Assembly (NCBI RefSeq): GCF_014644455.1
Contig: NZ_BMKS01000001.1
Coordinates: 248,001 to 312,000, forward strand
Direction: 5' to 3'
Length of the DNA: 64,000 nucleotides
Origin: Caldovatus sediminis
Lineage (GTDB): Bacteria; Pseudomonadota; Alphaproteobacteria; Acetobacterales; Acetobacteraceae
Of this stretch, positions 1 through 64,000 are shown in pieces. Below the pieces are notes generated by a model that was not told where the DNA came from, made no database searches, and saw only the letters and a program-made list of their open reading frames with translations. Every line of letters begins with the position of its first letter. Position 1 is the first letter of the stretch. The translations under genes and the position numbers were made by a program.

Positions 1-1080
1 GTTCAGCGCCTGCGCCTTGCCACGCTCGTTGGGGCGATAGCAGGTGGTGACCAGCGTCGTCGCGCCGACGAACAGGAAGTTCCAGCCGACGCCGTTCAGG
101 GTCAACGCAATACGGAAATGCCACTCCGTGAGTCCGGCCAGGCCGGCCGCGACACCGAGCAGCAGGAGGGCGATTCCCCAGGCCATCACCGTCGTCGTGC
201 CGTACCGGCCGATGAGGTTGCCGGTGAAGAAGGACGGCACGAACATCCCCATCACGTGCAGGAAGATGACCCAGTGCGCCTCCGTGTGGGGAAGCCCGCA
301 CGCGACGATGGCCAGGGGCGACGCGCTCATCAGGAAGGACATGGTGCCGAACGCCACCATGCCGGCGATCGCGGCCGCGGCGAAGCGCGGCTGCGACGCG
401 ATCTCCCACAGGGGCCGCGGCGGCGGCGCGCGGCCCGCCCCGGCGTCCCCGCCCCCGCCCGCCGGCGCCGCCGCTTCCTGCGGGTTCGGGAACCGGATGA
501 ACGACAAGATCGTGAAGACGACGACGTGCAGGCCGACCAGGGCGGCGTAGGTCGCCAGGTAGAGCGGCACCCACTGGTCGTGCGTCCACCGGACCAGGCT
601 CGGGCCGACCACCCCCGCGACGACGCCGCCCGCGGTGACCCAGGCGATCGCCTTGGCGCGGTGCGAGGGCGGCACCAGCTCCGCGGCGGCGAACCGGTAC
701 ATCTGCAGGCACGCCACCGCATATCCCAGGATCAGGCCGCCCAGGCACATCGCGATGAAGTTGGCCGAGTAGAGGCCATAGCCGACGATACCGGCGCCCG
801 CCATGCCGAACACCGAGCCGACGCGGAATCCGAAGCCCCTGCCCATGCGCTGCATCAGCAGGGACGCCGGAAAAACCCACAGCATGACCCCCAGGTGCTG
901 CATCGTGACAGGCAGGGTCGCCAGGTCGCGATGGGCGTAGAACGTCACCACCGAGAGCGCCGTGGCCGCGAACATCATCGTGTTGCCGGCCTGGCCGACC
1001 GCCTGGCAGCACGCCAGGAGGAAGAGGTTGCGCCGCATCCGCGGGTCGAGGCGCGCCGTCGTCGGACTTGGCTGTCTCAT
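1..1080 (-). CDS. MFS transporter, C-terminus cut off by the window edge
   Basis: Integral membrane transporter of the major facilitator superfamily; substrate unknown. The frame is open from an ATG whose complement is at 1078-1080 to the window edge (360 codons visible, no stop). The visible protein has repeated hydrophobic segments separated by short basic loops, including the Gly-rich loop after helix 2 (MQRMGRGFGFRVG) typical of MFS proteins, and a Pro/Gly/Ala-rich central cytoplasmic loop encoded around 420-480. It lies 147 nt downstream of a rhodanese gene on the same strand and may be co-transcribed with it under the divergent ArsR-rhodanese regulator. A role in exporting a sulfur compound or metalloid is only inferred from these neighbours. 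Confidence 0.85.
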   Translation of the reverse strand, partial: MRQPSPTTARLDPRMRRNLFLLACCQAVGQAGNTMMFAATALSVVTFYAHRDLATLPVTMQHLGVMLWVFPASLLMQRMGRGFGFRVGSVFGMAGAGIVGYGLYSANFIAMCLGGLILGYAVACLQMYRFAAAELVPPSHRAKAIAWVTAGGVVAGVVGPSLVRWTHDQWVPLYLATYAALVGLHVVVFTILSFIRFPNPQEAAAPAGGGGDAGAGRAPPPRPLWEIASQPRFAAAAIAGMVAFGTMSFLMSASPLAIVACGLPHTEAHWVIFLHVMGMFVPSFFTGNLIGRYGTTTVMAWGIALLLLGVAAGLAGLTEWHFRIALTLNGVGWNFLFVGATTLVTTCYRPNERGKAQALN

Positions 1081-1227
1081 CGAGTCACGTCGTTCCGGCT
1101 GTCGGGTAGCGGTCGGGAGGGCCTCGACCTGCTTCGGGCACGCGATGCCGCGGTGCGGGCAGGCCGGCGGGGAGCGCCGCGAGCCCGGCCGTGAGCGAAG
1201 GGCGCTGCCCCGGCGCGCGCGGGCGGC

Positions 1228-1617
1228 TCAGCGATGCGGCGGCGGCATCTCCACGGGACCGCCCGCCCCCTTCCAGGCCGTGAAGCCGCCGCCGATATGG
1301 GCGACGTTCGGAAGACCCATGTCCTGCACCGTCTTCGCGGCGAGGGCCGAGCGCCAGCCGCTCGCGCAGTAGAACAGGAAGCGCCTGGGCTCGGCGAACA
1401 CCGGCTTCGCATAGGGGCTTTCCGGGTCGACCCAGAATTCGAGCATGCCCCGGGGGCAGTGGAAGGACCCCGGTATCCGGCCCTCGCGCTGGATCTCGCG
1501 CGGATCGCGCAGGTCCACGAACACCACGCCGGCGTCCCCGTGCAGGCGCAGGGCCTGCTCCACGGGCAGGGTCTCGACCTCGGCCTCGGCCAGCAGCGCC
1601 TTGTAGCCCTTCTTCAC
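1228..1617 (-). CDS. Single-domain rhodanese-like sulfurtransferase
   Basis: A 129-residue protein made of one rhodanese domain. Residues 31-38 (VVFVDLRD) form the usual first strand and DxR motif, Cys84 sits in the active-site loop CASGWRS, and GGFTAWKGAGGP near 109-121 is the C-terminal signature. Such proteins carry persulfide sulfur on the loop cysteine. I chose the GTG start at 1615-1617 because a GGGAGG ribosome binding site lies 6 nt upstream (1624-1629 on this strand) and the longer frame upstream is low-complexity Arg/Pro/Gly. It is upstream of the MFS gene on the same strand and divergent from an ArsR-rhodanese fusion, so a persulfide-linked job for this locus is plausible but unproven. 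Confidence 0.85.
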   Translation of the reverse strand: MKKGYKALLAEAEVETLPVEQALRLHGDAGVVFVDLRDPREIQREGRIPGSFHCPRGMLEFWVDPESPYAKPVFAEPRRFLFYCASGWRSALAAKTVQDMGLPNVAHIGGGFTAWKGAGGPVEMPPPHR

Positions 1618-2011
1618 CGGCGGCCTCCCGAGCCACCATGCGCCGGCCGCCGACGGCCGTCCGTCGCCATCGCCTCGCGCCGGCGAGCCCGACCGCCCGG
1701 ATGCGGGCCTGCGGCCCCGCGCGACGGCCCGGCGATGCCGGCCGATCGGATTCGCTGGCGGCGGCGCGGCCGGGCGCCCCCGTGCCGGGGGAGCCGCGCA
1801 ACGTCGCGGCCAAAGCCGGCGCCATCCGCAGCGGCGACGGGGCGCGCGCCCTTCATTGCGAGAGCCATGCGTTCCTTCCGCCTGCGCCGGCTGCGGCGCC
1901 GGGCCCCATGGCGACCCTGCGGCGCTCCGGCCGCCGATTTCACGCGATTCTGCGAATTCCGTTGACGTGGCCAAAGCCGATTGGCCAACATTCAATCGCA
2001 ACGTTGACCGT
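1618..2011. other. Divergent intergenic region between the rhodanese and ArsR-rhodanese genes
   Basis: There are 394 bases with no convincing gene; open frames here are Arg/Pro/Ala-rich shadows. The last 60 bases are clearly less GC-rich than the rest and contain palindromes described separately. Both flanking genes must be transcribed outward from here. Confidence 0.6.
1962..2006 (+). promoter_or_regulatory. Putative promoter/operator of the ArsR-rhodanese gene
   Basis: A less GC-rich stretch just before the ATG at 2012 holds TTGACG (1962-1967), the perfect palindrome TTGGCCAA (1981-1988), AACATT (1987-1992) and a second perfect palindrome CAACGTTG (1999-2006). The second palindrome occupies the place where a Shine-Dalgarno sequence would be, and no AGGAG-like site is seen. 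TTGACG and AACATT are 19 bases apart, too long for a good sigma-70 promoter. ArsR proteins usually bind imperfect inverted repeats over their own promoter, so autoregulation here is inferred. Confidence 0.4.
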
Positions 2012-2698
2012 ATGAGCGAGCGACAGGCCTTGTCAAGCACCGGCGCCTCTCCCAGGCGCCGCCTGCTCGCGCATTTCGCGGCCGTGGCGCGGGCGCTCGG
2101 CCACGAGCATCGGCTCGAACTCCTCCAGATCCTCGGCCAGGGCGAGCGGAGTGTCGAGGTGCTGGCCGAGCGCTGCGGACAGCCCTTCGCCAACACCTCC
2201 CAGCATCTCCAGCAGCTTCGCCGCGCCGGCCTCGTCGCGGTGCGGCGGCAGGGCAAGCACGCGATCTATCGCCTGGCGGACGACGCGGTGCTGGCGCTGC
2301 TCTCCGCCCTGCGCCGGGTCGCGGAACGGAATCTCGCCGAGGTCGGCCAGATCGTCGCCACCTACTTCGCCGATCGTTCGCGCCTCGAGGCGGTGTCGCG
2401 GGACGAGCTGCTCGCCCGGCTCGCCGCAGGCGACGTCGTCCTGCTCGACGTCCGGCCCGAGGACGAATACGCGGCAGGCCACCTGCCGGGCGCGCTGAAC
2501 GTCCCCCTCGATCGCCTGGACGCCGCCATCGCCACCCTGCCGCGCGACCGCGAGGTCGTCGCCTACTGCCGCGGCCCCTACTGCGTGCTGTCGGTCGAGG
2601 CGATCGAGGCGCTTCGGGCACGGGGCTTCAGGGCGCGTCGGCTGGAGGACGGCTTCCTCGAGTGGCGGGCGGCGGGCCTCGCCGTCGAGGTCGCGTAG
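2012..2698 (+). CDS. ArsR-family winged-helix regulator fused to a rhodanese domain
   Basis: A 228-residue fusion. Residues 20-90 are an ArsR/SmtB winged-helix domain (helix-turn-helix SVEVLAERCGQPFANTSQHLQQL, then the wing VRRQGKHAIYRL). Residues 130-228 are a rhodanese domain with DVRPEDEY near 146 and the active-site loop CRGPYC (Cys186, Cys191). Cys55 just before the recognition helix is the only Cys in the DNA-binding part, so the ELCVCDL arsenic site of classical ArsR is absent. The family is known as a fusion, and signal sensing through persulfidation of the rhodanese or Cys55 is a reasonable hypothesis. The ATG at 2012 was chosen because the HTH domain follows directly. It is divergent from a rhodanese-MFS pair that is the likely target. 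Confidence 0.88.
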   Translation: MSERQALSSTGASPRRRLLAHFAAVARALGHEHRLELLQILGQGERSVEVLAERCGQPFANTSQHLQQLRRAGLVAVRRQGKHAIYRLADDAVLALLSALRRVAERNLAEVGQIVATYFADRSRLEAVSRDELLARLAAGDVVLLDVRPEDEYAAGHLPGALNVPLDRLDAAIATLPRDREVVAYCRGPYCVLSVEAIEALRARGFRARRLEDGFLEWRAAGLAVEVA

Positions 2699-3157
2699 AG
2701 CGGATCGCGGACGGCCGGAGACAGCCGGGAGCGCGAATCCGCTCGACAAGCAATGAGCGGGAGCCGTTGCAGCGAGTGCGGTCGAGCGAAAGCGGCTCTC
2801 GCCCCCGGCACCGCCCGCCGCGCGGGCATCGGGCCACGGGCGTTCGGCAAGGCCGCTTGCCGCTCGCTGCCCCGGACGAGGCCGCTCGCGCGGCGACCGC
2901 ATGCCGCGGGCACGACGACCAGGCAGGCGCCGATCCCTGCCGCCGCCAGGGACGCGGGCGCCGCATGGGCGACGACCCCCCGTGCCCGAGGGCGAGGAAC
3001 GGACAGACCGGCCCGAGCGAGACGGGGAGCGTCGCCGCCGGCGCCGACCGGCGGACCGGACCGTTCGACCGCGAAGGACGCAGGGACGACAACGGCGGCG
3101 CTGGTCGCCAGCTTCGCGATCAGCGCCGCGATGTCGAGGGCGGTCGCACGGCTGGGG
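2699..3157. other. 459-base stretch without a supported gene
   Basis: It lies between the plus-strand ArsR-rhodanese gene and the end of the minus-strand LLM gene. Open frames are present on both strands but are Arg/Gly/Pro-rich and match no family I know. One minus-strand frame contains two short hydrophobic runs (around 3100 and 2930) that might be a relic, but there is no ribosome binding site or family motif. Confidence 0.5.
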
Positions 3158-4354
3158 TCACGGCTCCGCCTTCCCGGTGTGGAGCCGCAGGCGCATGTGC
3201 TCCGGCACCTCCTGCCCGGCGTCCTCGAAGGCCTTGCGCAGCGCGGCGATGGAGGGGCCGAAGATGCCCTGGCGGTTGGCGCTGCACCATTCGCGCGAGG
3301 CGAGGGTCGTCGCCGTCGAGCCCTGGAAGCGCGGCATCACCCAGCGCGCGAACAGCTCGTAGCTGCGCAGCGTGTCCTCGCGGTTCGCCCATTCGTGGGC
3401 GCGGAACAGGATGCCGCCGCAGCCGCCCTCGGTGAAGCCGATCAGCCGCTCGATCCCCCTGGCGATCGTGTCGGGCGAGCCGACCAGGGTCGTGCCGGCG
3501 GCGAGGCCCTCGGCCAGCGGGTTCTCGCTCCGCATCGGCGGGCGGCCGAGGGTCTCGGAGAAGTAGGAGAGCGTCTCGATGCGCTCGCCGTGGCGCACCT
3601 CGCGCATCGCGCGCTCGTCCTCCTCGGCGCAGTGCATGTTGACGACGAGCATCCAGTTGGCGCGGTCGAAGGTGGTGCCGTGCCTCGCCGCCTCCGCCTC
3701 GCCGAGGCGCCAGTGCTCGGCGAGCTTCTGCGGCCCGCCGGGCAGGCCGGCGCCGAGCGAGAGCAGCCCGACGCCGTACTTGCCCGCGGTCAGCACGCCG
3801 GAGGGCGTGGTCGCGCTCGCCACCGCGATCGGGAAGCGCGGGTGGGTGTAGGGGGCGAGGTGCAGCCGCGCCTCGCGCAGCTCGAACCAGTCGGTCCTGA
3901 GCGTGACCGGCTCCTCGCAGGCGAGCAGGCGCAGGATGGCGCCGAGGGATTCGTCCATCATGCGGCGCTGCTTCTCCGCCTCGATCCCCAGCATGTAGGC
4001 GTCCGAGACCAGCGCCCCGGGCCCGCAGCCGAGCATCACCCGCCCGCGCGTCATGTGGTCGAGCTGGACGAAGCGCTGCGCGACCAGGAAGGGGTGGTGG
4101 TAGGGCAGCGAGGTGACGCCGGAGCCGAGCCTGATGTGCTTCGTCCGCTCGGCCGCGGCGGCGATGAAGATCTCGGGGCTGGCGATGATCTCCCAGCCGG
4201 CGGAGTGGTGCTCGCCGATCCAGGCCTCGTCGTAGCCGAGCCAGTCGAGCCACTCGATCAGCTCGAGATCGCGCGCGATGGCCAGCGTCGGGTTGTCGCC
4301 GACGCGGTGGAAGGGGGCGAGGAAGATGCCGAAGCGCAAGCCGCGATGGGCCAT
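3158..4354 (-). CDS. LLM-class flavin-dependent oxidoreductase (luciferase-like)
   Basis: A 398-residue bacterial-luciferase-like TIM-barrel enzyme that uses reduced flavin to oxygenate an organic substrate. Characteristic segments are the N-terminal strand LRFGIFLAPFHRVGDNP, the EAWIGEHHSAGWE motif after strand 2, the segment IRLGSGVTSLPYHHP, the GRVMLGCGPGAL loop and a C-terminal VGSPDTIARGIERL motif common to the family. The ATG at 4352-4354 begins the conserved first strand; the upstream extension to 4444 is non-conserved. It is the last of seven minus-strand genes; 150 nt separate it from the SDR gene. Substrate unknown; neighbours suggest catabolism of a cyclic or aromatic compound. Confidence 0.9.
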   Translation of the reverse strand: MAHRGLRFGIFLAPFHRVGDNPTLAIARDLELIEWLDWLGYDEAWIGEHHSAGWEIIASPEIFIAAAAERTKHIRLGSGVTSLPYHHPFLVAQRFVQLDHMTRGRVMLGCGPGALVSDAYMLGIEAEKQRRMMDESLGAILRLLACEEPVTLRTDWFELREARLHLAPYTHPRFPIAVASATTPSGVLTAGKYGVGLLSLGAGLPGGPQKLAEHWRLGEAEAARHGTTFDRANWMLVVNMHCAEEDERAMREVRHGERIETLSYFSETLGRPPMRSENPLAEGLAAGTTLVGSPDTIARGIERLIGFTEGGCGGILFRAHEWANREDTLRSYELFARWVMPRFQGSTATTLASREWCSANRQGIFGPSIAALRKAFEDAGQEVPEHMRLRLHTGKAEP

Positions 4355-4385
4355 CGGGGCGGATCCTTTCCGGTCGGCGCGGCAC

Positions 4386-4402
4386 CCGTCGGCCGCCGAC
4401 GG
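4386..4402 (-). repeat. 7-bp inverted repeat in the SDR-LLM gap
   Basis: CCGTCGG and CCGACGG flank a CCG loop in the 150-nt spacer between the SDR stop and the LLM start. It has no T-tract, so it may be a weak attenuator, an mRNA-processing hairpin, or chance in GC-rich DNA. Confidence 0.3.
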
Positions 4403-4504
4403 AGAACCAGCGCGCCAGCATGCCACCGCCGGCGCCCGGATCAACCGGCGGCCGCTGTCCGCACGCCGCGGCCGGAGGGGGACCCGGTCCGATCGGCGGC
4501 GCGG

Positions 4505-5269
4505 TCAGGGCATGAAGCTGCCGCCGCCCACGTCGAGCGTCGCGCCGTTCAGGTAGGACGCGCCGTCGGAGGCGAGGAAGGCCACCGCCTCCGCCACGTC
4601 GCGCGGCGTGCCGAGGCGGCCGACCGGGATGGCGCGCAGCATGCGGTCGTTCACGCCGGCCGCCGCGCCCTCCGCCATCGGCGTGGCGATGCGGCCGGGA
4701 GCGACGCAGTTGACCGTGATGCCGTCGGGGCCGAGCTCGCCCGCCAGGCTGCGCGCGAGGCCCATCAGCCCGCTCTTCGCCGCGGCGTAGTGCGCGCCGG
4801 CGATCGTCGCCCTGGTGCGCGCGGCCTGGCTGGTGATCATCACGATCCGCCCCCAGCCCCGCGCGCGCAGCGGCGGGATGCACGCCCGGCTGACGAGGAA
4901 GGCGCCGGTCAGGTTCACCTCCAGCACGCGCCGCCACTCCTCGGCCGGCATCGCCGCGACCGGGCGCGGCAGCCCGTCCGGCGCCTTGGGCGAGATGCCG
5001 GCGTTGTTGACGACGACGCCGAGCCGCTCCCACCAGTCGCCGAGCGCGCGCGGCAGCGCGGCGACCTGCGCGTCGTTCGACACGTCCATCGTCACGGCGC
5101 GCGCCGGGTGGCCGGCGGCGGCGAGCCGCGCGGCGGTCTCCGCGACCTGCGGCAGCACGTCGGCGAGCACGACCGGGTGCCCGGCCTCGGCCAGCCGCCA
5201 GGCGATGCCCTCGCCGATGCCGCGGGCGCCGCCGGTGACCAGCGCGACCCGGTCCGCGGCGGCGCTCAT
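4505..5269 (-). CDS. SDR-family NAD(P)-dependent oxidoreductase
   Basis: A 254-residue classical short-chain dehydrogenase/reductase. It shows the cofactor motif TGGARGIG (residues 12-19), the NNAG motif (88-91), catalytic Ser147, Tyr161 and Lys165 (YAAAK) and the C-terminal LNGATLDVGGG seen in FabG-like proteins. It would interconvert a secondary alcohol and ketone. Its ATG overlaps the stop of the zinc alcohol dehydrogenase gene by 4 nt (ATGA), which indicates translational coupling. Second-last gene of the seven-gene minus-strand run. Substrate unknown; assignment as a FabG-like catabolic ketoreductase rather than fatty-acid synthesis rests on context. Confidence 0.92.
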   Translation of the reverse strand: MSAAADRVALVTGGARGIGEGIAWRLAEAGHPVVLADVLPQVAETAARLAAAGHPARAVTMDVSNDAQVAALPRALGDWWERLGVVVNNAGISPKAPDGLPRPVAAMPAEEWRRVLEVNLTGAFLVSRACIPPLRARGWGRIVMITSQAARTRATIAGAHYAAAKSGLMGLARSLAGELGPDGITVNCVAPGRIATPMAEGAAAGVNDRMLRAIPVGRLGTPRDVAEAVAFLASDGASYLNGATLDVGGGSFMP

Positions 5270-6303
5270 GGCGCGAGCATCACCTTGCTCGCGGCGCGCT
5301 GGCGCGCCAGCTCGAAGCCCTCGAGGCCGCGCTCGAGCGGCAGGCGGTGCGTGATCATCGGGCGGAACCCCTCCGGATCGCGGGCGAGCAGCGCCAGCAC
5401 GCGGTCCCAGGTGGATCGGGCGGCGCCGTGGGTGGCGCGAAGCTGGTGCCGCGCGCGGACGAAATCGGTGAGCGGCAGGCTCACGGGGCCCGGATGGATG
5501 CCGGCGACGACGAGCGCGCCGCCCTTGCGCAGCACGGAGAGCCCCTCGACGACGCTGGGCGGGTGGCCGGTCGCCTCCAGCACCGCGTCCACCGCCCGGC
5601 CGCCCGTGGCGGCGAGGACCTGCTCGCGCAGCGGCCCCTCGGCGACGTCGATCAGCTCGGCGAAGCCGAGGCGGCGCAGCACCTCGAAGCGCGGCGCGTC
5701 GGCGCGGCCGGCGACCAGCACGCGGCCGGCGCCGGCGGCGCGCGCCATCAGCGCGATCGCCTGGCCGATCGTCCCGGGGCCGAGCACCAGCACCGTGTCG
5801 CCGAGCCCGACCTCGCCGACCAGCACGGCCTCGCAGCCGACGCCGAGCGGCTCGGCCAGCGCGCCGAGCTCGGTGTCCACGCCCTCCGGCAGGGCGATGC
5901 AGGAGGCGGCGGGGACGCGGACATGGCGCGCGAAGCCGCCGTCGCGCGTCAGGCCGATGGTCTCGCGCCGCTCGCAATTGCGGACATCGCCGCGGCGGCA
6001 GGAAGGGCAGGCGCCGCCGCAGGAGACGAAGGGCATCACCGCGACGCGCGCGCCTTCGCTCCACGGTGCGGCGCCGGGGCCGACCGCCTCGATCCGGCCG
6101 GCGAATTCGTGGCCCATGGTCAGCGGCAGGTGCGGGACCATAAAGCCGTAGCCGTCGGTCCACTCGTAGGCGTGCACGTCGCTGCCGCAGATGCCGGCGT
6201 GCTCGACGCGCACCACCACCTCGCCGGGGCCCGGTGCGGGCGGATCGGGCGCGTCGCGCAGCTCCAGCCCGAAGCCCGCGGCGGTCTTGCGCAGCGCGCG
6301 CAC
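5266..6303 (-). CDS. Zinc-dependent medium-chain alcohol dehydrogenase
   Basis: A 345-residue GroES-like/zinc-binding MDR enzyme. Catalytic zinc ligands are Cys39 (GICGSD) and His65-Glu66 (GHE). The structural-zinc lobe has Cys95, Cys99, Cys102 and Cys110. The Rossmann motif GPGTIGQ lies near 175 and a polyol/threonine-dehydrogenase-like C-terminus follows. It would oxidise an alcohol or polyol using NAD(P). The start is GTG at 6301-6303, only 4 nt after the stop of the upstream ThDP enzyme gene, and the downstream SDR overlaps by 4 nt; these three genes are clearly one operon. Confidence 0.92.
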   Translation of the reverse strand: MRALRKTAAGFGLELRDAPDPPAPGPGEVVVRVEHAGICGSDVHAYEWTDGYGFMVPHLPLTMGHEFAGRIEAVGPGAAPWSEGARVAVMPFVSCGGACPSCRRGDVRNCERRETIGLTRDGGFARHVRVPAASCIALPEGVDTELGALAEPLGVGCEAVLVGEVGLGDTVLVLGPGTIGQAIALMARAAGAGRVLVAGRADAPRFEVLRRLGFAELIDVAEGPLREQVLAATGGRAVDAVLEATGHPPSVVEGLSVLRKGGALVVAGIHPGPVSLPLTDFVRARHQLRATHGAARSTWDRVLALLARDPEGFRPMITHRLPLERGLEGFELARQRAASKVMLAP

Positions 6304-6307
6304 GGGG

Positions 6308-8029
6308 TCAGTGCTCCTCGCCGAAATGGCCGGCGAAGACGGTGATCGGCGGCCGCGCCCCGGGGTCGGTGATCACGTCGAGCAGCGCCGGCGCGCCGGA
6401 GGCGAAGGCGGCGTCGAGCGCGGGGCCGACCTCCTCGGCGCGCTCGACGCGCGTGCCGGCGACGCCGCAGGCGCGCGCGATGGCGGCGTGGTCCACGGGA
6501 GCGAAGTCCACCGCGTCGGTGTGCTCGCCGAAGCGCGCGTCCTCGGCGTCCTTCTGGTAGGCGAGGACGCCGTTGTTCAGCACGATCACGGTGACCGGGA
6601 GCCGGAGCCGCCGGAGCGTCTCCAGCTCCGCCCAGGAATGGCCGAAGCCGCCGTCGCCGGCGAGGCAGACGACGCGCCGGTCCGGCGCCGCGACCTGCGC
6701 CCCGATCGCCATCGGCAGCCCCCAGCCGAGCCCGGCGATGCCGCGCGGCGTCAGGTAGCGCGCGCCGGCCTTGCGCGCCGTGAGGCCCTGGGCGATCCAG
6801 ATCGAGGAATAGCTCGCATCGGCCACGGCGATGGCAGTCGGGTCGAGCCGCCTGTCCAGCTCCGCCACGACGCGCTCCGGCCGCACCGGGCCGCCCGCGC
6901 GCGCGAGCAGGCCGGCGGTGCGGCGGCGCCAGTCGGCGATCGCGGATCCGATCTCGGCGGCGACGCCGGCGCGGGCGGCGGCGCGGGCCGCGAGGTCGTG
7001 CCGCGCCATCGCCTCGCGCAGCGCGGCGAGGGTCAGCTTCGCGTCGCCGACGAGGCGCAGCGCCGTCTCGTAGTTGCGGCCGATCTCCTGCGGATCGGGG
7101 TCTATGTGGATGAAGCGCGCCTCGCGCGGGAACAGCTTCCAGCTGTCGGTGCCGTTCTGGTTGGTGCGCGTGCCGACCAGCAGGATCACGTCGGCGCGGT
7201 CCACGATCGGGCGCATCGCGTGGGTGCGCGCGCCCGCGCCCATGACGTAGCCGATGACGCCGAGGGTGAGCGGGTGCGTCTCGTCCGCCGCGCCCTTGCC
7301 CATCACCGTGGTCGCCACCGGCAGGTGCGCGGCCTCCTGCAGCGCCGCCAGCTCGCCCGCGGCGTCGGAGAGATGCACGCCGCCGCCCGCGACCACCAGC
7401 GGGTGCCGCGCCTCCGCCAGCATCCGCGCCGCGCGCTCGACCAGCGTCGGATCGGGCAGCGAGCGGTCGAGCGGGTAGGTGCCGAGCACGGCGCGCCGCC
7501 GGCCCGGCGGCCCCGCGTTCTCGCTCAGCAGGTCGGCCGGCGCGAGCAGCACCGCCGGCCCGGGGCGGCCCGAGGCGGCGGCGGCGAAGGCCATGTCCAC
7601 GTAGTCCTCGATCCGGTCGGCGCGGTCCACGCGGCGCACCCACTTCGCCACCGCGTCGAACATCCGGATGTGGTCGAGCTCCTGGAAGGCGTTGCGGTCG
7701 GTCTGGTCGCGGTTGACCTCCTGCACCAGGGCGACGATCGGCACGCTCGCCTTCAGCGCCTCGGCGAGCGGCGGCACGAGCAGCGTCGCCGCCGGGCCGT
7801 TCTGCGCCGTCACCACGCCGACGCGGCCGGAGACGCGCGCGTAGCCGTCGGCCATGGCGCCGCCCATGTTCTCCTGCCGGTAGGCGGCCTGGCGGATGCC
7901 GACATGCGGCGCGGCGAGCCAGAAGGCGCTCGGCAGGCTCTGCCCGAAGCCGACCGTCACGCCGTGGCGCGCGAAGGCCTCGGCGAGACGGAGCGCGACG
8001 GTGGCGTTGCGGGGCTGCGTGTCGGGCAT
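6308..8029 (-). CDS. Thiamine-diphosphate enzyme of the acetolactate synthase/benzoylformate decarboxylase type
   Basis: A 573-residue ThDP-dependent enzyme with the N-terminal pyrimidine-binding domain (catalytic Glu53 in RQENMGGAMADGYAR), a central Rossmann-like domain and a C-terminal ThDP/Mg-binding domain (GDGGFG followed about 25 residues later by NN, residues about 443-472). Family members decarboxylate 2-oxo acids or join them to aldehydes. It lacks a regulatory small-subunit gene nearby, so biosynthetic acetolactate synthase is unlikely; a decarboxylase or carboligase in the local catabolic pathway is more probable. The ATG at 8027-8029 follows a GGAGG site. Third-last in the operon, 4 nt before the ADH start. 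Confidence 0.9.
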   Translation of the reverse strand: MPDTQPRNATVALRLAEAFARHGVTVGFGQSLPSAFWLAAPHVGIRQAAYRQENMGGAMADGYARVSGRVGVVTAQNGPAATLLVPPLAEALKASVPIVALVQEVNRDQTDRNAFQELDHIRMFDAVAKWVRRVDRADRIEDYVDMAFAAAASGRPGPAVLLAPADLLSENAGPPGRRRAVLGTYPLDRSLPDPTLVERAARMLAEARHPLVVAGGGVHLSDAAGELAALQEAAHLPVATTVMGKGAADETHPLTLGVIGYVMGAGARTHAMRPIVDRADVILLVGTRTNQNGTDSWKLFPREARFIHIDPDPQEIGRNYETALRLVGDAKLTLAALREAMARHDLAARAAARAGVAAEIGSAIADWRRRTAGLLARAGGPVRPERVVAELDRRLDPTAIAVADASYSSIWIAQGLTARKAGARYLTPRGIAGLGWGLPMAIGAQVAAPDRRVVCLAGDGGFGHSWAELETLRRLRLPVTVIVLNNGVLAYQKDAEDARFGEHTDAVDFAPVDHAAIARACGVAGTRVERAEEVGPALDAAFASGAPALLDVITDPGARPPITVFAGHFGEEH

Positions 8030-8134
8030 GGGCGTCCTCCCTGCGGCGCCCCGCGCGATCCCGGCGGCGCCGCTGCGTCCGGGAGGGCAGTCCGACGCGG
8101 TCCGCCTGTCAAGCGGGCGGACCGCGCCGCCCGG

Positions 8135-9082
8135 TCACACGCGGGCCCAGGCGTCCCGCAGCGCGGCGGCGGAGGTCCCGATGATCAGTTCCGAGGCACG
8201 GATGAATTTCCCCATGGTCATCGCGCCATGGATCTGGTCGGCGAGGTGGAGGTGCGTCACGCGCACCCCGTCCTCGTCGAGCCGGCGGGCATAGGCGATG
8301 CCCTCGTCGCAGAGCGGATCGATGCCCGCCGTCACCACCAGCGCCGGCGGCAGGCCGGCGAGGCTCGCCGCGCGCAGGGGCGAGGCGCGCCAGTCGAATG
8401 CCTGGCCCGGCTCGGCGAGATAGTGGTCGCGGAACCAGCGCATGCCGCTCGCGGTGAGCGGCACGCCCTCGGTGACGCGCCGGTAGGACGGGGAGGTCAT
8501 GGCGAGGTCCACCGCCGGATAGATCAGCACCTGGAACACCGGCATCGGCGTCCGCCCCGCGTCCTCCCGCGCGGCGAGGGACACCGCGGCAGCAAGATTG
8601 CCGCCCGCGCTGTCCCCGCCGACGGCGATCCGCGCGCGGTCCACGCCGAGCCGCTGCGCCTCCATCGCGACGAAGCGCAGCGCCGTGGCGGCGTCGTCGA
8701 AGGCGGCGGGGAATTTGTGCTCGGGCGCGAGGCGGTAGTCCACGGAGACGACGCGGCACTGGGCAGCGTTGGCGATGGCGCGGCACGGGCCGTCATGGGT
8801 GTCGAGGTCGCCCATCAGCCAGCCGCCGCCATGGTAGAATACGAGGCAGGGCGCGACGTCGGGCGCGCCGAAGCCGCGATAGGCGCGCATGCGGATCTCC
8901 CCGCCCGGGCCGGCGCAGGTGAGGTCGCGGACCTCGAGGACCTCCTGCGGCTCCGGCTGCAGCACCGTGCGCCCCGCGGCGTAGAGGCGCCGCGCCTCCA
9001 GGGCCGGCAGCGTCTCGTAGGGCGGGCGCCCGGATTCGCGGATCAGGTCGAGGACGCGCTGCGCGTCGGGATCGATCGGCAT
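8135..9082 (-). CDS. Alpha/beta hydrolase of the hormone-sensitive-lipase type
   Basis: A 315-residue esterase. The oxyanion-hole motif is HGGGW (His84-Trp88), the nucleophile is Ser158 in GDSAGG, and Asp255 (AGIDPLCDEG) and His285 (QIHGAM) complete the triad; this is the bacterial HSL family IV pattern. It would hydrolyse a carboxylic ester, for example a Baeyer-Villiger-type product of the neighbouring flavin monooxygenases. A ribosome binding site (AAGGAA) overlaps the stop of the upstream hydrolase gene, which ends 10 nt before the ATG, so the two are co-expressed. No signal peptide is visible, so it is probably cytoplasmic. Confidence 0.92.
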   Translation of the reverse strand: MPIDPDAQRVLDLIRESGRPPYETLPALEARRLYAAGRTVLQPEPQEVLEVRDLTCAGPGGEIRMRAYRGFGAPDVAPCLVFYHGGGWLMGDLDTHDGPCRAIANAAQCRVVSVDYRLAPEHKFPAAFDDAATALRFVAMEAQRLGVDRARIAVGGDSAGGNLAAAVSLAAREDAGRTPMPVFQVLIYPAVDLAMTSPSYRRVTEGVPLTASGMRWFRDHYLAEPGQAFDWRASPLRAASLAGLPPALVVTAGIDPLCDEGIAYARRLDEDGVRVTHLHLADQIHGAMTMGKFIRASELIIGTSAAALRDAWARV

Positions 9083-9092
9083 GACGGTTTCC

Positions 9093-9875
9093 TTACGCGG
9101 TCCAGGCCAGGATCGCCCTGGCGACCTCGTCGGGCCGGTCGAGCTCGGCGAGGTGGCCGGCGCCGGGGATGATGCGGATCTCGCTCGGGCCGGCGATCGC
9201 CCTGGCGAAGCGCTCGGCGTAGCTGCGCGGCATCACCCGGTCCTGCTCGCCCCAGAGCAGCAGCGTCGGCGCCCGGACCAGCGGCAGGCGCTTGGCGAGC
9301 CGCGTGTTGCCGAGCGGCCAGAGGAAGCGGGCCGCGGCCTCGCTCGCGCGCGTCTGCTCGATCGGCCATTCGATCGAGTTCGCGCCCTCGGGCGGCGCCT
9401 TCAGGCGGCGCCAGTTCTCCGGCTCGGCGCAGAGCAGCGCCGGCACGGCATCGGCGCGCTGCGCCCAGGGATCGGCGGGGGGATCGGCCTCGTCAAAGAG
9501 GCCGAAGGGCGCGATCAGCGCGAGGCGGCGCACCGCCTCCGGCCACAGCGCCGCGACCTCCGCCGCCAGCGCGCCGCCGACCGAGCTGCCGACCAGATCG
9601 GCGCCCTCCAGCCCCGCGAGGCCGATCAGCCGCCGCGTCGCCACCACCCAGTCGAGATGGTCGTCGAGCTGCGCGTGCCCGCGCCCGCCGCCCGGGAAGC
9701 CGGGCAGCGAGGGCACGATCACGGTGCGCCGCTCGGCCAGCCGGTCGAGGAAGGGGATCCAGCGCGGCAGCCCGCCGAAGCCGGCGAGGACGCCGATGCG
9801 CGGTCCGCTCCCCTTGCGCCAGACGCGCGTCTGGACGCCGTTGAGTTCGACGAAGGAGACCTCGGGATCGCTCAC
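9093..9875 (-). CDS. Alpha/beta-fold hydrolase
   Basis: A 260-residue alpha/beta hydrolase with nucleophile Ser98 in VGSSVGG, an acidic residue in WGEQDRVMP near 207 and a C-terminal His in GAGHLAEL near 236. The overall pattern resembles ring-cleavage-product (C-C bond) hydrolases and simple esterases. The start is GTG (9873-9875). It lies between the second LLM gene (91 nt upstream) and the HSL-type esterase (10 nt downstream). Its place next to two flavin monooxygenases suggests hydrolysis of a ring-opened or ester intermediate; substrate unknown. Confidence 0.9.
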   Translation of the reverse strand: MSDPEVSFVELNGVQTRVWRKGSGPRIGVLAGFGGLPRWIPFLDRLAERRTVIVPSLPGFPGGGRGHAQLDDHLDWVVATRRLIGLAGLEGADLVGSSVGGALAAEVAALWPEAVRRLALIAPFGLFDEADPPADPWAQRADAVPALLCAEPENWRRLKAPPEGANSIEWPIEQTRASEAAARFLWPLGNTRLAKRLPLVRAPTLLLWGEQDRVMPRSYAERFARAIAGPSEIRIIPGAGHLAELDRPDEVARAILAWTA

Positions 9876-9966
9876 TCTGCTGCGCGCTCCGGAACTGGCG
9901 GGGAGAGGATGCGCGGGAGGGCCGGGCCTCGGCCCGTCCCGCGCCGCCCGATCGGGGGGCGGAGGG

Positions 9967-11259
9967 CTACTCGGCGGCGAGCGCCCGCGGCGCCGCGGAG
10001 AAGTCGGGCGGCACCGCGCGCTCCGCCTCCGCCATCGGCTTCGGCCACCAGCGGTCCTCCCACTCGGAGAACAGGCCCTTGAGCTGCGGCATCACCTTCT
10101 CGGCGAACAGCCGCGTGTTGTACTTGGTGAGCGCCTTGCTCATGTTGCCGAACTGCAGCAGCAGCATGAAGTGGCCGACGTTGAGGCTGGTCGCGACCTC
10201 GCGCAGCTGCGCCGCGACCTCGTCCGGGCTGCCGATGATGACGTAGCCGCGTTCCACGATGCCCTGCATGTCCTTCGCCGTGCCGGCGAAGCGCTCCTGC
10301 GTGCCCTTGCCGAGCGTGCTGTCCGCGCCCGCGGCCTTCGCCACCTGGCTGCTGAGGCCGGCGCGCTGCGTCGCCTCGGTCATGTAGCCCGGCGGCGTGG
10401 CCCAGCGGCCGTCCACGTGCAGGCAGCGGCCGTAGAAGTACTCGGCGGGCTCCCGATAGAGCTCCATCGCCTGCGCGCGCGTCTCGGCGACGCCGACGAA
10501 CTGCAGGAAGCCGGCGCGGTAGGGGTTCCGGTCCTTGCCGAGGCGGTCCATCTCGGCCCAGAAGCCGTCCATGATCGCCTTGCCGGCCTTGTAGCCGTAG
10601 TAGGAGAGGTAGCAGTAGACGTAGTCCATCTGCGCGCACCAGCGCCAGGTCTCGACCGACCCGCCGCCGGGGATCCAGACCGGCGGGTGCGGCTGCTGCA
10701 CCGGGCGCGGCCAGATGTTGACGTAGCGCTGCTGGTTGAAGCGGCCGTTGAAGGCGAAGGTCTCCTTCTCCGTCCACGCCCGGATCACCAGGTCGTGCGC
10801 CTCGAGGTAGCGCTCGCGCAGCATCGAGGGGTTCTGGCCGTAGGCGAAGCAGGTGTCCATCGGCGTGCCGACGGGGAAGCCCGCGATCAGACGCCCGCCG
10901 GAGATCACGTCGATCATCGCGAATTCCTCCGCGACGCGCGTCGGCGGGTTGTAGAGCGCGAGCGAGTTGCCCATGACGCAGATCGGCGTCTCCCGCGTGC
11001 GCCGGGCGAGCGAGGTGGCGATCAGGTTGGGCGAGGGCATCAGCCCGTAGCCGTTGGAGTGGTGCTCGTTGACGCAGATCGCGTCGAAGCCGCACTCCGC
11101 CGCGTACTCCAGCTCGTCCATGAAGTCGTTGTACATGTGGTGCGCGCGCTTCGGGTCGAACAGCGAGCTGTGGATGTCCACCCAGACGGAGGGGTGCTTC
11201 TCGCGGAAGTCGTCCGGCAGCTCGGTGTAGGGCATCAGGTGGAACCACATGAGCTTCAT
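9967..11259 (-). CDS. LLM-class flavin-dependent oxidoreductase, first gene of the minus-strand cluster
   Basis: A 430-residue luciferase-like monooxygenase, distinct from the 398-residue paralogue at the far end of the cluster. Family segments are MKLMWFHLMPYTELPDDF at the N-terminus, CVNEHHSNGYGLMPSPN, a DVISGGRLIAGFPVGTP loop and VIIGSPDEVAAQLREVA near the C-terminus. It has aromatic-rich insertions (YVYCYLSYYGYK). It would need a flavin reductase, which is not visible in the window. As the first gene of the seven-gene run, its 214-nt divergent spacer from the VOC gene should hold the cluster promoter. Confidence 0.9.
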   Translation of the reverse strand: MKLMWFHLMPYTELPDDFREKHPSVWVDIHSSLFDPKRAHHMYNDFMDELEYAAECGFDAICVNEHHSNGYGLMPSPNLIATSLARRTRETPICVMGNSLALYNPPTRVAEEFAMIDVISGGRLIAGFPVGTPMDTCFAYGQNPSMLRERYLEAHDLVIRAWTEKETFAFNGRFNQQRYVNIWPRPVQQPHPPVWIPGGGSVETWRWCAQMDYVYCYLSYYGYKAGKAIMDGFWAEMDRLGKDRNPYRAGFLQFVGVAETRAQAMELYREPAEYFYGRCLHVDGRWATPPGYMTEATQRAGLSSQVAKAAGADSTLGKGTQERFAGTAKDMQGIVERGYVIIGSPDEVAAQLREVATSLNVGHFMLLLQFGNMSKALTKYNTRLFAEKVMPQLKGLFSEWEDRWWPKPMAEAERAVPPDFSAAPRALAAE

Positions 11260-11473
11260 GGACCGTGCTCCCTATGCCTTGGGGCGGCCGTCTCCCCGAG
11301 GGCGGCCGCCCGCGCTGCCCGTAGCCTAGGAGGGGCCGGCGGGAACCGGCAAGCGGATCTCGTCGCCGCCCCGTTGCGCCCCTCCGCGCGCCTTGCGATG
11401 CTCGCGCGAGCCTGCCGCCCTCGCCTACGGGCGTCGCGCCGCGGCGGGGCAGAGGGAGGAGCACAGCAACAGC

Positions 11474-12394
11474 ATGAGCGGCACACGCATGGGCGAGAGC
11501 GGCGGCGCCAACCGCTACGACCGCCGCACGGCCGACCTCGGCAACAGCGTCGAGCTCGGGCATGTGAACGTGACCATCCCGGACCAGCTCAAGGCCACGG
11601 CCTTCTACATCAGCGGGCTCGGCCTGACGCGCGATCCCTACCTGATGACCGGCATCGACAACATGTGGGTCAATGTCGGCGCGAGCAGCCAGTTCCACCT
11701 GCCGGCCGGCAAGCCCCAGGTGCTGCGCGGCCGCACCGGGCTGCTGCTGCCCGACCTCGCCGCGCTGCTCGATCGCCTCGCCGCCGCGCGCAAGTGGCTC
11801 GACGGCACGGCCTTCTCCTTCCGCGAGGGCGACGGGTTCGTGGACGTCACCTGCCCCTGGGGCAACCGCCTCCGCTGCCATCGCCCGGACGCGGCGCGCT
11901 TCGGCCGCCGCACCCTCGGCATGCCCTACGTGCGGTTCGACGTGCCGCAGGGCGCCGCGCCGGGCATCGCGCGCTTCTACCGCGAGATGCTCGGCATGCC
12001 CGGCGCCGTCGCCGAGGAGGAGGGCGCGCCCGCCGCGCGCGTTTCGGTCGCGGCCGACCAGTGGCTGATCTTCCGCGAGACCGACGCGCCGCTGCCGCCC
12101 TTCGACGGCCACCACATCCAGATCACGCTGGCCGACTTCTCCGGCCCGCACGCGCGCCTGCTGGAGCGCGGGCTGATCACCGAGGAGAGCAACGAGCACC
12201 AGTACCGCTTCACCGACATCGTGGACCTCGACAGCGGCAAGGTGCTGTTCGCCGTCGAGCACGAGGTGCGCAGCATGCGCCACCCGATGTTCGGCCGCCG
12301 CCTGGTCAACCGCAACCCGGCGGTCAACAACCGCAACTTCATGCCGGGCCACGAGGACTGGGCGCCGGCGATGCCGCCGGCGGAGCTGGCCTAG
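11474..12394 (+). CDS. VOC-family protein, extradiol-dioxygenase-like two-domain
   Basis: A 306-residue protein with two glyoxalase/bleomycin-resistance (VOC) modules: module 1 starts at LGHVNVTIPDQLKATAFYI and module 2 at MPYVRFDVPQ. The second repeat contains HHIQITLADF and a C-terminal VEHEV. Candidate metal ligands are His in GHVN, His in HHIQ and Glu in VEHE. Two-domain VOC proteins include extradiol ring-cleavage dioxygenases, but this is not proof of activity. The ATG at 11474 is preceded by GGGAGGAG about 13 nt upstream. It is divergent from the LLM cluster and overlaps the convergent acyl-CoA dehydrogenase gene by 4 nt. Confidence 0.85.
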   Translation: MSGTRMGESGGANRYDRRTADLGNSVELGHVNVTIPDQLKATAFYISGLGLTRDPYLMTGIDNMWVNVGASSQFHLPAGKPQVLRGRTGLLLPDLAALLDRLAAARKWLDGTAFSFREGDGFVDVTCPWGNRLRCHRPDAARFGRRTLGMPYVRFDVPQGAAPGIARFYREMLGMPGAVAEEEGAPAARVSVAADQWLIFRETDAPLPPFDGHHIQITLADFSGPHARLLERGLITEESNEHQYRFTDIVDLDSGKVLFAVEHEVRSMRHPMFGRRLVNRNPAVNNRNFMPGHEDWAPAMPPAELA

Positions 12395-13560
12395 AAGTAG
12401 CCGAAGCCCAGGATGCCGTCCGGGCCGGGGCCGTCCGGGCCGGTCAGGCGCTTGCCGATCAGGTCGCGCAGCGTCTCCGACGCGCCGCCGCCGAGCGAGC
12501 CGTAGCGCGCGCCGCGGTAGAGGCGCGAGACCGGATACTCGTCGGTGAAGCCGAAGCCGCCGTGGAGCTGCACCGCCTCGCTCGTCACGCGGATCGCCAT
12601 CTCGTTGCAGAACACCTTGGCGGTGGCGGCGAGGAACGGGTCGGGGAAGGGGTTGGCGGTGGCGCAGGCGCGGTAGAGCAGGCCGCGCCCCGCCTCGATG
12701 TCCTTGTACATGTCGGCGAGCTTCCAGCGCACGCCCTGGAAGTCGGCGATCGGATGGCCGAACACCGTCCGCTCGCGCACGTAGCGCAGCGCCTCGTCGA
12801 AGGCGCCCTCGGCGAGGCCGAGGGAGATCGCGGGGTTGAGGCAGCGCTGGGTGTTGAAGGCGGAGAGCAGGCGGCGGAAGCCGTCCTCGCGGATCACCAG
12901 GTTCTCCTCCGGCACGGCGCAGTCGTTGAACTGCACCTCGTGCAGGTTCTCGCCCCCCATGGTGTGGTAGGTGCCGGTCACCTCGAGGCCCGGCGTGCCG
13001 CGCTCGACCAGCACGCAGCCGATGCCCTCGCGCCCCGGCCTGCCCTCGATGCGGGTGAAGACGACGAACATGCCGGCCTCGGCGGCGCGGCTGATCAGCG
13101 TCTTGGTGCCGTTCACCACCCAGCGGTCGCCGCGGCGCACCGCGTTGGTGCGGTAGTTCGCGACGTCCGTGCCGGCGTGCGGCTCCGTCATGCAGATCGA
13201 GAGGATGCACTCGCCCGCGCAGACCGCGGGGAGGATGCGCGCGCGGATGGATTCCGGCGCGTAGCGCGCGATCACCCGCGTCTGCACCCCGGCCTCGCCG
13301 AGCACGGCCATCGCGGTCGGGTAGCAGACCTTGGCGATCTCCTCGAGGATCAGCGCGCTCTCGAACACCGGCAGGCCGAGGCCGCCGTACTCCTCCGGCA
13401 CGCTCATCCCGAGCACGCCGAGGCTTGCCAGGTCGCGCAGGTTCTCCCACGGGAAGGTGCCGTCCATCCAGCGCAGCGCCCGCTCGCGGAAGGCGGTCTG
13501 GGCGAGCCGGCGGACGGGCTCGATCAGGGCGCGCTGGTCCTCGGTGAGGCGGAATTCCAT
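12391..13560 (-). CDS. Acyl-CoA dehydrogenase-like protein lacking the canonical catalytic Glu
   Basis: A 389-residue acyl-CoA dehydrogenase family flavoprotein with the typical segments CMTEPHAGTD, GTKTLIS and LHGGFGFTDEYPVSRLYRGAR. At the end, where most members read (I/V)GEGTSEI with Glu as the base that removes the alpha proton, this protein reads LGGGASETLRD, so that Glu is Gly. Some family members place the base elsewhere (isovaleryl-CoA dehydrogenase) or run other reactions, so function may differ from ordinary beta-oxidation. It is 6 nt downstream of the 2-hydroxyacid dehydrogenase gene on the same strand and forms an operon with it. Confidence 0.9.
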   Translation of the reverse strand: MEFRLTEDQRALIEPVRRLAQTAFRERALRWMDGTFPWENLRDLASLGVLGMSVPEEYGGLGLPVFESALILEEIAKVCYPTAMAVLGEAGVQTRVIARYAPESIRARILPAVCAGECILSICMTEPHAGTDVANYRTNAVRRGDRWVVNGTKTLISRAAEAGMFVVFTRIEGRPGREGIGCVLVERGTPGLEVTGTYHTMGGENLHEVQFNDCAVPEENLVIREDGFRRLLSAFNTQRCLNPAISLGLAEGAFDEALRYVRERTVFGHPIADFQGVRWKLADMYKDIEAGRGLLYRACATANPFPDPFLAATAKVFCNEMAIRVTSEAVQLHGGFGFTDEYPVSRLYRGARYGSLGGGASETLRDLIGKRLTGPDGPGPDGILGFGYF

Positions 13561-13566
13561 GGCCGT

Positions 13567-14625
13567 TCAGTCCCGGTTCGCGAGGACCGCCGCGCGCCGT
13601 TCGAGGTAGCGCGGCCAGACCTCGGGGTTGATCAGCCGCGGCGGCCGCTCCCCGGCGAAGATGCCGAGGAGCTGCTCGGCCGCGAACCGCGCGACGCGGG
13701 CGCGCGAGTCCTCGGTGACGCCCGCGGTGTGCGGCGTGGCGATCACCGTGTCCAGCGCCAGCAGCGGATGGTCCTTGGGCGGCGGCTCGCGCCGCCACAC
13801 GTCGAGCCCCGCCCCCGCGAGGTGCCGCGAGACCAGCGCCCCGTGCAGCGCCGCCTCGTCGTGGATGCCGAAGCGCGCGGTGTTGACGAAGACGGCGCCC
13901 CGCTTCATGCGCGCGAACTCCGCCGCGCCGAACATCCCCTCCGTCTCCGGCGTGCGCGGGCAGTGGACGCTGACGATGTCGGACTGCGCGAGCAGCGCCG
14001 CGAACTCCGCCTTCTCCGCCCCGCGCTCGGCGCAGGTCGCGGCGTCCAGGTAGGGGTCGTAGGCCAGCACCCGGCAGCGGAAGAGGCCGCGCGCCAGCTC
14101 CGCCACGCGGCGGCCGATGTTGCCGAGGCCGACGATGCCGACCGTCCTGCCCAGCAGGTCGCGCCCGAGCAGCTCCGCGCGCCTGTGCGGCCGCCCGGCG
14201 CGCACCCAGGCGTCGCCCTCCGGGATGCGCTTGAGCAGCGCGAGCATCATCGCCAGCGCGTGCTCGGCCACCGCCTCGGCGTTGCCGCCGGACTGGTTCA
14301 CCAGCAGCACGCCGGCCTCGGTGCAGGCCGCGACGTCCACCGTGTCGTACCCCGCGCCGTGCATGGAGACGACGAGCAGGTTCGGCATGCGCGCGAGCAG
14401 CCCGGCGGTCACCATGTAGGCGGGCGGCAGGTCGTCCTTCACCGAGGTCGCCTGGTAGGCGTGGGCGCGGCGCAGCGCCTCGAAATTGGCCGCGACGTCG
14501 CCGGCGAAGGCGAGCCTCGTCACCTCCACCTCCGGCCGCGCGCCGAGCACGTCGAGGAACACCTGGTGCTGGACGAAGTCGAAATAGACCAGCCGCCAGG
14601 CGTGCGGGGTGTCCGGGATGCTCAT
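13567..14625 (-). CDS. D-isomer 2-hydroxyacid dehydrogenase
   Basis: A 352-residue NAD-dependent 2-hydroxyacid dehydrogenase. It shows the Rossmann motif VGIVGLGNIGRRVA, the catalytic Arg in NTARFGIHDE (the usual NTARG has Phe for Gly), an acidic residue in the EPPPKDHPLL region and His in TPHTAGVTEDS. It reduces or oxidises a 2-oxo/2-hydroxy acid; phosphoglycerate dehydrogenase is unlikely since the ACT domain is missing. I chose ATG 14623-14625; the longer frame upstream is low-complexity. It is divergent from a Bug-type receptor gene (124-nt spacer) and upstream of the acyl-CoA dehydrogenase gene. Confidence 0.9.
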   Translation of the reverse strand: MSIPDTPHAWRLVYFDFVQHQVFLDVLGARPEVEVTRLAFAGDVAANFEALRRAHAYQATSVKDDLPPAYMVTAGLLARMPNLLVVSMHGAGYDTVDVAACTEAGVLLVNQSGGNAEAVAEHALAMMLALLKRIPEGDAWVRAGRPHRRAELLGRDLLGRTVGIVGLGNIGRRVAELARGLFRCRVLAYDPYLDAATCAERGAEKAEFAALLAQSDIVSVHCPRTPETEGMFGAAEFARMKRGAVFVNTARFGIHDEAALHGALVSRHLAGAGLDVWRREPPPKDHPLLALDTVIATPHTAGVTEDSRARVARFAAEQLLGIFAGERPPRLINPEVWPRYLERRAAVLANRD

Positions 14626-14749
14626 GCGCGGCGGCCTGTCCTGCGGTGCGGCGGCGGGCAGCCTAGCGCGCGAGGCCGCGCCCGCAAGTCGGCGCTCGAC
14701 GCCGGCGCGCGAGCGCGCCAGGATCGCGCCCGGCGAGGAGGAAACGACC

Positions 14750-15724
14750 ATGCGAGAACGATGGACCGCCGTGCTCCTGCTGCTCTGCGCCTTCGCCGTG
14801 CCGCCCGCGGCGGCGCAGGAGGCGCCCTACCCCTCGCGGCCGATCACCATCGTCATCGCCTGGCCGCCGGGCGCCTCCACCGACCTCGTCGCCCGCGCGG
14901 TGGGCCAGCGGATGAGCGAGACGCTCGGCCAGCCGATCGTCGTGGACAGCCGCCCCGGCGCCGCCGGGGTGCTCGGCAGCGCCCACGTCGCGCGGGCGCG
15001 GCCGGACGGCTACACGCTGCAGGTGACGCACAATTCGACGCACGGGCTGATCTCGCTGTTCAGCCGCAACGTCACCTACGACCCGCTGCGCGACTTCACC
15101 TACATCGCCCCGCTCGCCGGCGCGGCGAACGCGCTCAGCGTGAACGCCTCCCTGCCGATCCGGAGCGTCGCCGATCTCGTCGCCTACGCGCGGGACAGGC
15201 CGGAGGGGGTGCAGATCGGCACCTCCGGCATCGGCTCGCACCATCACCTCGGCGTCGAGCTGCTGCGGATCCGCACCGGGCTCAACTTCATCCACGTGCC
15301 GTTCCGCGGCGGCGCCGACTCGCTCACCAACACCATCGCCGGCCACGTCCCGGCGGTGATCGGGGTGCTGTCCACGGCGCAGGGGCCGGCGCGCGAGGGC
15401 CGCGTGCGCATCCTCGGCGTGACCGATCCGCGGCGCGCGCCGACCTCGCCCGAGGTGCCGGCGATCGGCGAGGCGATCGAGGGTTTCGGCGTCCCGCCCG
15501 TGCACTTCGCGCTGATCGGCCCCGCCGGCCTGCCGCAGCCGGTCGTGGCGCGGCTCAACGCCGCCGCGAACGAGGCGCTCGCCACGCCGCAGGTGCGCGC
15601 GCGCTTCGCCGACGCCACGGTCTGGCCGCTCGGCGGCACGCCGGAGGAGGCCCGCCGCCTCTTCGCCGAGGATTTCGAGGCCTTCCGACGGATCACCGAG
15701 GCCGCCGGCATCCGGCCGGAATGA
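14750..15724 (+). CDS. Bug/TctC-type periplasmic solute-binding protein
   Basis: A 324-residue receptor of the tripartite tricarboxylate transporter family. A Sec signal peptide ends near AAAQEA (residue 22). Family motifs follow: YPSRPITIVIAWPPGASTD, DSRPGAAGVLGS and FIHVPFRGGADSLTN. These proteins bind carboxylates in the periplasm and feed TctAB permeases. No tctA or tctB is in the window, so it is an orphan Bug receptor, a common situation in this group of bacteria. A strong GAGGAGGA site precedes the ATG at 14750. A hairpin 8 nt after the stop probably ends the transcript. Confidence 0.93.
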   Translation: MRERWTAVLLLLCAFAVPPAAAQEAPYPSRPITIVIAWPPGASTDLVARAVGQRMSETLGQPIVVDSRPGAAGVLGSAHVARARPDGYTLQVTHNSTHGLISLFSRNVTYDPLRDFTYIAPLAGAANALSVNASLPIRSVADLVAYARDRPEGVQIGTSGIGSHHHLGVELLRIRTGLNFIHVPFRGGADSLTNTIAGHVPAVIGVLSTAQGPAREGRVRILGVTDPRRAPTSPEVPAIGEAIEGFGVPPVHFALIGPAGLPQPVVARLNAAANEALATPQVRARFADATVWPLGGTPEEARRLFAEDFEAFRRITEAAGIRPE

Positions 15725-16058
15725 GGCCTCGCCCGCGGCCCCCGGCGTCGGGCGGCCGCGGGGGCGCGCTCGCGGAAGGCGGGCCGAGGGGCGGCCCGCG
15801 TTCATTGCGCCGTCGGCACGGGCCATTCGCCGCCGGCGCGTGTCGCAGGTCACACCGTCGGCGCGCCTCCGGGCGGGGCGGCGGCTGCGCCGGGCGGGGG
15901 CCGGAATTGCGCCGCGCGGGCTCGATTTGCCGAGGAAGCGCCCCAGATAGGCGCCGGCAGGACGCCGGGGCGACCGCTCGCCGGCACGCGCCGCGGCCGC
16001 CGCGTGACGGCGCGCCGGTTGCGGCGCGCCCGCCGGGAGACTACGCCGCAGGACACCC
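15725..16058. other. Intergenic region between the Bug receptor and FNR-type regulator genes
   Basis: There are 334 bases with a strong hairpin at the upstream end. No FNR box (TTGAT-N4-ATCAA) or other recognisable operator was seen, and no gene. Confidence 0.5.
15732..15762 (+). terminator. Probable transcription terminator hairpin of the Bug receptor gene
   Basis: CCCGCGGCC followed by CCCG pairs with CGGG and GGCCGCGGG across a GCGT loop, leaving a one-base bulge at 15753: 13 GC pairs in all. It starts 8 nt after the stop codon. No U-run follows, which is usual for hairpins in very GC-rich genomes, so strict intrinsic termination is not certain. Confidence 0.55.
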
Positions 16059-16805
16059 ATGACCCCACTCGACGACACCCGCTCGCGCATGGACGGGCTC
16101 GGCAGCGAGGCCGGGATCTGCATGGCCTGCGGCTCGCGCTCGGTCGGGCTCTGCGCCCCGCTCGACGCGACGGCGCTCGGCGACATGGCGCGGGCGACCG
16201 AGCGGATCCATCTCGCCCCGCGCGAGCCGCTGTTCCGCCAGGGCGAGCCGGCGACCCACGTCTACACCCTGACCGACGGCACCGCGCGGCTGACGCGCGT
16301 GCTGGCGGACGGGCGCCAGGCGGCGATCGGCTTCCGCTTCCCCGGCGACATCCTCGGCTTCACCCCCGGCGCCGAACACGCCTTCGGCGCCGAGACGCTG
16401 ACCGAGGCGACGGTCTGCCGGCTCGAGCGCAAGCGCCTCGACGCGCTGTTCCGGCGCCACCCGGTGCTGGAGCGGCGCTTTCTCGAGCTCTGCGCGCGCG
16501 AGCTGGCCGCGACCCAGGACCACGTGCTCGCCCTCGGCCGCTTCACCGCCGAGGAGCGGTGCGCGGCGTTCCTGATCTCGCTCGCCGAGGCGCAGGAGCG
16601 GCGCGGCCATACGGGGCCGGTGTTCCGGCTGCACGCGACGCGCGCCGACATCGGCGAGTTCCTCGGCCTGACGCTGGAGACGGTGAGCCGCACCTTCTCC
16701 GCCTTCCGCAAGCGCGGCCTGATCCGGCTGCACGGGCAGTCCGCGGTCGAGCTGACCGACCGGGAAAGCCTCGTTGCGCTGGCGTCCGGCGAGGGCGGGG
16801 CGTGA
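16059..16805 (+). CDS. FNR-type Crp-family regulator with iron-sulfur cysteine motif
   Basis: A 248-residue transcription factor. Cys21, Cys24 and Cys32 (CX2CX7C) plus Cys120 match the four ligands of the oxygen-labile [4Fe-4S] cluster in alphaproteobacterial FnrL/FnrN proteins. Residues 50-130 form the cyclic-nucleotide-like beta-roll. The helix-turn-helix ADIGEFLGLTLETVSRTFS carries the Glu/Ser/Arg recognition set that reads TTGAT half sites. It should therefore switch genes for low-oxygen metabolism. An AGGA site precedes the ATG at 16059. It is monocistronic, convergent with the BTAD regulator gene. No target operator was found in the window. Confidence 0.92.
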   Translation: MTPLDDTRSRMDGLGSEAGICMACGSRSVGLCAPLDATALGDMARATERIHLAPREPLFRQGEPATHVYTLTDGTARLTRVLADGRQAAIGFRFPGDILGFTPGAEHAFGAETLTEATVCRLERKRLDALFRRHPVLERRFLELCARELAATQDHVLALGRFTAEERCAAFLISLAEAQERRGHTGPVFRLHATRADIGEFLGLTLETVSRTFSAFRKRGLIRLHGQSAVELTDRESLVALASGEGGA

Positions 16806-16830
16806 GGGCGGCCGGGCCGCGGCCGCGCCG

Positions 16831-19134
16831 TCATCCCTCCCGCACGCCCGCCAGCCGCAGCCCCTCCGCGTAGTGCGCACGGTCCTCGGGGCGGCGCACC
16901 GGCGCGCGGCGCAGGGCCTTCGCCACGGTGAAGTCCGGCTCGATCGCGAGCAGGCGCGCGCGCAGCGCCGCCGCCGCCTCGCGCCGGCCGAGATGGCCGA
17001 GCGCGGCGAGGGTGCACTTGTAGTTGGCGCTGAAGTTCGGCTGCAGCTCGATCGCCTGCCGGCCGTGCTCGGCCGCCTCGGCGTGGCGACGCGTGAAGAG
17101 CAGGGGGATGACGCGCGCCCCGTCGTAATAGAACGAGAAGGGGTGGAAGGGCGCGAGCTGCCGGTAGCGGTCCATCCGGGCCAGCGCCTCGGCATGGTCG
17201 CCGGCGTAGCTGTGCGCCATGGCGGAGAAGGCCCAGGCCATGGCGAGGTTGGGGTTGAGCCCCAGCGCGCGCTCGTGCAGCGCCAGCGCGTCCTCCGGCC
17301 GCTGGTGCAGGAAGGCGCGGACATGGCCGCAGATCGTCAGCGCCTGCGCGTCCTGAGGATCGAGCGCGACGGCCCGGACCGCGAGGCGCTCGGTGCGGGC
17401 GAGCACCTCCTCGCCGTCGCGCGCCCAGCCCTGGCCGATGAGCAGGAGGTGCCAGTAGGCGAGCCAGGCATGGGCCGCGGCGTAGTCGGGATCGAGCGAG
17501 GTGGCGCGCGCGAGCCACTCCCCGGCGGCCATGAAGGCGCTGCGGTCGAGCCGGTGCAGGGCCGGGATGGCGCGCAGCACCAGGTTGTAGGCGGGGACGT
17601 TCACCGGCGGGCGCCCGGCGGCGACCCGGCCGGCCTCGATCAGCAGGATCTCGGGATCGATCCGCGCCACCACCTGGGCCGCGATCTCGTCCTGCAGCGC
17701 GAGGAGGTCGTCGGCCTCGCGGTCGAACCGCTGGGTCCAGGCCACCCCCTCGGGCGGGCGCAGGTCGAGCAGGGTGAGGCCGATCCGGATGCGCCGCCCG
17801 GCACGCTGGAGCGTGCCGGTCAGCAGCAGGTCGAGGCCGAGGGCGCGGGCCGCCGCCTGCGCCTCGCGCGGCCCGCCGCTGCGCGCGGCGGCGGCGGCGA
17901 GGGAGGCGCTGTCGGTCAGGAACAGCCAGCGGAAGCGGGCCAGGGCCGCGGTGATCTCCTCGGCGAGGCCGATCGAGAGGGCCTCCGACTCGGCTTCCTC
18001 CGTGCCGCCGAGCACGCGCAGCGGCAGCACGCCGAGGCGCGCGCCGCGCAGCGCCGCGGGCGGCGCGCCGCGGGCCGTCGGCGCGGCGGCGCCGGCCGGC
18101 GGCGGCGCGCTCGGGGCGACCTGCGCGACGCCGGCGTCCTCCCGCAACGCCTGGGCGAGCGCCTCCGTCTCGGCCGACGGGCGGGCCTGGAAGCGGGTCG
18201 CCAGGATCTGGCGACAATCGGCATAGGCGGCGAGCGCGGCCGCACGGTCGCCGCGCGCCGCCTCGGCGCGGATCAGGGCCCGCCAGGCGCCCTCCTGGGC
18301 CGCGTCGATCGAGAGCACGCGCCGTGCCGCGGCGACGCTCGCCTCCGGGTCGAGGGCGGCCGCGAGCCGCGCGGTGGCGACCAGGAGGGCGGCGTCGCGC
18401 AGGCGGCGCCGCTGCTCGGCAAGCCACTGGTCGAAGGCGTCGTCGAGGCCGTCGAGATCGGCGAGCAGCTCGCCCGCCCCGAGCAGGTCGAGCGGCTCCG
18501 GTTGCTCGGGCGTGGCGCGCAGGACTTCCCGGGCGTCGGTCCAGACGGCGGCGAGGTCCATCGCGACGGTGGTCCGGCTGGCGACGATCACCGGGAGCCC
18601 GACGGGGCGGAGCGATTCGTGCAGCTCGTGCAACGCCTGGCGCAGCGAGCCGCGCGCCTGCTCGTTGCCGCGGCGCGACCAGAGCAGGTGGGCGAGCCGC
18701 GACCGGGCGACCGGCTGCGGCCCCGAGAGGGCTAGGATGGCCAGGAGCGCGCGCGCCTTGCGGGTGCGCGGCAGCACGCGTTGGCTCGTCAGGCTCCAGG
18801 CGTCCACGCGGCCGAGCAGCGTCAGCCGCAGCCGGATCTCGGGGCGCGGGCGGTCCCCGGCCGAGGACGGCGCGGGGCGGCCATCCACAGGGACCGGCGC
18901 GACCGCCGTGCCCGGGCGCGCCTCGCCCTCCGGCATGGCGCGGAGCCAGCCTGCGGCCGCGGTCATTGCCGGACCCTGCCCGGCTGTGCCATTGCGGGCG
19001 GCGGGCGAACTGCCACCGCGCAGCAGCAGCCCCGAGGAAACGGGGGTGGGGGTTGTACTTCCGGCAGCGGCCGGGGCCGGCACACGCTGCGCGGACGCAT
19101 GGCCCTCGCCGCTTGGCGCCGCGACACCATCCAT
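16831..19134 (-). CDS. BTAD/SARP-like transcriptional regulator with C-terminal TPR array
   Basis: A regulator of about 767 residues. After a disordered Pro/Ala/Gly N-terminus (about 1-100) comes an OmpR-like winged-helix segment (RLRLTLLGRVDAWSL and KARALLAILALSG...RLAHLLWS), a bacterial transcriptional activation domain of helical repeats (to about 340), a FlgO-like/adenylate-cyclase-associated segment (LGVLPLRVLGG ... GLAEEITAALARFRWLFLTDS ... LLLTGTLQRAGRRIRIGLTLLDL) and then several TPRs. Known relatives sense by protein-protein contact. ATG 19132-19134 coincides with the predicted transcription start; a GTG at 19140 or internal ATGs at 18966 or 18936 are alternatives. Target unknown. 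Confidence 0.85.
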   Translation of the reverse strand: MDGVAAPSGEGHASAQRVPAPAAAGSTTPTPVSSGLLLRGGSSPAARNGTAGQGPAMTAAAGWLRAMPEGEARPGTAVAPVPVDGRPAPSSAGDRPRPEIRLRLTLLGRVDAWSLTSQRVLPRTRKARALLAILALSGPQPVARSRLAHLLWSRRGNEQARGSLRQALHELHESLRPVGLPVIVASRTTVAMDLAAVWTDAREVLRATPEQPEPLDLLGAGELLADLDGLDDAFDQWLAEQRRRLRDAALLVATARLAAALDPEASVAAARRVLSIDAAQEGAWRALIRAEAARGDRAAALAAYADCRQILATRFQARPSAETEALAQALREDAGVAQVAPSAPPPAGAAAPTARGAPPAALRGARLGVLPLRVLGGTEEAESEALSIGLAEEITAALARFRWLFLTDSASLAAAAARSGGPREAQAAARALGLDLLLTGTLQRAGRRIRIGLTLLDLRPPEGVAWTQRFDREADDLLALQDEIAAQVVARIDPEILLIEAGRVAAGRPPVNVPAYNLVLRAIPALHRLDRSAFMAAGEWLARATSLDPDYAAAHAWLAYWHLLLIGQGWARDGEEVLARTERLAVRAVALDPQDAQALTICGHVRAFLHQRPEDALALHERALGLNPNLAMAWAFSAMAHSYAGDHAEALARMDRYRQLAPFHPFSFYYDGARVIPLLFTRRHAEAAEHGRQAIELQPNFSANYKCTLAALGHLGRREAAAALRARLLAIEPDFTVAKALRRAPVRRPEDRAHYAEGLRLAGVREG

Positions 19135-19140
19135 GCTCAC

Positions 19141-19169
19141 AGTTTAATCAACCGCATTGGTTATGTCAC
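19141..19169 (-). promoter_or_regulatory. Sigma-70-like promoter of the BTAD regulator gene, predicted leaderless
   Basis: On the minus strand GTGACA (-35; 19169-19164) and TAAACT (-10; 19146-19141) are separated by exactly 17 nt. The predicted +1 base is 19134, the A of the ATG. This lies in an AT-rich island in otherwise very GC-rich DNA. No Shine-Dalgarno sequence could precede that ATG, so translation would be leaderless if this promoter is used. Confidence 0.5.
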
Positions 19170-19180
19170 CTAACGGTTGA
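19149..19180. promoter_or_regulatory. Inverted repeat over the BTAD regulator promoter
   Basis: TCAACCG (19149-19155) and CGGTTGA (19174-19180) are perfect inverted repeats, extending imperfectly to about 10 bp per arm (TAATCAACCG / CGGTTGATAA). They flank the -35 box and spacer, so a repressor or autoregulator could bind here. AACC-GCATT-GGTT forms a second small inverted repeat inside. Confidence 0.45.
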
Positions 19181-19370
19181 TAAGGCCGCGCCATTGCATC
19201 GGATAGGTGCGGTCGAGGGGCGGTCTGCCCCCTTGGCCCGCACCGGGGATCGCGGGACGCGGCGCCGCCCTGCCCGTGGCGCTGCGGCCGGCGGGCAGCG
19301 CGAGAGGAGGACAGGCGCACCGCGCAGGCCGACCCGCATCCGTCGCGTCCGGCCGGGGGGCATGGCGCCG

Positions 19371-19706
19371 CTACGCCGACTCGTCGTGACCGCGCGCATC
19401 GCGTTCGCGCACGGAGCGCATGGCCTGTCCGGCTGGCGCGGGCGCCGTTCGCGAAGGTGCGGCGTCCATCGCGCGCACCGCCCTGCGCAGTTCGCGCGCG
19501 GCGCGTTCGAGCCGGAAGGCGAGCGCATCGCGTTCGACGCCCTCGGCGAAGGTGAGGGGCGATGGCGCCGCTGCGGCCGATGAGGCTGCGGCCTCATCGT
19601 GAGCGGCGACGAAGCGGCGCGCGGTCTCGATCACCTCGAGGAACGCCGCTCCCGGTTCGGGCTGGGAACCCGGAGCCGGGGCGTCCCGCCTGACGATTGC
19701 GGTCAT
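19371..19706 (-). CDS. Small hypothetical protein, possibly CtrA-regulated
   Basis: A 111-residue protein that I do not recognise. The N-terminus is Pro/Ala-rich, then AFLEVIETARRFVAAHDEAAA and LTFAEGVERDALAFRLERAARELRRAVRAM (split over 50-80) form two amphipathic helices, and the tail is charged. There are no Cys, no membrane segment and no signal peptide. The main support for a real gene is the helix pattern and a perfect CtrA-type box about 90-100 nt upstream. The ATG is at 19704-19706; the Shine-Dalgarno is weak. It could still be a spurious frame. Confidence 0.5.
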   Translation of the reverse strand: MTAIVRRDAPAPGSQPEPGAAFLEVIETARRFVAAHDEAAASSAAAAPSPLTFAEGVERDALAFRLERAARELRRAVRAMDAAPSRTAPAPAGQAMRSVRERDARGHDESA

Positions 19707-20081
19707 CCGTCACCGTCGCTCGCGATTCCGTGATTTCACATCCACAATGCCGCGCCGCGGGCCGCGAGGCGCGTCAGAAGCGCCCGGCAGACGTTAATTT
19801 TGGGTTAATTCAACGACAAGGCCCTCAGACGCCCGGCCGGCGCCATGGCATGTCCCCGATCCCGCCCCGTCGCACGGCGAGCGCGAGCGCACGCCGCGGA
19901 TTCCGGCCGATCCGCTCCGCGGCGCGGCATGGCCACGGCACCCGTGCGCCGCGGCAGCGCCATACATGCGGCTCCACCGCGCGCGCCAAGGGAAGGCCGG
20001 CGCTGCTCCCGTCGGCGGTGACCGCTCCTTGCGCGCCGCGGGGCAGCACGCAAGGCAGGTGCCGCCGCTCTGCCCACGCGA
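19707..20081. other. 375-base region with AT-rich island and CtrA-type box
   Basis: It lies between the small hypothetical gene and the end of the TTC38-like gene, both minus strand. The part at 19720-19815 is markedly less GC-rich and contains the TTAA-N7-TTAA element. The rest (19830-20081) has open frames rich in Arg/Ala that match nothing. Confidence 0.5.
19793..19808 (-). promoter_or_regulatory. CtrA-binding consensus TTAA-N7-TTAAC
   Basis: On the minus strand the sequence reads TTAACCCAAAATTAAC, a perfect match to the alphaproteobacterial CtrA consensus TTAA-N7-TTAAC. TTAA is rare in this DNA, so a chance match is unlikely. It is 87-102 nt upstream of the small hypothetical gene at 19371-19706, a normal distance for CtrA activation or repression. 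Confidence 0.6.
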
Positions 20082-21446
20082 TCAGTCCGTGACCCCGGCC
20101 GCCGTGGCGGTGTCCGCGGCGAGACGCCGCGCGAACAGGCTGTCCGGCTTCGCCGCGCGCCGCGCCTCGGCCATCGCCCGCGCGGCGCCCACCTCCCCGG
20201 CGCGCAGCAGCGATTCCGCCAGGGTCAGCGCGATCACGTCCCGCTGCGCGTGCGAGCCGCCGAAGCGGTGCGCGATCGGCGGCAGCGGCGCGAGCAGCGC
20301 CGCCGCCTCCCCCTGGGCGCCGCGGTCGAAGGCGACCAGCGCGCGGCCGAGCGGCAGGCCGATGTCGCGCGCGAGCGCCGCGTTGCCGCCGGCGCTCGCC
20401 GGCGCGGAGGCCGCACGCTCCAGCGCGGCCAGCGACCGCGTCGCCGCCTCCCGCCGCCCGGCGCCGAGATGCGCCATGATCCCGTGCACGTCGTTGAAGG
20501 CGTAGCAGCTCTGCGGCCCGGCGAGCGTCGCCGCCCAGGCGTCCGAGACCTCCGCCCAGCGCGCCGCGCCGGCGTCCACGCCGATCAGGCGCAGCCGCCA
20601 CAGCATGGCGCTGGCGTCCACCAGCTCCAGCGCCGGCGGGGGCTGCGGCCCGCCGGCGCGGCCCGGCCGCACGCCGCGGTCGTAGAGCGCCAGGGCCTCG
20701 GCAACCTCGCCGCGGTCGAGGTGGAACAGCGCCCGATGCCACCAGTTGTGGCAGGCGAGCAGGTTCCCCGGCGCCCAGTCCGCCTCGCGCGCGGCGAGCC
20801 AGCGCACGCCCTCCTCCGCGCGGCCCTGCATCTCCATCACGTGCGCCACGGCGTGGATCGCCCAGGCGTCGCGCGGGTCGAGCGACACGGCGCGGCGGCC
20901 CGCCTCCTCGGCCGCCGCGTTGCCCCCGCACTCCTCGAGGCCGAAGGCCTGCATGACGGGGATGTGGCCGAAGCCCGGCTCGCCCTCGCGCCAGGCGGCG
21001 AGCGCGGCGGCGGGGCGGTCGCGCAAGGTCTCGCGCCGGCCGAGGAAGAAGTCGAGCTGGTGCGCGACCTGCAGCGCGAAAAGGTCGCGCGGCCAGGCGG
21101 CGACGATCGCGCCGTAGCCCTCCCGGGCGCGGTCGAAGTCGCGCCCGAGCCAGGCGGAGGCCGCGACGATGTGGGCGCGCTCGCGCTCGTTGGTGCGGGC
21201 CTCGCGCGCGGCGGCGACGCTCCCCGCCGCCTCCGCCTCCAGCCCCTCCTCGGTGGCGCAGAGCAGCAGGCCCGCGCGCATCAGCTGCGCCATGGCGCAG
21301 TCGGGCGCCTCGGCGAGGGCGGCGTCGAGCTCGGCCATCGGGTCGGCGCGGAAGCGCGCGAACAGCGCGCCGGCCCGGTCGAGATGCCCGACCGCGGCGC
21401 GGGAGCCGGTGGAGACGGCAAGGCCGTTGGCGTCGGCGAGCGGCAT
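20082..21446 (-). CDS. TTC38-like tetratricopeptide protein
   Basis: A 454-residue all-helical TPR protein. The order of elements matches the TTC38 family found in bacteria and animals: MPLADANGLAVST start, CAMAQLMRAGLLL, SLDPRDAWAIHAVAHVMEMQGRAEEG, the diagnostic LLACHNWWHRALFHLDRGEVAEALALYD (split over 245-275), then DVHGIMAHLGAGR. It has no signal peptide. Function of the family is unknown; TPRs imply a scaffold or chaperone role. The ATG at 21444-21446 follows a GGAGG site. It is downstream of a tiny DUF1127 gene on the same strand (112 nt). Confidence 0.88.
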   Translation of the reverse strand: MPLADANGLAVSTGSRAAVGHLDRAGALFARFRADPMAELDAALAEAPDCAMAQLMRAGLLLCATEEGLEAEAAGSVAAAREARTNERERAHIVAASAWLGRDFDRAREGYGAIVAAWPRDLFALQVAHQLDFFLGRRETLRDRPAAALAAWREGEPGFGHIPVMQAFGLEECGGNAAAEEAGRRAVSLDPRDAWAIHAVAHVMEMQGRAEEGVRWLAAREADWAPGNLLACHNWWHRALFHLDRGEVAEALALYDRGVRPGRAGGPQPPPALELVDASAMLWRLRLIGVDAGAARWAEVSDAWAATLAGPQSCYAFNDVHGIMAHLGAGRREAATRSLAALERAASAPASAGGNAALARDIGLPLGRALVAFDRGAQGEAAALLAPLPPIAHRFGGSHAQRDVIALTLAESLLRAGEVGAARAMAEARRAAKPDSLFARRLAADTATAAGVTD

Positions 21447-21558
21447 GGGAGACCTCCGTGGCGCGCGTGGGACCGGGGGCGTCCGCGGCGCCCGGCCGGC
21501 GGCGGGTGCGCGGCGGCCCTGCGCCGCCGCCCCGTCACCGGCGAGCGCCGCGGCGGCG

Positions 21559-21732
21559 TCAGCGCCGGTCCGGGCGGATCGGCGCCGCCGGTGCGACACG
21601 CGGCAGGCCGACGTCGCGGCGGAGACGATCGTCCAGCTCGCGCAGGGAGCCGGCGGTGGTCCAGCCGCCCAGGCGCCTGCGCAGGCGCGCGGCCGGCACG
21701 GCCGGGAAGGCCGCAGCGTGCAGCATCGTCAT
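21559..21732 (-). CDS. DUF1127-family small basic protein
   Basis: A 57-residue protein: after MTMLHAAAFPAVPAARLRRR comes the DUF1127 core WTTAGSLRELDDRLRRDVGL, with the typical Leu-x2-Leu-x-Asp-x2-Leu-x-Asp-(I/V)-G-(L/I) pattern. The ATG is at 21730-21732 with a GAGGA ribosome binding site (GAGGACC) just upstream; a second ATG 6 nt further in is possible. Short DUF1127 proteins are known to affect phosphate and carbon metabolism or bind RNA in alphaproteobacteria. It lies upstream of the TTC38-like gene and may share its transcript. Confidence 0.82.
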   Translation of the reverse strand: MTMLHAAAFPAVPAARLRRRLGGWTTAGSLRELDDRLRRDVGLPRVAPAAPIRPDRR

Positions 21733-21897
21733 GGTCCTCGTCCTCGATCGCGCGGGGCACCGCGGGCGGCGGCGCCGGTGGCGCAGTATCCGGGCGAGGA
21801 GGGTTTCACGATGACGACGCGGCGACGGGAATCGTGTTTCCCGGGTTGCGCGTGACGGCCGCCCGCAACCTCGGCCCGGCCCGGCCGCGCGCGCCGG

Positions 21898-23145
21898 TCA
21901 GGCGGGCCGGTGCAGGGTCGGCGGCAGCCGGGTGACGGTGCGCCGCCCGCGCTTGAAGGCGTGCAGCACGGGCGCGATCTCGCGCAGCGCGTCCACGGTC
22001 GAGGGCGCGTCCACCACCACGAAATCCGCCGGCCTGCCGGGGGCGATGCCGTACTCGGCGCGGCGCATGAGCTTCGCCGCGCCGGTGGTGAACATGCCCC
22101 AGACGGCGCGCAGGTCGTCCGGCATGCCGCGCTGCACCGTGTTGGCGAACAGGTTGGCCTGGCGGATGAGCTGGCCGTCGCCGAAGGGCGTGAAGGCGTT
22201 GAGGATGTTGTTCGACGCGACCGAGCAGGTCACCCCCTGGCGGACGAGGCGCACCGCGTCCACCACGCCGCGCGGGATGGCGTGGTCGGCGTCGCGGTGC
22301 ATCAGGTAGAGGTCGGTCGCGGGCAGCACGGTCAGCGCCACGCCCGCGTCGGCGAGGCGCCTCGCGATCCTGTCGAACTCGGCCGGCGGCATGGTGGAGA
22401 TCTTGGTGACGTGGCCGATCGCCACGCGCCCGCCCCAGCCGTGCTTCTCCGTCAGCTCGCAGACCAGCAGCGTGTCGAGCTCCGCCGCGCTGGAGCCGCT
22501 GTCGAGGTGCATGTCGATGTCGAGGTCGAATTCGCGCGCGATCTCGAAGACGCGGCGGATCTGCCCGGCGCGGTCGCTGTCGTAGTTCGGCGCGGCGCCG
22601 ACGACGCGGGCGCCGTTCCGCAGCGCCTCGATCATCAGCGCCTCGGTGCCGGGGTTGTTCAGCAGGCCCTCCTGCGGCATGACGCAGGTCTCGATGTCGA
22701 TGGCCCAGGCGTAGGCCTCGACCAGCGCCTTGACGCCCTCGAAGCCGCGCAGCCCGACCTTCGGGTCCACCTCCGCGTGGGTGCGCATCAGGGTGCAGCC
22801 GTGCAGGATGCACTTCTCCAGCGTGCGGCGGGCGCGGGCGTTCACGTCCTCCACCGTGAAGCTGTGCTTGATCGCGCTGACGCGCTCCATCGCGCGGTGC
22901 GGGAAGCGCGCGGTCTCGTGCGCGCAGCGGTCTATGGTGCAGCTCTTGTCGAGGTGGATGTGGGTCTCGACGAAGCCCGGCGAGACCAGGCGCCCGCCGG
23001 CGTCCAGCACCTCGCCCGCCCCGGCGGCGCCGAGGTCGCGGCCGATCGCGGCGAAGCGGCCGTCCTTCACGCCGATCTCGACCGGGGGCTCGGCGGGCGC
23101 CGCCTCCGGCAGGCGGGCATTGCGGATCAGGAGATCGAAGGCCAC
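21898..23145 (-). CDS. Cytosine-deaminase-like amidohydrolase
   Basis: A 415-residue metal-dependent hydrolase of the cytosine deaminase/CodA type. It has the N-terminal beta segment LLIRNARLPEAAPAEP, metal-binding THIHLDKS (about 61-68), HAEVD near 123, DMHLDSG near 212, GHVTKIS near 245 and the metal Asp in SNNILNAF (near 312). It would deaminate or hydrolyse a cyclic amide/amidine; close relatives include isoguanine, atrazine and N-isopropylammelide hydrolases. The start is GTG at 23143-23145 with GGGAGG 8 nt before it. It is divergent from the DUF169 gene with a 76-nt spacer. Confidence 0.88.
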   Translation of the reverse strand: MAFDLLIRNARLPEAAPAEPPVEIGVKDGRFAAIGRDLGAAGAGEVLDAGGRLVSPGFVETHIHLDKSCTIDRCAHETARFPHRAMERVSAIKHSFTVEDVNARARRTLEKCILHGCTLMRTHAEVDPKVGLRGFEGVKALVEAYAWAIDIETCVMPQEGLLNNPGTEALMIEALRNGARVVGAAPNYDSDRAGQIRRVFEIAREFDLDIDMHLDSGSSAAELDTLLVCELTEKHGWGGRVAIGHVTKISTMPPAEFDRIARRLADAGVALTVLPATDLYLMHRDADHAIPRGVVDAVRLVRQGVTCSVASNNILNAFTPFGDGQLIRQANLFANTVQRGMPDDLRAVWGMFTTGAAKLMRRAEYGIAPGRPADFVVVDAPSTVDALREIAPVLHAFKRGRRTVTRLPPTLHRPA

Positions 23146-23221
23146 GATCGCATCCTCCCGGGGCGCGCGGCACCGATGCTAGGCCCCCGCCCGGGGCGGT
23201 CAATCCGGAGATGCACACGCC

Positions 23222-24040
23222 ATGCCCGATGCCCCGACCGACGCCACGGCCAGGCCGCTCGACGCGAAGGCCATCGCCGAGCTCGCCGAGCAGCTCGCGG
23301 CGCTGCTCCGGCTGCGCACCCTGCCGATCGGCATGAAGCTGTTCGAGGACCTCGAGGCGATGGCGAGGGTCCCGGGGCTGCGCAGGCCGCCGAAGGGGAA
23401 GACCTTCTCCACCTGCCAGCTTGTCACGCAGTCGCGCATCGCCGGGTTCACCCTCGGCATCACCGCCGAGAACGTGCCGGAGCTCTCGAACTGCAGCGGC
23501 GTGATCGGCCTCGGCGGGCCCTCGGAGCTCTACCTGTCGGGCCGCAAGATGGAGGGGGTGTGGTTCGAGAACCGCGAGGCCGCGGCGGCACACCAGGCGC
23601 AGATGCCGCGCGTGCCGGGCGGGCGCTACGCGGGCCTCGTCGTCTCGCCGCTGCGCAGCGCGCGGCTCGATCCGCCGGACATCTGCCTGTTCTACGGCAA
23701 CCCGGCGCAGATGATCCTGTTCATCAACGGACTGCAGTGGCGCACCTACCGGCGCTACGACTTCTCCGTCACCGGCGAGAGCGCCTGCGCCGATTCCTGG
23801 GGCCGCGCGCTGCGCGACCGCTGCGTCTCGCTCTCCATCCCGTGCTACGCGGAGCGGCGCTACGGCGGCGTGGCCGACGACGAGATGCTGATGGCCTGCC
23901 CGCCGGAGGACCTCGCGCGCGCCGTCACCGGCCTGCACGGGCTGTCCAAGGCGGGGCTGCGCTACCCGATCATGCCCTACGGCCCGCAGGCGGAGCCGGC
24001 GGAGGGGATGGCGAAGAGCTACGGCGGCAAGACCGCCTGA
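23222..24040 (+). CDS. DUF169-domain protein
   Basis: A 272-residue member of the DUF169 family, whose function is unknown. Supporting motifs are LLRLRTLPIGMKLFED near 30-42, a CQLVTQSRIAG segment (Cys65), the ESACADSWG motif near 187 and IPCYAERRYGGVADDEM near 210. Repeated conserved Cys residues suggest metal or redox binding. The ATG is at 23222. It leads a plus-strand group with the ADP-forming acyl-CoA synthetase and acyl-CoA dehydrogenase genes, so a role in processing an acid substrate before CoA activation is a guess from context. Confidence 0.88.
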   Translation: MPDAPTDATARPLDAKAIAELAEQLAALLRLRTLPIGMKLFEDLEAMARVPGLRRPPKGKTFSTCQLVTQSRIAGFTLGITAENVPELSNCSGVIGLGGPSELYLSGRKMEGVWFENREAAAAHQAQMPRVPGGRYAGLVVSPLRSARLDPPDICLFYGNPAQMILFINGLQWRTYRRYDFSVTGESACADSWGRALRDRCVSLSIPCYAERRYGGVADDEMLMACPPEDLARAVTGLHGLSKAGLRYPIMPYGPQAEPAEGMAKSYGGKTA

Positions 24041-24131
24041 CCGGCGGCGGCGCGGCGCGGCGCGGCGCCGGGGGTGTCGAGGCGGCGCGCGACGCCGCCT
24101 TGACCGGGCCGACGCGCCTCCGGATCATGCG

Positions 24132-26285
24132 GTGGTGAGCACGCCGAGCTTCGCCGACCTCCGGCGCTTCTTCGCCCCCCGGCGCGTCGCGCTGGTGGGC
24201 GCGACCGAGGACCTGTCGAAATTCGGCGGGCGCTGCCTGCGCCAGATGCTCGATTTCGGCTTCGCCGGCGAGGTCTTCCCGGTCAATCCCAACCGCGGGA
24301 CGGTGTTCGGCCGGCCCTGCTTCCCCTCCCTCGCCGCGCTGCCGGCCGTGCCGGACCATGTCGGCATCGTGCTGCCCGCCGCGCGCTGCGCCGCGGCGAT
24401 CGCGGAGTGCGGCCGGCTCGGCGTGCCCTTCGCCACCGTCTTCTCCGCCGGCTTCGCGGAGACCGGCGCGCCGGCCGCGGCGGCGCTGCAGGCCGAGCTG
24501 GCGGCGGCGGCGCGCGCCGCCGGCGTGCGGTTCATGGGCCCCAATTGCAACGGGCTGGTGGACTACATCGCCGGCTTCGCGATGACCTCGACCGCGACCG
24601 TCGCCGGGCCGCGCCGCCCCGCGGGCGACATCGGCGTGGTCAGCCAGAGCGGCGGCGCGGGCCAGGTGAACGTCATGTGGCGCGCGCAGGAGCTCGGCCT
24701 CGGCATCAGCCGCCAGGTCAGCTCCGGCAACGACGCCGACCTCGACATGTGCGACTACATGGCGTTCCTGGTCGAGGACCCGCACACCCGCGTCGTCCTC
24801 GCCATCGCCGAGCGCGCGCCGGACGGGACGCGGCTGCGCGCGGTGGCGGCGCGCGCGGCGGCGCTCGGCAAGCCGATCGTGATGGTGAAGGTCGGCCGCA
24901 CCGAGGCCGGGCGGAGCGCCGCCGCCTCCCACACCGGCGCGGTGACCGGGGCGGACGCGGTGTTCGACGCGGCGCTGCGCCAGCTCGGCATCCTGCGCGT
25001 GGAGGACGCGCACGAGCTGTACGAGACCGCCATGCTGCTGCGCCAGGGCAGGCGGCCCGCAGGGCGGCGGGCGGCGGCGCTGTCCATCTCCGGCGGCAAC
25101 CTGGTGCTGCTCGCCGATCTCGGCGCCGCCCGGGGCATCGAGTTCCCGGACTACGCGGAGGAGACGCGCGCGGCGCTGCGGCGCCTCGTTCCCGGCTTCG
25201 TCGGCGTGCGCAACCCGACCGACATGAGCGCCGGCGCGATCGGCCAGAAGGACATCTTCGCCGCCGCCGCGCGCGCCATCGCCGAGGACCCGGCGGTGGA
25301 CGCGCTGATCCCGGTGATCACCTTCGCCCCCGCCGCCGACATCCGCCCGATCGCGGCGCTGGCCGCGGCCTCGCCGAAGCCGATGCCGATCCTCTGGACC
25401 GGCAGGTGCAGCGACGATCCGGCGCTGACCCCGGCGGCGCTGATCGCCGAGGGCCACGCCGTCTACCGCGATGCCCTGCCCTGCGTGGCGGCGCTGCGCC
25501 GCGCGATGCAGTACGGCGAGTTCCTGGCGCGCCGCGCGGGCGCCGAGGCGCCGCGACGGCCGGAGGGCGCGGATCGCGACGCCGCGCTGCGGCTGCTGCG
25601 CGGGGCGGGCGGGGCGACGCTCTCGGAGGCGGCGTCCAAGGCGGTGGCCGCGTGCTACGGCCTCGCGCCGCCGCGCGAGGCGCTGGCCGCGACCGCGGAG
25701 GAGGCCGTCGCCGCCGCCGCCTCCCTGGGCGGTCCGGTGGCGCTGAAGGTCCAGTCGCCCGACATCCCGCACAAGACCGAGGCCGGCGCCGTGCGCCTCG
25801 GCGTGTCCGGCGAGGCGGCGGTGCGCGAGGGCCACGCCGCCGTGCTCGCCGCCGCCCGCGCCCACGCCCCGTCCGCGCGCATCGAGGGCGTGCTGGTGCA
25901 GGAGATGGTCGCCGGCGGCGTCGAGATGCTGCTCGGCGCCACGCGCGACGCGCATTTCGGCCCGGTGCTGACCGTCGGCTTCGGCGGCGTCCATGTCGAG
26001 ATCCTGCGCGACGTCGCCTTCCGCCTGCCGCCGATCACGGCGGAGGAGGCGCGCGGGATGCTCGAGGAACTGCGCCTCTTCCCCCTCCTCCTCGGCCCGC
26101 GCGGCCGCCCGCGCGCCGACCTGCCGGCGCTGTGCGACGCGATCGCGCGCTTCTCCTGGCTCGCGCACGACCTCGGCCCGCATGTCGCCGAGGTGGACAT
26201 CAACCCGCTCGTCGTCCTCCCCGAGGGCCGCGGCGCGCGCATGCTGGACGCGCTGATCCTTCGGAGCACCCCCGATGCGCCTTGA
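24132..26285 (+). CDS. ADP-forming acyl-CoA synthetase (acetate--CoA ligase family)
   Basis: A 717-residue fusion of the alpha and beta parts of NDP-forming acyl-CoA synthetases. The N-terminal CoA-binding domain reads FFAPRRVALVGATEDLSKFG; succinyl-CoA-synthetase-like domains follow with VSQSGGAGQ and the phosphohistidine segment SHTGAVTG near 262; the C-terminal part is an ATP-grasp domain (VALKVQSPDIPHKTEAGAV, ... EVDINPLVV). It makes acyl-CoA from a free acid with ATP, giving ADP and Pi. Start is GTG at 24132 or the adjacent 24135. It overlaps the acyl-CoA dehydrogenase gene by 11 nt, so the two are translationally coupled. Confidence 0.92.
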   Translation: MVSTPSFADLRRFFAPRRVALVGATEDLSKFGGRCLRQMLDFGFAGEVFPVNPNRGTVFGRPCFPSLAALPAVPDHVGIVLPAARCAAAIAECGRLGVPFATVFSAGFAETGAPAAAALQAELAAAARAAGVRFMGPNCNGLVDYIAGFAMTSTATVAGPRRPAGDIGVVSQSGGAGQVNVMWRAQELGLGISRQVSSGNDADLDMCDYMAFLVEDPHTRVVLAIAERAPDGTRLRAVAARAAALGKPIVMVKVGRTEAGRSAAASHTGAVTGADAVFDAALRQLGILRVEDAHELYETAMLLRQGRRPAGRRAAALSISGGNLVLLADLGAARGIEFPDYAEETRAALRRLVPGFVGVRNPTDMSAGAIGQKDIFAAAARAIAEDPAVDALIPVITFAPAADIRPIAALAAASPKPMPILWTGRCSDDPALTPAALIAEGHAVYRDALPCVAALRRAMQYGEFLARRAGAEAPRRPEGADRDAALRLLRGAGGATLSEAASKAVAACYGLAPPREALAATAEEAVAAAASLGGPVALKVQSPDIPHKTEAGAVRLGVSGEAAVREGHAAVLAAARAHAPSARIEGVLVQEMVAGGVEMLLGATRDAHFGPVLTVGFGGVHVEILRDVAFRLPPITAEEARGMLEELRLFPLLLGPRGRPRADLPALCDAIARFSWLAHDLGPHVAEVDINPLVVLPEGRGARMLDALILRSTPDAP

Positions 26286-27420
26286 GATCACCCCCGAACT
26301 CGCCGAGCTGCGCCCCTCCGTGCGGCGCTTCGTGACCGAGCGGCTCGAGCCGCTCGCGGAGGAGATCGACCGCACCGGCCGCATCCCCGAGGAGGCCTGG
26401 CGCCTGATGCGCGGGCAGGGCTGGCTCGGCATGCTGCTGCCGCCCGAATACGGCGGCGGCGGCACGGACCTCGCCACCTACTGCCTGGTGATGGAGGAGG
26501 TCGCGCGCTCGCACCGCGTCTTCACCCTGCTGATGGACTACACCAGCGGCCTGACGCCGGTCGCCATCCATCGCCACGGCACCGAGGCGCAGAAGCGCCG
26601 CTGGCTGCGCGGCCTCGCCGACGGCACGCTGCGCGCGGCCTTCGGCCTGACCGAGCCGGAGGCCGGCTCCGACTCCGCCGCGATCCGCACCCGGGCGGAG
26701 CGCGTCCCGGGCGGTGGCTGGCGCATCAACGGCCGCAAGCACTGGATCAGCGGCGGCCACGCGGCGGACGTGGTGATGGTGATGGCCGTCACCGACCCGG
26801 CGAAGCGGGCGCGCGGCGGCATCTCCGCCTTCCTCGTCGAGCGCGGCACCCCCGGCTTCGAGGTGACGCGCGTGGACACCACCATCGGCTCCGCCGCGAT
26901 CGAGCTCGGCGAGCTGACCTTCACCGACTGCGTGGTGCCGGAGGAGGCGCTGCTCGGCGCGGAGGGCGCGGGCTTCGCCATCGCCATGGGCTCGCTGCTC
27001 AACGGCCGGCTCGGCGTCGCGCACGCCTGCCTCGGCGCGGCGGACCGGCTGCTCGAGATGTCGGTCGCCCACGCGAAGCGGCGCGTCACCTTCGGCAAGC
27101 CGCTGGCGGAGCGCCAGGCGATCCAGTGGATGCTCGCCGATTCCGAGACGGAGCTGCAGACCGCCCGCGCCTTCGCCTACGAGACGCTCCGCCGCGTCAC
27201 GGCCGGCGAGGAGGTCGGCAGCGCCGCGAGCATCTGCAAGCTCGCCTGTTCCGAGATGGTCGGCCGCGTCGCCGACCGCGCGGTGCAGATCCATGGCGGC
27301 ATGGGCCTGGTGCGCGGCTTCCCGGTAGAGCGCTTCTACCGCGACATCCGCCACTACCGCGTCGGCGAGGGAGCCTCCGAGGTCCAGCGCATGCTGATCG
27401 CGCGCGACCTGCTGCGGTAG
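26275..27420 (+). CDS. Acyl-CoA dehydrogenase
   Basis: A 381-residue FAD-dependent acyl-CoA dehydrogenase. It has GLTEPEAGSD, the flavin segment KHWISGG, VQIHGGMGLVRGFPVERFYRD and the catalytic-Glu motif VGEGASEVQR near the C-terminus, so the active-site base is intact here, unlike the paralogue at 12391-13560. It introduces an alpha-beta double bond in an acyl-CoA, presumably the product of the synthetase encoded immediately upstream (11-nt overlap). The ATG is at 26275. Confidence 0.94.
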   Translation: MRLEITPELAELRPSVRRFVTERLEPLAEEIDRTGRIPEEAWRLMRGQGWLGMLLPPEYGGGGTDLATYCLVMEEVARSHRVFTLLMDYTSGLTPVAIHRHGTEAQKRRWLRGLADGTLRAAFGLTEPEAGSDSAAIRTRAERVPGGGWRINGRKHWISGGHAADVVMVMAVTDPAKRARGGISAFLVERGTPGFEVTRVDTTIGSAAIELGELTFTDCVVPEEALLGAEGAGFAIAMGSLLNGRLGVAHACLGAADRLLEMSVAHAKRRVTFGKPLAERQAIQWMLADSETELQTARAFAYETLRRVTAGEEVGSAASICKLACSEMVGRVADRAVQIHGGMGLVRGFPVERFYRDIRHYRVGEGASEVQRMLIARDLLR

Positions 27421-27836
27421 CGGCGGCGACGCCGGGCCGGCCGGGAAGGGCCGGAGCCGCGCGTCGCACGGCCGGCGCGCAGGGGACGCACCGCCGAAGC
27501 GCACAGGGAGCCGCGCGGCGTCGAGCCCGACGCGACGAGAAAGGCGCCCCGGCGCGGTGATCGGGCACCGCTTCGCGCGCGCACCGAAGGGCCCGGCCTC
27601 GCGCACCTCGTCTCCGGGCACCGACGGCGCATCGGCGCTTGTCCGCGCCGCCCGCGGTTGACGCGGTTCCCGGCCGGCCGGAACATTCGCGTCCCGGCGC
27701 CGGGGTGCGGCGCGACCGGAGGGATGCGACCTTGCCGACGCCCCCCTTCCCTTCGCTCTCCCCGGCGGCGCGATCGGAGCGCGCCGCCGCCACGGCCGGA
27801 CGCCCCGCGCAGCGAGCCTCCGTGCGGAGCGGCGCC
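27421..27836. other. 416-base region without a supported gene
   Basis: It separates the acyl-CoA dehydrogenase gene from the CMD-family gene on the same strand. Only one promoter-like element (27658-27687) stands out. Open frames are Arg/Pro/Gly-rich. Confidence 0.5.
27658..27687 (+). promoter_or_regulatory. Weak promoter-like element upstream of the CMD-family gene
   Basis: TTGACG (27658-27663) and AACATT (27682-27687) are 18 nt apart, and GTTCC / GGAAC form an inverted repeat in the spacer. The same pair TTGACG ... AACATT occurs before the ArsR-rhodanese gene (spacing 19). The gene start is about 140 nt further on. Confidence 0.3.
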
Positions 27837-28556
27837 ATGACGACGCCGGAGGACGTCCGCGCCCGGCTCGAGGAAACGCGTGCCCGCCGCGGATACCCGC
27901 TGCCGCACCAGGGCGCGATGGCCGCGGCGCTGCCGGAGCTGCAGGACGCCTACGCCGCGATGTACCGCGCGCTGACGCTCGGGCCGCGCCACCTCTCGCC
28001 GTTCGAGAAGGAGTTCGTCTGGCTCGCCATCCTGATCGGCTGCGAGGGGCATGTCGGCACGCATCACGTGCGGCTCTTCCGCGAGACCGGCGGAACGGAG
28101 CGCAGGCGGAGGTCGCGTTCCGGCTCGCCGCATTGGCGGCCGGGGCGCGAAGCTTCGCCTTGCTCGGCCGCCACCGGCAGGGCCACTTCCCCGGGGTCGC
28201 CGCGGCGCGCGCCCACCTCGCCGGCACGGAGCGGCTGCTTGCCGGCAGTGACGGGCCGGGCGCGGCCGGCGGTGATCGGCGTGCACGCCGCGCGCGCCGA
28301 GCGCTGGGGCCTCGCCGTCGAGATCGAGGCCGCCTATGCGCGCGGCGTCGCCGAGCCGAAGATGGCCGAGGCGATGAGCCTCGCCATGTGGCCCGCCGGC
28401 GTGAACCGCTTCCTCGAGGCCTGCGAGGTCTGGCTCGGGGTGATGCGCAGCGACCGGGTGCACCCCTCGCCGTCCTTCCGGGCCTGGGCCAACATGCCCG
28501 ACCGGGACGGCTTCCACCTGCCGCCGCGCGCCGGTGCGGCGGCGCCGACCCCGTAG
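27837..28556 (+). pseudogene. CMD/AhpD-like two-domain protein with two compensating frameshifts
   Basis: The frame opened by ATG 27837 gives good carboxymuconolactone-decarboxylase-like sequence (FEKEFVWLAILIGCEGHVGTHH) to about 28098. From about 28100 to 28260 the sensible protein continues in the -1 frame (GCG CAG GCG GAG onward: AQAEVAFRLAALAAGARSF, GRHRQGHFPGVAAARAHL), while the original frame turns into Arg/Ser/Pro-rich nonsense. From about 28265 the original frame resumes (VIGVHAARAERWGLAVEIE) to the stop. A missing G near 28100 and an extra base (or two missing) near 28260 would explain this. It may be two sequencing errors, a genuine decayed gene, or a protein with 53 scrambled residues. 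Upstream of the racemase-like gene by 16 nt. Confidence 0.7.
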
Positions 28557-28572
28557 GAGCGCGACCCCGCCC

Positions 28573-29385
28573 ATGCGCCTCTGGTACCAGTCGCTGACCC
28601 GCGCCGACGCCTGGCCCGCCTACAGCGCCGCGCTGCGCCGCATGCTCGCCGCCGCCGCCGATCCCGGCACGGAGTTCGAGGTGCACGGCATCACCCGGCG
28701 CGGCGGCATCGGCGACCAGTACCGCTCGCTGGAGTTCATCGAGACGATCGAGGTGCTGGAGAACGTCGCGCGGGCCGACGCCTCCGGCTTCGACGCCATC
28801 CTCCTCGGCAACATCGCCGATCCCGGCCTGCGCGCGGCGCGCGAGATGGCGCGCGTGCCGGTGCTCGGCCTGTGCGAGACGGCGCTGCTCACCGCCTGCC
28901 AGATGGGCGCCTCGATCGGGCTGGTCGTCTCCAACGACAAGCACTACGGGCGGGTGATGGAGAACGTCGCGGCCTACGGGCTTTCCGCGCGCGTCGCGGC
29001 GGTCGAGCGGATGCGGGTCGAGCGCCTGGTGGACCTCGACGCCGCCTTCTCGGAGGGCGCGGTGCGCGAGCGCATCCTCGGCGAGTTCCAGTCCGCCGCC
29101 GCCGCCTGCGTCGCCAGGGGCGCGGAGGTGGTGATTCCGGCGGTCGGGGTCGCGATGGTGCTGATCGCGGAGGCCGGGATCGTCGAGGCGGGCCGCGGCG
29201 CGCCGGTGCTGAACGGGGCGATCGCGCTGCTCAAGGCGGGCGAGGCGGCGGTGAAGCTCAACCGCCTGATGGGCGGGCGCTTCACCAGCCGCCGCGGCGC
29301 CTACGCCCAGCCGCCGCCGGAGCAGATCGAGGAACTGCGCCGCTACTACGGGCCCGTCTTCCCCGCCGTGCGGGCGCCGGAGTAG
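28573..29385 (+). CDS. Asp/Glu/hydantoin-racemase superfamily protein without the catalytic cysteines
   Basis: A 270-residue protein with the two-domain racemase fold pattern: MRLWYQSLTRADAWPAY at the start, GFDAILLGNIADPGLRAARE near 76-95 and GAEVVIPAVGVAMVL near 185. In hydantoin and Asp/Glu racemases the corresponding loops carry catalytic Cys (as in CFGDPGL and GCAGM); here they read GNIADPGL and PAVGVAM. The Cys in GLCETALLT is elsewhere. So ordinary two-base racemisation is unlikely; an isomerase, lyase or binding role is possible. The ATG is at 28573, 16 nt after the CMD-family gene. Confidence 0.82.
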   Translation: MRLWYQSLTRADAWPAYSAALRRMLAAAADPGTEFEVHGITRRGGIGDQYRSLEFIETIEVLENVARADASGFDAILLGNIADPGLRAAREMARVPVLGLCETALLTACQMGASIGLVVSNDKHYGRVMENVAAYGLSARVAAVERMRVERLVDLDAAFSEGAVRERILGEFQSAAAACVARGAEVVIPAVGVAMVLIAEAGIVEAGRGAPVLNGAIALLKAGEAAVKLNRLMGGRFTSRRGAYAQPPPEQIEELRRYYGPVFPAVRAPE

Positions 29386-29509
29386 ACGCGAGCGGACCAG
29401 GCGTGCCGCGTGCCGATGCGGCGCGCGGGCGCGCCGTTCCCGCTCCGCCCGGTTCCGCGAGTCCTACTTTCGCCGCGCTGGCTCGCGGGGATCGGCGCCT
29501 GCGGCGGCC

Positions 29510-30347
29510 ATGCCGCGGAGGACGACCGGCGCCGTCATCGGGACGGCGAGCGCGCCGGGCGTGATCCGCAACGACGACGCGGCGCCACCGTCCCCGCCAG
29601 CGTCCGCGACGGAGCCGACCGCCCTGGAGCAGCATTTCCTCGATCTGGTCCTCGATCTGGCGAACCCCGGGGCAGCTCGATCCGGCAGGAGCGGCGGCGA
29701 AGCACGGCTTCACGCTAGGCAACTACGCTGTGCCCGCCAGCCGCTGGCCTGGAACGACGACCTGTCAGAGGCGGCGCAGGCCCTCACGGGCTGGATGTAC
29801 GCCAACCGCGCGCTGTCGCGCACCGGCGAGGGCGGCAGCCCCGTCTAAGCCTGCCTGTCCGACGCCGGCTACGGCTTCAGCGGCAGCTATGCCTATGGCA
29901 AGGACGTGGCGATGCGCGCCGGCAGTTCGTGGAGAGCAGCGGCCTTCGCGCCAATGTGCTGCGGGGCGCATTCGAGGAGATCGGGATCGCGGGCGGGACG
30001 CTGACCGCGTAGACGATGACCCTGCCGGCGGGCGGCCACAACCTGGCGCTCGCCGCAGGCACCTGCAGCGTCACCTTCTCCGGTGGCGGGCTGCCCGCGG
30101 CGGTCACCAGGACGGCGACGATCGGCGTGCGCAACGTGAAGGCGGACCTGGACGCGAACGCGACCGCCGCGGCGGCGCCGGCGGCGCCCGACCTCGCGTG
30201 GCCGCGGGCGGGGCGGACCGGGCCGCGGCGCCGGGCCCGCGCCCAGTCGAGGAGGTGGTGTCGGCGTTCTATGCCGGCGAGGCGGGGCCGGACGGCCCGA
30301 ACACGGCCTTCGTTTGCCGCGAGCCGGCGGACCTCGTGTTCGGCTGA
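29510..30347 (+). pseudogene. Decayed CAP/SCP-domain secreted protein
   Basis: Pieces of one CAP-superfamily protein lie in order but in different frames. From ATG 29510 the frame gives TALEQHFLDLVLDLANPGA; then QLDPAGAAAKHGFTLGNYAVPA appears in another frame (29673-29735); PLAWNDDLSEAAQALTGWM and RTGEGGSPV return to the first frame until a TAA at 29846-29848; the same frame continues with LSDAGYGFSGSYAYGKDVAM; FVESSGLRANVLRGAFEEIG appears in a third frame up to a TAG at 30010-30012. Then LPAGGHNLALAAGT and GVRNVKADLDAN, and finally VVSAFYAGEAGPDGPNTAFV ending at 30347. Several frameshifts, two stops and an apparent deletion show loss of function. The region is the least gene-like and may be old. 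Confidence 0.7.
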
Positions 30348-30484
30348 CGCATCGGATCGCGGGCGGGGTGGCCGCCCCGCCGCACCCGCCGGCCGGTCCC
30401 CCGCGGGCCGCGCCGCAGCGCGCGCACGCCCGCGCGGGCTGGACCGGCGGCCGTCCTGGCAGCGCCCCGGCCGGCGCCGCCGCG

Positions 30485-31549
30485 CTACTGCGCCGTGATG
30501 CCCGCGGTGCGGATGATCGCGCCGGTCTCCTCGATCCGCCGCGCGACGTATTCGCGGAATGCCTCCGGCGTGCCGCCCACCGGCTCGACGCCGAGTCCGG
30601 CGAGGCGCTGCGCCAGCGCCGGCTCGCGGATCGCCGCGGCGATCGCGCCGTTCACCGCCTCGATCGCCGCGCGCGGCGTGCGCGCGGGCGCGAACAGGCC
30701 GAACCAGGAGGAGGACTCGTAGTCCGGCACCCCCTCCTCCGCCGCCGTCGGCACCTCCGGCAGCAGGGCGGAGCGGCGGCGCGCGGCGATCGCCAGCGCG
30801 CGCATCTCGCCCGCGGCGAGGTAGGCCTGCACCGACGGGTAGTTCTCGAACATCGTGTCCACGCGGCCGGCGATCAGATCCGTCGCGGCAGGCGCGGTGC
30901 CGCGATAGGGCACGTGGACCAGGTCCACGCCGGCACGCCACTTGAACAGCTCCGCGCTGAGATGCGCGAAGGACCCGATGCCGGCCGAGGCGAAGGTCAG
31001 CCTGCCCGGCTCCGCCCTCGCGCGCGCCACGAGGTCGCGCAGGCCGCGCAGCGGCGAATCGCGCCGCACCACCACGACCGCGGGGCTGTCGCCGACGAAC
31101 ACCACGGGCTCCAGGTCGCGCAGCGGCTGGTAGGGGATGCGCGGCTGGAGCTGCGGATTGATCGCGATCGATCCCGGCGTGCCGGCGAGCAGGGTGTAGC
31201 CGTCCGGCGCGGCCTCGACCACGCGGCTCGCCCCGATGGTGCCGCCGGCGCCCGTGATGTTCTCCACCACCACCGGCTGGCCTAGCCGCTCGGTCAGGAT
31301 CTGGGCGCAGATCCGGCCGAGGATGTCGGTGCTGCCGCCGGCGGAGAAGGGCACGATGATGCGCAGCGGCCGCGACGGGAACGCGCCTCCCGCCTGCTGC
31401 GCCGCCGCCGGCCAAGCACCGCACAGCACGCCCGCGGCCAGGACCGCGCGGCGGCGCGCGGCCGGCCCGACCCGCATGGCGGCCGCGCCGGCGACGGCCG
31501 CAACGGACGCGGCGGCTCCGATCCCGGCCGCAGGGTTCCGATCCATCAT
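30485..31549 (-). CDS. Bug/TctC-type periplasmic solute-binding protein
   Basis: A 354-residue orphan receptor of the tripartite tricarboxylate transporter family. Motifs are FPSRPLRIIVPFSAGGSTD, ENITGAGGTIGAS, LVHVPYRGTAPAATDL and the C-terminal VEPVGGTPEAFREYVA. The signal peptide region is MRVGPAARRRAVLAAG followed by WPAAAQQA, preceded by about 28 extra residues. I chose ATG 31547-31549 because AGGAGGAGG lies directly upstream; the internal ATG encoding MRVGPAARR is the alternative and would give a more standard signal peptide. It follows the aminotransferase gene by 50 nt on the same strand. No tctAB nearby. Confidence 0.9.
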   Translation of the reverse strand: MMDRNPAAGIGAAASVAAVAGAAAMRVGPAARRRAVLAAGVLCGAWPAAAQQAGGAFPSRPLRIIVPFSAGGSTDILGRICAQILTERLGQPVVVENITGAGGTIGASRVVEAAPDGYTLLAGTPGSIAINPQLQPRIPYQPLRDLEPVVFVGDSPAVVVVRRDSPLRGLRDLVARARAEPGRLTFASAGIGSFAHLSAELFKWRAGVDLVHVPYRGTAPAATDLIAGRVDTMFENYPSVQAYLAAGEMRALAIAARRRSALLPEVPTAAEEGVPDYESSSWFGLFAPARTPRAAIEAVNGAIAAAIREPALAQRLAGLGVEPVGGTPEAFREYVARRIEETGAIIRTAGITAQ

Positions 31550-31599
31550 GCCCTCCTCCTCGGTCGAGTTGGTCGAGTCCGCGCGGCCGTGCCGGGCGC

Positions 31600-32736
31600 T
31601 CAGCCCCGCCACTCCGCCCGCAGCGCGTCCATGATGCGGTCCACGTCGGCGCGCGAATTGTAGCCGTGGAAGCTGAACCGGATGCGCCCGCGCCCGTTCC
31701 AGGCGTAGACCCCGCGCGCGTGCAGGCCCGCCACGATCTCCGCCGCGCGCGGGCTCGCGATGCACACGCTCGCGCCGTGCCGCGCGGGATCGGGCGGCGT
31801 CGTCGAGGCGATGCCCGCCTCGGCCAGGCGCGCGAGCAGGGCGCCGCTCAGCGCCTGCACGTGGCGCTGCACGGCGGCCGCGTCGAAGCCGCGCAGGAAG
31901 GCGAGCGCCTCCGCCAGCACGTAGACGGCGCCGTGCGCCGGATTGCCGCGGGTGAAGCGCCCCGCGTCGGGCCGCAGCGCGAGGCCCGCCGCGTAATCGG
32001 GCCGCGCCGTGGAGGCGAGCGAGTACCAGCCCGCGCTCGCCGGGATCCAGCCGGGCTGCCGCGCGCGGTTCCAATAGGCGAGCGCGGTGCCGGTCATGCC
32101 GAGCAGCCACTTGTAGCCGGCGCTGAAGGCGAAGTCCGCCAGCGGGGCCTCGATCGGCATCCACCCCGCGGCCTGGGTGTGGTCCACGACGAGCAGCGCG
32201 CCGACGGCATCGGCCACGCGCCGCAGCGCCGCCAGGTCGTGCCGCGCGCCGTTGAGGTAGGAGACGTGGCTGGCCGCGATCATCCGCGTGCGCGCGTCCA
32301 CGCGCGCGGCCACCGCCGCCGGATCGGCGAGGGGCGCGAAGCGCAGCTCGATCCGCGGATGGCGGCGCATCGCCAGCGGCGCGACCAGCGAGGGATACTC
32401 GTCCGGGTCCAGGCAGACGTTGTCGCCCTCGCGCCAGTCGAGGCTCTCGACCAGGAGGGACATGCCCTCCGCCACGTTGGCGACCAGGCCGATCTCCTCC
32501 GCGGCCGCGCCCCAGGCCTCGGCGGCGAGCGCGCGCGCCCGCGCCACCTCCGCCTCCTGCCGCTCGCGCCCGGGCGGGCCGGCGCTCTTGTCCTCCGCGT
32601 AGCGCGCGAGGGCGGCGTCGTGGCGGCGCAGGAAGGGCGTCTCGCCGCCGGCGCAGACATGCGCCACGCCGGGCGGGATGCGGAACAGCGCGGGATCGAA
32701 CAGCGGCTCGGCCGCGGCGGCCGTATCGGCGGGCAT
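31600..32736 (-). CDS. Class V aminotransferase / cysteine-desulfurase-like PLP enzyme
   Basis: A 378-residue fold-type I PLP enzyme. The PLP lysine is in FSAGYKWLLGMTGTAL (about 224-239), the cofactor Asp/His are in LLVVDHTQAAGWMP, and SHVSYLNGARHD precedes them. This resembles the kynureninase/isopenicillin-N-epimerase-like branch of class V rather than true IscS, since there is no loop Cys motif. Reaction unknown; possibly amino-group removal from a catabolite. The ATG is at 32734-32736. It precedes the Bug receptor gene on the same strand and is divergent from an amidohydrolase gene. Confidence 0.9.
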   Translation of the reverse strand: MPADTAAAAEPLFDPALFRIPPGVAHVCAGGETPFLRRHDAALARYAEDKSAGPPGRERQEAEVARARALAAEAWGAAAEEIGLVANVAEGMSLLVESLDWREGDNVCLDPDEYPSLVAPLAMRRHPRIELRFAPLADPAAVAARVDARTRMIAASHVSYLNGARHDLAALRRVADAVGALLVVDHTQAAGWMPIEAPLADFAFSAGYKWLLGMTGTALAYWNRARQPGWIPASAGWYSLASTARPDYAAGLALRPDAGRFTRGNPAHGAVYVLAEALAFLRGFDAAAVQRHVQALSGALLARLAEAGIASTTPPDPARHGASVCIASPRAAEIVAGLHARGVYAWNGRGRIRFSFHGYNSRADVDRIMDALRAEWRG

Positions 32737-32874
32737 CGGCGTCCCCTCTCCGCCGCCAGTCTCGCGCCATCCGACGCCGCAGCAAAGGGGAACCGCGCAC
32801 CGCCCCGCTTTCCACGGCACCGCAAGCCTGCTGCACTGACCCCGCCAGACAACGCAACGACGAGGTCCGCCAGC

Positions 32875-33753
32875 ATGAGGCCCTGCCTGCCGCCGCTCCG
32901 CGCCGTCCCGCGCCCCTCCTGGCGCGGCCCGGCCGGCTCCTGCGACTGCCACTTCCACATCTTCGGCCCGTTCGACCGCTATCCGCTGAGTCCGGGCCGC
33001 GGCTACACGCCGGCGGAATGTCTCATCCCCGCCTATCGCAGGGTCGCCGAGGCGCTCGGCATCGAGCGCATGGTCGTCGTGCAGCCGAGCATCTACGGCA
33101 CGGACAACGCCTGCACCCTGGACGCGACGGAGGAATTCGGCCTCGACCACGCGCGTGCCGTCGTGGTGATCGACGAGGCCACGGACCCCGCCGCGCTCGC
33201 CGCCATGGCGAGGCGGGGAGCGTGCGGCGTGCGGTTCAACGCGGTGAGCGGCAACGGGACGCCGCTCGATCAGCTCGACGCGCTGGCCCGGCGCATCGCG
33301 CCCCTCGGCTGGCACCTCCAGCTCTACACGCATGGCGACACGCTGGCCGAGCTCGCGCCACGCCTGGCGGCGCTGCCCGTGCCGGTGGTGGTGGATCACA
33401 TGGGCGGCGTGCGGGCGGCGGACGGGCTCAACGGCCGCGGCTTCCAGGCGCTGCTGCGGCTGCTCGATGGCGGGCGGGCCTGGGTGAAGCTGTGCGGCTA
33501 CCGGATCTCCTCGGACGGACCGCCCTACGCCGACGTCGCGCCGTTCGCCCGCGCCCTGCTCGCGGCCGCGCCGGAGCGCTGCGTCTGGGGCACCGACTGG
33601 CCGCATCCCTCGCTCGATCGGCACATGCCGGACGACGGCGCGCTGTTCGATCTGCTCGGCGGCTGGGCTCCGGACACGGCGACCCGCCGGCGCGTGCTGG
33701 TGGATAATCCGGCGGCGCTCTACGGATTTCCCCCGCTTTCCGCCGCGGGCTGA
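32875..33753 (+). CDS. Amidohydrolase of the 2-pyrone-4,6-dicarboxylate lactonase type
   Basis: A 292-residue TIM-barrel hydrolase. The motif CDCHFHIFGPFDRYPL near 23-38 (HxH), VVVDHMGG near 163-170 (His in strand 6), and GTDWPHPS near 240-247 (metal Asp) match the PDC lactonase / amidohydrolase-2 family, which hydrolyses lactones in aromatic-acid (gallate, protocatechuate) breakdown. The ATG at 32875 is preceded by GAGG. It is divergent from the aminotransferase gene (138-nt spacer) and convergent with the thioesterase gene. Confidence 0.9.
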   Translation: MRPCLPPLRAVPRPSWRGPAGSCDCHFHIFGPFDRYPLSPGRGYTPAECLIPAYRRVAEALGIERMVVVQPSIYGTDNACTLDATEEFGLDHARAVVVIDEATDPAALAAMARRGACGVRFNAVSGNGTPLDQLDALARRIAPLGWHLQLYTHGDTLAELAPRLAALPVPVVVDHMGGVRAADGLNGRGFQALLRLLDGGRAWVKLCGYRISSDGPPYADVAPFARALLAAAPERCVWGTDWPHPSLDRHMPDDGALFDLLGGWAPDTATRRRVLVDNPAALYGFPPLSAAG

Positions 33754-33821
33754 CCCCGCGGCGCACATGCCGGTGCCGGGCGGCGCCAGCGCCGGCCGCG
33801 AGCCGGGCTGGTCCGGCACGG

Positions 33822-34274
33822 TCAGCCGGCGCCGAGCGCCGCCTCGCGCTCCAGCGCCGCGCGGAACTCCGCCGGCACGCCGATCGGCCGCATCGTCGCG
33901 GCGTCCACGAAGGCGCAGACCAGCGTCCCCTCGTAGACCAGCCGGCGCCCCGCGCACCCCGCGACCACGAAGCGCAGGGAGGAACCGCCGAGGCGGGCGA
34001 GCCGCACCGTCGTCGCCAGCGTGTCGCGCGGCGTGACCGGGCTGCGGAAGTCGAGCGCGGCGTGCACGAAAGGGGTGCCGATGCCGCGGTCCACGTTCAT
34101 CTCGTACCAGTCGGTCCCCATCCGGTCGCGCCACCAGGCCTCGATCGCCTCCACCGCGAAGTCGAGGAAGCGGGCGGTGTAGGCGATGCGCGCCGCGTCG
34201 GTGTCGGCCCAGGAGACGCGCCGGACATGCACGAAGGGGGAAAGCGGCGCGGCCCCCTCAGTCCGTTCCGGCAT
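33822..34274 (-). CDS. Hotdog-fold acyl-CoA thioesterase
   Basis: A 150-residue protein of the 4-hydroxybenzoyl-CoA thioesterase / YbgC type. The key motif is VSWADTDAARIAYTARFLDFAVEA near 20-44, where the Asp in WADTD is the usual catalytic acid; the C-terminal half has LVYEGTLVCAFVDA. It would release an acid from an aryl- or acyl-CoA. The ATG is at 34272-34274. It is near a feruloyl-CoA synthase-like ligase gene and may balance CoA-ester pools for aromatic acids. Confidence 0.9.
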   Translation of the reverse strand: MPERTEGAAPLSPFVHVRRVSWADTDAARIAYTARFLDFAVEAIEAWWRDRMGTDWYEMNVDRGIGTPFVHAALDFRSPVTPRDTLATTVRLARLGGSSLRFVVAGCAGRRLVYEGTLVCAFVDAATMRPIGVPAEFRAALEREAALGAG

Positions 34275-34604
34275 GCCGCCTCCTCCGTCCGCGCATCGCC
34301 GCGCACGGCGCGAGCCGGTCGAGACCGCGCGCGCCGCGGCCTGTTCCGCCTGCCCTGCCCATCTCGGCCTCCCTTCCCTTCCGGCCGCGGAACGCCGCGG
34401 CTTCGCCGGAGCGGCTCGCGGCCGCTCCCCGCTCCGGATGCCCGCGGCGCAGGCGCGGCGTCCGTGCCCTCGGCGTCCCTGCCCGCGCCGCCGTGCCCGA
34501 CCGGCCCGCCGGGGCGCTGCGGCCGGCGACGGCCGCGGCCGGGGTCGGTCCGAAAGCCGAGGCGTGCCATGGCCCTCCCGCCCTCCGGTACACGCCGGAC
34601 CAGG
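34275..34604. other. 330-base region without a supported gene
   Basis: It lies between the thioesterase gene and the alpha/beta hydrolase gene, both minus strand. Frames here are low-complexity Arg/Gly/Pro. I see no hairpin with a U-tract and no convincing promoter. Confidence 0.5.
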
Positions 34605-35474
34605 TCAGGCGGATCGCGCAACGGCAACCGCACCGGCCGGCTCGGGCGCCTTCTCGTCAGCCGGCCCGCCCGCGTGCAGCAGCCGCGCCGCGAAGTCGCG
34701 CACCGCCGCGAGCACGGCCTCCGGCGCCTCGAGGTGCGGCGCATGGCCGACCCCGGGCAGGACCAGGGTCTCCACCGGGCAGCGGCGGGCCTCGCGCTCC
34801 ACCACCCGGACCTGCTCCAGCGTGCCGTAGGGGTCCGCCTCGCCCTGCACCACCAGGACCGGCACGCGGATGCGCGCGAGTTCGCCGGCGAGGTCGAACG
34901 CCGCCGCGAAGCGCGGGTCGGTCCAGGCCTCGCTCCAGCCGCGGAAGGCGACGTCCACATGCGCGTGGTGGCGGGCGAGGCGCGCGCGCAGGTCGCCCTC
35001 CTCGTAGCGCCGCCTCGTCTCGAGCAGGGCGGGCATCCCGGCCGCCTCGACCATGTAGTGCCCGGCCATCAGCACCAGCCCGCGCACGCGCGCGTCCTCG
35101 CGGGAGCCGGCATGGATCGCGGCGATCGAGGCGCCGTCCGAATGGCCGAACAGGATGCAGCGCCGGATCGCCGCCGCCTCGAGCACGCGCGGCAGGACCC
35201 CGAGCGCCTCCTCGTGCAGGTAGGTGAGAGGCCGCGGCAGCGGCACCGGGTCGGACCGCCCGTAGCCGAAGCGCGAATAGGCGAGCACGCCGAGGCCCGT
35301 CGCGGCCGCGATGCGCGCCGGCACGTCGCGCCACAGCGCCACGCAGCCCAGCCCCTCGTGCAGCATCACGACGCTCGGCGCCGCCTCGGGGCCCGGCCCC
35401 CACCAGGCGGCCTCGATCCGGCGGCCGTCGAGCGCGATGTCGCAGGGGCGCGGTTCGGGCAGGGCGAGGCTCAT
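34605..35474 (-). CDS. Alpha/beta hydrolase
   Basis: A 289-residue alpha/beta hydrolase. Segments are VVMLHEGLGCVALWRDVP (oxyanion region), the nucleophile elbow GHSDGASIA near 107-115, VVQGEADPYG (acid) and GVGHAPHLE (His). This resembles BioH/3-oxoadipate enol-lactonase-like proteins; the HEGLGCVALWR signature is shared with a benzoate/feruloyl-linked hydrolase group. The ATG is at 35472-35474. It is divergent from the feruloyl-CoA synthase-like gene across a 395-nt spacer. Substrate unknown. Confidence 0.9.
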   Translation of the reverse strand: MSLALPEPRPCDIALDGRRIEAAWWGPGPEAAPSVVMLHEGLGCVALWRDVPARIAAATGLGVLAYSRFGYGRSDPVPLPRPLTYLHEEALGVLPRVLEAAAIRRCILFGHSDGASIAAIHAGSREDARVRGLVLMAGHYMVEAAGMPALLETRRRYEEGDLRARLARHHAHVDVAFRGWSEAWTDPRFAAAFDLAGELARIRVPVLVVQGEADPYGTLEQVRVVEREARRCPVETLVLPGVGHAPHLEAPEAVLAAVRDFAARLLHAGGPADEKAPEPAGAVAVARSA

Positions 35475-35869
35475 CCGCCGGCCCTCCCCGCCGCGCCGCG
35501 CCGGCCGGCGGCGGGGCGCGCGCCGGCCTCCATGCGGGCGGCGTGCCCCGGGCGGCACCGCGCGGCGCCCGGGGGCGACGGCTCCGGCCCGGCGCGGGGG
35601 CCGATGCGGTCCGGCGTGCGGTCCATCCGCGTTCCTCCTCCCGGCGGGGGCCGGCCCGGCTCCGTCCTCGCGCCGCCCGGGGATTGTGGCGCGGCCCCGC
35701 CGGACCGCAAGCGCGCCGCCCCGCCGCCGGCTTCGCCCGCCACCCGGCGCGGCACGGCTTGCCGGCGCCGCGGCCGGCGGGCGAGGCTGCCCGGCGGCGC
35801 GGCCGCCCCCGCGGGGGCAAACGCCCCGGCACCGCCGGGCGCGCCCGTCCGGGAAGGAGGGAGGACGGC
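35475..35869. other. 395-base divergent intergenic region
   Basis: It separates the minus-strand hydrolase from the plus-strand CoA ligase. It is extremely GC-rich with many overlapping GC palindromes (for example CCCGGG-flanked runs near 35570), but no clear operator. The GGAAGGAGG ribosome binding site of the ligase is at its right edge. Confidence 0.5.
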
Positions 35870-37687
35870 ATGGGCACGAGGGCCGAAGACCGGCGGACCG
35901 ACGCGGAGTCCGCGACACCCCTGTTCGCACCGCCGCGCATCGAACGGCGCGCCCTCCCCGGCGGCGGCTGGCTGGTCCGCTCGGCCGAGCCGCTGGCGCC
36001 GCACGCGCCGCGCATCACCGACTGGCTCTGGCACTGGGCCGCGAACGCCCCGCACCGCCCCTTCCTGCGCGAACGCGCCCCCGACGGCGCCTGGCGCGGC
36101 GTCACCTTCGGCGAGGCCGCCGAGCAGGCGCGCCGGATCGCCGCCGCGCTGCGGGCGCGCGGCCTCGGGCCCGGGCGGCCGGTCGCGGTGCTCTCCGCCA
36201 ATTCGGTGCGGCATGCGCTGATCGCGCTCGCCGCGCAGGCGATCGGCGTGCCCTGCGCCGCCGTCTCGCCGCCCTACAGCCTGATGAGCGCCGACCTCGG
36301 CAAGCTGCGCCACGTCCTGCGCAAGCTGCGCCCGCGCCTGATCTACGTCGAGGAGGCGGCGCCCTTCGCCCGCGCCCTCGCGGTCGAGGAGGCGGCGGGC
36401 GCCGAGGTCGTGACCGGCGAGGGCGGCGGCGGCACGCCCTTCGCCGCGCTGCTCGGCGACGCCGCGCCGGACGCCGCGCTGGAGGACGCCATCGCCGCGG
36501 TGGACCCGGACGCGCCGGTGAAGATCCTCTTCACCTCCGGCTCGACCGGCGTGCCCAAGGGGGTGCTCGGCACCCACCGGATGATGGCCGCGAACCAGCA
36601 GCAGATGGCGCAGGTCTGGCCGTTCCTGCTGCGCGAGCCGCCGGCGATCCTGGACTGGCTGCCGTGGAGCCACGTCTTCGGCGGCAGCCACAACCTCAAC
36701 ATGATGCTGCGCTTCGGCGGCACGCTCTGGATCGACGAGGGCAGGCCGATGCCCGGCCCGGCGCACGAGCGCACCCTCGCCAACCTGCGCGAGGTGCCGG
36801 CGACGATCCGCTTCGACGTGCCGCGCGGCTACGCGCTGCTGCTGCCGCACCTCGAGTCCGACGCCGCGCTGCGCGAGCGCTTCTTCGAGCGCCTGCGGCT
36901 GATGTTCTGCGCCGGCGCCGCGCTGCCGGAGGCGGCGTGGACGCGGCTCTCCGCCATCGCCGCCGCGCACGCGCCGCGCAAGGTGCCGATGGTCTCCTCC
37001 TGGGGCCTGACCGAGACCGCGCCGGCCGTCACCACGGCGCACATGCCCGACCCGCCCGCGGGCTGCATCGGCGTGCCGCTGCCCGGCGCCGAGCTCCGGC
37101 TGGTGCCCGTGGACGGCAAGACCGAGATCCGCGTGCGCGGCCCCATGGTCTTCCCCGGCTACCTCGACGAGCCAGAGGCGAGCGCCGCGGCCTTCGACGA
37201 GGAGGGCTTCCTGCGCACCGGCGACGCGGCGACCTGGGTGGACGAGGCCGACCCGAATCTCGGCCTGCGCTTCGACGGCCGGCTGGTGGAGGACTTCAAG
37301 CTCGCCTCCGGCACGCGGGTCAACGCCGCCGAGCTGCGCGGGCGGGCGCTGACCGCGCTCGCCGGGCTGGTGCGCGACGTCGTGGTGGTGGGCTCGGACC
37401 GGGAGGAGGTCGGGCTGCTGGTCTTCCCGGCCGACCCGGCCGCGGCGGCGGAGGCGGGCTACCTCGCCCGGCTGCGCGAGGGGCTCGCGCGGATGAACGC
37501 CGCCTCGGGCGGCGGCGCCTCGCGCCGCGTCGCGCGCGCGCTGGTGCTGGCGGAGCCGCCCTCGCTCGACGCCGGCGAGGCGACGGACAAGGGCTCGCTC
37601 AACGTCCGCGCCATCCAGGCGCGCCGCGCGGCCGACCTGGCGCGGCTCTACGACGACGCCTGCGCCGAGGTGATCCGGCCGGACTGA
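35870..37687 (+). CDS. Feruloyl-CoA synthase-like AMP-forming CoA ligase
   Basis: A 605-residue ANL-superfamily ligase. The P-loop is ILFTSGSTGVPKGVLG (about 218-233), the A5 motif reads SSWGLTETAP, and A7/A8 are LRTGDAATW and GLRFDGRLVEDFKLASGTRV. The tail ATDKGSLNVRAIQ replaces the usual NGKxLR, as in feruloyl-CoA synthases, where the ligase length of about 600 also fits. It activates ferulate or another cinnamate/benzoate with ATP and CoA. A strong GGAAGGAGGGAGG site precedes the ATG at 35870. No enoyl-CoA hydratase/aldolase (Ech) gene is nearby. Its 3' end overlaps the convergent lyase gene by 40 nt. Confidence 0.88.
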   Translation: MGTRAEDRRTDAESATPLFAPPRIERRALPGGGWLVRSAEPLAPHAPRITDWLWHWAANAPHRPFLRERAPDGAWRGVTFGEAAEQARRIAAALRARGLGPGRPVAVLSANSVRHALIALAAQAIGVPCAAVSPPYSLMSADLGKLRHVLRKLRPRLIYVEEAAPFARALAVEEAAGAEVVTGEGGGGTPFAALLGDAAPDAALEDAIAAVDPDAPVKILFTSGSTGVPKGVLGTHRMMAANQQQMAQVWPFLLREPPAILDWLPWSHVFGGSHNLNMMLRFGGTLWIDEGRPMPGPAHERTLANLREVPATIRFDVPRGYALLLPHLESDAALRERFFERLRLMFCAGAALPEAAWTRLSAIAAAHAPRKVPMVSSWGLTETAPAVTTAHMPDPPAGCIGVPLPGAELRLVPVDGKTEIRVRGPMVFPGYLDEPEASAAAFDEEGFLRTGDAATWVDEADPNLGLRFDGRLVEDFKLASGTRVNAAELRGRALTALAGLVRDVVVVGSDREEVGLLVFPADPAAAAEAGYLARLREGLARMNAASGGGASRRVARALVLAEPPSLDAGEATDKGSLNVRAIQARRAADLARLYDDACAEVIRPD

Positions 37688-39189
37688 GCCATCGCCCGCG
37701 CCTCTGCGAGGCAGCGCGCGCGGGCGGCCTCGACGCGGGCGGCGACGGCGGCGACCGCCGCCCGGTCCTCCTCCAGCGCGCGCCGCCGCGCCGCGCCCAT
37801 CGCCGCCATGTTCGCCGGCGCCGGGCCGCCGAGCACCGTGCGCACCGCGACGTTGCGCGCCGGGTCGAGCGCCTGCGCCACCGCCTCCTCGCGCAGCCCG
37901 AGGCCGCGGCCGAACAGCGCGCGCGCCGCGGCGTCGAGGTCGGCGCTGCGGATCGTCTCGGCGCTGCGCCCGGCCTCGACCGCCTCGCGCACCACCGCCG
38001 CCACGACGTTGTGGGCCATGCGGAAGCTCAGCCCCGTCTCGCGCACGATCACGTCGGCGAGCTCGGTCGCGCTGCCGAAGCCCTCGGCCGCGGCGCGCGC
38101 CATGCGCCCGGGCCTCAGCGTCAGCCCCTCCAGCACCTCGGCGAGGAGCGCGAGGATGCGCCGCGTGCGCGCCGCCGCGTCCATCGCCGGCTCGTTCACC
38201 GCGGTCACGGCGTCGTTCACGTCGGCGAAGGGCGTGTTCCTGGCGCAGCCGAGCGCCGCGGCGAGCGCCCCCTGCACCGCGGCGGCGGCGGCGCGGATGT
38301 GCTCGAGCGCCACCGGGTTCTTCTTCTGCGGCATGATCGAGCTGACCGCGCAGTGCCGGTCGGCCAGCTCGACGAAGCCGTACTCCCAGGTGCTCCAGGC
38401 GTAGAGGTCGGTCGCCAGGCGCGAGAGGAAGGTCGCCAGCACCGCCATCGCCGCCACCGCCTCCAGCGCGTCGTCGCGCGAGGAGACGGCGTCGTAGGCG
38501 ATCTCGAGCGGCGCGGCGAAGCCGAGCAGCTCGGCGGTGAGGGCACGGTCGAGCGGGAAGGCCGTCGTCGTCAGCGCCCCCGCCCCCAGCGGGCAGAGAT
38601 CCACCCGCGCCAGCGCGCCCGCGAGCCGCGCATGGTCGCGCGCCAGCACGTCCGCCGCGGCGAGCAGCCAGTAGCCGAAGGTCACCGGCTGGGCGTGCTG
38701 CGCGTGGGTGTAGCCCGGCATCACCGCCGCCGCGTGGCGCTCCGCCAGCGCCAGCATCGTCGCGCGCAGGTCGGCCAGCGTCCGCAGCGCCTCGATCAGC
38801 GCGCCGCGCAGCGCCATGCGCCAGGTGGTGGCGTTGAGGTCGTTGCGGCTGCGCCCCGTGTGCAGCCGCCCGCCGACATCGGGCCCGAGCCGCTGCACGA
38901 TCGCGCGCTCGACGTAGGAGTAGAGGTCCTCCTGCCGGTGATCCACCGCGAGCGCGTCGCCTCCGCGCTCCGCGAGGTCGAGCACGGCGCCGAGCAGCGC
39001 GGCGACCGCCTCGCGACCGACGATCCCCTGGTGCTCCAGCATCAGCGCGTGCGCGCAGTGCGCCCACATCTCGTGGTCGAACACCTGCGCCAGGGCGCGC
39101 GCGACCGCGGGGCGGTAGTAGCTTTCGACCAGCGCGGCGGAGGGCGGCTCCTTCACCCGCTCGCGCAGGCTCACCTCCGGCTCGGTCAT
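37648..39189 (-). CDS. Argininosuccinate-lyase-like protein
   Basis: A 513-residue fumarase/aspartase-superfamily protein of the argininosuccinate lyase branch. It has VGGRLHTGRSRND near 105-117, GYTHAQHAQPVTFGYWL near 156 and the superfamily signature SSIMPQKKNPVALEH near 285. It is longer than ordinary ArgH (about 460) with an extended C-terminus. Lack of arg genes around it and the catabolic neighbourhood suggest a paralogue that splits another amino-acid conjugate, though a true ArgH cannot be ruled out. The ATG is at 39187-39189. It is divergent from the RidA operon. Confidence 0.86.
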   Translation of the reverse strand: MTEPEVSLRERVKEPPSAALVESYYRPAVARALAQVFDHEMWAHCAHALMLEHQGIVGREAVAALLGAVLDLAERGGDALAVDHRQEDLYSYVERAIVQRLGPDVGGRLHTGRSRNDLNATTWRMALRGALIEALRTLADLRATMLALAERHAAAVMPGYTHAQHAQPVTFGYWLLAAADVLARDHARLAGALARVDLCPLGAGALTTTAFPLDRALTAELLGFAAPLEIAYDAVSSRDDALEAVAAMAVLATFLSRLATDLYAWSTWEYGFVELADRHCAVSSIMPQKKNPVALEHIRAAAAAVQGALAAALGCARNTPFADVNDAVTAVNEPAMDAAARTRRILALLAEVLEGLTLRPGRMARAAAEGFGSATELADVIVRETGLSFRMAHNVVAAVVREAVEAGRSAETIRSADLDAAARALFGRGLGLREEAVAQALDPARNVAVRTVLGGPAPANMAAMGAARRRALEEDRAAVAAVAARVEAARARCLAEARAMAQSGRITSAQASS

Positions 39190-39333
39190 CGGCTTCGCTC
39201 CTCCCGGTCACGCGCCCGTGCGCGCCGCGCCCGATCGGGCGGCATCGCGCGGGAGCCGTCAAGGGCGGGAGGGTCGCCATCGCCGCGCGGCGGGCGTAGT
39301 GTTCCCGGAGGTCAGCGCAGGATCCGCCCGCCG

Positions 39334-39720
39334 ATGAGCCAGACCGCCGCCAGGCCCTCCTTCGCCCCGACCCGCAGCCTGCCCCTGCCGGGCGGCGCGC
39401 GGCTCGTCTTCTGCTCGGGCGTGACCGCCCGCGGCAGCGCCGCCGAGGGCGGCCCGATCGAGGCCCAGGCCGAGGAGTGCTTCGCCCGCCTCGCCCGCGC
39501 GCTGGCCGCCGAGGGCGCCGGGCTCGGCGACCTGCTCAAGATCACGACCTTCCTCGGCGACATGCGCCATTACGCCGGCTTCGACGCCGCGCGCCGCCGC
39601 GCCTTCGCCGGCGTGGAGACGCCGCCCGCCAGCACCTGCGTCGGCGGCGCGCTCTTCACCTCCCCCGGCTGCGTCATCGAGATCGAGGGGATCGCCGTCC
39701 GCGGCGCCCTCGCGTCATGA
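39334..39720 (+). CDS. RidA/YjgF-family protein
   Basis: A 128-residue Rid-family protein: LPLPGGARLVFCSGVTARG at the N-terminal strand, an ECFARLARALAAEGAGLGDLLKITTFLGDM core and PPASTCVGGALF...CVIEIEGIAV at the C-terminus. In RidA a conserved Arg in the R(A/T)xVxV(A/G) segment binds the imine/enamine carboxylate; here this segment reads STCVGGALF, so Arg is replaced and enamine deaminase activity is doubtful (Rid-subfamily type). The ATG is at 39334. Its stop overlaps the ferredoxin-like gene start (ATGA). Confidence 0.88.
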   Translation: MSQTAARPSFAPTRSLPLPGGARLVFCSGVTARGSAAEGGPIEAQAEECFARLARALAAEGAGLGDLLKITTFLGDMRHYAGFDAARRRAFAGVETPPASTCVGGALFTSPGCVIEIEGIAVRGALAS

Positions 39721-40178
39721 GCGCCGCCCGCCTGCCGCCGCCCCGCGCCCCCGACCTCGCGGCGCTGATCCGCGCCGAGTCCGCCCGGCTCGCCGCCGCC
39801 TGCACCGCCTGCGGCGCCTGCGTCGGCGCCTGCCCGATGGTCCCGACCCTGCCCGCCGTCGCCGCGGCCGCGCCGGAGACGGTCGCCGCCGGCATGCGCG
39901 CCGTGCTCCGCGGCGAGGCGCAGGCGGCGCCGGCCGGGTCGGTCGCCTGGATCGGCGCCTGCACGCGCAGCGGGCTCTGCACCGCCGCCTGCCCGGAGCG
40001 CCTCGACGCCGCCTACATGATGCGGCTCGCCGGCATGCGCCTGCGCGGCGCGCTCGGCGCGGGCGAGGAGGGCGGCCCGCCGCGCCTGCCGGCCAGGGAG
40101 GATCCGGGCTGGTCGGCCCGCGTGAAGGCGTTCGCCCGCTTGACCCTGACCGAGGAGGAGCAGGCGCGATGGCTGTGA
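39717..40178 (+). CDS. Dicluster [4Fe-4S] ferredoxin-like protein (HdrC/GlcF-N type)
   Basis: A 153-residue protein with two clusters of cysteines: CTACGACVGACP near 29-40 and CTRSGLCTAACP near 82-93, each a CX2CX2-3CX3CP ferredoxin signature, with the second slightly altered (CX5CX3CP). This is the pattern of HdrC-like electron carriers. The ATG overlaps the RidA stop (ATGA), and its own 3' end overlaps the CCG-domain gene by 10 nt, so all three proteins are translationally coupled. A partner flavoprotein is not in the window. Confidence 0.88.
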   Translation: MSAARLPPPRAPDLAALIRAESARLAAACTACGACVGACPMVPTLPAVAAAAPETVAAGMRAVLRGEAQAAPAGSVAWIGACTRSGLCTAACPERLDAAYMMRLAGMRLRGALGAGEEGGPPRLPAREDPGWSARVKAFARLTLTEEEQARWL

Positions 40179-41041
40179 CACCCCCGCCGCCCGCCGACCC
40201 GGCGCCGGAGCGCGTCGTCTTCTGGTTCGGCTGCAACATCGCCCGCCACGGCGAGATCGTCCGCCTCGCCACGCGGATGCTCGAGGCGGTGGGGATCGAG
40301 CCGGCGCCGGCCGGCGGCCCCTCCTATTGCTGCGGCTCCCCCAAGGAGGCGAACGCGCGCATCGCCGGCGGCATGGCGCGCCGCACCATGGAGGCGTTCA
40401 ACGCCATGGGCCGCGACACCGTCGTCACCTGGTGCCCGTCCTGCCACATGAACATGGACGACTTCATGGCGCCGGCGACCGAGGCCGCCTTCGCCACGGC
40501 GCACATCAGCGAGGTGCTGCATGCGCGGCGCGACCGTCTCGCGCCGCTGCTGCGCCACCGCGTCGCCGCCCGGCGGGCGCTGCCGCATCTGCACCACGGC
40601 TTCAACGGCCGGGTGCCGGTGAACGCCCTGGTCCCGGACCTCCTCCGCCTGATCCCCGGCCTCGAGGTTCCGGACCATCCGTGCCGTGCGCCAGGTCACA
40701 TGTGCTCCGCCCTCGCCGGAGTGCCGGGGGCGCTGGCGGCGGCCCAGCGCGCCCTGCTCGCCGCGGCCGAGGAGACCGGCGCGGACGCCCTCGTCACCAT
40801 CTTCCATTCCTGCCACCGCGAGACGGTGTCGCTGGAGCGCGGGCGGCCCGGGCTGCGGGTCGTGAACTGGATCCACCTCCTGGCCGAATCGATGGGCCTC
40901 GCGTACCGGGACGACTACAAGGCCTGGCGCAACGCCCCCGACCCGCGCGAGGCGGTCGGACCGGACCGCCTCGCCGCCGCCGGCGAGACGGCCTTCGAGC
41001 GCCTGGTCGAACCCGAGCTGCGGCGCCCCCCGCCGGTGTGA
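40169..41041 (+). CDS. CCG-domain iron-sulfur protein (HdrB/GlcF-C like)
   Basis: A 290-residue protein with two cysteine-rich CCG repeats. Repeat 1: FWFGCNIARHGE, YCCGSPKE and WCPSCHMNMDDF. Repeat 2: HHGFNGRVP (where Cys is usual), DHPCRAPGHMCSAL and FHSCHRETVS. In HdrB such repeats bind non-cubane [4Fe-4S] clusters that split disulfides; repeat 2 is partly degenerate. Along with the 153-residue dicluster protein it resembles an HdrBC pair or a split GlcF. A 10-nt overlap with the upstream gene shows coupling. Confidence 0.88.
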   Translation: MAVTPPPPADPAPERVVFWFGCNIARHGEIVRLATRMLEAVGIEPAPAGGPSYCCGSPKEANARIAGGMARRTMEAFNAMGRDTVVTWCPSCHMNMDDFMAPATEAAFATAHISEVLHARRDRLAPLLRHRVAARRALPHLHHGFNGRVPVNALVPDLLRLIPGLEVPDHPCRAPGHMCSALAGVPGALAAAQRALLAAAEETGADALVTIFHSCHRETVSLERGRPGLRVVNWIHLLAESMGLAYRDDYKAWRNAPDPREAVGPDRLAAAGETAFERLVEPELRRPPPV

Positions 41042-41470
41042 GCGACGGTCCGCCCGGAGCTTCGCTCGCGGGATCGCGAGGCCCCGGCGCCACCTGCCGC
41101 GACGCCCGGCCCGCCACCATCCCTCGCCGAGCCCCCCGTGTCGCGCAATCCTCGATTGAGGATCGCGAGTGCCGGCAGGCGATTTCAGGGGCTATCGGTC
41201 GACGCGGGGAAACCCCATATTGCGGCGGCGCCGGAGCCCGGCGCGCCCCAGCCCGGACGGACCCCTTCGCGCCGCCCCCGCCGCCGATCGCGGCGGCCGG
41301 TCAGCGGCCAGGGGGGCGGACCACGAGCGGGAGGAGGCGCGACCGGCATGCCGCCGGCGCAGGGGAAGCCGATGGGACCGGCGCGTGGCGGAGGCAAGCT
41401 CCTGCCGCGCGCCGACCGCGTAATTGGGCCCGGTACGGACCATACCCGGCCGGGCAGGAGCATGTCAGTA
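41042..41470. other. 429-base leader region of the sigma-factor gene
   Basis: It contains the inverted repeat at 41141-41168 and a GGGG-AAA-CCCC hairpin followed by ATATT (around 41207-41221). It should hold the promoter of the RpoD-like gene; I see no confident -35/-10 pair. No coding potential recognised. Confidence 0.5.
41141..41168. repeat. Extended inverted repeat upstream of the sigma-factor gene
   Basis: TCGCG-CA-ATCCTC-GATT-GAGGAT-CGCGA: 6 bp plus 5 bp of perfect stem with a two-base bulge and a GATT loop. It is 100 nt after the CCG-domain gene stop and about 300 nt before the RpoD-like start, so it may end the first transcript or serve as an operator for the second. No U-run. Confidence 0.5.
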
Positions 41471-43423
41471 ATGGACGGGATGTTCCCTGGCAGGAGCGTG
41501 GCGGAGCAGGCCGAGGTCGAAGCGGGCGCGGCCGCGCTCGGCCTGCCGGTCGCGACGGTCGAGACGCTGCTGGCCCTCGGCCGCGAGCGCGGACAGCTCA
41601 CGCGCGACGAGATCGACACCGTGCTGGCCCCCGAGCGGATCGGCGCCGCCGAGGTCGAGGAGCTGATCGCGCTGCTCGGCGAGATGGGCATCGACGTGGT
41701 CGAGGCCGCCGACGGAGCGGGCGAGGACGCCGCCTTCGGCCAGGACCTGGCGCGCCCTCCGGCCACCCGGACCGCGGAGGACGGCGCGGAGCGCGGGGCC
41801 GGGAACGCCCGCGGCGCCGATGCCGGCGCCGAGGCGGCCGCCGCCGAGCCCTCCGAGGCCGAGCCGGGCCCCGGCCGTAGCGACGACCCCGTCCGCATGT
41901 TCCTGCGCGAGATGGGCGGGACCCCCCTGCTCAGCCGCGAGGAGGAGATCGCGGTCGCCCAGCGCATCGAGGCCGGGCGCGACGCGATGCTCGCGGCGCT
42001 CAGCACGAGCCCGACCACCTTCACGGCCCTCTCCGCCTGGCGCGACGCCGTCGCCGCCGGGCGGTTGCTGCTGCGCGACCTGATCGAGCTGGAATCGTCC
42101 GCCGTCGCCGGCGGCAACGGCGAGGAGGAAGAGATCCCGGTCGCGCTGCCCCCGACCGCGGAGGAGGAGCCCGGCGAGGACGGCGCGGCCACCGCGCCCC
42201 TGGCCTCGCTGACCCAGGAGCAGCGCCTGCGCCCCGAGGTGCTCGCGGCGTTCGACGCCGTGCTGGAGGAGCGGGCGCGCCTCTCCGAGGGGCTGGAGCC
42301 GGGCCAGGCCCTGCCCCAGGCGGACGCCGTCGCGCTGGCCGGCAAGATCGCCGCGCTGCGCCTGCGCCCGAACCGCGTCGAGGAGCTGCTCGTCCGCGTG
42401 CGCGAGGCGCATCGCCGCCTGACCGCGCTCGACGGCCGGGCGCTGCGGCTCGCCCAGGGGGTCGGGATCGCGCGCGAGGAGTTCCTCCGCCTGTGGGACG
42501 GCGGCGAGGCGGGCCTCCGCCGTGTGCAGCGCGCCGCCAGCGGCAAGGCCCGCGCCGACGAGGAGGCCGCGGCCGCGCTGCGCCAGGGCCTCGCCGCGAT
42601 CCGCGCCGAGCTGCGCCAGCTCGAGGCCGAGATCGGCCTCGCGGTCCCGGTGCTGCGCCAGGTGCACGCCGCCGCGGTGCGCGGCGAGCGCGAGATGCGC
42701 AAGGCCAAGGAGGAGCTGACGCGGGCCAACCTGCGCCTCGTCGTCCATCTCGCCAAGCGGTTCCGCAACCGCGGCCTGATGTTCGGCGACCTGATCCAGG
42801 AAGGCTCGATCGGCCTGATGCGCGCCGTGGACAAGTTCGACTGGCGCCGCGGCTTCAAGTTCGCCACCTACGCGACCTGGTGGATCCGCCAGTCCATCAC
42901 GCGGGCCATCGCCGACCAGGCGCGCACCATCCGCGTGCCGGTGCACATGACCGAGACCGCGGCCCAGGTCGCGCGCACCGGCCGGCGCCTCGCCCAGGAG
43001 ACCGGGCGCGAGCCGACGCCGGAGGAGCTCGCCCAGCGCCTCGGCATGCCGGAGGAGAAGGTGCGCACCGTGCTCCGCCTGGCCCGCGAGCCGGTCAGCC
43101 TCGAGGCGCCGATCGGCGAGGAGGAGGACGGCCGCCTCGGCGACCTGATCGAGGACCGCAACGCGGTGATGCCCTTCGACGCCGCGGCGCGCGCCGGCCT
43201 GCGCGAGGCGGCGGCGCGGATGCTCGCCGGCCTCACCCCGCGCGAGGAGCGCATCCTGCGCATGCGCTTCGGCATCGGCATGAACACCGACCACACGCTG
43301 GAGGAGGTCGGCCGGACCTTCAACGTGACGCGCGAGCGGATCCGGCAGATCGAGGCCAAGGCCCTGAAGAAGCTGGAGCGCAGCCGCGGCGGCCAGGCCC
43401 TGCGCAGCTTCCTCGAGGGCTGA
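41471..43423 (+). CDS. rpoD: RpoD-type sigma-70 factor (probable divergent or second copy)
   Basis: A primary-type sigma factor of about 650 residues. Region 1.1 ([32 protein letters not shown]), region 1.2 ([17 protein letters not shown]), a long non-conserved insert, region 2 ([40 protein letters not shown]), region 3 ([15 protein letters not shown]) and region 4 ([19 protein letters not shown]) are all present. Some residues fixed in RpoD differ ([17 protein letters not shown] for NRGLQFLDLIQEGNIGL). There is no dnaG beside it. AGGAG is 10 nt before ATG 41471 but only 1 nt before ATG 41462, so the former is the better start. Confidence 0.88.
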
Positions 43424-43448
43424 TCGCGCCCGCATCGGCGCGGCGTGC

Positions 43449-43472
43449 GGAGGCGGGGCCGCTCCCGCCTCC
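43449..43472 (+). terminator. Probable terminator of the RpoD-like gene
   Basis: GGAGGCGGG (43449-43457) and CCCGCCTCC (43464-43472) form a perfect 9-bp stem with a GCCGCT loop, 25 nt after the sigma-factor stop. No U-tract follows. Confidence 0.55.
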
Positions 43473-43573
43473 CGTCCGGCCGGCGGCGGGCACGCGGGCA
43501 CTCGGCTGCGGCCATGTGGCCGGCCGAGATCGGCGCTCGCCAATCGCCGTCCGTTTCCGTTACCATCTCCCTC

Positions 43574-43888
43574 ATGAAACGGAGCCGTGCGATCACCTTG
43601 GTTCTGCTGGGCGGCGGGGTGGTCCTCGGGCTCGGCGGCTGCGGGGATTCGCGCCGCGAGGACTGCGAGCGCGCCCGGCGCGAGATGCGGCCGGACGCCG
43701 AGGAGATCTGCGCGCGCGTCACCTCCTCCACGCGCTCCCGTCCGTACTACGGGGGCGGCTCCTGGTTCTTCGGCCGCAGCGCCGGCGCCGCCGCCCAGGG
43801 CACCGGGCTCTCCGATGCCGGCCGCGCCGCGACGTCGAGCCGCGGCGGCTTCGGCGGCACCGGCAGCCGCTTCGCTTCCGGCGCCTGA
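43574..43888 (+). CDS. YgiB-like (DUF1190-type) small lipoprotein
   Basis: A 104-residue exported protein. MKRSRAITLVLLGGGVVLGLGGCGDS is an N-terminal signal ending in a lipobox-like LGGC (Cys22-23 region), then a Cys-containing stretch (EDCERARREMRPDAEEICARV) and a Gly/Ser-rich tail with YYGGGSWFFGRS, as in DUF1190/YgiB proteins. It sits directly before a YgiC-like ATP-grasp gene, the same order as ygiB-ygiC of E. coli, which is the main support. Attachment to the inner or outer membrane is inferred. The ATG is at 43574; the ribosome binding site is weak (CTCCCTC before it). Confidence 0.75.
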   Translation: MKRSRAITLVLLGGGVVLGLGGCGDSRREDCERARREMRPDAEEICARVTSSTRSRPYYGGGSWFFGRSAGAAAQGTGLSDAGRAATSSRGGFGGTGSRFASGA

Positions 43889-43906
43889 CGGGCGGCAGGC
43901 CGGACG

Positions 43907-45022
43907 ATGCAGCGCCTGCCCCAGGACCCTCGGCCGGACCGGCTGGAGCGTGCCCGGCGCATGGGCTTCGCCTTCGCCGAGTACGAGGGCGAGCCCTACT
44001 GGGACGAATCCGCCTACTACCGCTTCACCGCCGCGGAGGTGGACACGCTGGAGGAGGCGACCGCCGAGCTCGAGGCGCGGATGCGGGAGGCGGCCGACTA
44101 CGCCATCCGCCACGACCTCAACGGCCCGCTCGGCATCCCCGCGGGCGCCTGGGCGCTGGTGAAGCGGTCCTGGGAGCGGCAGGAGCCCTCACTCTACGGG
44201 CGGATGGACCTGCGCTGGGACGGCTCCGGCCCGCCCAAGCTGCTGGAATACAACGCCGACACCCCGACCACGCTGTTCGAGGCCGCGGTGGTCCAGTGGG
44301 AATGGCTGGAATCGAGCGAGTTCCCGCACGCGAAGGACCAGTTCAACTCGCTCCACGAGGCGCTGATCGCCACCTGGCCGCGCCTCGCCCTGCCTCGCCG
44401 CGTCCACTTCGCCTGCGCCCGCGGCACGGCGGAGGACGAGGGGACGGTGGACTACCTGCGCGACACCGCCATCCAGGCCGGGCTCGACGCGCCCTTCCTG
44501 TTCATGGACGAGATCGGCTGGGACGGGCGCGGCTTCCGCGACCTCGAGGAGCGGCCGATCGCCGCGATCTTCAAGCTCTACCCCTGGGACTGGCTGCTGC
44601 GCGAGGAGTTCGGGCGGCACGTCCCCGCCGCGGCCACGCGCTGGATCGAGCCCGCCTGGCGCCTGGTGCCGACCTCGAAGGCGTTCCTCTCGCTGCTCTG
44701 GCACCTCTTTCCCGACCACCCGAACCTGCTCCCGGCCTTCCTGGAGCCGGGCAGGACCGGGGGGCCGGAGATCTCCAAGCCGATCTTCGGACGCGAGGGG
44801 CTGAACATCGTGGCGCCCGGCCACAGCGACGCGTCCGGTCCCTATGGCGACCAGCCGCGCGTCTGGCAGGCCTATGCCGAGCTTCCCGTCTTCGGAGGGC
44901 GCTATCCGGTGCTCGGGAGCTGGGTGATCGCCGGCGAGCCCGCCGGCCTCGGCATCCGCGAGGACGCGACGCCGATCACCACCGACGGAAGCCGCTTCGT
45001 GCCGCACCTGTTCACGCCCTGA
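43907..45022 (+). CDS. Glutathionylspermidine-synthase-like ATP-grasp ligase (YgiC/YjfC type)
   Basis: A 371-residue protein equivalent to the C-terminal synthetase domain of glutathionylspermidine synthase, without the amidase. Markers are RMGFAFAEYEGEPYWDESAYYRF near the N-terminus, MDLRWDGSGPPKLLEYNADTPT (acidic nucleotide/Mg site), IFKLYPWDWLLREEF, and FLEPGRTGGPEISKPIFGREG near 278-300 (K in the ATP-grasp loop). The E. coli homologues do not make glutathionylspermidine; they are thought to ligate a peptide or amine to an unknown target. It is 18 nt after the YgiB-like gene. Confidence 0.9.
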   Translation: MQRLPQDPRPDRLERARRMGFAFAEYEGEPYWDESAYYRFTAAEVDTLEEATAELEARMREAADYAIRHDLNGPLGIPAGAWALVKRSWERQEPSLYGRMDLRWDGSGPPKLLEYNADTPTTLFEAAVVQWEWLESSEFPHAKDQFNSLHEALIATWPRLALPRRVHFACARGTAEDEGTVDYLRDTAIQAGLDAPFLFMDEIGWDGRGFRDLEERPIAAIFKLYPWDWLLREEFGRHVPAAATRWIEPAWRLVPTSKAFLSLLWHLFPDHPNLLPAFLEPGRTGGPEISKPIFGREGLNIVAPGHSDASGPYGDQPRVWQAYAELPVFGGRYPVLGSWVIAGEPAGLGIREDATPITTDGSRFVPHLFTP

Positions 45023-45075
45023 GGCCGGGAACGCGGAAGGACCGGCCCGATGCGGCGCGACGCACCGCAACATCA

Positions 45076-45093
45076 CGCCGCCATCAGGCGGCG
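45076..45093 (+). repeat. 7-bp hairpin between the ATP-grasp and DUF350 genes
   Basis: CGCCGCC-ATCA-GGCGGCG in the 113-nt spacer. It could reduce read-through into the DUF350 gene or stabilise the upstream mRNA end. Confidence 0.35.
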
Positions 45094-45135
45094 GTCGCCA
45101 CCGCCGACGCGTGAGAAGGGGGAGAGTCCGCCACC

Positions 45136-45540
45136 ATGACCAGCCTCGCGACACTGCCGGGGTTCATCACCCACTTTCTCGCCGGCCTGGTGCTGCTCGG
45201 CGCGGCGATGTTCGTGCACGTCAAGGTGACGCCGCACGACGAAATGGCGCTGATCCGCCGCGGCAACACCGCGGCCGCGGTCGCGTTCGGCGGCACCGTG
45301 CTCGGCTTCGCCATTCCGCTCCATTCGGCGATCGCGCACTCGGCGAACCTAGTGGACGCGGCCGTGTGGGGCGTGGTCGCGCTGGCCGCCCAGCTCGGCG
45401 CATGGTTCGCGGTGGCGCGCCTGCTCGGTTCCACGCATGCCGAGGCGATGGAGGAGGAGGGTGCGATGGCGCGCGCGGTGGTCAAGGCCGCCGTCGCGGT
45501 CGCGGTGGGCGCCCTCAACGCCGGGGCGATGAGCAGCTGA
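45136..45540 (+). CDS. DUF350-family membrane protein (YjfL type)
   Basis: A 134-residue inner-membrane protein with four predicted helices: residues 8-28 (FITHFLAGLVLLGAAMFVHV), 46-68, 76-97 and 110-130. The DUF350 pattern includes NTAAAVAFGGTVLGFAIPLHSAI and the final MARAVVKAAVAVAVGALNAGA. In E. coli the yjfLMC genes encode the same DUF350/DUF1190/ATP-grasp set. The ATG is at 45136, preceded by GGGGGAGAG. Function unknown. Confidence 0.88.
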   Translation: MTSLATLPGFITHFLAGLVLLGAAMFVHVKVTPHDEMALIRRGNTAAAVAFGGTVLGFAIPLHSAIAHSANLVDAAVWGVVALAAQLGAWFAVARLLGSTHAEAMEEEGAMARAVVKAAVAVAVGALNAGAMSS

Positions 45541-45638
45541 GCGGGCGCGCCCCGGCCCCCGGCGCGGCGCGCGGACGCCGGGTCGAGCCGGATCGGCACC
45601 GGGCGCCGGTCACGCCGGACCGGCCCATCCACCCCGCG

Positions 45639-45666
45639 TTGACCTCGCGCCGCGGCGCGCCATAAA
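45639..45666 (+). promoter_or_regulatory. Promoter of the sdhCDAB operon with a 14-bp palindrome in the spacer
   Basis: TTGACC (45639-45644) and CATAAA (45661-45666) are 16 nt apart, about 80 nt before the sdhC start. The spacer is a perfect palindrome CGCGCCGCGGCGCG (45646-45659). It is the only A-rich stretch in the region, which strengthens the -10 call. Confidence 0.55.
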
Positions 45667-45745
45667 AGGCCCGCGAGATCGAGACGCCCGCCGCCCGCGC
45701 CCCCGAAGCCCGCGCGCCCGCGGCGGCAATCGGAGCAGCCCGCCC

Positions 45746-46192
45746 ATGAGCATCATGAAGGACAGCCGGGAGGCGACGATGGTCGGCCACCGGTCGGACG
45801 GCGCCACGGTCCGCCGGCCGCTCTCGCCGCACCTGCAGGTCTACGACATGCTGCAGATGAGCAGCGCGCTCTCCATCTCGCACCGCATCACCGGCGTGAT
45901 CTGGGCGATCGGGCTCGTCTTCCTCGTCTGGTGGCTGGTCGCCGCGGCCGCCGGCCCCGCGGCCTTCGCCGCCGCGCAGTGGTTCTTCTCCTCCTTCCTC
46001 GGCGTGGTCCTGCTGCTCGGGCTGACGGCGGCGGCCTGGTACCACACGCTGAACGGCGTGCGGCACCTCGCCTGGGACGTCGGGTGGGGCTACGACATCC
46101 CGACCATGTACCGCACCGGCTGGGCGGTGCTGATCGGCACGGCGGCGCTGACGGTCCTGACCTGGATCGTCCTGCTGGTCGCCTTCTTCTGA
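45746..46192 (+). CDS. sdhC: Succinate dehydrogenase cytochrome b556 subunit
   Basis: A 148-residue membrane anchor of complex II. The signature RPLSPHLQVYDMLQMSSALS is followed by SISHRITGV, where the Ser and Arg help bind quinone, and by YHTLNGVRHLAWDVG, which contains the haem b His. Three membrane helices are evident. With SdhD it anchors SdhAB and passes electrons to ubiquinone. ATG 45746; an ATG 9 nt further on is possible. First gene of sdhCDAB, 28 nt before sdhD. Confidence 0.95.
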   Translation: MSIMKDSREATMVGHRSDGATVRRPLSPHLQVYDMLQMSSALSISHRITGVIWAIGLVFLVWWLVAAAAGPAAFAAAQWFFSSFLGVVLLLGLTAAAWYHTLNGVRHLAWDVGWGYDIPTMYRTGWAVLIGTAALTVLTWIVLLVAFF

Positions 46193-46220
46193 CGGACGCG
46201 AAGGGACGGGCGCGCGACGC

Positions 46221-46640
46221 ATGGCCAACGAACTCGCCGAACGCACGACGCTCCGCTCGCCGCTCGGGCGGGTGCGCGGACTAGGCTCCTCGCAGTCGGG
46301 CGTGCACCACTGGTGGCTGATGCGCGTCACCTCGGTGGCGCTGCTGCCGCTCTCGGTCTGGCTGGTCTTCGCGCTCGCCGGCCTCGCCGGCGCGAGCCAT
46401 GCGGAGGCGCTCGCCTTCATCGGGCGGCCGTTCAACGCGGTGCTGCTGCTCGCCTTCCTCGCCGCCGCCTTCCACCACACCGCCTACGGCGTGCAGGTGA
46501 TCATCGAGGACTATGTGCGCGCGGAATGGGGCCGGATCGGCGGGATCCTCGCGGTGAAGGGGCTCTGCGTGCTGCTCTGGCTCGCCGCCTCGCTCGCGGT
46601 GCTGCGCATCGCCCTGCTGCGCCCGCCGGCGGCGCTTTGA
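46221..46640 (+). CDS. sdhD: Succinate dehydrogenase hydrophobic membrane anchor subunit
   Basis: A 139-residue three-helix membrane protein. The motif [25 protein letters not shown] and, in helix 2, [18 protein letters not shown] (haem His and quinone-site Asp-Tyr) are typical of SdhD. It shares haem b with SdhC. The ATG is at 46221; 16 nt separate it from sdhA. Confidence 0.95.
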
Positions 46641-46656
46641 GGAACGGAACAAGGCC

Positions 46657-48468
46657 ATGAACGCGATCGGCAAGCCGTCCCGGGGCGCGTACCGGGTGGT
46701 GGACCACACCTACGACGTGGTCGTGGTCGGCGCCGGCGGCGCGGGGCTGCGCGCCACCTTCGGCATGGGCGCGGCGGGCCTCAAGACCGCCTGCGTCACC
46801 AAGGTCTTCCCCACGCGCAGCCACACCGTCGCCGCCCAGGGCGGCATCGGCGCCGCGCTCGGCAACATGGGCGAGGACGACTGGCGCTGGCACATGTACG
46901 ACACCGTGAAGGGGTCGGACTGGCTCGGCGACCAGGACGCGATCGAGTATATGTGCCGCGAGGCGATCCCGGCGGTGATCGAGCTCGAGCACTACGGCGT
47001 GCCGTTCAGCCGCACCGAGGACGGGCGCATCTACCAGCGCCCCTTCGGCGGGCACATGAAGCACTACGGCAAGGAGCCGGCGATGCGGGCCTGCGCCGCC
47101 GCCGACCGCACCGGCCACGCCATCCTGCACACGCTCTACCAGCAGTCGCTCAAGCACGGCTGCGAGTTCTTCGTCGAGTACTTCGCCCTCGACCTGCTGA
47201 TGGACGACGAGGGCGCCTGCCGCGGCGTGATCGCGTGGAACCTGGAGGACGGCTCGATCCACCGCTTCCGCGCGCAGATGACGGTGCTGGCGACCGGCGG
47301 CTACGGGCGCGCCTACTTCTCCTGCACCTCCGCCCACACCTGCACGGGCGACGGCAACGCCATGGTGCTGCGCGCAGGCCTGCCGCTGCAGGACCAGGAG
47401 TTCGTGCAGTTCCACCCCACCGGCATCTACGGCGCCGGCTGCCTGATCACCGAGGGCGCGCGCGGCGAGGGCGGCTACCTCACCAACTCCGAGGGCGAGC
47501 GCTTCATGGAGCGCTACGCGCCGACGGCGAAGGACCTCGCCTCGCGCGACGTGGTCTCGCGCGCGATGAGCATGGAGATCCGCGAGGGCCGCGGCTGCGG
47601 GCCGCACAAGGACCACATCCTGCTGCACCTCGAGCACCTCGGCGCCGACATCCTGCACGAGCGGCTGCCCGGCATCTCCGAGACGGCGAAGATCTTCGCC
47701 GGCGTGGACGTGACGAAGGAGCCGATCCCGATCCTGCCGACCGTGCACTACAACATGGGCGGCATCCCGACCAACATCCACACCGAGGTGCTGAACCCGA
47801 CCAGGGAGGACGAGGACCGCGTCGTGCCCGGGCTGATGGCGGTGGGCGAGGCGGCCTGCGTCTCGGTGCACGGGGCGAACCGGCTCGGCACCAACTCGCT
47901 GCTCGACCTCGTCGTGTTCGGCCGCGCCGCGGCGCACCGGGCGGCGGAGATCGTGAAGCCCGGCGCCGCGCAGCCGCCGCTCGCGGCGGACGCGGGCGAG
48001 GCCTCGCTCGACCGCCTCGACCGCCTGCGCCACGCCAAGGGCGGCACGCCGACCGCCGAGCTGCGCCTGCAGATGCAGCGCACCATGCAGGACCACGCCG
48101 CGGTGTTCCGCACCTCCCAGCTCCTCAGGGAGGGGGTGGAGAAGATGCGCAAGATCTGGGCCGGGATGGCCGACCTGCGCGTCACCGACCGCTCGCTGGT
48201 CTGGAACAGCGACCTCGTCGAGACGCTCGAGCTCGAGAACCTGATGGGCAACGCGATGACGACCATCGTCGGCGCCGAGGCCCGCAAGGAGAGCCGCGGC
48301 GCCCACGCGCACGAGGACTACCCGGAGCGCGACGACGAGAACTGGCTGAAGCACACCCTCGCCTGGTGCGACGCCGAGGGGAATGTGCGCCTCGACTACC
48401 GCGGCGTGAAGCTGCGCACCCTGACCAACGAGGTGCAGGTCTTCCCGCCGAAGGCGCGGGTGTACTGA
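46657..48468 (+). CDS. sdhA: Succinate dehydrogenase flavoprotein subunit
   Basis: A 603-residue FAD subunit, normal length. [15 protein letters not shown] is the FAD dinucleotide fold; [17 protein letters not shown] contains the His that is covalently linked to [12 protein letters not shown] and [12 protein letters not shown] form the succinate site; [19 protein letters not shown] is the C-terminal family signature. Oxidises succinate to fumarate in the TCA cycle at the cytoplasmic face of the membrane. Confidence 0.98.
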
Positions 48469-48484
48469 GGAAAGACGGCACGCA

Positions 48485-49267
48485 ATGGCCACCTTCACGC
48501 TGCCCAGGAACTCCCAGATCCGCGAGGGCAAGACCTGGCGCGCCCCGGCCGGGGCGAAGAACGTCCGCAACTTCAGGATCTACCGCTGGGACCCCGACAG
48601 CGGCGAGAACCCGCGCCTCGACACCTACGAGATCGACCTCGACGCCTGCGGGCCGATGGTCCTCGACGCGCTGATCAAGATCAAGAACGAGGTGGACAGC
48701 ACCCTCACCTTCCGCCGGAGCTGCCGCGAGGGCATCTGCGGCTCCTGCGCGATGAACATCGACGGGCTGAACACCCTCGCCTGCCTCAAGCCGATCGAGG
48801 ACATCAAGGGCGACGTGCGCATCTACCCGCTGCCGCACATGCCCGTGGTGAAGGACCTGGTGCCCGACCTCGGCCAGGTCTACGCGCAGTACCGCCTGAT
48901 CGAGCCCTGGCTGAAGGCCGACAGCCCGCCGCCGCCCGATTCCGAGCGGCTGCAGAGCAAGCAGGAACGGGCGAGGCTCGACGGGCTCTGGGAGTGCATC
49001 CTCTGCTTCTGCTGCTCCACCGCCTGCCCCTCCTACTGGTGGAACGGCGACCGCTATCTCGGCCCGGCGATCCTGCTGCAGGCCTACCGCTGGATCGCCG
49101 ATTCGCGCGACGAGGCGACGGGCGAGCGGCTCGACCAGCTCGACGACCCGTTCCGGCTCTACCGCTGCCACACCATCATGAACTGCACGCGGACCTGCCC
49201 GAAGGGGCTGAACCCGGCACAGGCGATCGGCGAGATCAAGAAGCTGCTCGTCGAGCGGCAGGGCTGA
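48485..49267 (+). CDS. sdhB: Succinate dehydrogenase iron-sulfur subunit
   Basis: A 260-residue protein carrying the three iron-sulfur clusters. [15 protein letters not shown]...C binds [2Fe-2S]; [16 protein letters not shown] and [17 protein letters not shown] bind [4Fe-4S] and [3Fe-4S]. It links SdhA flavin to the quinone site. Last gene of the operon; a 9-bp hairpin 20 nt downstream probably ends transcription. Confidence 0.98.
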
Positions 49268-49286
49268 CGCGCCGCCGGCGCGAGGC

Positions 49287-49308
49287 GCCAGCCGCGGCTG
49301 CGGCTGGC
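49287..49308. terminator. Bidirectional terminator hairpin between sdhB and the TauE gene
   Basis: GCCAGCCGC-GGCT-GCGGCTGGC, a perfect 9-bp stem with a 4-nt loop, lies in the 46-nt gap between two convergent genes. No U-tract on either side. Confidence 0.6.
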
Positions 49309-49313
49309 CTGGC

Positions 49314-50087
49314 TCACCGCCCGCCCCAGATCCCGTCCCAGACCGGCATCCCCGCCACGCCGGAGGCGAGGATCAGGCCGTAGGCGGCGAGCCGGAACAC
49401 CCGCTCGCTCGCCAGCCCGAACAGCCGCGTCCCCAGCACCAGGCCGAGCGCGTAGGACGGCCCCGCGGCGAGGGCGAGCCAGCCGGTGCGCCAGCCCAGC
49501 AGCCCGGCCACCGCGTAGGCGCCGACCACGACCGCGGTCAGCGCCGCGAAATAGAGGTTCATGTTCGCCCGCACCCGCGCCGCCGAGGCCCTGGCGCCGC
49601 CCAGCCAGTAGGTCGCCGGCGCGACGCCGCCGAGCATCGCCGCGCCGCTCATCACCCCGCCCACCCCGCCGACCGCGAGGGTGAGCGGCGGCGCCGGCCG
49701 CCCGCGGTAGCGCCAGCCCGAGGCCAGCAGGGCGACCGCCGCGAGGACCAGGCCCGCCAGTCCCCAGCGCAGCGCCACCGGCTCCGCGCTCGCCAGCACC
49801 GCCGCGCCGACCGGCACGCCGGCGACCGCGCCCGCCGCCATCAGCCCGGCCTCGCGCCGGTCGGAGAGCCGCCAGGCGTTGGGCAGGAAGACCAGCACCG
49901 CGAAGCTCTCGAGCAGCGCCAGCACCGGCACCGCCTCGCGCGGCCCGACGGCGGCGCTCGCCAGCGGCACGAAGACCAGCGCCGCGCCGAAGCCGGAGAA
50001 GCCGCGCGAGAGGCCGCCGAGCACGGCGGCCAGCGCCACCCCGAGCATCGCCTCGGCCCCCGGCAGGGCGTGGAACGGATCCCCCAT
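49314..50087 (-). CDS. TauE/SafE-family membrane transporter
   Basis: A 257-residue membrane protein with about eight helices. The signature GLSRGFSGFGAALVFVPL and GGVGGVMSGAAMLGGVAPATYWLGG are the two duplicated TauE/SafE halves. Family members export sulfite, sulfoacetate or other organosulfur anions. The ATG is at 50085-50087. It is divergent from the DUF2171 gene; no sulfur-metabolism gene is adjacent, so the substrate is open. Confidence 0.9.
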   Translation of the reverse strand: MGDPFHALPGAEAMLGVALAAVLGGLSRGFSGFGAALVFVPLASAAVGPREAVPVLALLESFAVLVFLPNAWRLSDRREAGLMAAGAVAGVPVGAAVLASAEPVALRWGLAGLVLAAVALLASGWRYRGRPAPPLTLAVGGVGGVMSGAAMLGGVAPATYWLGGARASAARVRANMNLYFAALTAVVVGAYAVAGLLGWRTGWLALAAGPSYALGLVLGTRLFGLASERVFRLAAYGLILASGVAGMPVWDGIWGGR

Positions 50088-50241
50088 CGCGGCGCGACAC
50101 TCCCCCGCGCCGCGCCGGCCGGCAAGTCCTGCCGCGGCCGCGCCTCGGCCGAGGCATGCATCCGCGGGCACGTCCGGCCGTTGCAGCCGTTGCGCCCGCC
50201 GGTCCGGTGCGGCGCGAAGGCGACGAAAGGAGAGCGACCCG

Positions 50242-50520
50242 ATGGCGATGATCGACCCCTCGCGGATCGAGGAGCACATGCCGGTCATCGGCTCCGACGG
50301 CCAGCCGGTCGGCACCGTGGACCGGGTCGAGGGCAACCGCATCAAGCTCACCCGGGCCGGCGACCAGACCGGCGGAGGCCAGCACCACGTCCTTCCCCTG
50401 GACGCGGTCGCCTCCTGCGACGGCGGGCAGGTCAGGCTCAGCATGCCGGCCGAGGAGGCGAGGCGGCTCGCGACCCAGGGCATGGCGGGACCGGAGCGCG
50501 CCCCCGATCTGGGCCGCTGA
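50242..50520 (+). CDS. DUF2171-family protein
   Basis: A 92-residue protein with the PRC-barrel-like DUF2171 core: IEEHMPVIGSDGQPVGTVDRVE then GNRIKLTRAGD and HHVLPLDAV. The function of the family is unknown; it often appears in stress-responsive contexts. AGGAGAG lies before the ATG at 50242. Short, cytoplasmic, no Cys except one. Confidence 0.88.
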   Translation: MAMIDPSRIEEHMPVIGSDGQPVGTVDRVEGNRIKLTRAGDQTGGGQHHVLPLDAVASCDGGQVRLSMPAEEARRLATQGMAGPERAPDLGR

Positions 50521-50652
50521 CGCCCCTCGGGGCCGCGCGGCCCGCCGGGCGCGGCGCCGTCCCCGCTTGCCGGACCGTTCTGGGCATCCAAGATCTCCGA
50601 CCGGCCGGAGCGCCGCCACCCCCGACGCGGCGCAGGCCGGGAGGAACCGTCC

Positions 50653-51882
50653 ATGATCCGCAGGACCGCTGCAGCACTCGGCGTCGTCGCGGCGCTCGCC
50701 GCCGCGTCGGCCCCGGCGCTCGCGCAGCAACAGCAGCAACAGCAGCAACAGCAGGCGCCGGCCTGGGCGCAGGGCCGGCCGCCGGAGATGGCGGGCTCGC
50801 GCCTCGCGCCGCACGCGCCGCGACTGACCGTCACGCCGCCCGACCAGGTGCCGGTCTCCGCGCTGCGCGTGCCGTCCGGCTTCCGCGTGGAGCTCTGGGC
50901 ACACGGCCTGCCCGGGGCGCGCATGATGGCGCTCGGCCAGAACGGCACGGTCTTCGTCGGCACCCGGGTGATCGGGCGCGTCTATGCCGTGACCGACGAG
51001 GGCGGCCAGCGCCGCGTCCGCACCATCGCCGAGCGGCTCACCCAGCCGAACGGCGTCGCCTTCCGCGACGGCAGCCTGTACGTCATCGCCATCAACCGCG
51101 TGCTCCGCTACGACGGCATCGAGGGCAGGCTCGACGATCCCGGCACGCCGGTGGAGCTGACCGCCGCCTTCAACCTGCCGCCGGACGAGCATCACGGCTG
51201 GAAGTTCGCCGCCTTCTCGCCGGACGGGCGGCTGACGATGAACATCGGCGTGCCCTGCAACATCTGCGAATTCGACCGCGACCGCTATGCGCTGATCGTC
51301 TCCTTCCGCCCCGACGGCTCGGACCGCCGGATCGAGGCGCGCGGCATCCGCAACAGCGTGGGCTTCGACTGGCATCCCGTCACGCGCGAGCTGTGGGCCA
51401 CCAACAACGGCCGCGACTGGGCCGGCAACGACGTCCCGCCCGACACCCTGCACCGCATCCGTCGCCCCGGCGAGGACCACGGCTTCCCCTTCTGCGTCGG
51501 CGACTGGAACGACCCCGCCGTGCCGCGCCGCAACTGCAGCGAATTCGTCCAGCCCGCCGCCTCGCTCGGGCCGCATGTTGCGGCGCTCGGCATGCGCTTC
51601 TACACCGGCGCCATGTTCCCCGAGCAGTATCGCAACCAGATCTTCATCGCCCGCCGCGGCTCCTGGAACCGCGAGCAGCTCATCGGCTACGACGTGGTGG
51701 TGGCGAGGCTCGACGCCCAGGGCAACGTGACGGGCATCGAGCCCTTCCTGACCGGCCTGCTCGACCAGGCGAACGACCGCTTCCTCGGCCGCCCCGTGGA
51801 CGTGCTGCAGCTCCGCGACGGCTCGCTGCTGGTCTCGGACGAGCAGAACGGGGCGATCTACCGCATCTCGCGCGCGCAGTGA
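50653..51882 (+). CDS. PQQ-dependent sugar dehydrogenase-like beta-propeller (sorbosone dehydrogenase type)
   Basis: A 409-residue exported protein. A signal peptide (MIRRTAAALGVVAALAAASAPALAQ) is followed by a run of ten Gln residues and a six-bladed propeller of the soluble aldose / L-sorbosone dehydrogenase family: VPSGFRVELWAHGLPGAR, LTQPNGVAFRDGSLYV, EHHGWKFAAFSPDG, RGIRNSVGFDWHP, NNGRDWAGNDVPPD and RRGSWNREQLIGYDV. Members oxidise sugars or aldehydes with PQQ in the periplasm. It overlaps the cytochrome gene by 4 nt (GTGA), so the two form an electron-transfer pair. No PQQ biosynthesis gene is in the window. Confidence 0.92.
   Translation: MIRRTAAALGVVAALAAASAPALAQQQQQQQQQQAPAWAQGRPPEMAGSRLAPHAPRLTVTPPDQVPVSALRVPSGFRVELWAHGLPGARMMALGQNGTVFVGTRVIGRVYAVTDEGGQRRVRTIAERLTQPNGVAFRDGSLYVIAINRVLRYDGIEGRLDDPGTPVELTAAFNLPPDEHHGWKFAAFSPDGRLTMNIGVPCNICEFDRDRYALIVSFRPDGSDRRIEARGIRNSVGFDWHPVTRELWATNNGRDWAGNDVPPDTLHRIRRPGEDHGFPFCVGDWNDPAVPRRNCSEFVQPAASLGPHVAALGMRFYTGAMFPEQYRNQIFIARRGSWNREQLIGYDVVVARLDAQGNVTGIEPFLTGLLDQANDRFLGRPVDVLQLRDGSLLVSDEQNGAIYRISRAQ
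50725..50754 (+). repeat. CAG/CAA triplet run encoding ten glutamines
   Basis: Ten consecutive Gln codons in the repeating order CAG-CAA-CAG, just after the predicted signal peptide cleavage site of the PQQ-type dehydrogenase. Expansion or contraction would keep the frame. Confidence 0.85.
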
Positions 51883-52496
51883 CCTTTCCTCTGCGCTCCC
51901 TGGCGGCGGCGGTCGCCCTCGCGGCCGCCGCCTTTCTCTGCACGGCGGCGGGCGCGGCCGGCGACGACGCGGCGCGGCGGGGAGCCGCGCTGGCCGAGGC
52001 GCGCGGCTGCGGCGGCTGCCACGGCGAGCGCGGCCGCTCGCCGACCGCGAACGTCCCCTCGCTCGCCGGCCAGCCGGCCGAGGCCATCGTGCTCAACATG
52101 ATCCTGTTCCGCGAGGGCCTGCGCGACGCGCCGCCGATGCCGGACCTCGCGCGCGACCTGACCGACCGGCAGATCGAGGACCTGGCCGCCTTCTATGCCT
52201 CGCTCCCGCCGGGCCCGCCGGAGGACCGCGGCGCTCCCGACCCGGCACGGATGCGCGAGGGGGCGCTCCTCGCCGAGCGGCTGAACTGCGGCGTCTGCCA
52301 CCTGCCGGACTACGCTGGGCAGAACCAGGTCCCGCGCCTGGCCGGGCAGCGCGAGGACTACCTGCTGCTGAGCCTCAAGGGCTATCGCGACGGCACGCGG
52401 CGCGGCACCGACACCAGCATGAACGCCGTCGTCTACGGGCTGAGCGACGCCGAGCTCGCCGCGCTCGCGCACTATCTGGCGCACGCGCCGCCCTGA
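51879..52496 (+). CDS. Diheme cytochrome c (c4-like)
   Basis: A 205-residue exported cytochrome with two class I haem c domains: CGGCH near 45 and CGVCH near 137, each with a later axial Met candidate (MPDLARDL region; SMNAVVYGL). A signal peptide occupies about residues 1-27. Start GTG at 51879-51881 overlaps the upstream stop, so translation is coupled. It is the likely electron acceptor of the PQQ-type dehydrogenase. Confidence 0.92.
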   Translation: MTFPLRSLAAAVALAAAAFLCTAAGAAGDDAARRGAALAEARGCGGCHGERGRSPTANVPSLAGQPAEAIVLNMILFREGLRDAPPMPDLARDLTDRQIEDLAAFYASLPPGPPEDRGAPDPARMREGALLAERLNCGVCHLPDYAGQNQVPRLAGQREDYLLLSLKGYRDGTRRGTDTSMNAVVYGLSDAELAALAHYLAHAPP

Positions 52497-52604
52497 AGGA
52501 GACGCCCCGCGCCGGCACGGGCGGGGGAACGCTCCCGGAGGCGGCGGTTGACCGGCGCCGGCGGCCGCGGTTCCTTCCGGTGCCGCGAAGGGAGCCGCAA
52601 GCGC

Positions 52605-53978
52605 ATGACGCCCGACCCCGTGAACCCCGCCGACCAGGTCGTGCTCGGCGCCCTCTACGGCACCGAGGCGATGCGCCGCGCCTTCGGCGAGACCGCCTAC
52701 CTGCAGCGCATGCTGGACGTGGAGGCGGCGCTCGCGCGGGCAGAGGCGCGGCTCGGCATCATTCCCGAGGACGCGGCGCGCGCCATCGCCGCGGCGGCAC
52801 GGGCGGAGAATCTGGACCGCGCCGCGCTCGCCGCCGCGACGCGCAACACCGGCTATCCGGTGGTCGGCCTGGTGCGCCAGCTCAGCGCCCTCGCCGGCGC
52901 CGAGGCGGGGCGGTGGACGCACTGGGGCGCGACGACGCAGGACATCATGGACAGCGCGCTGGTGCTGCAGATCCGCGACGCGCTCGACCTGATCGCATCC
53001 GACCTCGACGCGCTCTGCGCCGCGCTCGCCGCGCGGGCGCGGGCGCACCGCGACACGGTGATGGCGGGGCGCACCCACCTCCAGCACGCGCTGCCCGTCA
53101 CCTTCGGCTACAAGTGCGCGGTCTGGCTCTCGCCCCTGCTCGCCATGCGCCAGCGCCTGATCGAGCTGCGCCCGCGCGCGCTGCGCGTGCAGTTCGGGGG
53201 GGCGGCGGGGACGCTGGCCTCGCTCGGCCCGCGCGGCCTCGAGGTCGCGGCGGAGCTGGCGCGCGAACTCGGCCTCGCCGAGCCCGACATCCCCTGGCAC
53301 GTGGCGCGCGACGGGCTGGCGGAGGCGGTGTGCTGGCTCGGCCTACTGTGCGGCGCGCTGTCCAAGCTCGCGACCGACGTCATGCTGCTGATGCAGACCG
53401 AGGTCGCCGAGGTGGCGGAGCCGCACCAGGAGGGCCGCGGCGGCTCCTCCACCATGCCGCAGAAGCGCAACCCGATCGCCTGCGAGTACGTGCTCGCCCA
53501 GTCGCGCGGCGTGCACGCGCTGGTGCCGCAGGTGCTCGCCGCGATGGCGCAGGACCACGAGCGCGGCACCGGCCCGTGGCAGGCGGAGCCGCTCGCCATC
53601 CCGCAGGCCTTCCTGCTCGCCCACGGCGCGCTGGCGCAGGCGCGCACGATCGCCGAGGGGATGACGGTGGACGCCGCGCGCATGCGGCGCAACCTGGAGA
53701 GCACCGGCGGGCTGATCGTCGCCGAGGCGGTGATGATGGGCCTCGCGCCGATGCTCGGGCGCGGCGAGGCGCACCACGTCGTGAACCGCGCCTGCGACGT
53801 CGCGCGGGCGGAGGGCGTGCCGCTCGCCGAGGCGCTCGGGCGCGAGCCGGCGGTCGCCGCGCGGCTCGATCCCGCGGCGATCGCGCGGCTGACCGATCCG
53901 GCGGGCTATCTCGGCGCGGCGGGCGCCTTCGTGGACCGCGTGCTGGCGCGGGCGGCGGCGTCGCTGCCGGCCGGCTGA
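52605..53978 (+). CDS. Adenylosuccinate-lyase-family enzyme, PcaB-like
   Basis: A 457-residue fumarase/aspartase-superfamily protein. AGRTHLQHALPVTFGYK near 157 and the signature GGSSTMPQKRNPIACE near 283 are intact. The length and order best match 3-carboxy-cis,cis-muconate cycloisomerase (PcaB) and related lyases; purB is unlikely because no purine gene is near and the N-terminal TRYTREMG-type motif is missing. AAGGGAG precedes ATG 52605. Monocistronic; no other protocatechuate pathway gene here. Confidence 0.88.
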   Translation: MTPDPVNPADQVVLGALYGTEAMRRAFGETAYLQRMLDVEAALARAEARLGIIPEDAARAIAAAARAENLDRAALAAATRNTGYPVVGLVRQLSALAGAEAGRWTHWGATTQDIMDSALVLQIRDALDLIASDLDALCAALAARARAHRDTVMAGRTHLQHALPVTFGYKCAVWLSPLLAMRQRLIELRPRALRVQFGGAAGTLASLGPRGLEVAAELARELGLAEPDIPWHVARDGLAEAVCWLGLLCGALSKLATDVMLLMQTEVAEVAEPHQEGRGGSSTMPQKRNPIACEYVLAQSRGVHALVPQVLAAMAQDHERGTGPWQAEPLAIPQAFLLAHGALAQARTIAEGMTVDAARMRRNLESTGGLIVAEAVMMGLAPMLGRGEAHHVVNRACDVARAEGVPLAEALGREPAVAARLDPAAIARLTDPAGYLGAAGAFVDRVLARAAASLPAG

Positions 53979-54003
53979 GGGCGCGGCGAAGACGCGAGCG
54001 CGG

Positions 54004-54453
54004 TCACGGCGGCGGCGTGCCGGCCGCGCCGGGCGCGCCCGGCGTGCCGGGTGGCCCGCCGCCGGAGTGCCGTCCCAGCGTCTCGCGCAGCACCCGCGCG
54101 GCGAGCGCGGCGGTGAAGGGCTTGGCGAGGAAGCGCGCGCCGGGCACCGCGCGTGCCGCGGCCATTGCCCCGTGCCGTCCGGATGCATAGACCACCGGCA
54201 GGTCGGGCCGCAGCACGCGCGCCGCGCGGGCGAGGGCGTAGCCGTCCGCTTCGCCGGGCAGGTTGATGTCGGTCAGCATCGCGAGGATGTCGCGCCGGGT
54301 AACGAGGAGGGCGAGCGCGGCCTGCGCGTCGCCCGCCTCGAGCACCGTGAAGCCCGCTTCCGTCAGGCCGTCGGCCAGCGTCAGCCTGACCAGGAAATCG
54401 TCCTCGACGACGAGCAGGACCGGCCGATCCCGCTGCACGTCCGCCTGCGCCAT
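54004..54453 (-). CDS. Single-domain response regulator (receiver only)
   Basis: A 149-residue protein consisting of a REC domain: acidic pair in VVEDDFLVR, phosphoacceptor Asp in MLTDINLPGEADG, Ser in VVYASGR and Lys in FLAKPF. No output domain; a Gly/Pro tail follows. ATG 54451-54453 has GAGG just upstream; the GTG at 54468 has none, so I prefer the ATG. A partner histidine kinase is not in the window. CheY/FixJ-receiver-like role in phosphorelay. Confidence 0.9.
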   Translation of the reverse strand: MAQADVQRDRPVLLVVEDDFLVRLTLADGLTEAGFTVLEAGDAQAALALLVTRRDILAMLTDINLPGEADGYALARAARVLRPDLPVVYASGRHGAMAAARAVPGARFLAKPFTAALAARVLRETLGRHSGGGPPGTPGAPGAAGTPPP

Positions 54454-54567
54454 GCCCGCCTCGCCCACGAGGGGGAGATAGGCGCGGGCGGTGACGGCCG
54501 CATCGCGCCGTGCGTGACGTTGCCGTGATCCGGCAGGAGCGTGATCGGCGCCTCGGCGGAAGCCGCG

Positions 54568-55335
54568 TCAGCGCTCCGCCGCCTCCGCGAGCTCGAGCAG
54601 CGCCCGGCCGTCGCGCCGCAGCCGCGCCACCGCCGTATCTCCGCCGCAGCGGAAGCCCTCGAACACGGCGTGGCCGGGCGCGGTCACGTCCATCCTGCCG
54701 CGGACGCGGCAGACGAGACGCGCCGCGTTCTCCGGCGAGCCGCCGTGCCAGCGGACCAGCGCATCCGCCCAGTCGCCGGTGCGCTCGTAGTGCCGGCGCA
54801 GGTAGCGCGCGCCCCAGTCGGCGGCGACGAAGGGATCCAGCGGCCAGTCGCTGCGCCGCGCGTGCACGCCCGCGTTGACCTGGACGCATCCGGCCATCAC
54901 CGGCTCCCGGCCGAGGGCTTCCCAGTACAGCCGGCGCGCCTCCTCGCGCGTCGCAGGGTAGTGGGAGCGCCCGCCGATGTTCAGCGCGAAGGCGTGCAGT
55001 CCGCTCTCGTTGAGCGCGATGGCGACCAGCAATCCTTCCGGGATGCCGTGCGCACGCTCCGCGGCGCGGACGGCGGCCAGGCATGCGGCGCGTGGCGAGC
55101 GGACGACGGAGCGCTCCGGCGACGGCTGCGCCAGCGCGGGGAACGCGGCCGTCGCGGCGAGCATCGTCCCGGCGGCGATCGCCATGCCCCATGTCGCGCG
55201 GGGCACCCGCCGTCGTCTCGCGCCGATGGCATGCGCCCTTGCCCCGTTGCATCGGGCGCCCCGCGGCAACGCACGCGGGCACGCCGCATCCCGTCGCCGG
55301 CGCTGGGGCACCGACATTCCGTTTGCGGTCGTCAT
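54568..55335 (-). CDS. SLT-type lytic transglycosylase
   Basis: A 255-residue exported protein. A long basic N-terminus is followed by MAIAAGTMLAATAAFPALAQ as the signal segment. The Slt domain has HGIPEGLLVAIALNESGLH, with the catalytic Glu in LNESG, CVQVNAGVHA and WADALVRWHGGSPENA. It would cleave peptidoglycan with 1,6-anhydro product in the periplasm. It lacks flagellar or secretion genes next to it. The ATG is at 55333-55335; a shorter start near the hydrophobic segment is possible. Confidence 0.86.
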   Translation of the reverse strand: MTTANGMSVPQRRRRDAACPRALPRGARCNGARAHAIGARRRRVPRATWGMAIAAGTMLAATAAFPALAQPSPERSVVRSPRAACLAAVRAAERAHGIPEGLLVAIALNESGLHAFALNIGGRSHYPATREEARRLYWEALGREPVMAGCVQVNAGVHARRSDWPLDPFVAADWGARYLRRHYERTGDWADALVRWHGGSPENAARLVCRVRGRMDVTAPGHAVFEGFRCGGDTAVARLRRDGRALLELAEAAER

Positions 55336-56003
55336 GGGGGCGAGTCGCTAGCACGATCGCGTCGTCGTGCAAGCGAATTCACCGTGTTGCCGCGCGCCAC
55401 ATTGTCGCCACGATGTTGGTGTTGCGCGGCGCGCGTGTGCAGGGCGCTTGGTCGCGAGCGGCAGACACATGCATCGCGGATGATCCGCGTGATCCGCAAC
55501 GGGCTCGCGATGCACGCCGACGGCGACGCGGCGTATCGCGCGCGATGCATGTCTTGCGCGAGAGTTCGCGTGTGCGCCGCGCTGTGCCGCGATGCTCGCG
55601 CGAATCTCGCCGACAATGCCATCGCGCCATGACGACGCCGGAGATCCTGAGCGCGCGTCCGGGCCCGCCGACATCGTCCGCGTCGAGGAGGCGTCGTGCG
55701 CGGCACCGCGCGGCGCGCCGAACGCCGCTGGCTCGCCGGGCCTGCGCGGTCGCGCGCCGGAGCGCGCAGCGCGGTGGTTCCGGGTCGGCCCGTGCGTTCC
55801 GGCTCGCCGGGCGAGCCGGCAGCGGAACGCACCGCTTCCGGACCGCGCGGGCGCGTCCGCTACGCGCTCCCATGGCCGGTGCGGGATCCTTGACTTCGTC
55901 GGGCCGCATCGGAGAACTTGCCTGCAAGGGGCCCGCCGCGATCGCCCCGTGAGGCGACAGCCGAAGGATCGCGTCCACCTCTCCCTCGGGAAGTGAACGC
56001 GCC
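55336..56003. other. 668-base region with palindromes and one doubtful small ORF
   Basis: It lies between the transglycosylase gene (minus) and the chromate operon (plus). GC content is visibly lower at 55370-55640, with many repeats of GCGATGC / GCGCGA-like words and two ATGCAT palindromes. GCGGAT-G-ATCCGC (55476-55488) is a perfect inverted repeat. The stretch 55640-56003 has only Arg/Ala/Pro-rich frames. Confidence 0.5.
55480..55632 (+). CDS. Possible 50-residue Cys-rich protein
   Basis: ATG 55480 opens a frame ending in TGA at 55630-55632. The second half reads ARCMSCARVRVCAALCRDAR, a CX2CX5CX3C arrangement. No ribosome binding site is evident and codon third positions are less GC-biased than in sure genes. 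It may be real (small Cys-rich proteins occur upstream of metal operons) or chance. Confidence 0.25.
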   Translation: MIRVIRNGLAMHADGDAAYRARCMSCARVRVCAALCRDARANLADNAIAP

Positions 56004-56825
56004 ATGCCGTCGCCCGACACCCTCACCGTCCCGCAATTGTCGCGCCTCGTCGGGCTGCCCGGCGCGCCCGTCGTCCTCGACGTCCGCACCGAGGAGGACC
56101 ACGCGGCCGATCCGCGGGCGCTGCCCTGCGCGATCCGCCGGGACTGCCGCTCCGTCGCCGCCTGGGCGCCGGACTTCGCAGGCCGCCACGTCGCCGTGGT
56201 CTGCCGGCGCGGCTTGAAGCTCAGCCAGGGCGTCGCCGCCTGGCTGCGGCACCACGGGGCCCGCGCCGAATCCCTCGAGGGCGGCTTCGAGGCCTGGCGC
56301 GAGGCGGGCGGCCTGCTGGTCCGCCCCGACCGTCTGCCGCGCCGCGACGCGCAGGGGCGGACGGTCTGGGTCACGCGCGTCCGGCCGAAGGTGGACCGCA
56401 TCGCCTGCCCCTGGCTGATCCGCCGCTTCGTGGATCCCTCCGCCGTGTTCCTCTTCGTCGCGCCGTCGGAGGTGCCGGCGGTCGCCGAGCACTTCGGCGC
56501 CACGCCCTTCGACATCGAGGGCGTGTTCTGGAGCCACCGCGGCGCCGCCTGCACCTTCGACGTGATGCTGGAGGAGTTCGGCCTCGCCGGCTCCGGACCG
56601 CTCGCGCGCCTCGCCGCGATCGTGCGCGGGGCGGACACGGCGCGGCCGGACCTGGCGCCGGAGGCGGCGGGGCTGCTCGCCGCCTCGCTCGGCCTGTCGC
56701 GCATGCACCGCGACGACCTGGAGCAGCTCGATGCCGCGATGACGCTCTACGACGCCTTCTACCGCTGGTGCCGCGACGCCACGGGCGAGACGCACAACTG
56801 GCCGGCCCCCGGCAGGGGAGCGTGA
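56004..56825 (+). CDS. Rhodanese domain fused to a ChrB-type chromate resistance domain
   Basis: A 273-residue fusion. Residues 1-105 are a rhodanese-like domain: VVLDVRTEEDHAADPR and the active loop VVCRRGLKLSQG (Cys69 region), then LEGGFEAWREAGG. Residues 118-268 are the ChrB C-terminal domain: TRVRPKVDRIACPWLIRRFVDP, EVPAVAEHFGATPFDIEG, CTFDVMLEEF and the ending YDAFYRWCRD. ChrB proteins sense chromate or sulfate-like stress. A 1-nt gap to chrA shows they are one operon. ATG 56004. Confidence 0.9.
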   Translation: MPSPDTLTVPQLSRLVGLPGAPVVLDVRTEEDHAADPRALPCAIRRDCRSVAAWAPDFAGRHVAVVCRRGLKLSQGVAAWLRHHGARAESLEGGFEAWREAGGLLVRPDRLPRRDAQGRTVWVTRVRPKVDRIACPWLIRRFVDPSAVFLFVAPSEVPAVAEHFGATPFDIEGVFWSHRGAACTFDVMLEEFGLAGSGPLARLAAIVRGADTARPDLAPEAAGLLAASLGLSRMHRDDLEQLDAAMTLYDAFYRWCRDATGETHNWPAPGRGA

Positions 56826-56826
56826 C

Positions 56827-58185
56827 ATGCGCGCCCCGCCCCGGGACATCCCGATGGACGCCGCCGCCTTCCCCACCTTCGCCCGGGCGTTGCGCGTCTG
56901 GCTGCGCGTCGGGCTGCTCTCCTTCGGGGGCCCGGCGGCGCAGATCGCGGTGATGCACCGCGAGGTGGTGGACGAGCGGCGCTGGGTCTCCGACGCGCGG
57001 TTCCTGCACGCGCTGAACTTCTGCATGCTGCTGCCGGGGCCGGAGGCGACGCAGCTCGCCACCTATCTCGGCTGGCTGATGCACGGCGTCCGGGGCGGCG
57101 TCGCGGCGGGCGTGCTGTTCGTGCTGCCGGGCGCGGCGGTGATGATGGCGCTCTCCGCCATCTACGCGCTGTACGGCGCGGTGCCGGCGATCGCCGCGCT
57201 GTTCTTCGGGCTGAAGTGCGCCGTGCTGGTCCTGGTGGTGGAGGCGCTGCTGCGCGTCGCCCGGCGCGCGCTGAAGACGCCGCCGAGCTGGATCCTGGCG
57301 GCGGCCGCCTTCCTCGCGCTGTTCGCCTTCTCTGTCCCCTTCCCGATCGTCGTGCTGGGCGCGCTGGCCGTCGGCTACGCCATGCCGCTGCAGTTCCGCG
57401 TCGCCGGGCACGGCGCCGCGGCCGAGGGTCCGCCCGCGCTGCTCGACGCGGCGCTGGCCGCCGACCCCGGCCGCATCGCCCGCATGGGCGCGGCGGCGCG
57501 GCGGGCCGGATTCGCGGCGCTCGCGCTCTGGCTCGCGCCGGTGGCGCTGCTGATGGGCGCCGGCGCCGGGGTGTTCGCGGACATCGCCTGGTTCTTCTCG
57601 AAGATGGCGGTGGTGACCGTGGGCGGCGCCTACGCCGTGCTCGCCTACGTCGCGCAGGAGGCGGTGGAGCGGTACGGCTGGCTCGACGCGGGCCAGATGC
57701 TCGCGGGGCTCGGCCTCGCCGAGACCACGCCGGGGCCGCTGATCCTGGTGCTGCAGTTCGTCGGCTTCCTCGCCGCCTTCCGCGAATGGGGCCTCTGGGG
57801 CGGCGTCCTCGGCGCCGCCGTCACGCTCTGGGCGACCTTCGTCCCCTGCTTCGCCTGGATCTTCCTCGGCGCGCCCGCCGTGGAGCGGCTCCACGCGCAC
57901 CGCGCGCTGACCGGCGCGCTGGCCGCGGTGACCGCGGCGGTGGTCGGGGTGATCCTGAACCTCGCCCTCTGGTTCGGCCTGCGCGTGCTGTTCGGCGAGG
58001 TGCGGCCGCTGGCGATCGGGCCGCTAGCGCTCGACCTGCCGGTGCCGGCGAGCCTCGATCCGGCGGCGCTGGCGCTCGCGGCGCTGGCGGCCGCGTGCCT
58101 GTTCCGGTGGCGCCTGGGGCTGGTCCGCACCCTCGGCGTCGCGGCGCTGGCCGGCCTCGTCTTGCGCCTGGCGACGGCGGGCTGA
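56827..58185 (+). CDS. chrA: Chromate efflux transporter ChrA (long-chain, bidomain)
   Basis: A 452-residue inner-membrane protein of the CHR family with about 11-13 helices in two homologous halves. The first half has LSFGGPAAQIAVMHREVV and LLPGPEATQLATYLGW; the second has VTVGGAYAVLAYVAQEAV and LGLAETTPGPLILVLQFVGF. These are CHR signatures. It uses the proton gradient to expel chromate; sulfate import was proposed for some homologues. ATG 56827 follows the rhodanese-ChrB gene directly. A hairpin at 58215-58237 follows. Confidence 0.95.
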   Translation: MRAPPRDIPMDAAAFPTFARALRVWLRVGLLSFGGPAAQIAVMHREVVDERRWVSDARFLHALNFCMLLPGPEATQLATYLGWLMHGVRGGVAAGVLFVLPGAAVMMALSAIYALYGAVPAIAALFFGLKCAVLVLVVEALLRVARRALKTPPSWILAAAAFLALFAFSVPFPIVVLGALAVGYAMPLQFRVAGHGAAAEGPPALLDAALAADPGRIARMGAAARRAGFAALALWLAPVALLMGAGAGVFADIAWFFSKMAVVTVGGAYAVLAYVAQEAVERYGWLDAGQMLAGLGLAETTPGPLILVLQFVGFLAAFREWGLWGGVLGAAVTLWATFVPCFAWIFLGAPAVERLHAHRALTGALAAVTAAVVGVILNLALWFGLRVLFGEVRPLAIGPLALDLPVPASLDPAALALAALAAACLFRWRLGLVRTLGVAALAGLVLRLATAG

Positions 58186-58214
58186 GGGCGGCGCGGTCCG
58201 CCATCGGGGCGATC

Positions 58215-58237
58215 GGCCGCGACAGGGCCGCGCGGCC
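58215..58237. terminator. Bidirectional hairpin between chrA and the desaturase gene
   Basis: GGCCGCG and CGCGGCC flank a 9-nt loop in the 80-nt gap between two convergent genes. No U-tract. Confidence 0.4.
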
Positions 58238-58265
58238 GCCCGGCGGCGACGGTCCCGCGGGGAGC

Positions 58266-59204
58266 TCAGCGTCCCCCGGCGATCGCGGTCGCCATGCGCC
58301 GCAGCCCGACCAGCTGCTGGCGCCACCAGCCGCCGGTGGCCAGCGCCTCCGGCGCCTCGGGGTCGCCGGTGCGCGGGTACACCTCGCGGCGGAAATCCGC
58401 CGTGCCGAAGATCCAGTCCCAGACCGGCAGCAGGACCGCGTAGTTCTTACCGTGCTCGCCGGCCGAGAGTTCGCCGTGGTGCAGCCGGTGGAAGCGCGGC
58501 GAGACCAGCAGCCGCTCGCCGACGCGGCCGAAGCTCAGCCGCACATTGGCGTGGCTCAGGCTCTCCGCCAGCCGCAGCACCAGCACGACCAGCGGGAACT
58601 GCCCCGGCGGCACGCCGATCAGCAGCGCCAGCCCGCCGAGCCAGAGCGCGGCGAGCACCTCGTCGAGCACGTGGTTGCGGTCGTCGGTCCAGAAGGTCAT
58701 CTGGCGCTGCGCGTGGTGGATCGAGTGCAGCGCCCACCACCAGCCGAAGCGGTGCTGCAGGCGATGGCGCCAGTACTCCCCGAAATCCAGCACGACGATG
58801 TAGAACACCAGCGCCCACAGCGGGTGCTCCCGCAGCCAGGGCAGCAGCGTCTCGAGCGTCGGCGGGATGAACCCGGACTCGGCCACCCATCCCTCCCAGC
58901 GCGCCTGCAGGGTCGCGAACAGGACGAAGGCGATCATCGGCAGCAGTCCGAGCCGCGCGAGCAGGGTGTAGATCACGTCCGTGCGCACCGGCCCGCGGCT
59001 CTCCCAGCGCTCGACCGGGCGCCACGCCTCGAGCGGGCGGCAGACCGCGTAGACCGCGACGATCGTCAGCAGCCCGAAGATCGCGAAGTCGAGCCACTCG
59101 TAGGCGTCCTCGGCCCAGTCCATCAGGCCGAGCGCGTACAGGGCGGGCTGGATCGCCCCCTCGAAGATCCGGGCGGCGGCGGCGGCGTAGAGGTCCTCGA
59201 GCAT
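58266..59204 (-). CDS. Sterol desaturase/fatty acid hydroxylase family membrane protein
   Basis: A 312-residue di-iron membrane enzyme. The three His motifs HRLQH, HSIHH and (with SPRFHRLHHGEL) HRLHH are all present, with an additional NVRL motif between. Several helices flank them. Members hydroxylate or desaturate lipids, sterols or carotenoids. ATG 59202-59204. It follows the deacetylase-like gene on the same strand (23 nt), suggesting co-expression. Product unknown. Confidence 0.92.
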   Translation of the reverse strand: MLEDLYAAAAARIFEGAIQPALYALGLMDWAEDAYEWLDFAIFGLLTIVAVYAVCRPLEAWRPVERWESRGPVRTDVIYTLLARLGLLPMIAFVLFATLQARWEGWVAESGFIPPTLETLLPWLREHPLWALVFYIVVLDFGEYWRHRLQHRFGWWWALHSIHHAQRQMTFWTDDRNHVLDEVLAALWLGGLALLIGVPPGQFPLVVLVLRLAESLSHANVRLSFGRVGERLLVSPRFHRLHHGELSAGEHGKNYAVLLPVWDWIFGTADFRREVYPRTGDPEAPEALATGGWWRQQLVGLRRMATAIAGGR

Positions 59205-59227
59205 GCGCCGGTTCTCACCCCTGTCGG

Positions 59228-60091
59228 CTAACGCCCCTGTGGCGGCAGCGTGTCGAAGCAGAAACCCCTGGCCTGGAGGGCCTCGATCAGCGGCTCGAGC
59301 ACCTCCGCGAAGGGTTCGCGCCGGCTCCGCACGCCCCAGTGCATGACCAGCACCTCGCCGTCGCGCACGTCGCGCAGGGCGCGTCGGAGCAGCGCCGCGT
59401 TGGGGTGGCGGTCGGAGGGCAGCTCGTCGCCGAGGAAGCCGTGCGCGGTCCAGCCCTGGTGCGTCAGGCCGCAGGCGCGGGCCATGGCGAGCGCGCCGGG
59501 GGTGGTGATGCCGCCCGGGGCGCGCCAGAGCGGCAGCACCCGCGCCTCCGGCACCATCTCGCGCAGCCGGCGGATGGGCCGCTCCAGCTCCTCGCACAGC
59601 CCGGCCTGGTCGAGCAGCACGGCCGCCGCGCCGCCGCGGGCGACGTAGCGGACGCGACCGGGCCCGGCATCGGCGCGGAAATACCAGTGCCGCCAGGTAT
59701 GGCTGGCGAAGACGTGGCCCTCCGCCGCGCGGGCGCGCCAGAAGTCGCGCCACGAGTCCGAGAGGGTCGAATCGCCGCGCCAGGTCGGCTCGTCCGCCAC
59801 GAAGAGGGTGGCGCGCACGCCGCGGCGGCGGAGGATGTCGGCGATCCGCTCGGCCTCCCGCGACCAGCCCGTGTCGATCGTGAGGTAGAGCGTGCCGGCG
59901 GGACAGTACGGCGAGTGCGCGCCGTGGGCGGCGGCCGGACCCGCGCCCGGCCCCGGAACCAGCCATGCGCCGGCGCCGGCCAGCACGGCAGCGCCGATCC
60001 GCCGCCGCGTCGCGCCGCGCCGCGCCGCATCGTGCGGCGCCACGCCGCGTGCCGGCGCCTCAGCCGCCGCGCGGATGGACGTAGATGCCAT
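59228..60091 (-). CDS. Polysaccharide deacetylase-like (NodB fold) exported protein
   Basis: A 287-residue protein with a Tat/Sec-like N-terminus (RRRIGAAVLAGAGAWL) and a NodB-type domain. Motif 1 is LTIDTGWS, where the metal-binding second Asp of TFDDG is Thr; motif 2 HTWRH keeps both His; motif 3 LWRAPGG and motif 5 LVMHWG are present. So the D-H-H metal triad is incomplete. It may still act as a deacetylase with altered metal use, or be a binding protein. It overlaps the upstream YncE-like gene by 32 nt. Confidence 0.85.
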   Translation of the reverse strand: MASTSIRAAAEAPARGVAPHDAARRGATRRRIGAAVLAGAGAWLVPGPGAGPAAAHGAHSPYCPAGTLYLTIDTGWSREAERIADILRRRGVRATLFVADEPTWRGDSTLSDSWRDFWRARAAEGHVFASHTWRHWYFRADAGPGRVRYVARGGAAAVLLDQAGLCEELERPIRRLREMVPEARVLPLWRAPGGITTPGALAMARACGLTHQGWTAHGFLGDELPSDRHPNAALLRRALRDVRDGEVLVMHWGVRSRREPFAEVLEPLIEALQARGFCFDTLPPQGR

Positions 60092-61025
60092 GCGGGCTGC
60101 GCCCGACCCGGATCGTCTCGATCTCCTCCGTCCGCGGATCGATCACCGCGACGCGGCGGATCCACCGCAAGGTGACCCAGAGCTGCCCGTCCGGGCCGAA
60201 GGCGATGCAGTCTGGCCCGCCGGGCACCTCCCAGCGGCGCCGGACCTCGAGCGTGTCCGGATCCAGGGCGGTGACCCGGCTGTCCACCCGGCTGGTCGCG
60301 TAGAGGGCCTGGCCGTCGGGTGCGCGGAAGATGGCATGGGCCCCGCGGCCGACCGCGATCCTCCGCTCGACCTGCCGCGTCTCGGGGTTCAGCACGGCGA
60401 AGTGGTCGGTCCCCATGATGCCGACGATCAGCAGGCCGCGGTGCCAGAGGATGCCCGCCGGTTCGGGCCCGACCTGCGCCTGCCAGACCGGCTGGCGCGT
60501 CTCCAGGCTGATCGCGACGACGGCGCCGCTGCCCTGCAGGGTCACGTGGACCATGCGGCTGTCGGGGCTGAAGGCCATGTGGCTCGGCTTGTCCGGCAGG
60601 CGCAGGCGCTCGAGCAGGGTCGGCCCCGCGGCGTCGTAGATATCCACCTGGTCGCGCCGCAGCGAGGCGATCACCAGATGCTTCCCGTCCGGCGCGTAGT
60701 CGAGGTGGTAGGGATTGCTGATCCGCTCGCGCCGCTGCAGCGCGCCGGTGTCCGGATCGAGGAACAGCAGCTCGTTGGCGGCGGAATCGCCGATGACGAG
60801 GGAACGGCCGTCCGGGGTCGGCACTAGGTGGTGCGGCTCGCGCAGCACCGGGATCCGGCGCGTCTCCACGCGCTCGGCGCCATCGAGCACGCTGATGGAG
60901 GCATCGCCCGAGTTCAGGACATAGACGACGATCTCCGCCGTCGCAGCCCTCGCCCGACCGGCCAGCAGGGCGGCGAGCCCGAGCAGCAGGGCGGGGCGGC
61001 GGGCAGGCTGGAAGGGCGGCCGCAT
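60060..61025 (-). CDS. YncE-like seven-bladed beta-propeller protein
   Basis: A 321-residue exported protein: signal segment LLLGLAALLAGRARAATA then propeller repeats such as VVYVLNSGDASISVLDG, HHLVPTPDGRSLVIGDS, LDYAPDGKHLVIASL, HMAFSPDSRMVHVTL, and the end VGRSPHGIYVHP. This is the 40-residue YVTN/NHL-like repeat of surface-layer and PQQ-associated proteins. Enzymatic activity is not implied. ATG 61023-61025. First gene of a three-gene minus-strand group with the deacetylase-like and desaturase-like genes. Confidence 0.9.
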   Translation of the reverse strand: MRPPFQPARRPALLLGLAALLAGRARAATAEIVVYVLNSGDASISVLDGAERVETRRIPVLREPHHLVPTPDGRSLVIGDSAANELLFLDPDTGALQRRERISNPYHLDYAPDGKHLVIASLRRDQVDIYDAAGPTLLERLRLPDKPSHMAFSPDSRMVHVTLQGSGAVVAISLETRQPVWQAQVGPEPAGILWHRGLLIVGIMGTDHFAVLNPETRQVERRIAVGRGAHAIFRAPDGQALYATSRVDSRVTALDPDTLEVRRRWEVPGGPDCIAFGPDGQLWVTLRWIRRVAVIDPRTEEIETIRVGRSPHGIYVHPRGG

Positions 61026-61168
61026 GGCGGGCAAGGTCGTCCGTCGTCCGAGACAGTCGTCACGGCACCTCCATAGCTGCCGCGACGTGATCGCGCTTTC
61101 AAGCGGCTTCCCCGCCCCCCGCCCTGACCCCCGCGCGCCGGGGACGCCGGGCCGGATCGCGTGCCCGG

Positions 61169-61615
61169 TCAGCCGCCTTCCGCCGGCTCGAAGCGCATCG
61201 CCACGCCGTTCATGCAGTAGCGCAGGCCGGTGGGCGGCGGCCCGTCCGGGAACACGTGGCCGAGATGCCCGCCGCAGCGCGCGCAATGGACCTCAGTGCG
61301 GGTCATGAAGAAGCTCCGGTCCTCGGAAGTCCCAACCGCGCCCTCGCGCGGCCGCCAGAAGCTCGGCCAGCCGGTGCCGCTGTCGAACTTGGCGTCGGAG
61401 TCGAACAGGGCGTTGCCGCAACCGGCGCAGACGAAGGTGCCGCGCCGCTTCTCCTTGTCGAGCGGGCTGCTGCCCGCGCGCTCCGTGCCGTGCTGGCGCA
61501 GCACCCGGAACTGCTCGGGCGTGAGCGCCGCCCGCCACTCGGCCTCCGACTTCTCGACGGGGAAGGGCGTCTCGCCCGGCCCCCGCGCGCCGCCCCGCTC
61601 GCGCTTGAACAGCAT
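61169..61615 (-). CDS. msrB: Peptide-methionine (R)-S-oxide reductase
   Basis: A 148-residue MsrB. Zinc ligands are the two CxxC pairs CAGC and [12 protein letters not shown] is the substrate pocket; the catalytic Cys lies in [11 protein letters not shown] near the C-terminus, with Gly where Ser is usual. It repairs R-sulfoxide of protein-bound Met using thioredoxin. No signal peptide, so cytosolic. ATG 61613-61615. Divergent from the MaoC gene (288-nt spacer). Confidence 0.95.
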
Positions 61616-61903
61616 GGCTCGCTCCCTCGCTCTCCGCGGATCCTCGCCGTCGCCATCTGGGCATGGCGGCGGCCGGGGGCCAATCCCTCGGCCGGCCCGC
61701 TTCCCGATTTGGTCGCGGCCTGGCGCCCTGCTACCCTTCCTTCGGGCCCTGCCGGCGCCGCCTCGACCGGCGCGACGCCCGCCGGGCCGCCCCGCTCCGC
61801 CGACCGCGGCCCGGTCTGGCGGGACGCGGGAGCACCGGCGGTTTCCGGCCGCATGGCGCCCGCCGCCTCTCTCCCCGACGTCACGAACCTGCCCCGGTGC
61901 CGC

Positions 61904-62365
61904 ATGACGACCTCCGCGACGATCGCCCCCCTCCGCTCGCTCGACGAGCTCGCGCCGGGGCAGGTGTACGACTTCGGCGGCTTCACGCTGAGCGAGGCCG
62001 AGGTGGTGGAGTTCGCCCGCCGCTACGACCCGCAGCCCTTCCACCTCGACCGCGAGGCGGCGCGGGAGAGCCTGTTCGGCGAGCTGGTGGCGAGCGGGCT
62101 GCACACCCTCTCGGCCGCCTTCGGCCACCTGATGCGCAGCGGCTGGCTCGCCGCGGTCTCGCTCGGCGGCAACCGGATCGACACGCGCTGGCCGGCGCCA
62201 CTCCGCCCCGGCGAGCCGGTGCGGCTGAAGGTGGAGGTGCTGGAGGTGCAGCCCTCGCGCTCCGGCCGTCCGCTCGGGGTGGCGAAGCTGCGCTACCTGC
62301 TCGCGCGCGAGGCGGACGGCGTGGTGGTGCTGGACTCGGTCGGGACGCACTTCCTGCGGCGCTGA
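61904..62365 (+). CDS. MaoC-family dehydratase (enoyl-CoA hydratase 2 like)
   Basis: A 153-residue hotdog-fold protein. The hydratase motif [17 protein letters not shown] near 37-53 keeps the Asp and His of the (R)-specific hydratase dyad; [16 protein letters not shown] follows. It would hydrate an enoyl-CoA, consistent with the acyl-CoA ligase gene 68 nt downstream. ATG 61904. Confidence 0.92.
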
Positions 62366-62433
62366 GCGTCGCCCGCGTCCTCTGCTATCCTCGCCCCGCG
62401 TCGGCTCGGAGAGACGGACCGGGGAGGGGAGGG

Positions 62434-64000
62434 ATGACGACGGGAAGCGAAGCGGCCCAGCAGCAGCGCGCGAGGCGCAACACGATCGGCGACGCGCTGC
62501 GGCGCTCCGCCCGGCGGTTCCGCGACCGGCCGGCGCTCCGCTTCGGCGAGCGGCAGTGGAGCTACGCCGCGCTCGACCTCGCCGCCGACCGGGTGGCGCG
62601 CTGCCTGCTGGCGCAGGGCCTGAAGCCCGGCGACCGCGTGCTCGCCTACGGGCGCAATTCCGACGGCTACCTGCTCGCCTGGCTCGGCTGCGCGCGGGCG
62701 GGGCTGATCCACGTGCCGGCCAATTTCGCGCTCACCGCGGGCGAGCTCGAGCACATCGCGCGCCAGTCCGGCGCCGCGGCGCTGCTCACCCAGCCGGCGC
62801 TGAGGGCGACCGCGGAGGCGGTGCGCGGCCGGCTCGGCATCGCCGTCGCCGGCACGCTCGAGGAGGGCGCCGCCGGGCCGGGCGGCTTCGACGTGCTGGC
62901 CGCGGCGCAGGACCCGCGCTGGGGCGGGCCCGGCGACCCGCCGCCGGGCGAGGCGGTGCGCGACGAGGACGTGGCGCAGCTCCTCTACACCTCGGGCACC
63001 ACCGGCCTGCCCAAGGGCGCGATGATGACCCACCGCGCGCTGCTCGCCGAGTACATGAGCTGCATCGTCGAGCTGGAGTTCGCCGGCGAGGACCGGGTGC
63101 TGGCCAGCCTGCCGCTCTACCACTCGGCGCAGATGCACTGCTTCACCATGCCGCAGCTCCTGGTCGGCGCCTCGATCGTGCTGATCGAGGCGCCGGAGCC
63201 GGCGCGGGTGCTGGAGCTGATCGAGCGGCACCGGATCAGCTCCTTCTTCGCCCCGCCCACGGTCTGGATCGGCCTGCTGCGCCATCCGGACTTCGCCCGG
63301 CGCGACCTCGGCGCGCTGCGCAAGATCTACTACGGCGCCTCGATCATGCCGGTGCCGGTGCTGCAGGAGCTGCGCGAGCGCCTGCCCGGCGTGCGGCCCT
63401 TCAACTGCTACGGCCAGAGCGAGATCGCCCCGCTCGCCACCGTCCTCAGGCCGGAGGAGCACGACGCCCGCCCCGGCTCGGTCGGCCGGCCGATCCTCAA
63501 CGTCGAGACGCGGGTGGTGGACGCCGCGATGCGCGACGTGGCGCCGGGCGAGCGCGGCGAGATCGTGCACCGCTCGCCCCAGCTCCTCGTCGGCTACTGG
63601 GACAACCCGGAGGAGACGGCGCGCGCCTTCGAGGGCGGCTGGTTCCACTCCGGCGACGTCGCCGAGGTGGACGCCGAGGGGTACCTCTACATCGTCGACC
63701 GCACCAAGGACCTGATCAACACCGGCGGCGTGCTGGTGGCGAGCCGCGAGGTGGAGGAGGCGCTGTTCACCCACCCCGCGGTCGCCGAGGTGGCGGTGAT
63801 CGCGGTGCCCGACCCGCGCTGGATCGAGGCGGTGACGGCCGTGGTGGTGCTGCGCGCCGACGCGGCCGGAGGCGGCGCGGCGCCGGAGGAGATCGAGCGC
63901 GCGCTGATCGCCCATGCGCGCGAGCGGCTCGCGCCGTACAAGGTGCCGAAGCGGGTGATCCTGACCGACGCGCTGCCGAAGAACACCGCGGGGAAGCTGC
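62434..64000 (+). CDS. AMP-forming acyl-CoA synthetase, cut by the window edge
   Basis: At least 522 residues of an ANL-superfamily CoA ligase. P-loop [19 protein letters not shown] near 182-200, [11 protein letters not shown] (A5), [23 protein letters not shown] near 408-430 (A7/A8) and the final lysine motif PKNTAGKL at the very edge, so only about 5-20 residues are missing. It resembles medium/long-chain fatty-acid or cyclohexane-carboxylate-type ligases. GGGGAGGGGAGGG precedes ATG 62434. It is in line with the MaoC gene. Confidence 0.95.

Follow-up and report, generated by a model that had tools for sequence, protein, structure and literature searches.

Does a perfect CtrA box in a GC-rich genome identify a target of CtrA, or can such a match be part of a different control element? 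The question is raised by a 64,000-nucleotide stretch of the Caldovatus sediminis genome (hereafter, the window; G+C content 75.3%), on whose minus strand the 16-mer TTAACCCAAAATTAAC (positions 19793-19808) reads TTAA-CCCAAAA-TTAAC, i.e., a full match to TTAA-N7-TTAAC, upstream of a gene for a 111-residue protein. A sequence-only reading had taken this 16-mer for a CtrA site located some 90-100 nt before the gene, and had considered the match meaningful given how rare TTAA is here. The match is indeed present; it ends 86 nt and starts 102 nt 5' of the ATG at 19706. The tetramer TTAA occurs only three times in the window (at 19144, 19794, and 19805) and two of these copies build the 16-mer, while TTAA-N7-TTAA has a single copy in the window and never arises in 100 dinucleotide shuffles of it. 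At the scale of the complete genome (G000, 4,797,000 bases) this is the sole TTAA-N7-TTAAC, and an exact CtrA-type box is also present in G001, one of the two further genomes of the genus (G001 and G002). The site is real and non-random, and very probably regulatory. However, the match exceeds chance because what is conserved is a different, degenerate element of which the 16-mer is one variant. The features discussed below are collected in Table 1.

Table 1 Coordinates of the features at the locus (positions in the window) and, in the last two rows, of the repeat-peptide ORFs (positions in the respective fetched loci)
Feature	Position	Strand	Basis or remark
SARP/BTAD-TPR regulator, 769 residues (SARP domain, residues 103-335)	16831..19140	-	Profiles and fold
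Conserved stretch TATCAACCGTTAGGTGACA just 5' of the regulator gene	19164..19182	-	Identical in 3/3 genomes of the genus
Small protein, 111 residues, unnamed family	19371..19706	-	Homologues, AlphaFold2
Predicted -10 element CATTGT, 22 bp past half-site 3	19744..19749	-	Family consensus YANNNT
Half-site 3 core TGACG, 20 bp (one turn pair) past half-site 2	19772..19776	-	Alignment
Half-site 2 TTAACG, 11 bp after half-site 1	19792..19797	-	11-bp direct repeat in 19/19 regions (at most one mismatch)
Half-site 1 TTAACC, columns 0-5 of the array	19803..19808	-	Alignment of 19 regions; about -71 from the predicted start
TPR-like protein, upstream	20082..21599	-	Among the 19 loci, only in the window and G002
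Repeat-peptide ORFs	L060 8395, L062 8162, L064 7878, L068 7904, L071 4734, L072 1320	+	
Repeat-peptide ORFs	L061 7547, L063 7175, L065 6944, L067 2446, L069 7856, L074 6972	-	

The small protein and the adjacent regulator

Among the 60 genomes searched, the ORF behind the element has homologues in three further genera as well as in the two other genomes of the genus (E-values 1.3e-25 and 7.6e-22), and we therefore consider it a real gene. A profile built from six members matched 26 of the 397 family genomes, a count that is a lower bound, as 13 candidates were scored per genome and two g70 genomes missed there were found later; two of the matches (G003 and G150) look false. The members in g121 are weak, yet they are supported by the DUF6065 gene that adjoins them as it does other members of the family, and by the g70 loci, where proteins 51% identical to a g121 member are encoded between DUF6065 and the regulator. 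Searches of Pfam, NCBIfam, and PHROGs returned no family for the 111-residue protein, just as the sequence-only reading had held, and by sequence comparison it is a member of an uncharacterised, unnamed family. AlphaFold2 (5 sequences) models the protein as a two-helix hairpin (residues 18-45 and 53-82; mean pLDDT 75.8) in which the helices are confident (pLDDT 79-95 by blocks over residues 21-80) and the ends are not. A fold search against solved structures retrieved only generic hairpins (best E-value 0.81).

The gene that follows on the same strand encodes a much larger protein, in which the Pfam BTAD domain is recognised with 39.7 bits over a cut-off of 22.1 (E-value 8e-10) and Trans_reg_C weakly (E-value 0.021, below the cut-off). 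A profile built from its N-terminal part can be aligned to AfsR (1.7e-4, over positions 1-225) and, in two parts, to EmbR (6.8e-8), and its AlphaFold2 model (mean pLDDT 87.0) finds both in Foldseek with a probability of 1.00, the TM-score (query) to AfsR being 0.59-0.66. The AfsR profile alignment over positions 1-225 together with the AfsR fold match points to an N-terminal winged helix of the OmpR type, and judging from profiles and model the protein is a SARP-type regulator, composed of an OmpR-like winged helix, a BTAD domain, and TPR repeats. It differs from AfsR in that no NOD/STAND model was found among its Pfam matches up to an E-value of 1, and from EmbR of Mycobacterium tuberculosis, which shares the fold of the SARP domain, in the TPR repeats that stand where EmbR has an FHA domain. 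Regulators of this kind are widespread, with matches (E-value at most 1e-40) in 203 of the 397 family genomes and in 62 of 102 genera.

The two genes keep constant company. In all 19 loci compared (the window and 18 fetched loci), the small gene lies 5' of a regulator homologue on the same strand; 17 of these pass an adjacency limit of 700 bp measured from the blast match, and in the other two (L059 and L073), where the match starts inside the regulator, the start of the regulator ORF is 312 and 152 bp, respectively, from the small gene. The TPR-like gene upstream is, given its restricted occurrence (Table 1), outside this conserved core. Between the two core genes, TATCAACCGTTAGGTGACA is possibly a second control element or a promoter of the regulator. 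As a separate observation, an inverted repeat surrounds this stretch in the window, and partly similar stretches are seen in G018 and G331. A tRNA scan of the window returned none.

A direct-repeat array in orthologous promoters

The 19 orthologous upstream regions were brought into register by an anchored alignment. Of the 26 genomes matched by the profile, G003 and G150, whose ORFs are long and unrelated, do not enter these counts, nor does G088, in which the small gene is split over two frames, and the four g121 genomes (G122, G256, G287, and G333) were kept apart. The aligned consensus is TTVACG-N5-TTVACG-N15/16-TVACG followed by a -10-like element, the spacer before the third half-site being 15 bases long, or 16 in three regions (L002, L011, and L024). 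With at most one mismatch, all regions except L013 (18 of 19) carry the three-part element, whereas 60 sets of 19 dinucleotide shuffles yield no copy of it, and the two-repeat part with its 11-bp period is found in every region (on average 0.12, and at most 1, in the shuffles). Exact TTAA-N7-TTAA, in contrast to the degenerate element, is seen in only three regions (shuffles: mean 0.03), one of them off the aligned place, so that the exact box occupies the aligned site in G000 and G001 alone. The third base of half-site 1 is G in eight promoters, C in six, A in four, and T in one (G or C in 14/19), and that of half-site 2 is C in nine, G in seven, and A in three (G or C in 16/19). Half-sites 1 and 2 together are the reported CtrA box, and as their third base is degenerate among the orthologues, this box is the variant with A at that base in both half-sites (the A/A variant). 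A TTAA-N7-TTAA in G018 (L005/L007) does not count as conservation of the box, the orthologous element there being TTGACGGGGCCTTGACG. It had also been expected that the variable third base would track the recognition helix of the regulator, but no such pattern could be made out by eye.

Column statistics refer to the 15 regions of the N15 class, i.e., excluding L002, L011, and L024 (N16) as well as L013, which has no half-site 3. Within this class, the T, A, C, and G of half-site 3 are each present in 15 of 15 regions. In the -10-like YANNNT, the Y (column 59) and the A (column 60) are kept in all 15 and the T (column 64) in 10, and a purine follows seven bases further on in 14 of the 15 (column 71, window position 19737), which we take as the predicted transcription start.

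The array is a near single-copy element, about one per genome. The three-part N15 pattern, when one mismatch is allowed, has 19 matches in 18 genomes, 14 of them at the small gene and five elsewhere (reversed control, 4); the exact pattern has 17 matches in the 397 family genomes, 11 at the small gene and six elsewhere (reversed control, 7), and no homologues of the small gene, the regulator, or DUF6065 were found in the flanks of these six. Such near single-copy occurrence argues for a dedicated rather than a global regulator.

The two-repeat motif by itself is less specific, with 13 of its 24 matches in the 18 genomes lying elsewhere (reversed control, 10), and as a set these off-locus matches fit chance. 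One of them precedes a CtrA-like regulator (G115). The CtrA-like regulator of L075 (1074-1871) reaches 146.6 bits with the NCBIfam CtrA model, below its cut-off, with the CtrA-type DNA-binding domain matched and no Pfam match to a receiver domain, and its gene lies upstream of an ORF that by eye is lytic-transglycosylase-like. Another match, TTCACGGCCGCTTCACG (L055/L076, G209:C207), stands before a TPR-like gene resembling, by eye, that at 20082-21599 of the window and beside another BTAD-TPR regulator; it is compatible with chance, while its company is suggestive.

Beyond the main clade, the array recurs in altered form. Of up to five repeat registers, the main clade retains 2, 3, and 5, and g70 (two loci) and g121 (four loci) retain about 3, 4, and 5. 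In the genus g126, an array of five repeats (at 0, 11, 22, 31, and 42) stands directly before the regulator gene in 8/8 genomes, in none of which the six-member profile detected the small gene; one of the eight shows a strict YANNNT at the same distance, and six others have an AT-rich stretch near there. In G331, too, array and regulator are present and no small gene was detected. Spacings of 20-21 bp, plus 9-10 bp in some clades, depart from a strict 11/22 pattern. In g121, no regulator was found within about 6 kb 3' of the small gene and array; it sits on another contig of the draft assembly, and any action there would therefore be in trans. The recognition helix of array-bearing regulators reads SLRQA, or SLRQS in g70, while that in the clade without the array reads SLRQEIHRL in eight; in the latter clade, the regulator is located closely behind another gene. 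Promoter loss and changed helix are thus confounded, and the correlation of the helix with the array is weak evidence.

Candidate readers of the array

We consider it probable, from the sequence comparisons above, that the array is a dedicated direct-repeat operator of the SARP-like regulator, serving positive autoregulation of its own operon. The array comprises VTNACG-type half-sites in up to five registers before the -10-like element, with the 16-mer as its promoter-distal pair. The predicted promoter would drive a probable operon, in which gene 1 encodes the small helical-hairpin protein and gene 2 the SARP-type regulator, both presumably co-transcribed from the start predicted at 19737. 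The encoded regulator would bind the repeats side by side and, once bound, would recruit RNA polymerase to its own operon. Known SARPs, as described in PMC10936776, are activators that use an OmpR-type winged helix to bind, side by side, to direct repeats with a spacing of 11 or 22 bp, and that contact sigma region 4. The same period here counts for a SARP binder, as does the presence of the array before the regulator itself in g126, where the small gene was not detected.

The comparison with the afs box of AfsR from Streptomyces coelicolor, as presented in PMC10936776, is close in several respects: the regulator there also combines winged helix, BTAD, and TPR, the direct repeats have an 11-bp period, and half-site 3 of our array (about -40 to -35 relative to the predicted start) matches the upstream afs repeat (-40 to -30) in position. 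Unlike the afs box, however, the array belongs to Alphaproteobacteria, uses the half-site VTNACG, has extra upstream repeats, and occurs about once per genome, before the regulator's own operon. Moreover, its proximal repeat core lies 22 bp from the -10-like element, whereas in known SARP promoters the 3' repeat is 8 bp from the -10 (PMC10936776), and for this reason we do not file the array as a canonical SARP box. This distance counts against a SARP binder, as do the gap between array and regulator in g121, the departures in spacing, and the single strict YANNNT among the eight g126 genomes.

Another OmpR-family regulator could also bind the array. An unlinked response regulator of the OmpR/PhoB family with an 11-bp repeat site would make the SARP-like gene the target and not the binder; the half-site and its period suit the entire class of OmpR-type winged helices, and in g121 the regulator does not adjoin the array. 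However, with about one array per genome, placed before the SARP-like gene even where the small gene was not detected (g126), this arrangement appears unlikely. We also weighed whether the SARP-like regulator, perhaps together with the small protein, shuts off its own operon through the array as a repressor operator. The sequence is compatible with either sign of regulation, and a helical small protein adjoining the regulator could be its partner; yet SARPs are described as activators (PMC10936776), and the repeats (about -71 to -35) are positioned 5' of the -10-like element and not over it, and we rate repression as rather improbable.

The proposal of the sequence-only reading, that CtrA is the regulator, fares worse than its description of the site. 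Phosphorylated CtrA would, in that case, bind TTAA-N7-TTAAC and place the operon under cell-cycle or motility control. The CtrA box is likewise an 11-bp direct repeat, bound by an OmpR-type winged helix. Apart from the perfect match in window and genome and the exact box shared with G001, it can be said in its favour that G000 does encode CtrA (L118, G000:C1:32252-32887; 384 bits with NCBIfam CtrA NF045991, cut-off 350), and that the motif is in mild excess: across 18 genomes TTAA-N7-TTAAC has 16 matches at 12 places, against six matches at six places for N6 and 11 at eight for N8. Two of the 12 places are the small-gene promoter itself, and a reversed-pattern control (41 matches versus 16) is unfair, as AATT and TTAA differ in frequency. 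On the other hand, TTAA is not conserved in the orthologous promoters, of which 2/19 have the exact box at the corresponding position and in which the third base is degenerate; the genome holds one perfect site although a global regulator should have more; and the array tracks the SARP-like gene. The predicted centre of the pair, furthermore, is near -63 of the predicted start and does not overlap -35, whereas CtrA-activated promoters of Caulobacter, as described in PMC11264516, mostly have one site at -35. Thus, while CtrA could bind the A/A variant in the window's genus, the site is unlikely to be part of a CtrA network, and we regard CtrA control of the operon as decidedly doubtful. Finally, a chance match or artefact is refuted for the element, and has next to no probability, given its absence from 100 window shuffles and its conservation across genera; chance stands only for the TTAA look, which two degenerate positions becoming A by drift would account for.

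DUF6065, repeat peptides and wider meaning

On the side of the small gene that faces away from the regulator, 16 of the 18 fetched loci carry a DUF6065 gene (PF19541), and the two exceptions are those of the window's genus. The three genomes of this genus (G000, G001, and G002, the last 78% complete) yielded no DUF6065, and all of them keep small gene, array, and regulator. In 12 of the 16 DUF6065 loci (Table 1), a short ORF of 54-107 aa with one to three copies of a unit like ADAGxVRLGAG(M/L)R is placed between DUF6065 and the element and reads divergently from the small gene; the regular expression for the repeat peptide gave no match in L059, L066, L070, and L073. More distant genera also have repeat-peptide ORFs beside DUF6065, e.g., with six units of the SVADKGxVRxGAGMR type in L161, where they amount to near-identical cassettes, and three in L163, and further cases are L171, L172, L189, L190, and L191.

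Judged by its sequence, the repeat ORF could be a RiPP precursor with multiple cores, and DUF6065 is a candidate for the modifying enzyme. Multi-core RiPP precursors with a linked enzyme form a general class, which these short ORFs with one to six ADxGxVRxGxG copies beside DUF6065 resemble; they differ from it in that DUF6065 is without known activity, no product is known, and DUF6065 was not found in the window's genus. Among open-licence papers, searches on DUF6065, VRLGG-type peptides, and RiPPs of Acetobacteraceae found nothing on such a system, and neither did searches on SARP/BTAD in Acetobacteraceae, alphaproteobacteria, and Roseomonas.

We tentatively propose, as a possibility well short of the probability we attach to autoregulation, that a hitherto undescribed peptide system exists in the Roseomonas group and that the operon is its control unit. 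Such a system would combine the SARP-like regulator with its autoregulated array, the hairpin protein as a partner, and DUF6065 modifying a multi-repeat ADxGxVRLGxG peptide in a RiPP-like manner. The window's genus would have kept the regulatory half after the loss of peptide and enzyme, and drift of two degenerate bases in G000 and G001 would have turned its operator into a perfect CtrA box, from which a takeover by CtrA could begin.

These results correct a plausible regulon assignment and illustrate how misleading a perfect match to a consensus can be when the genome is GC-rich. They provide, at the level of sequence, a candidate operator for part of a SARP-like family that is widespread among these bacteria (203 of 397 family genomes), define an uncharacterised family of small proteins, and draw attention to repeat peptides and DUF6065 as a candidate RiPP-like system.
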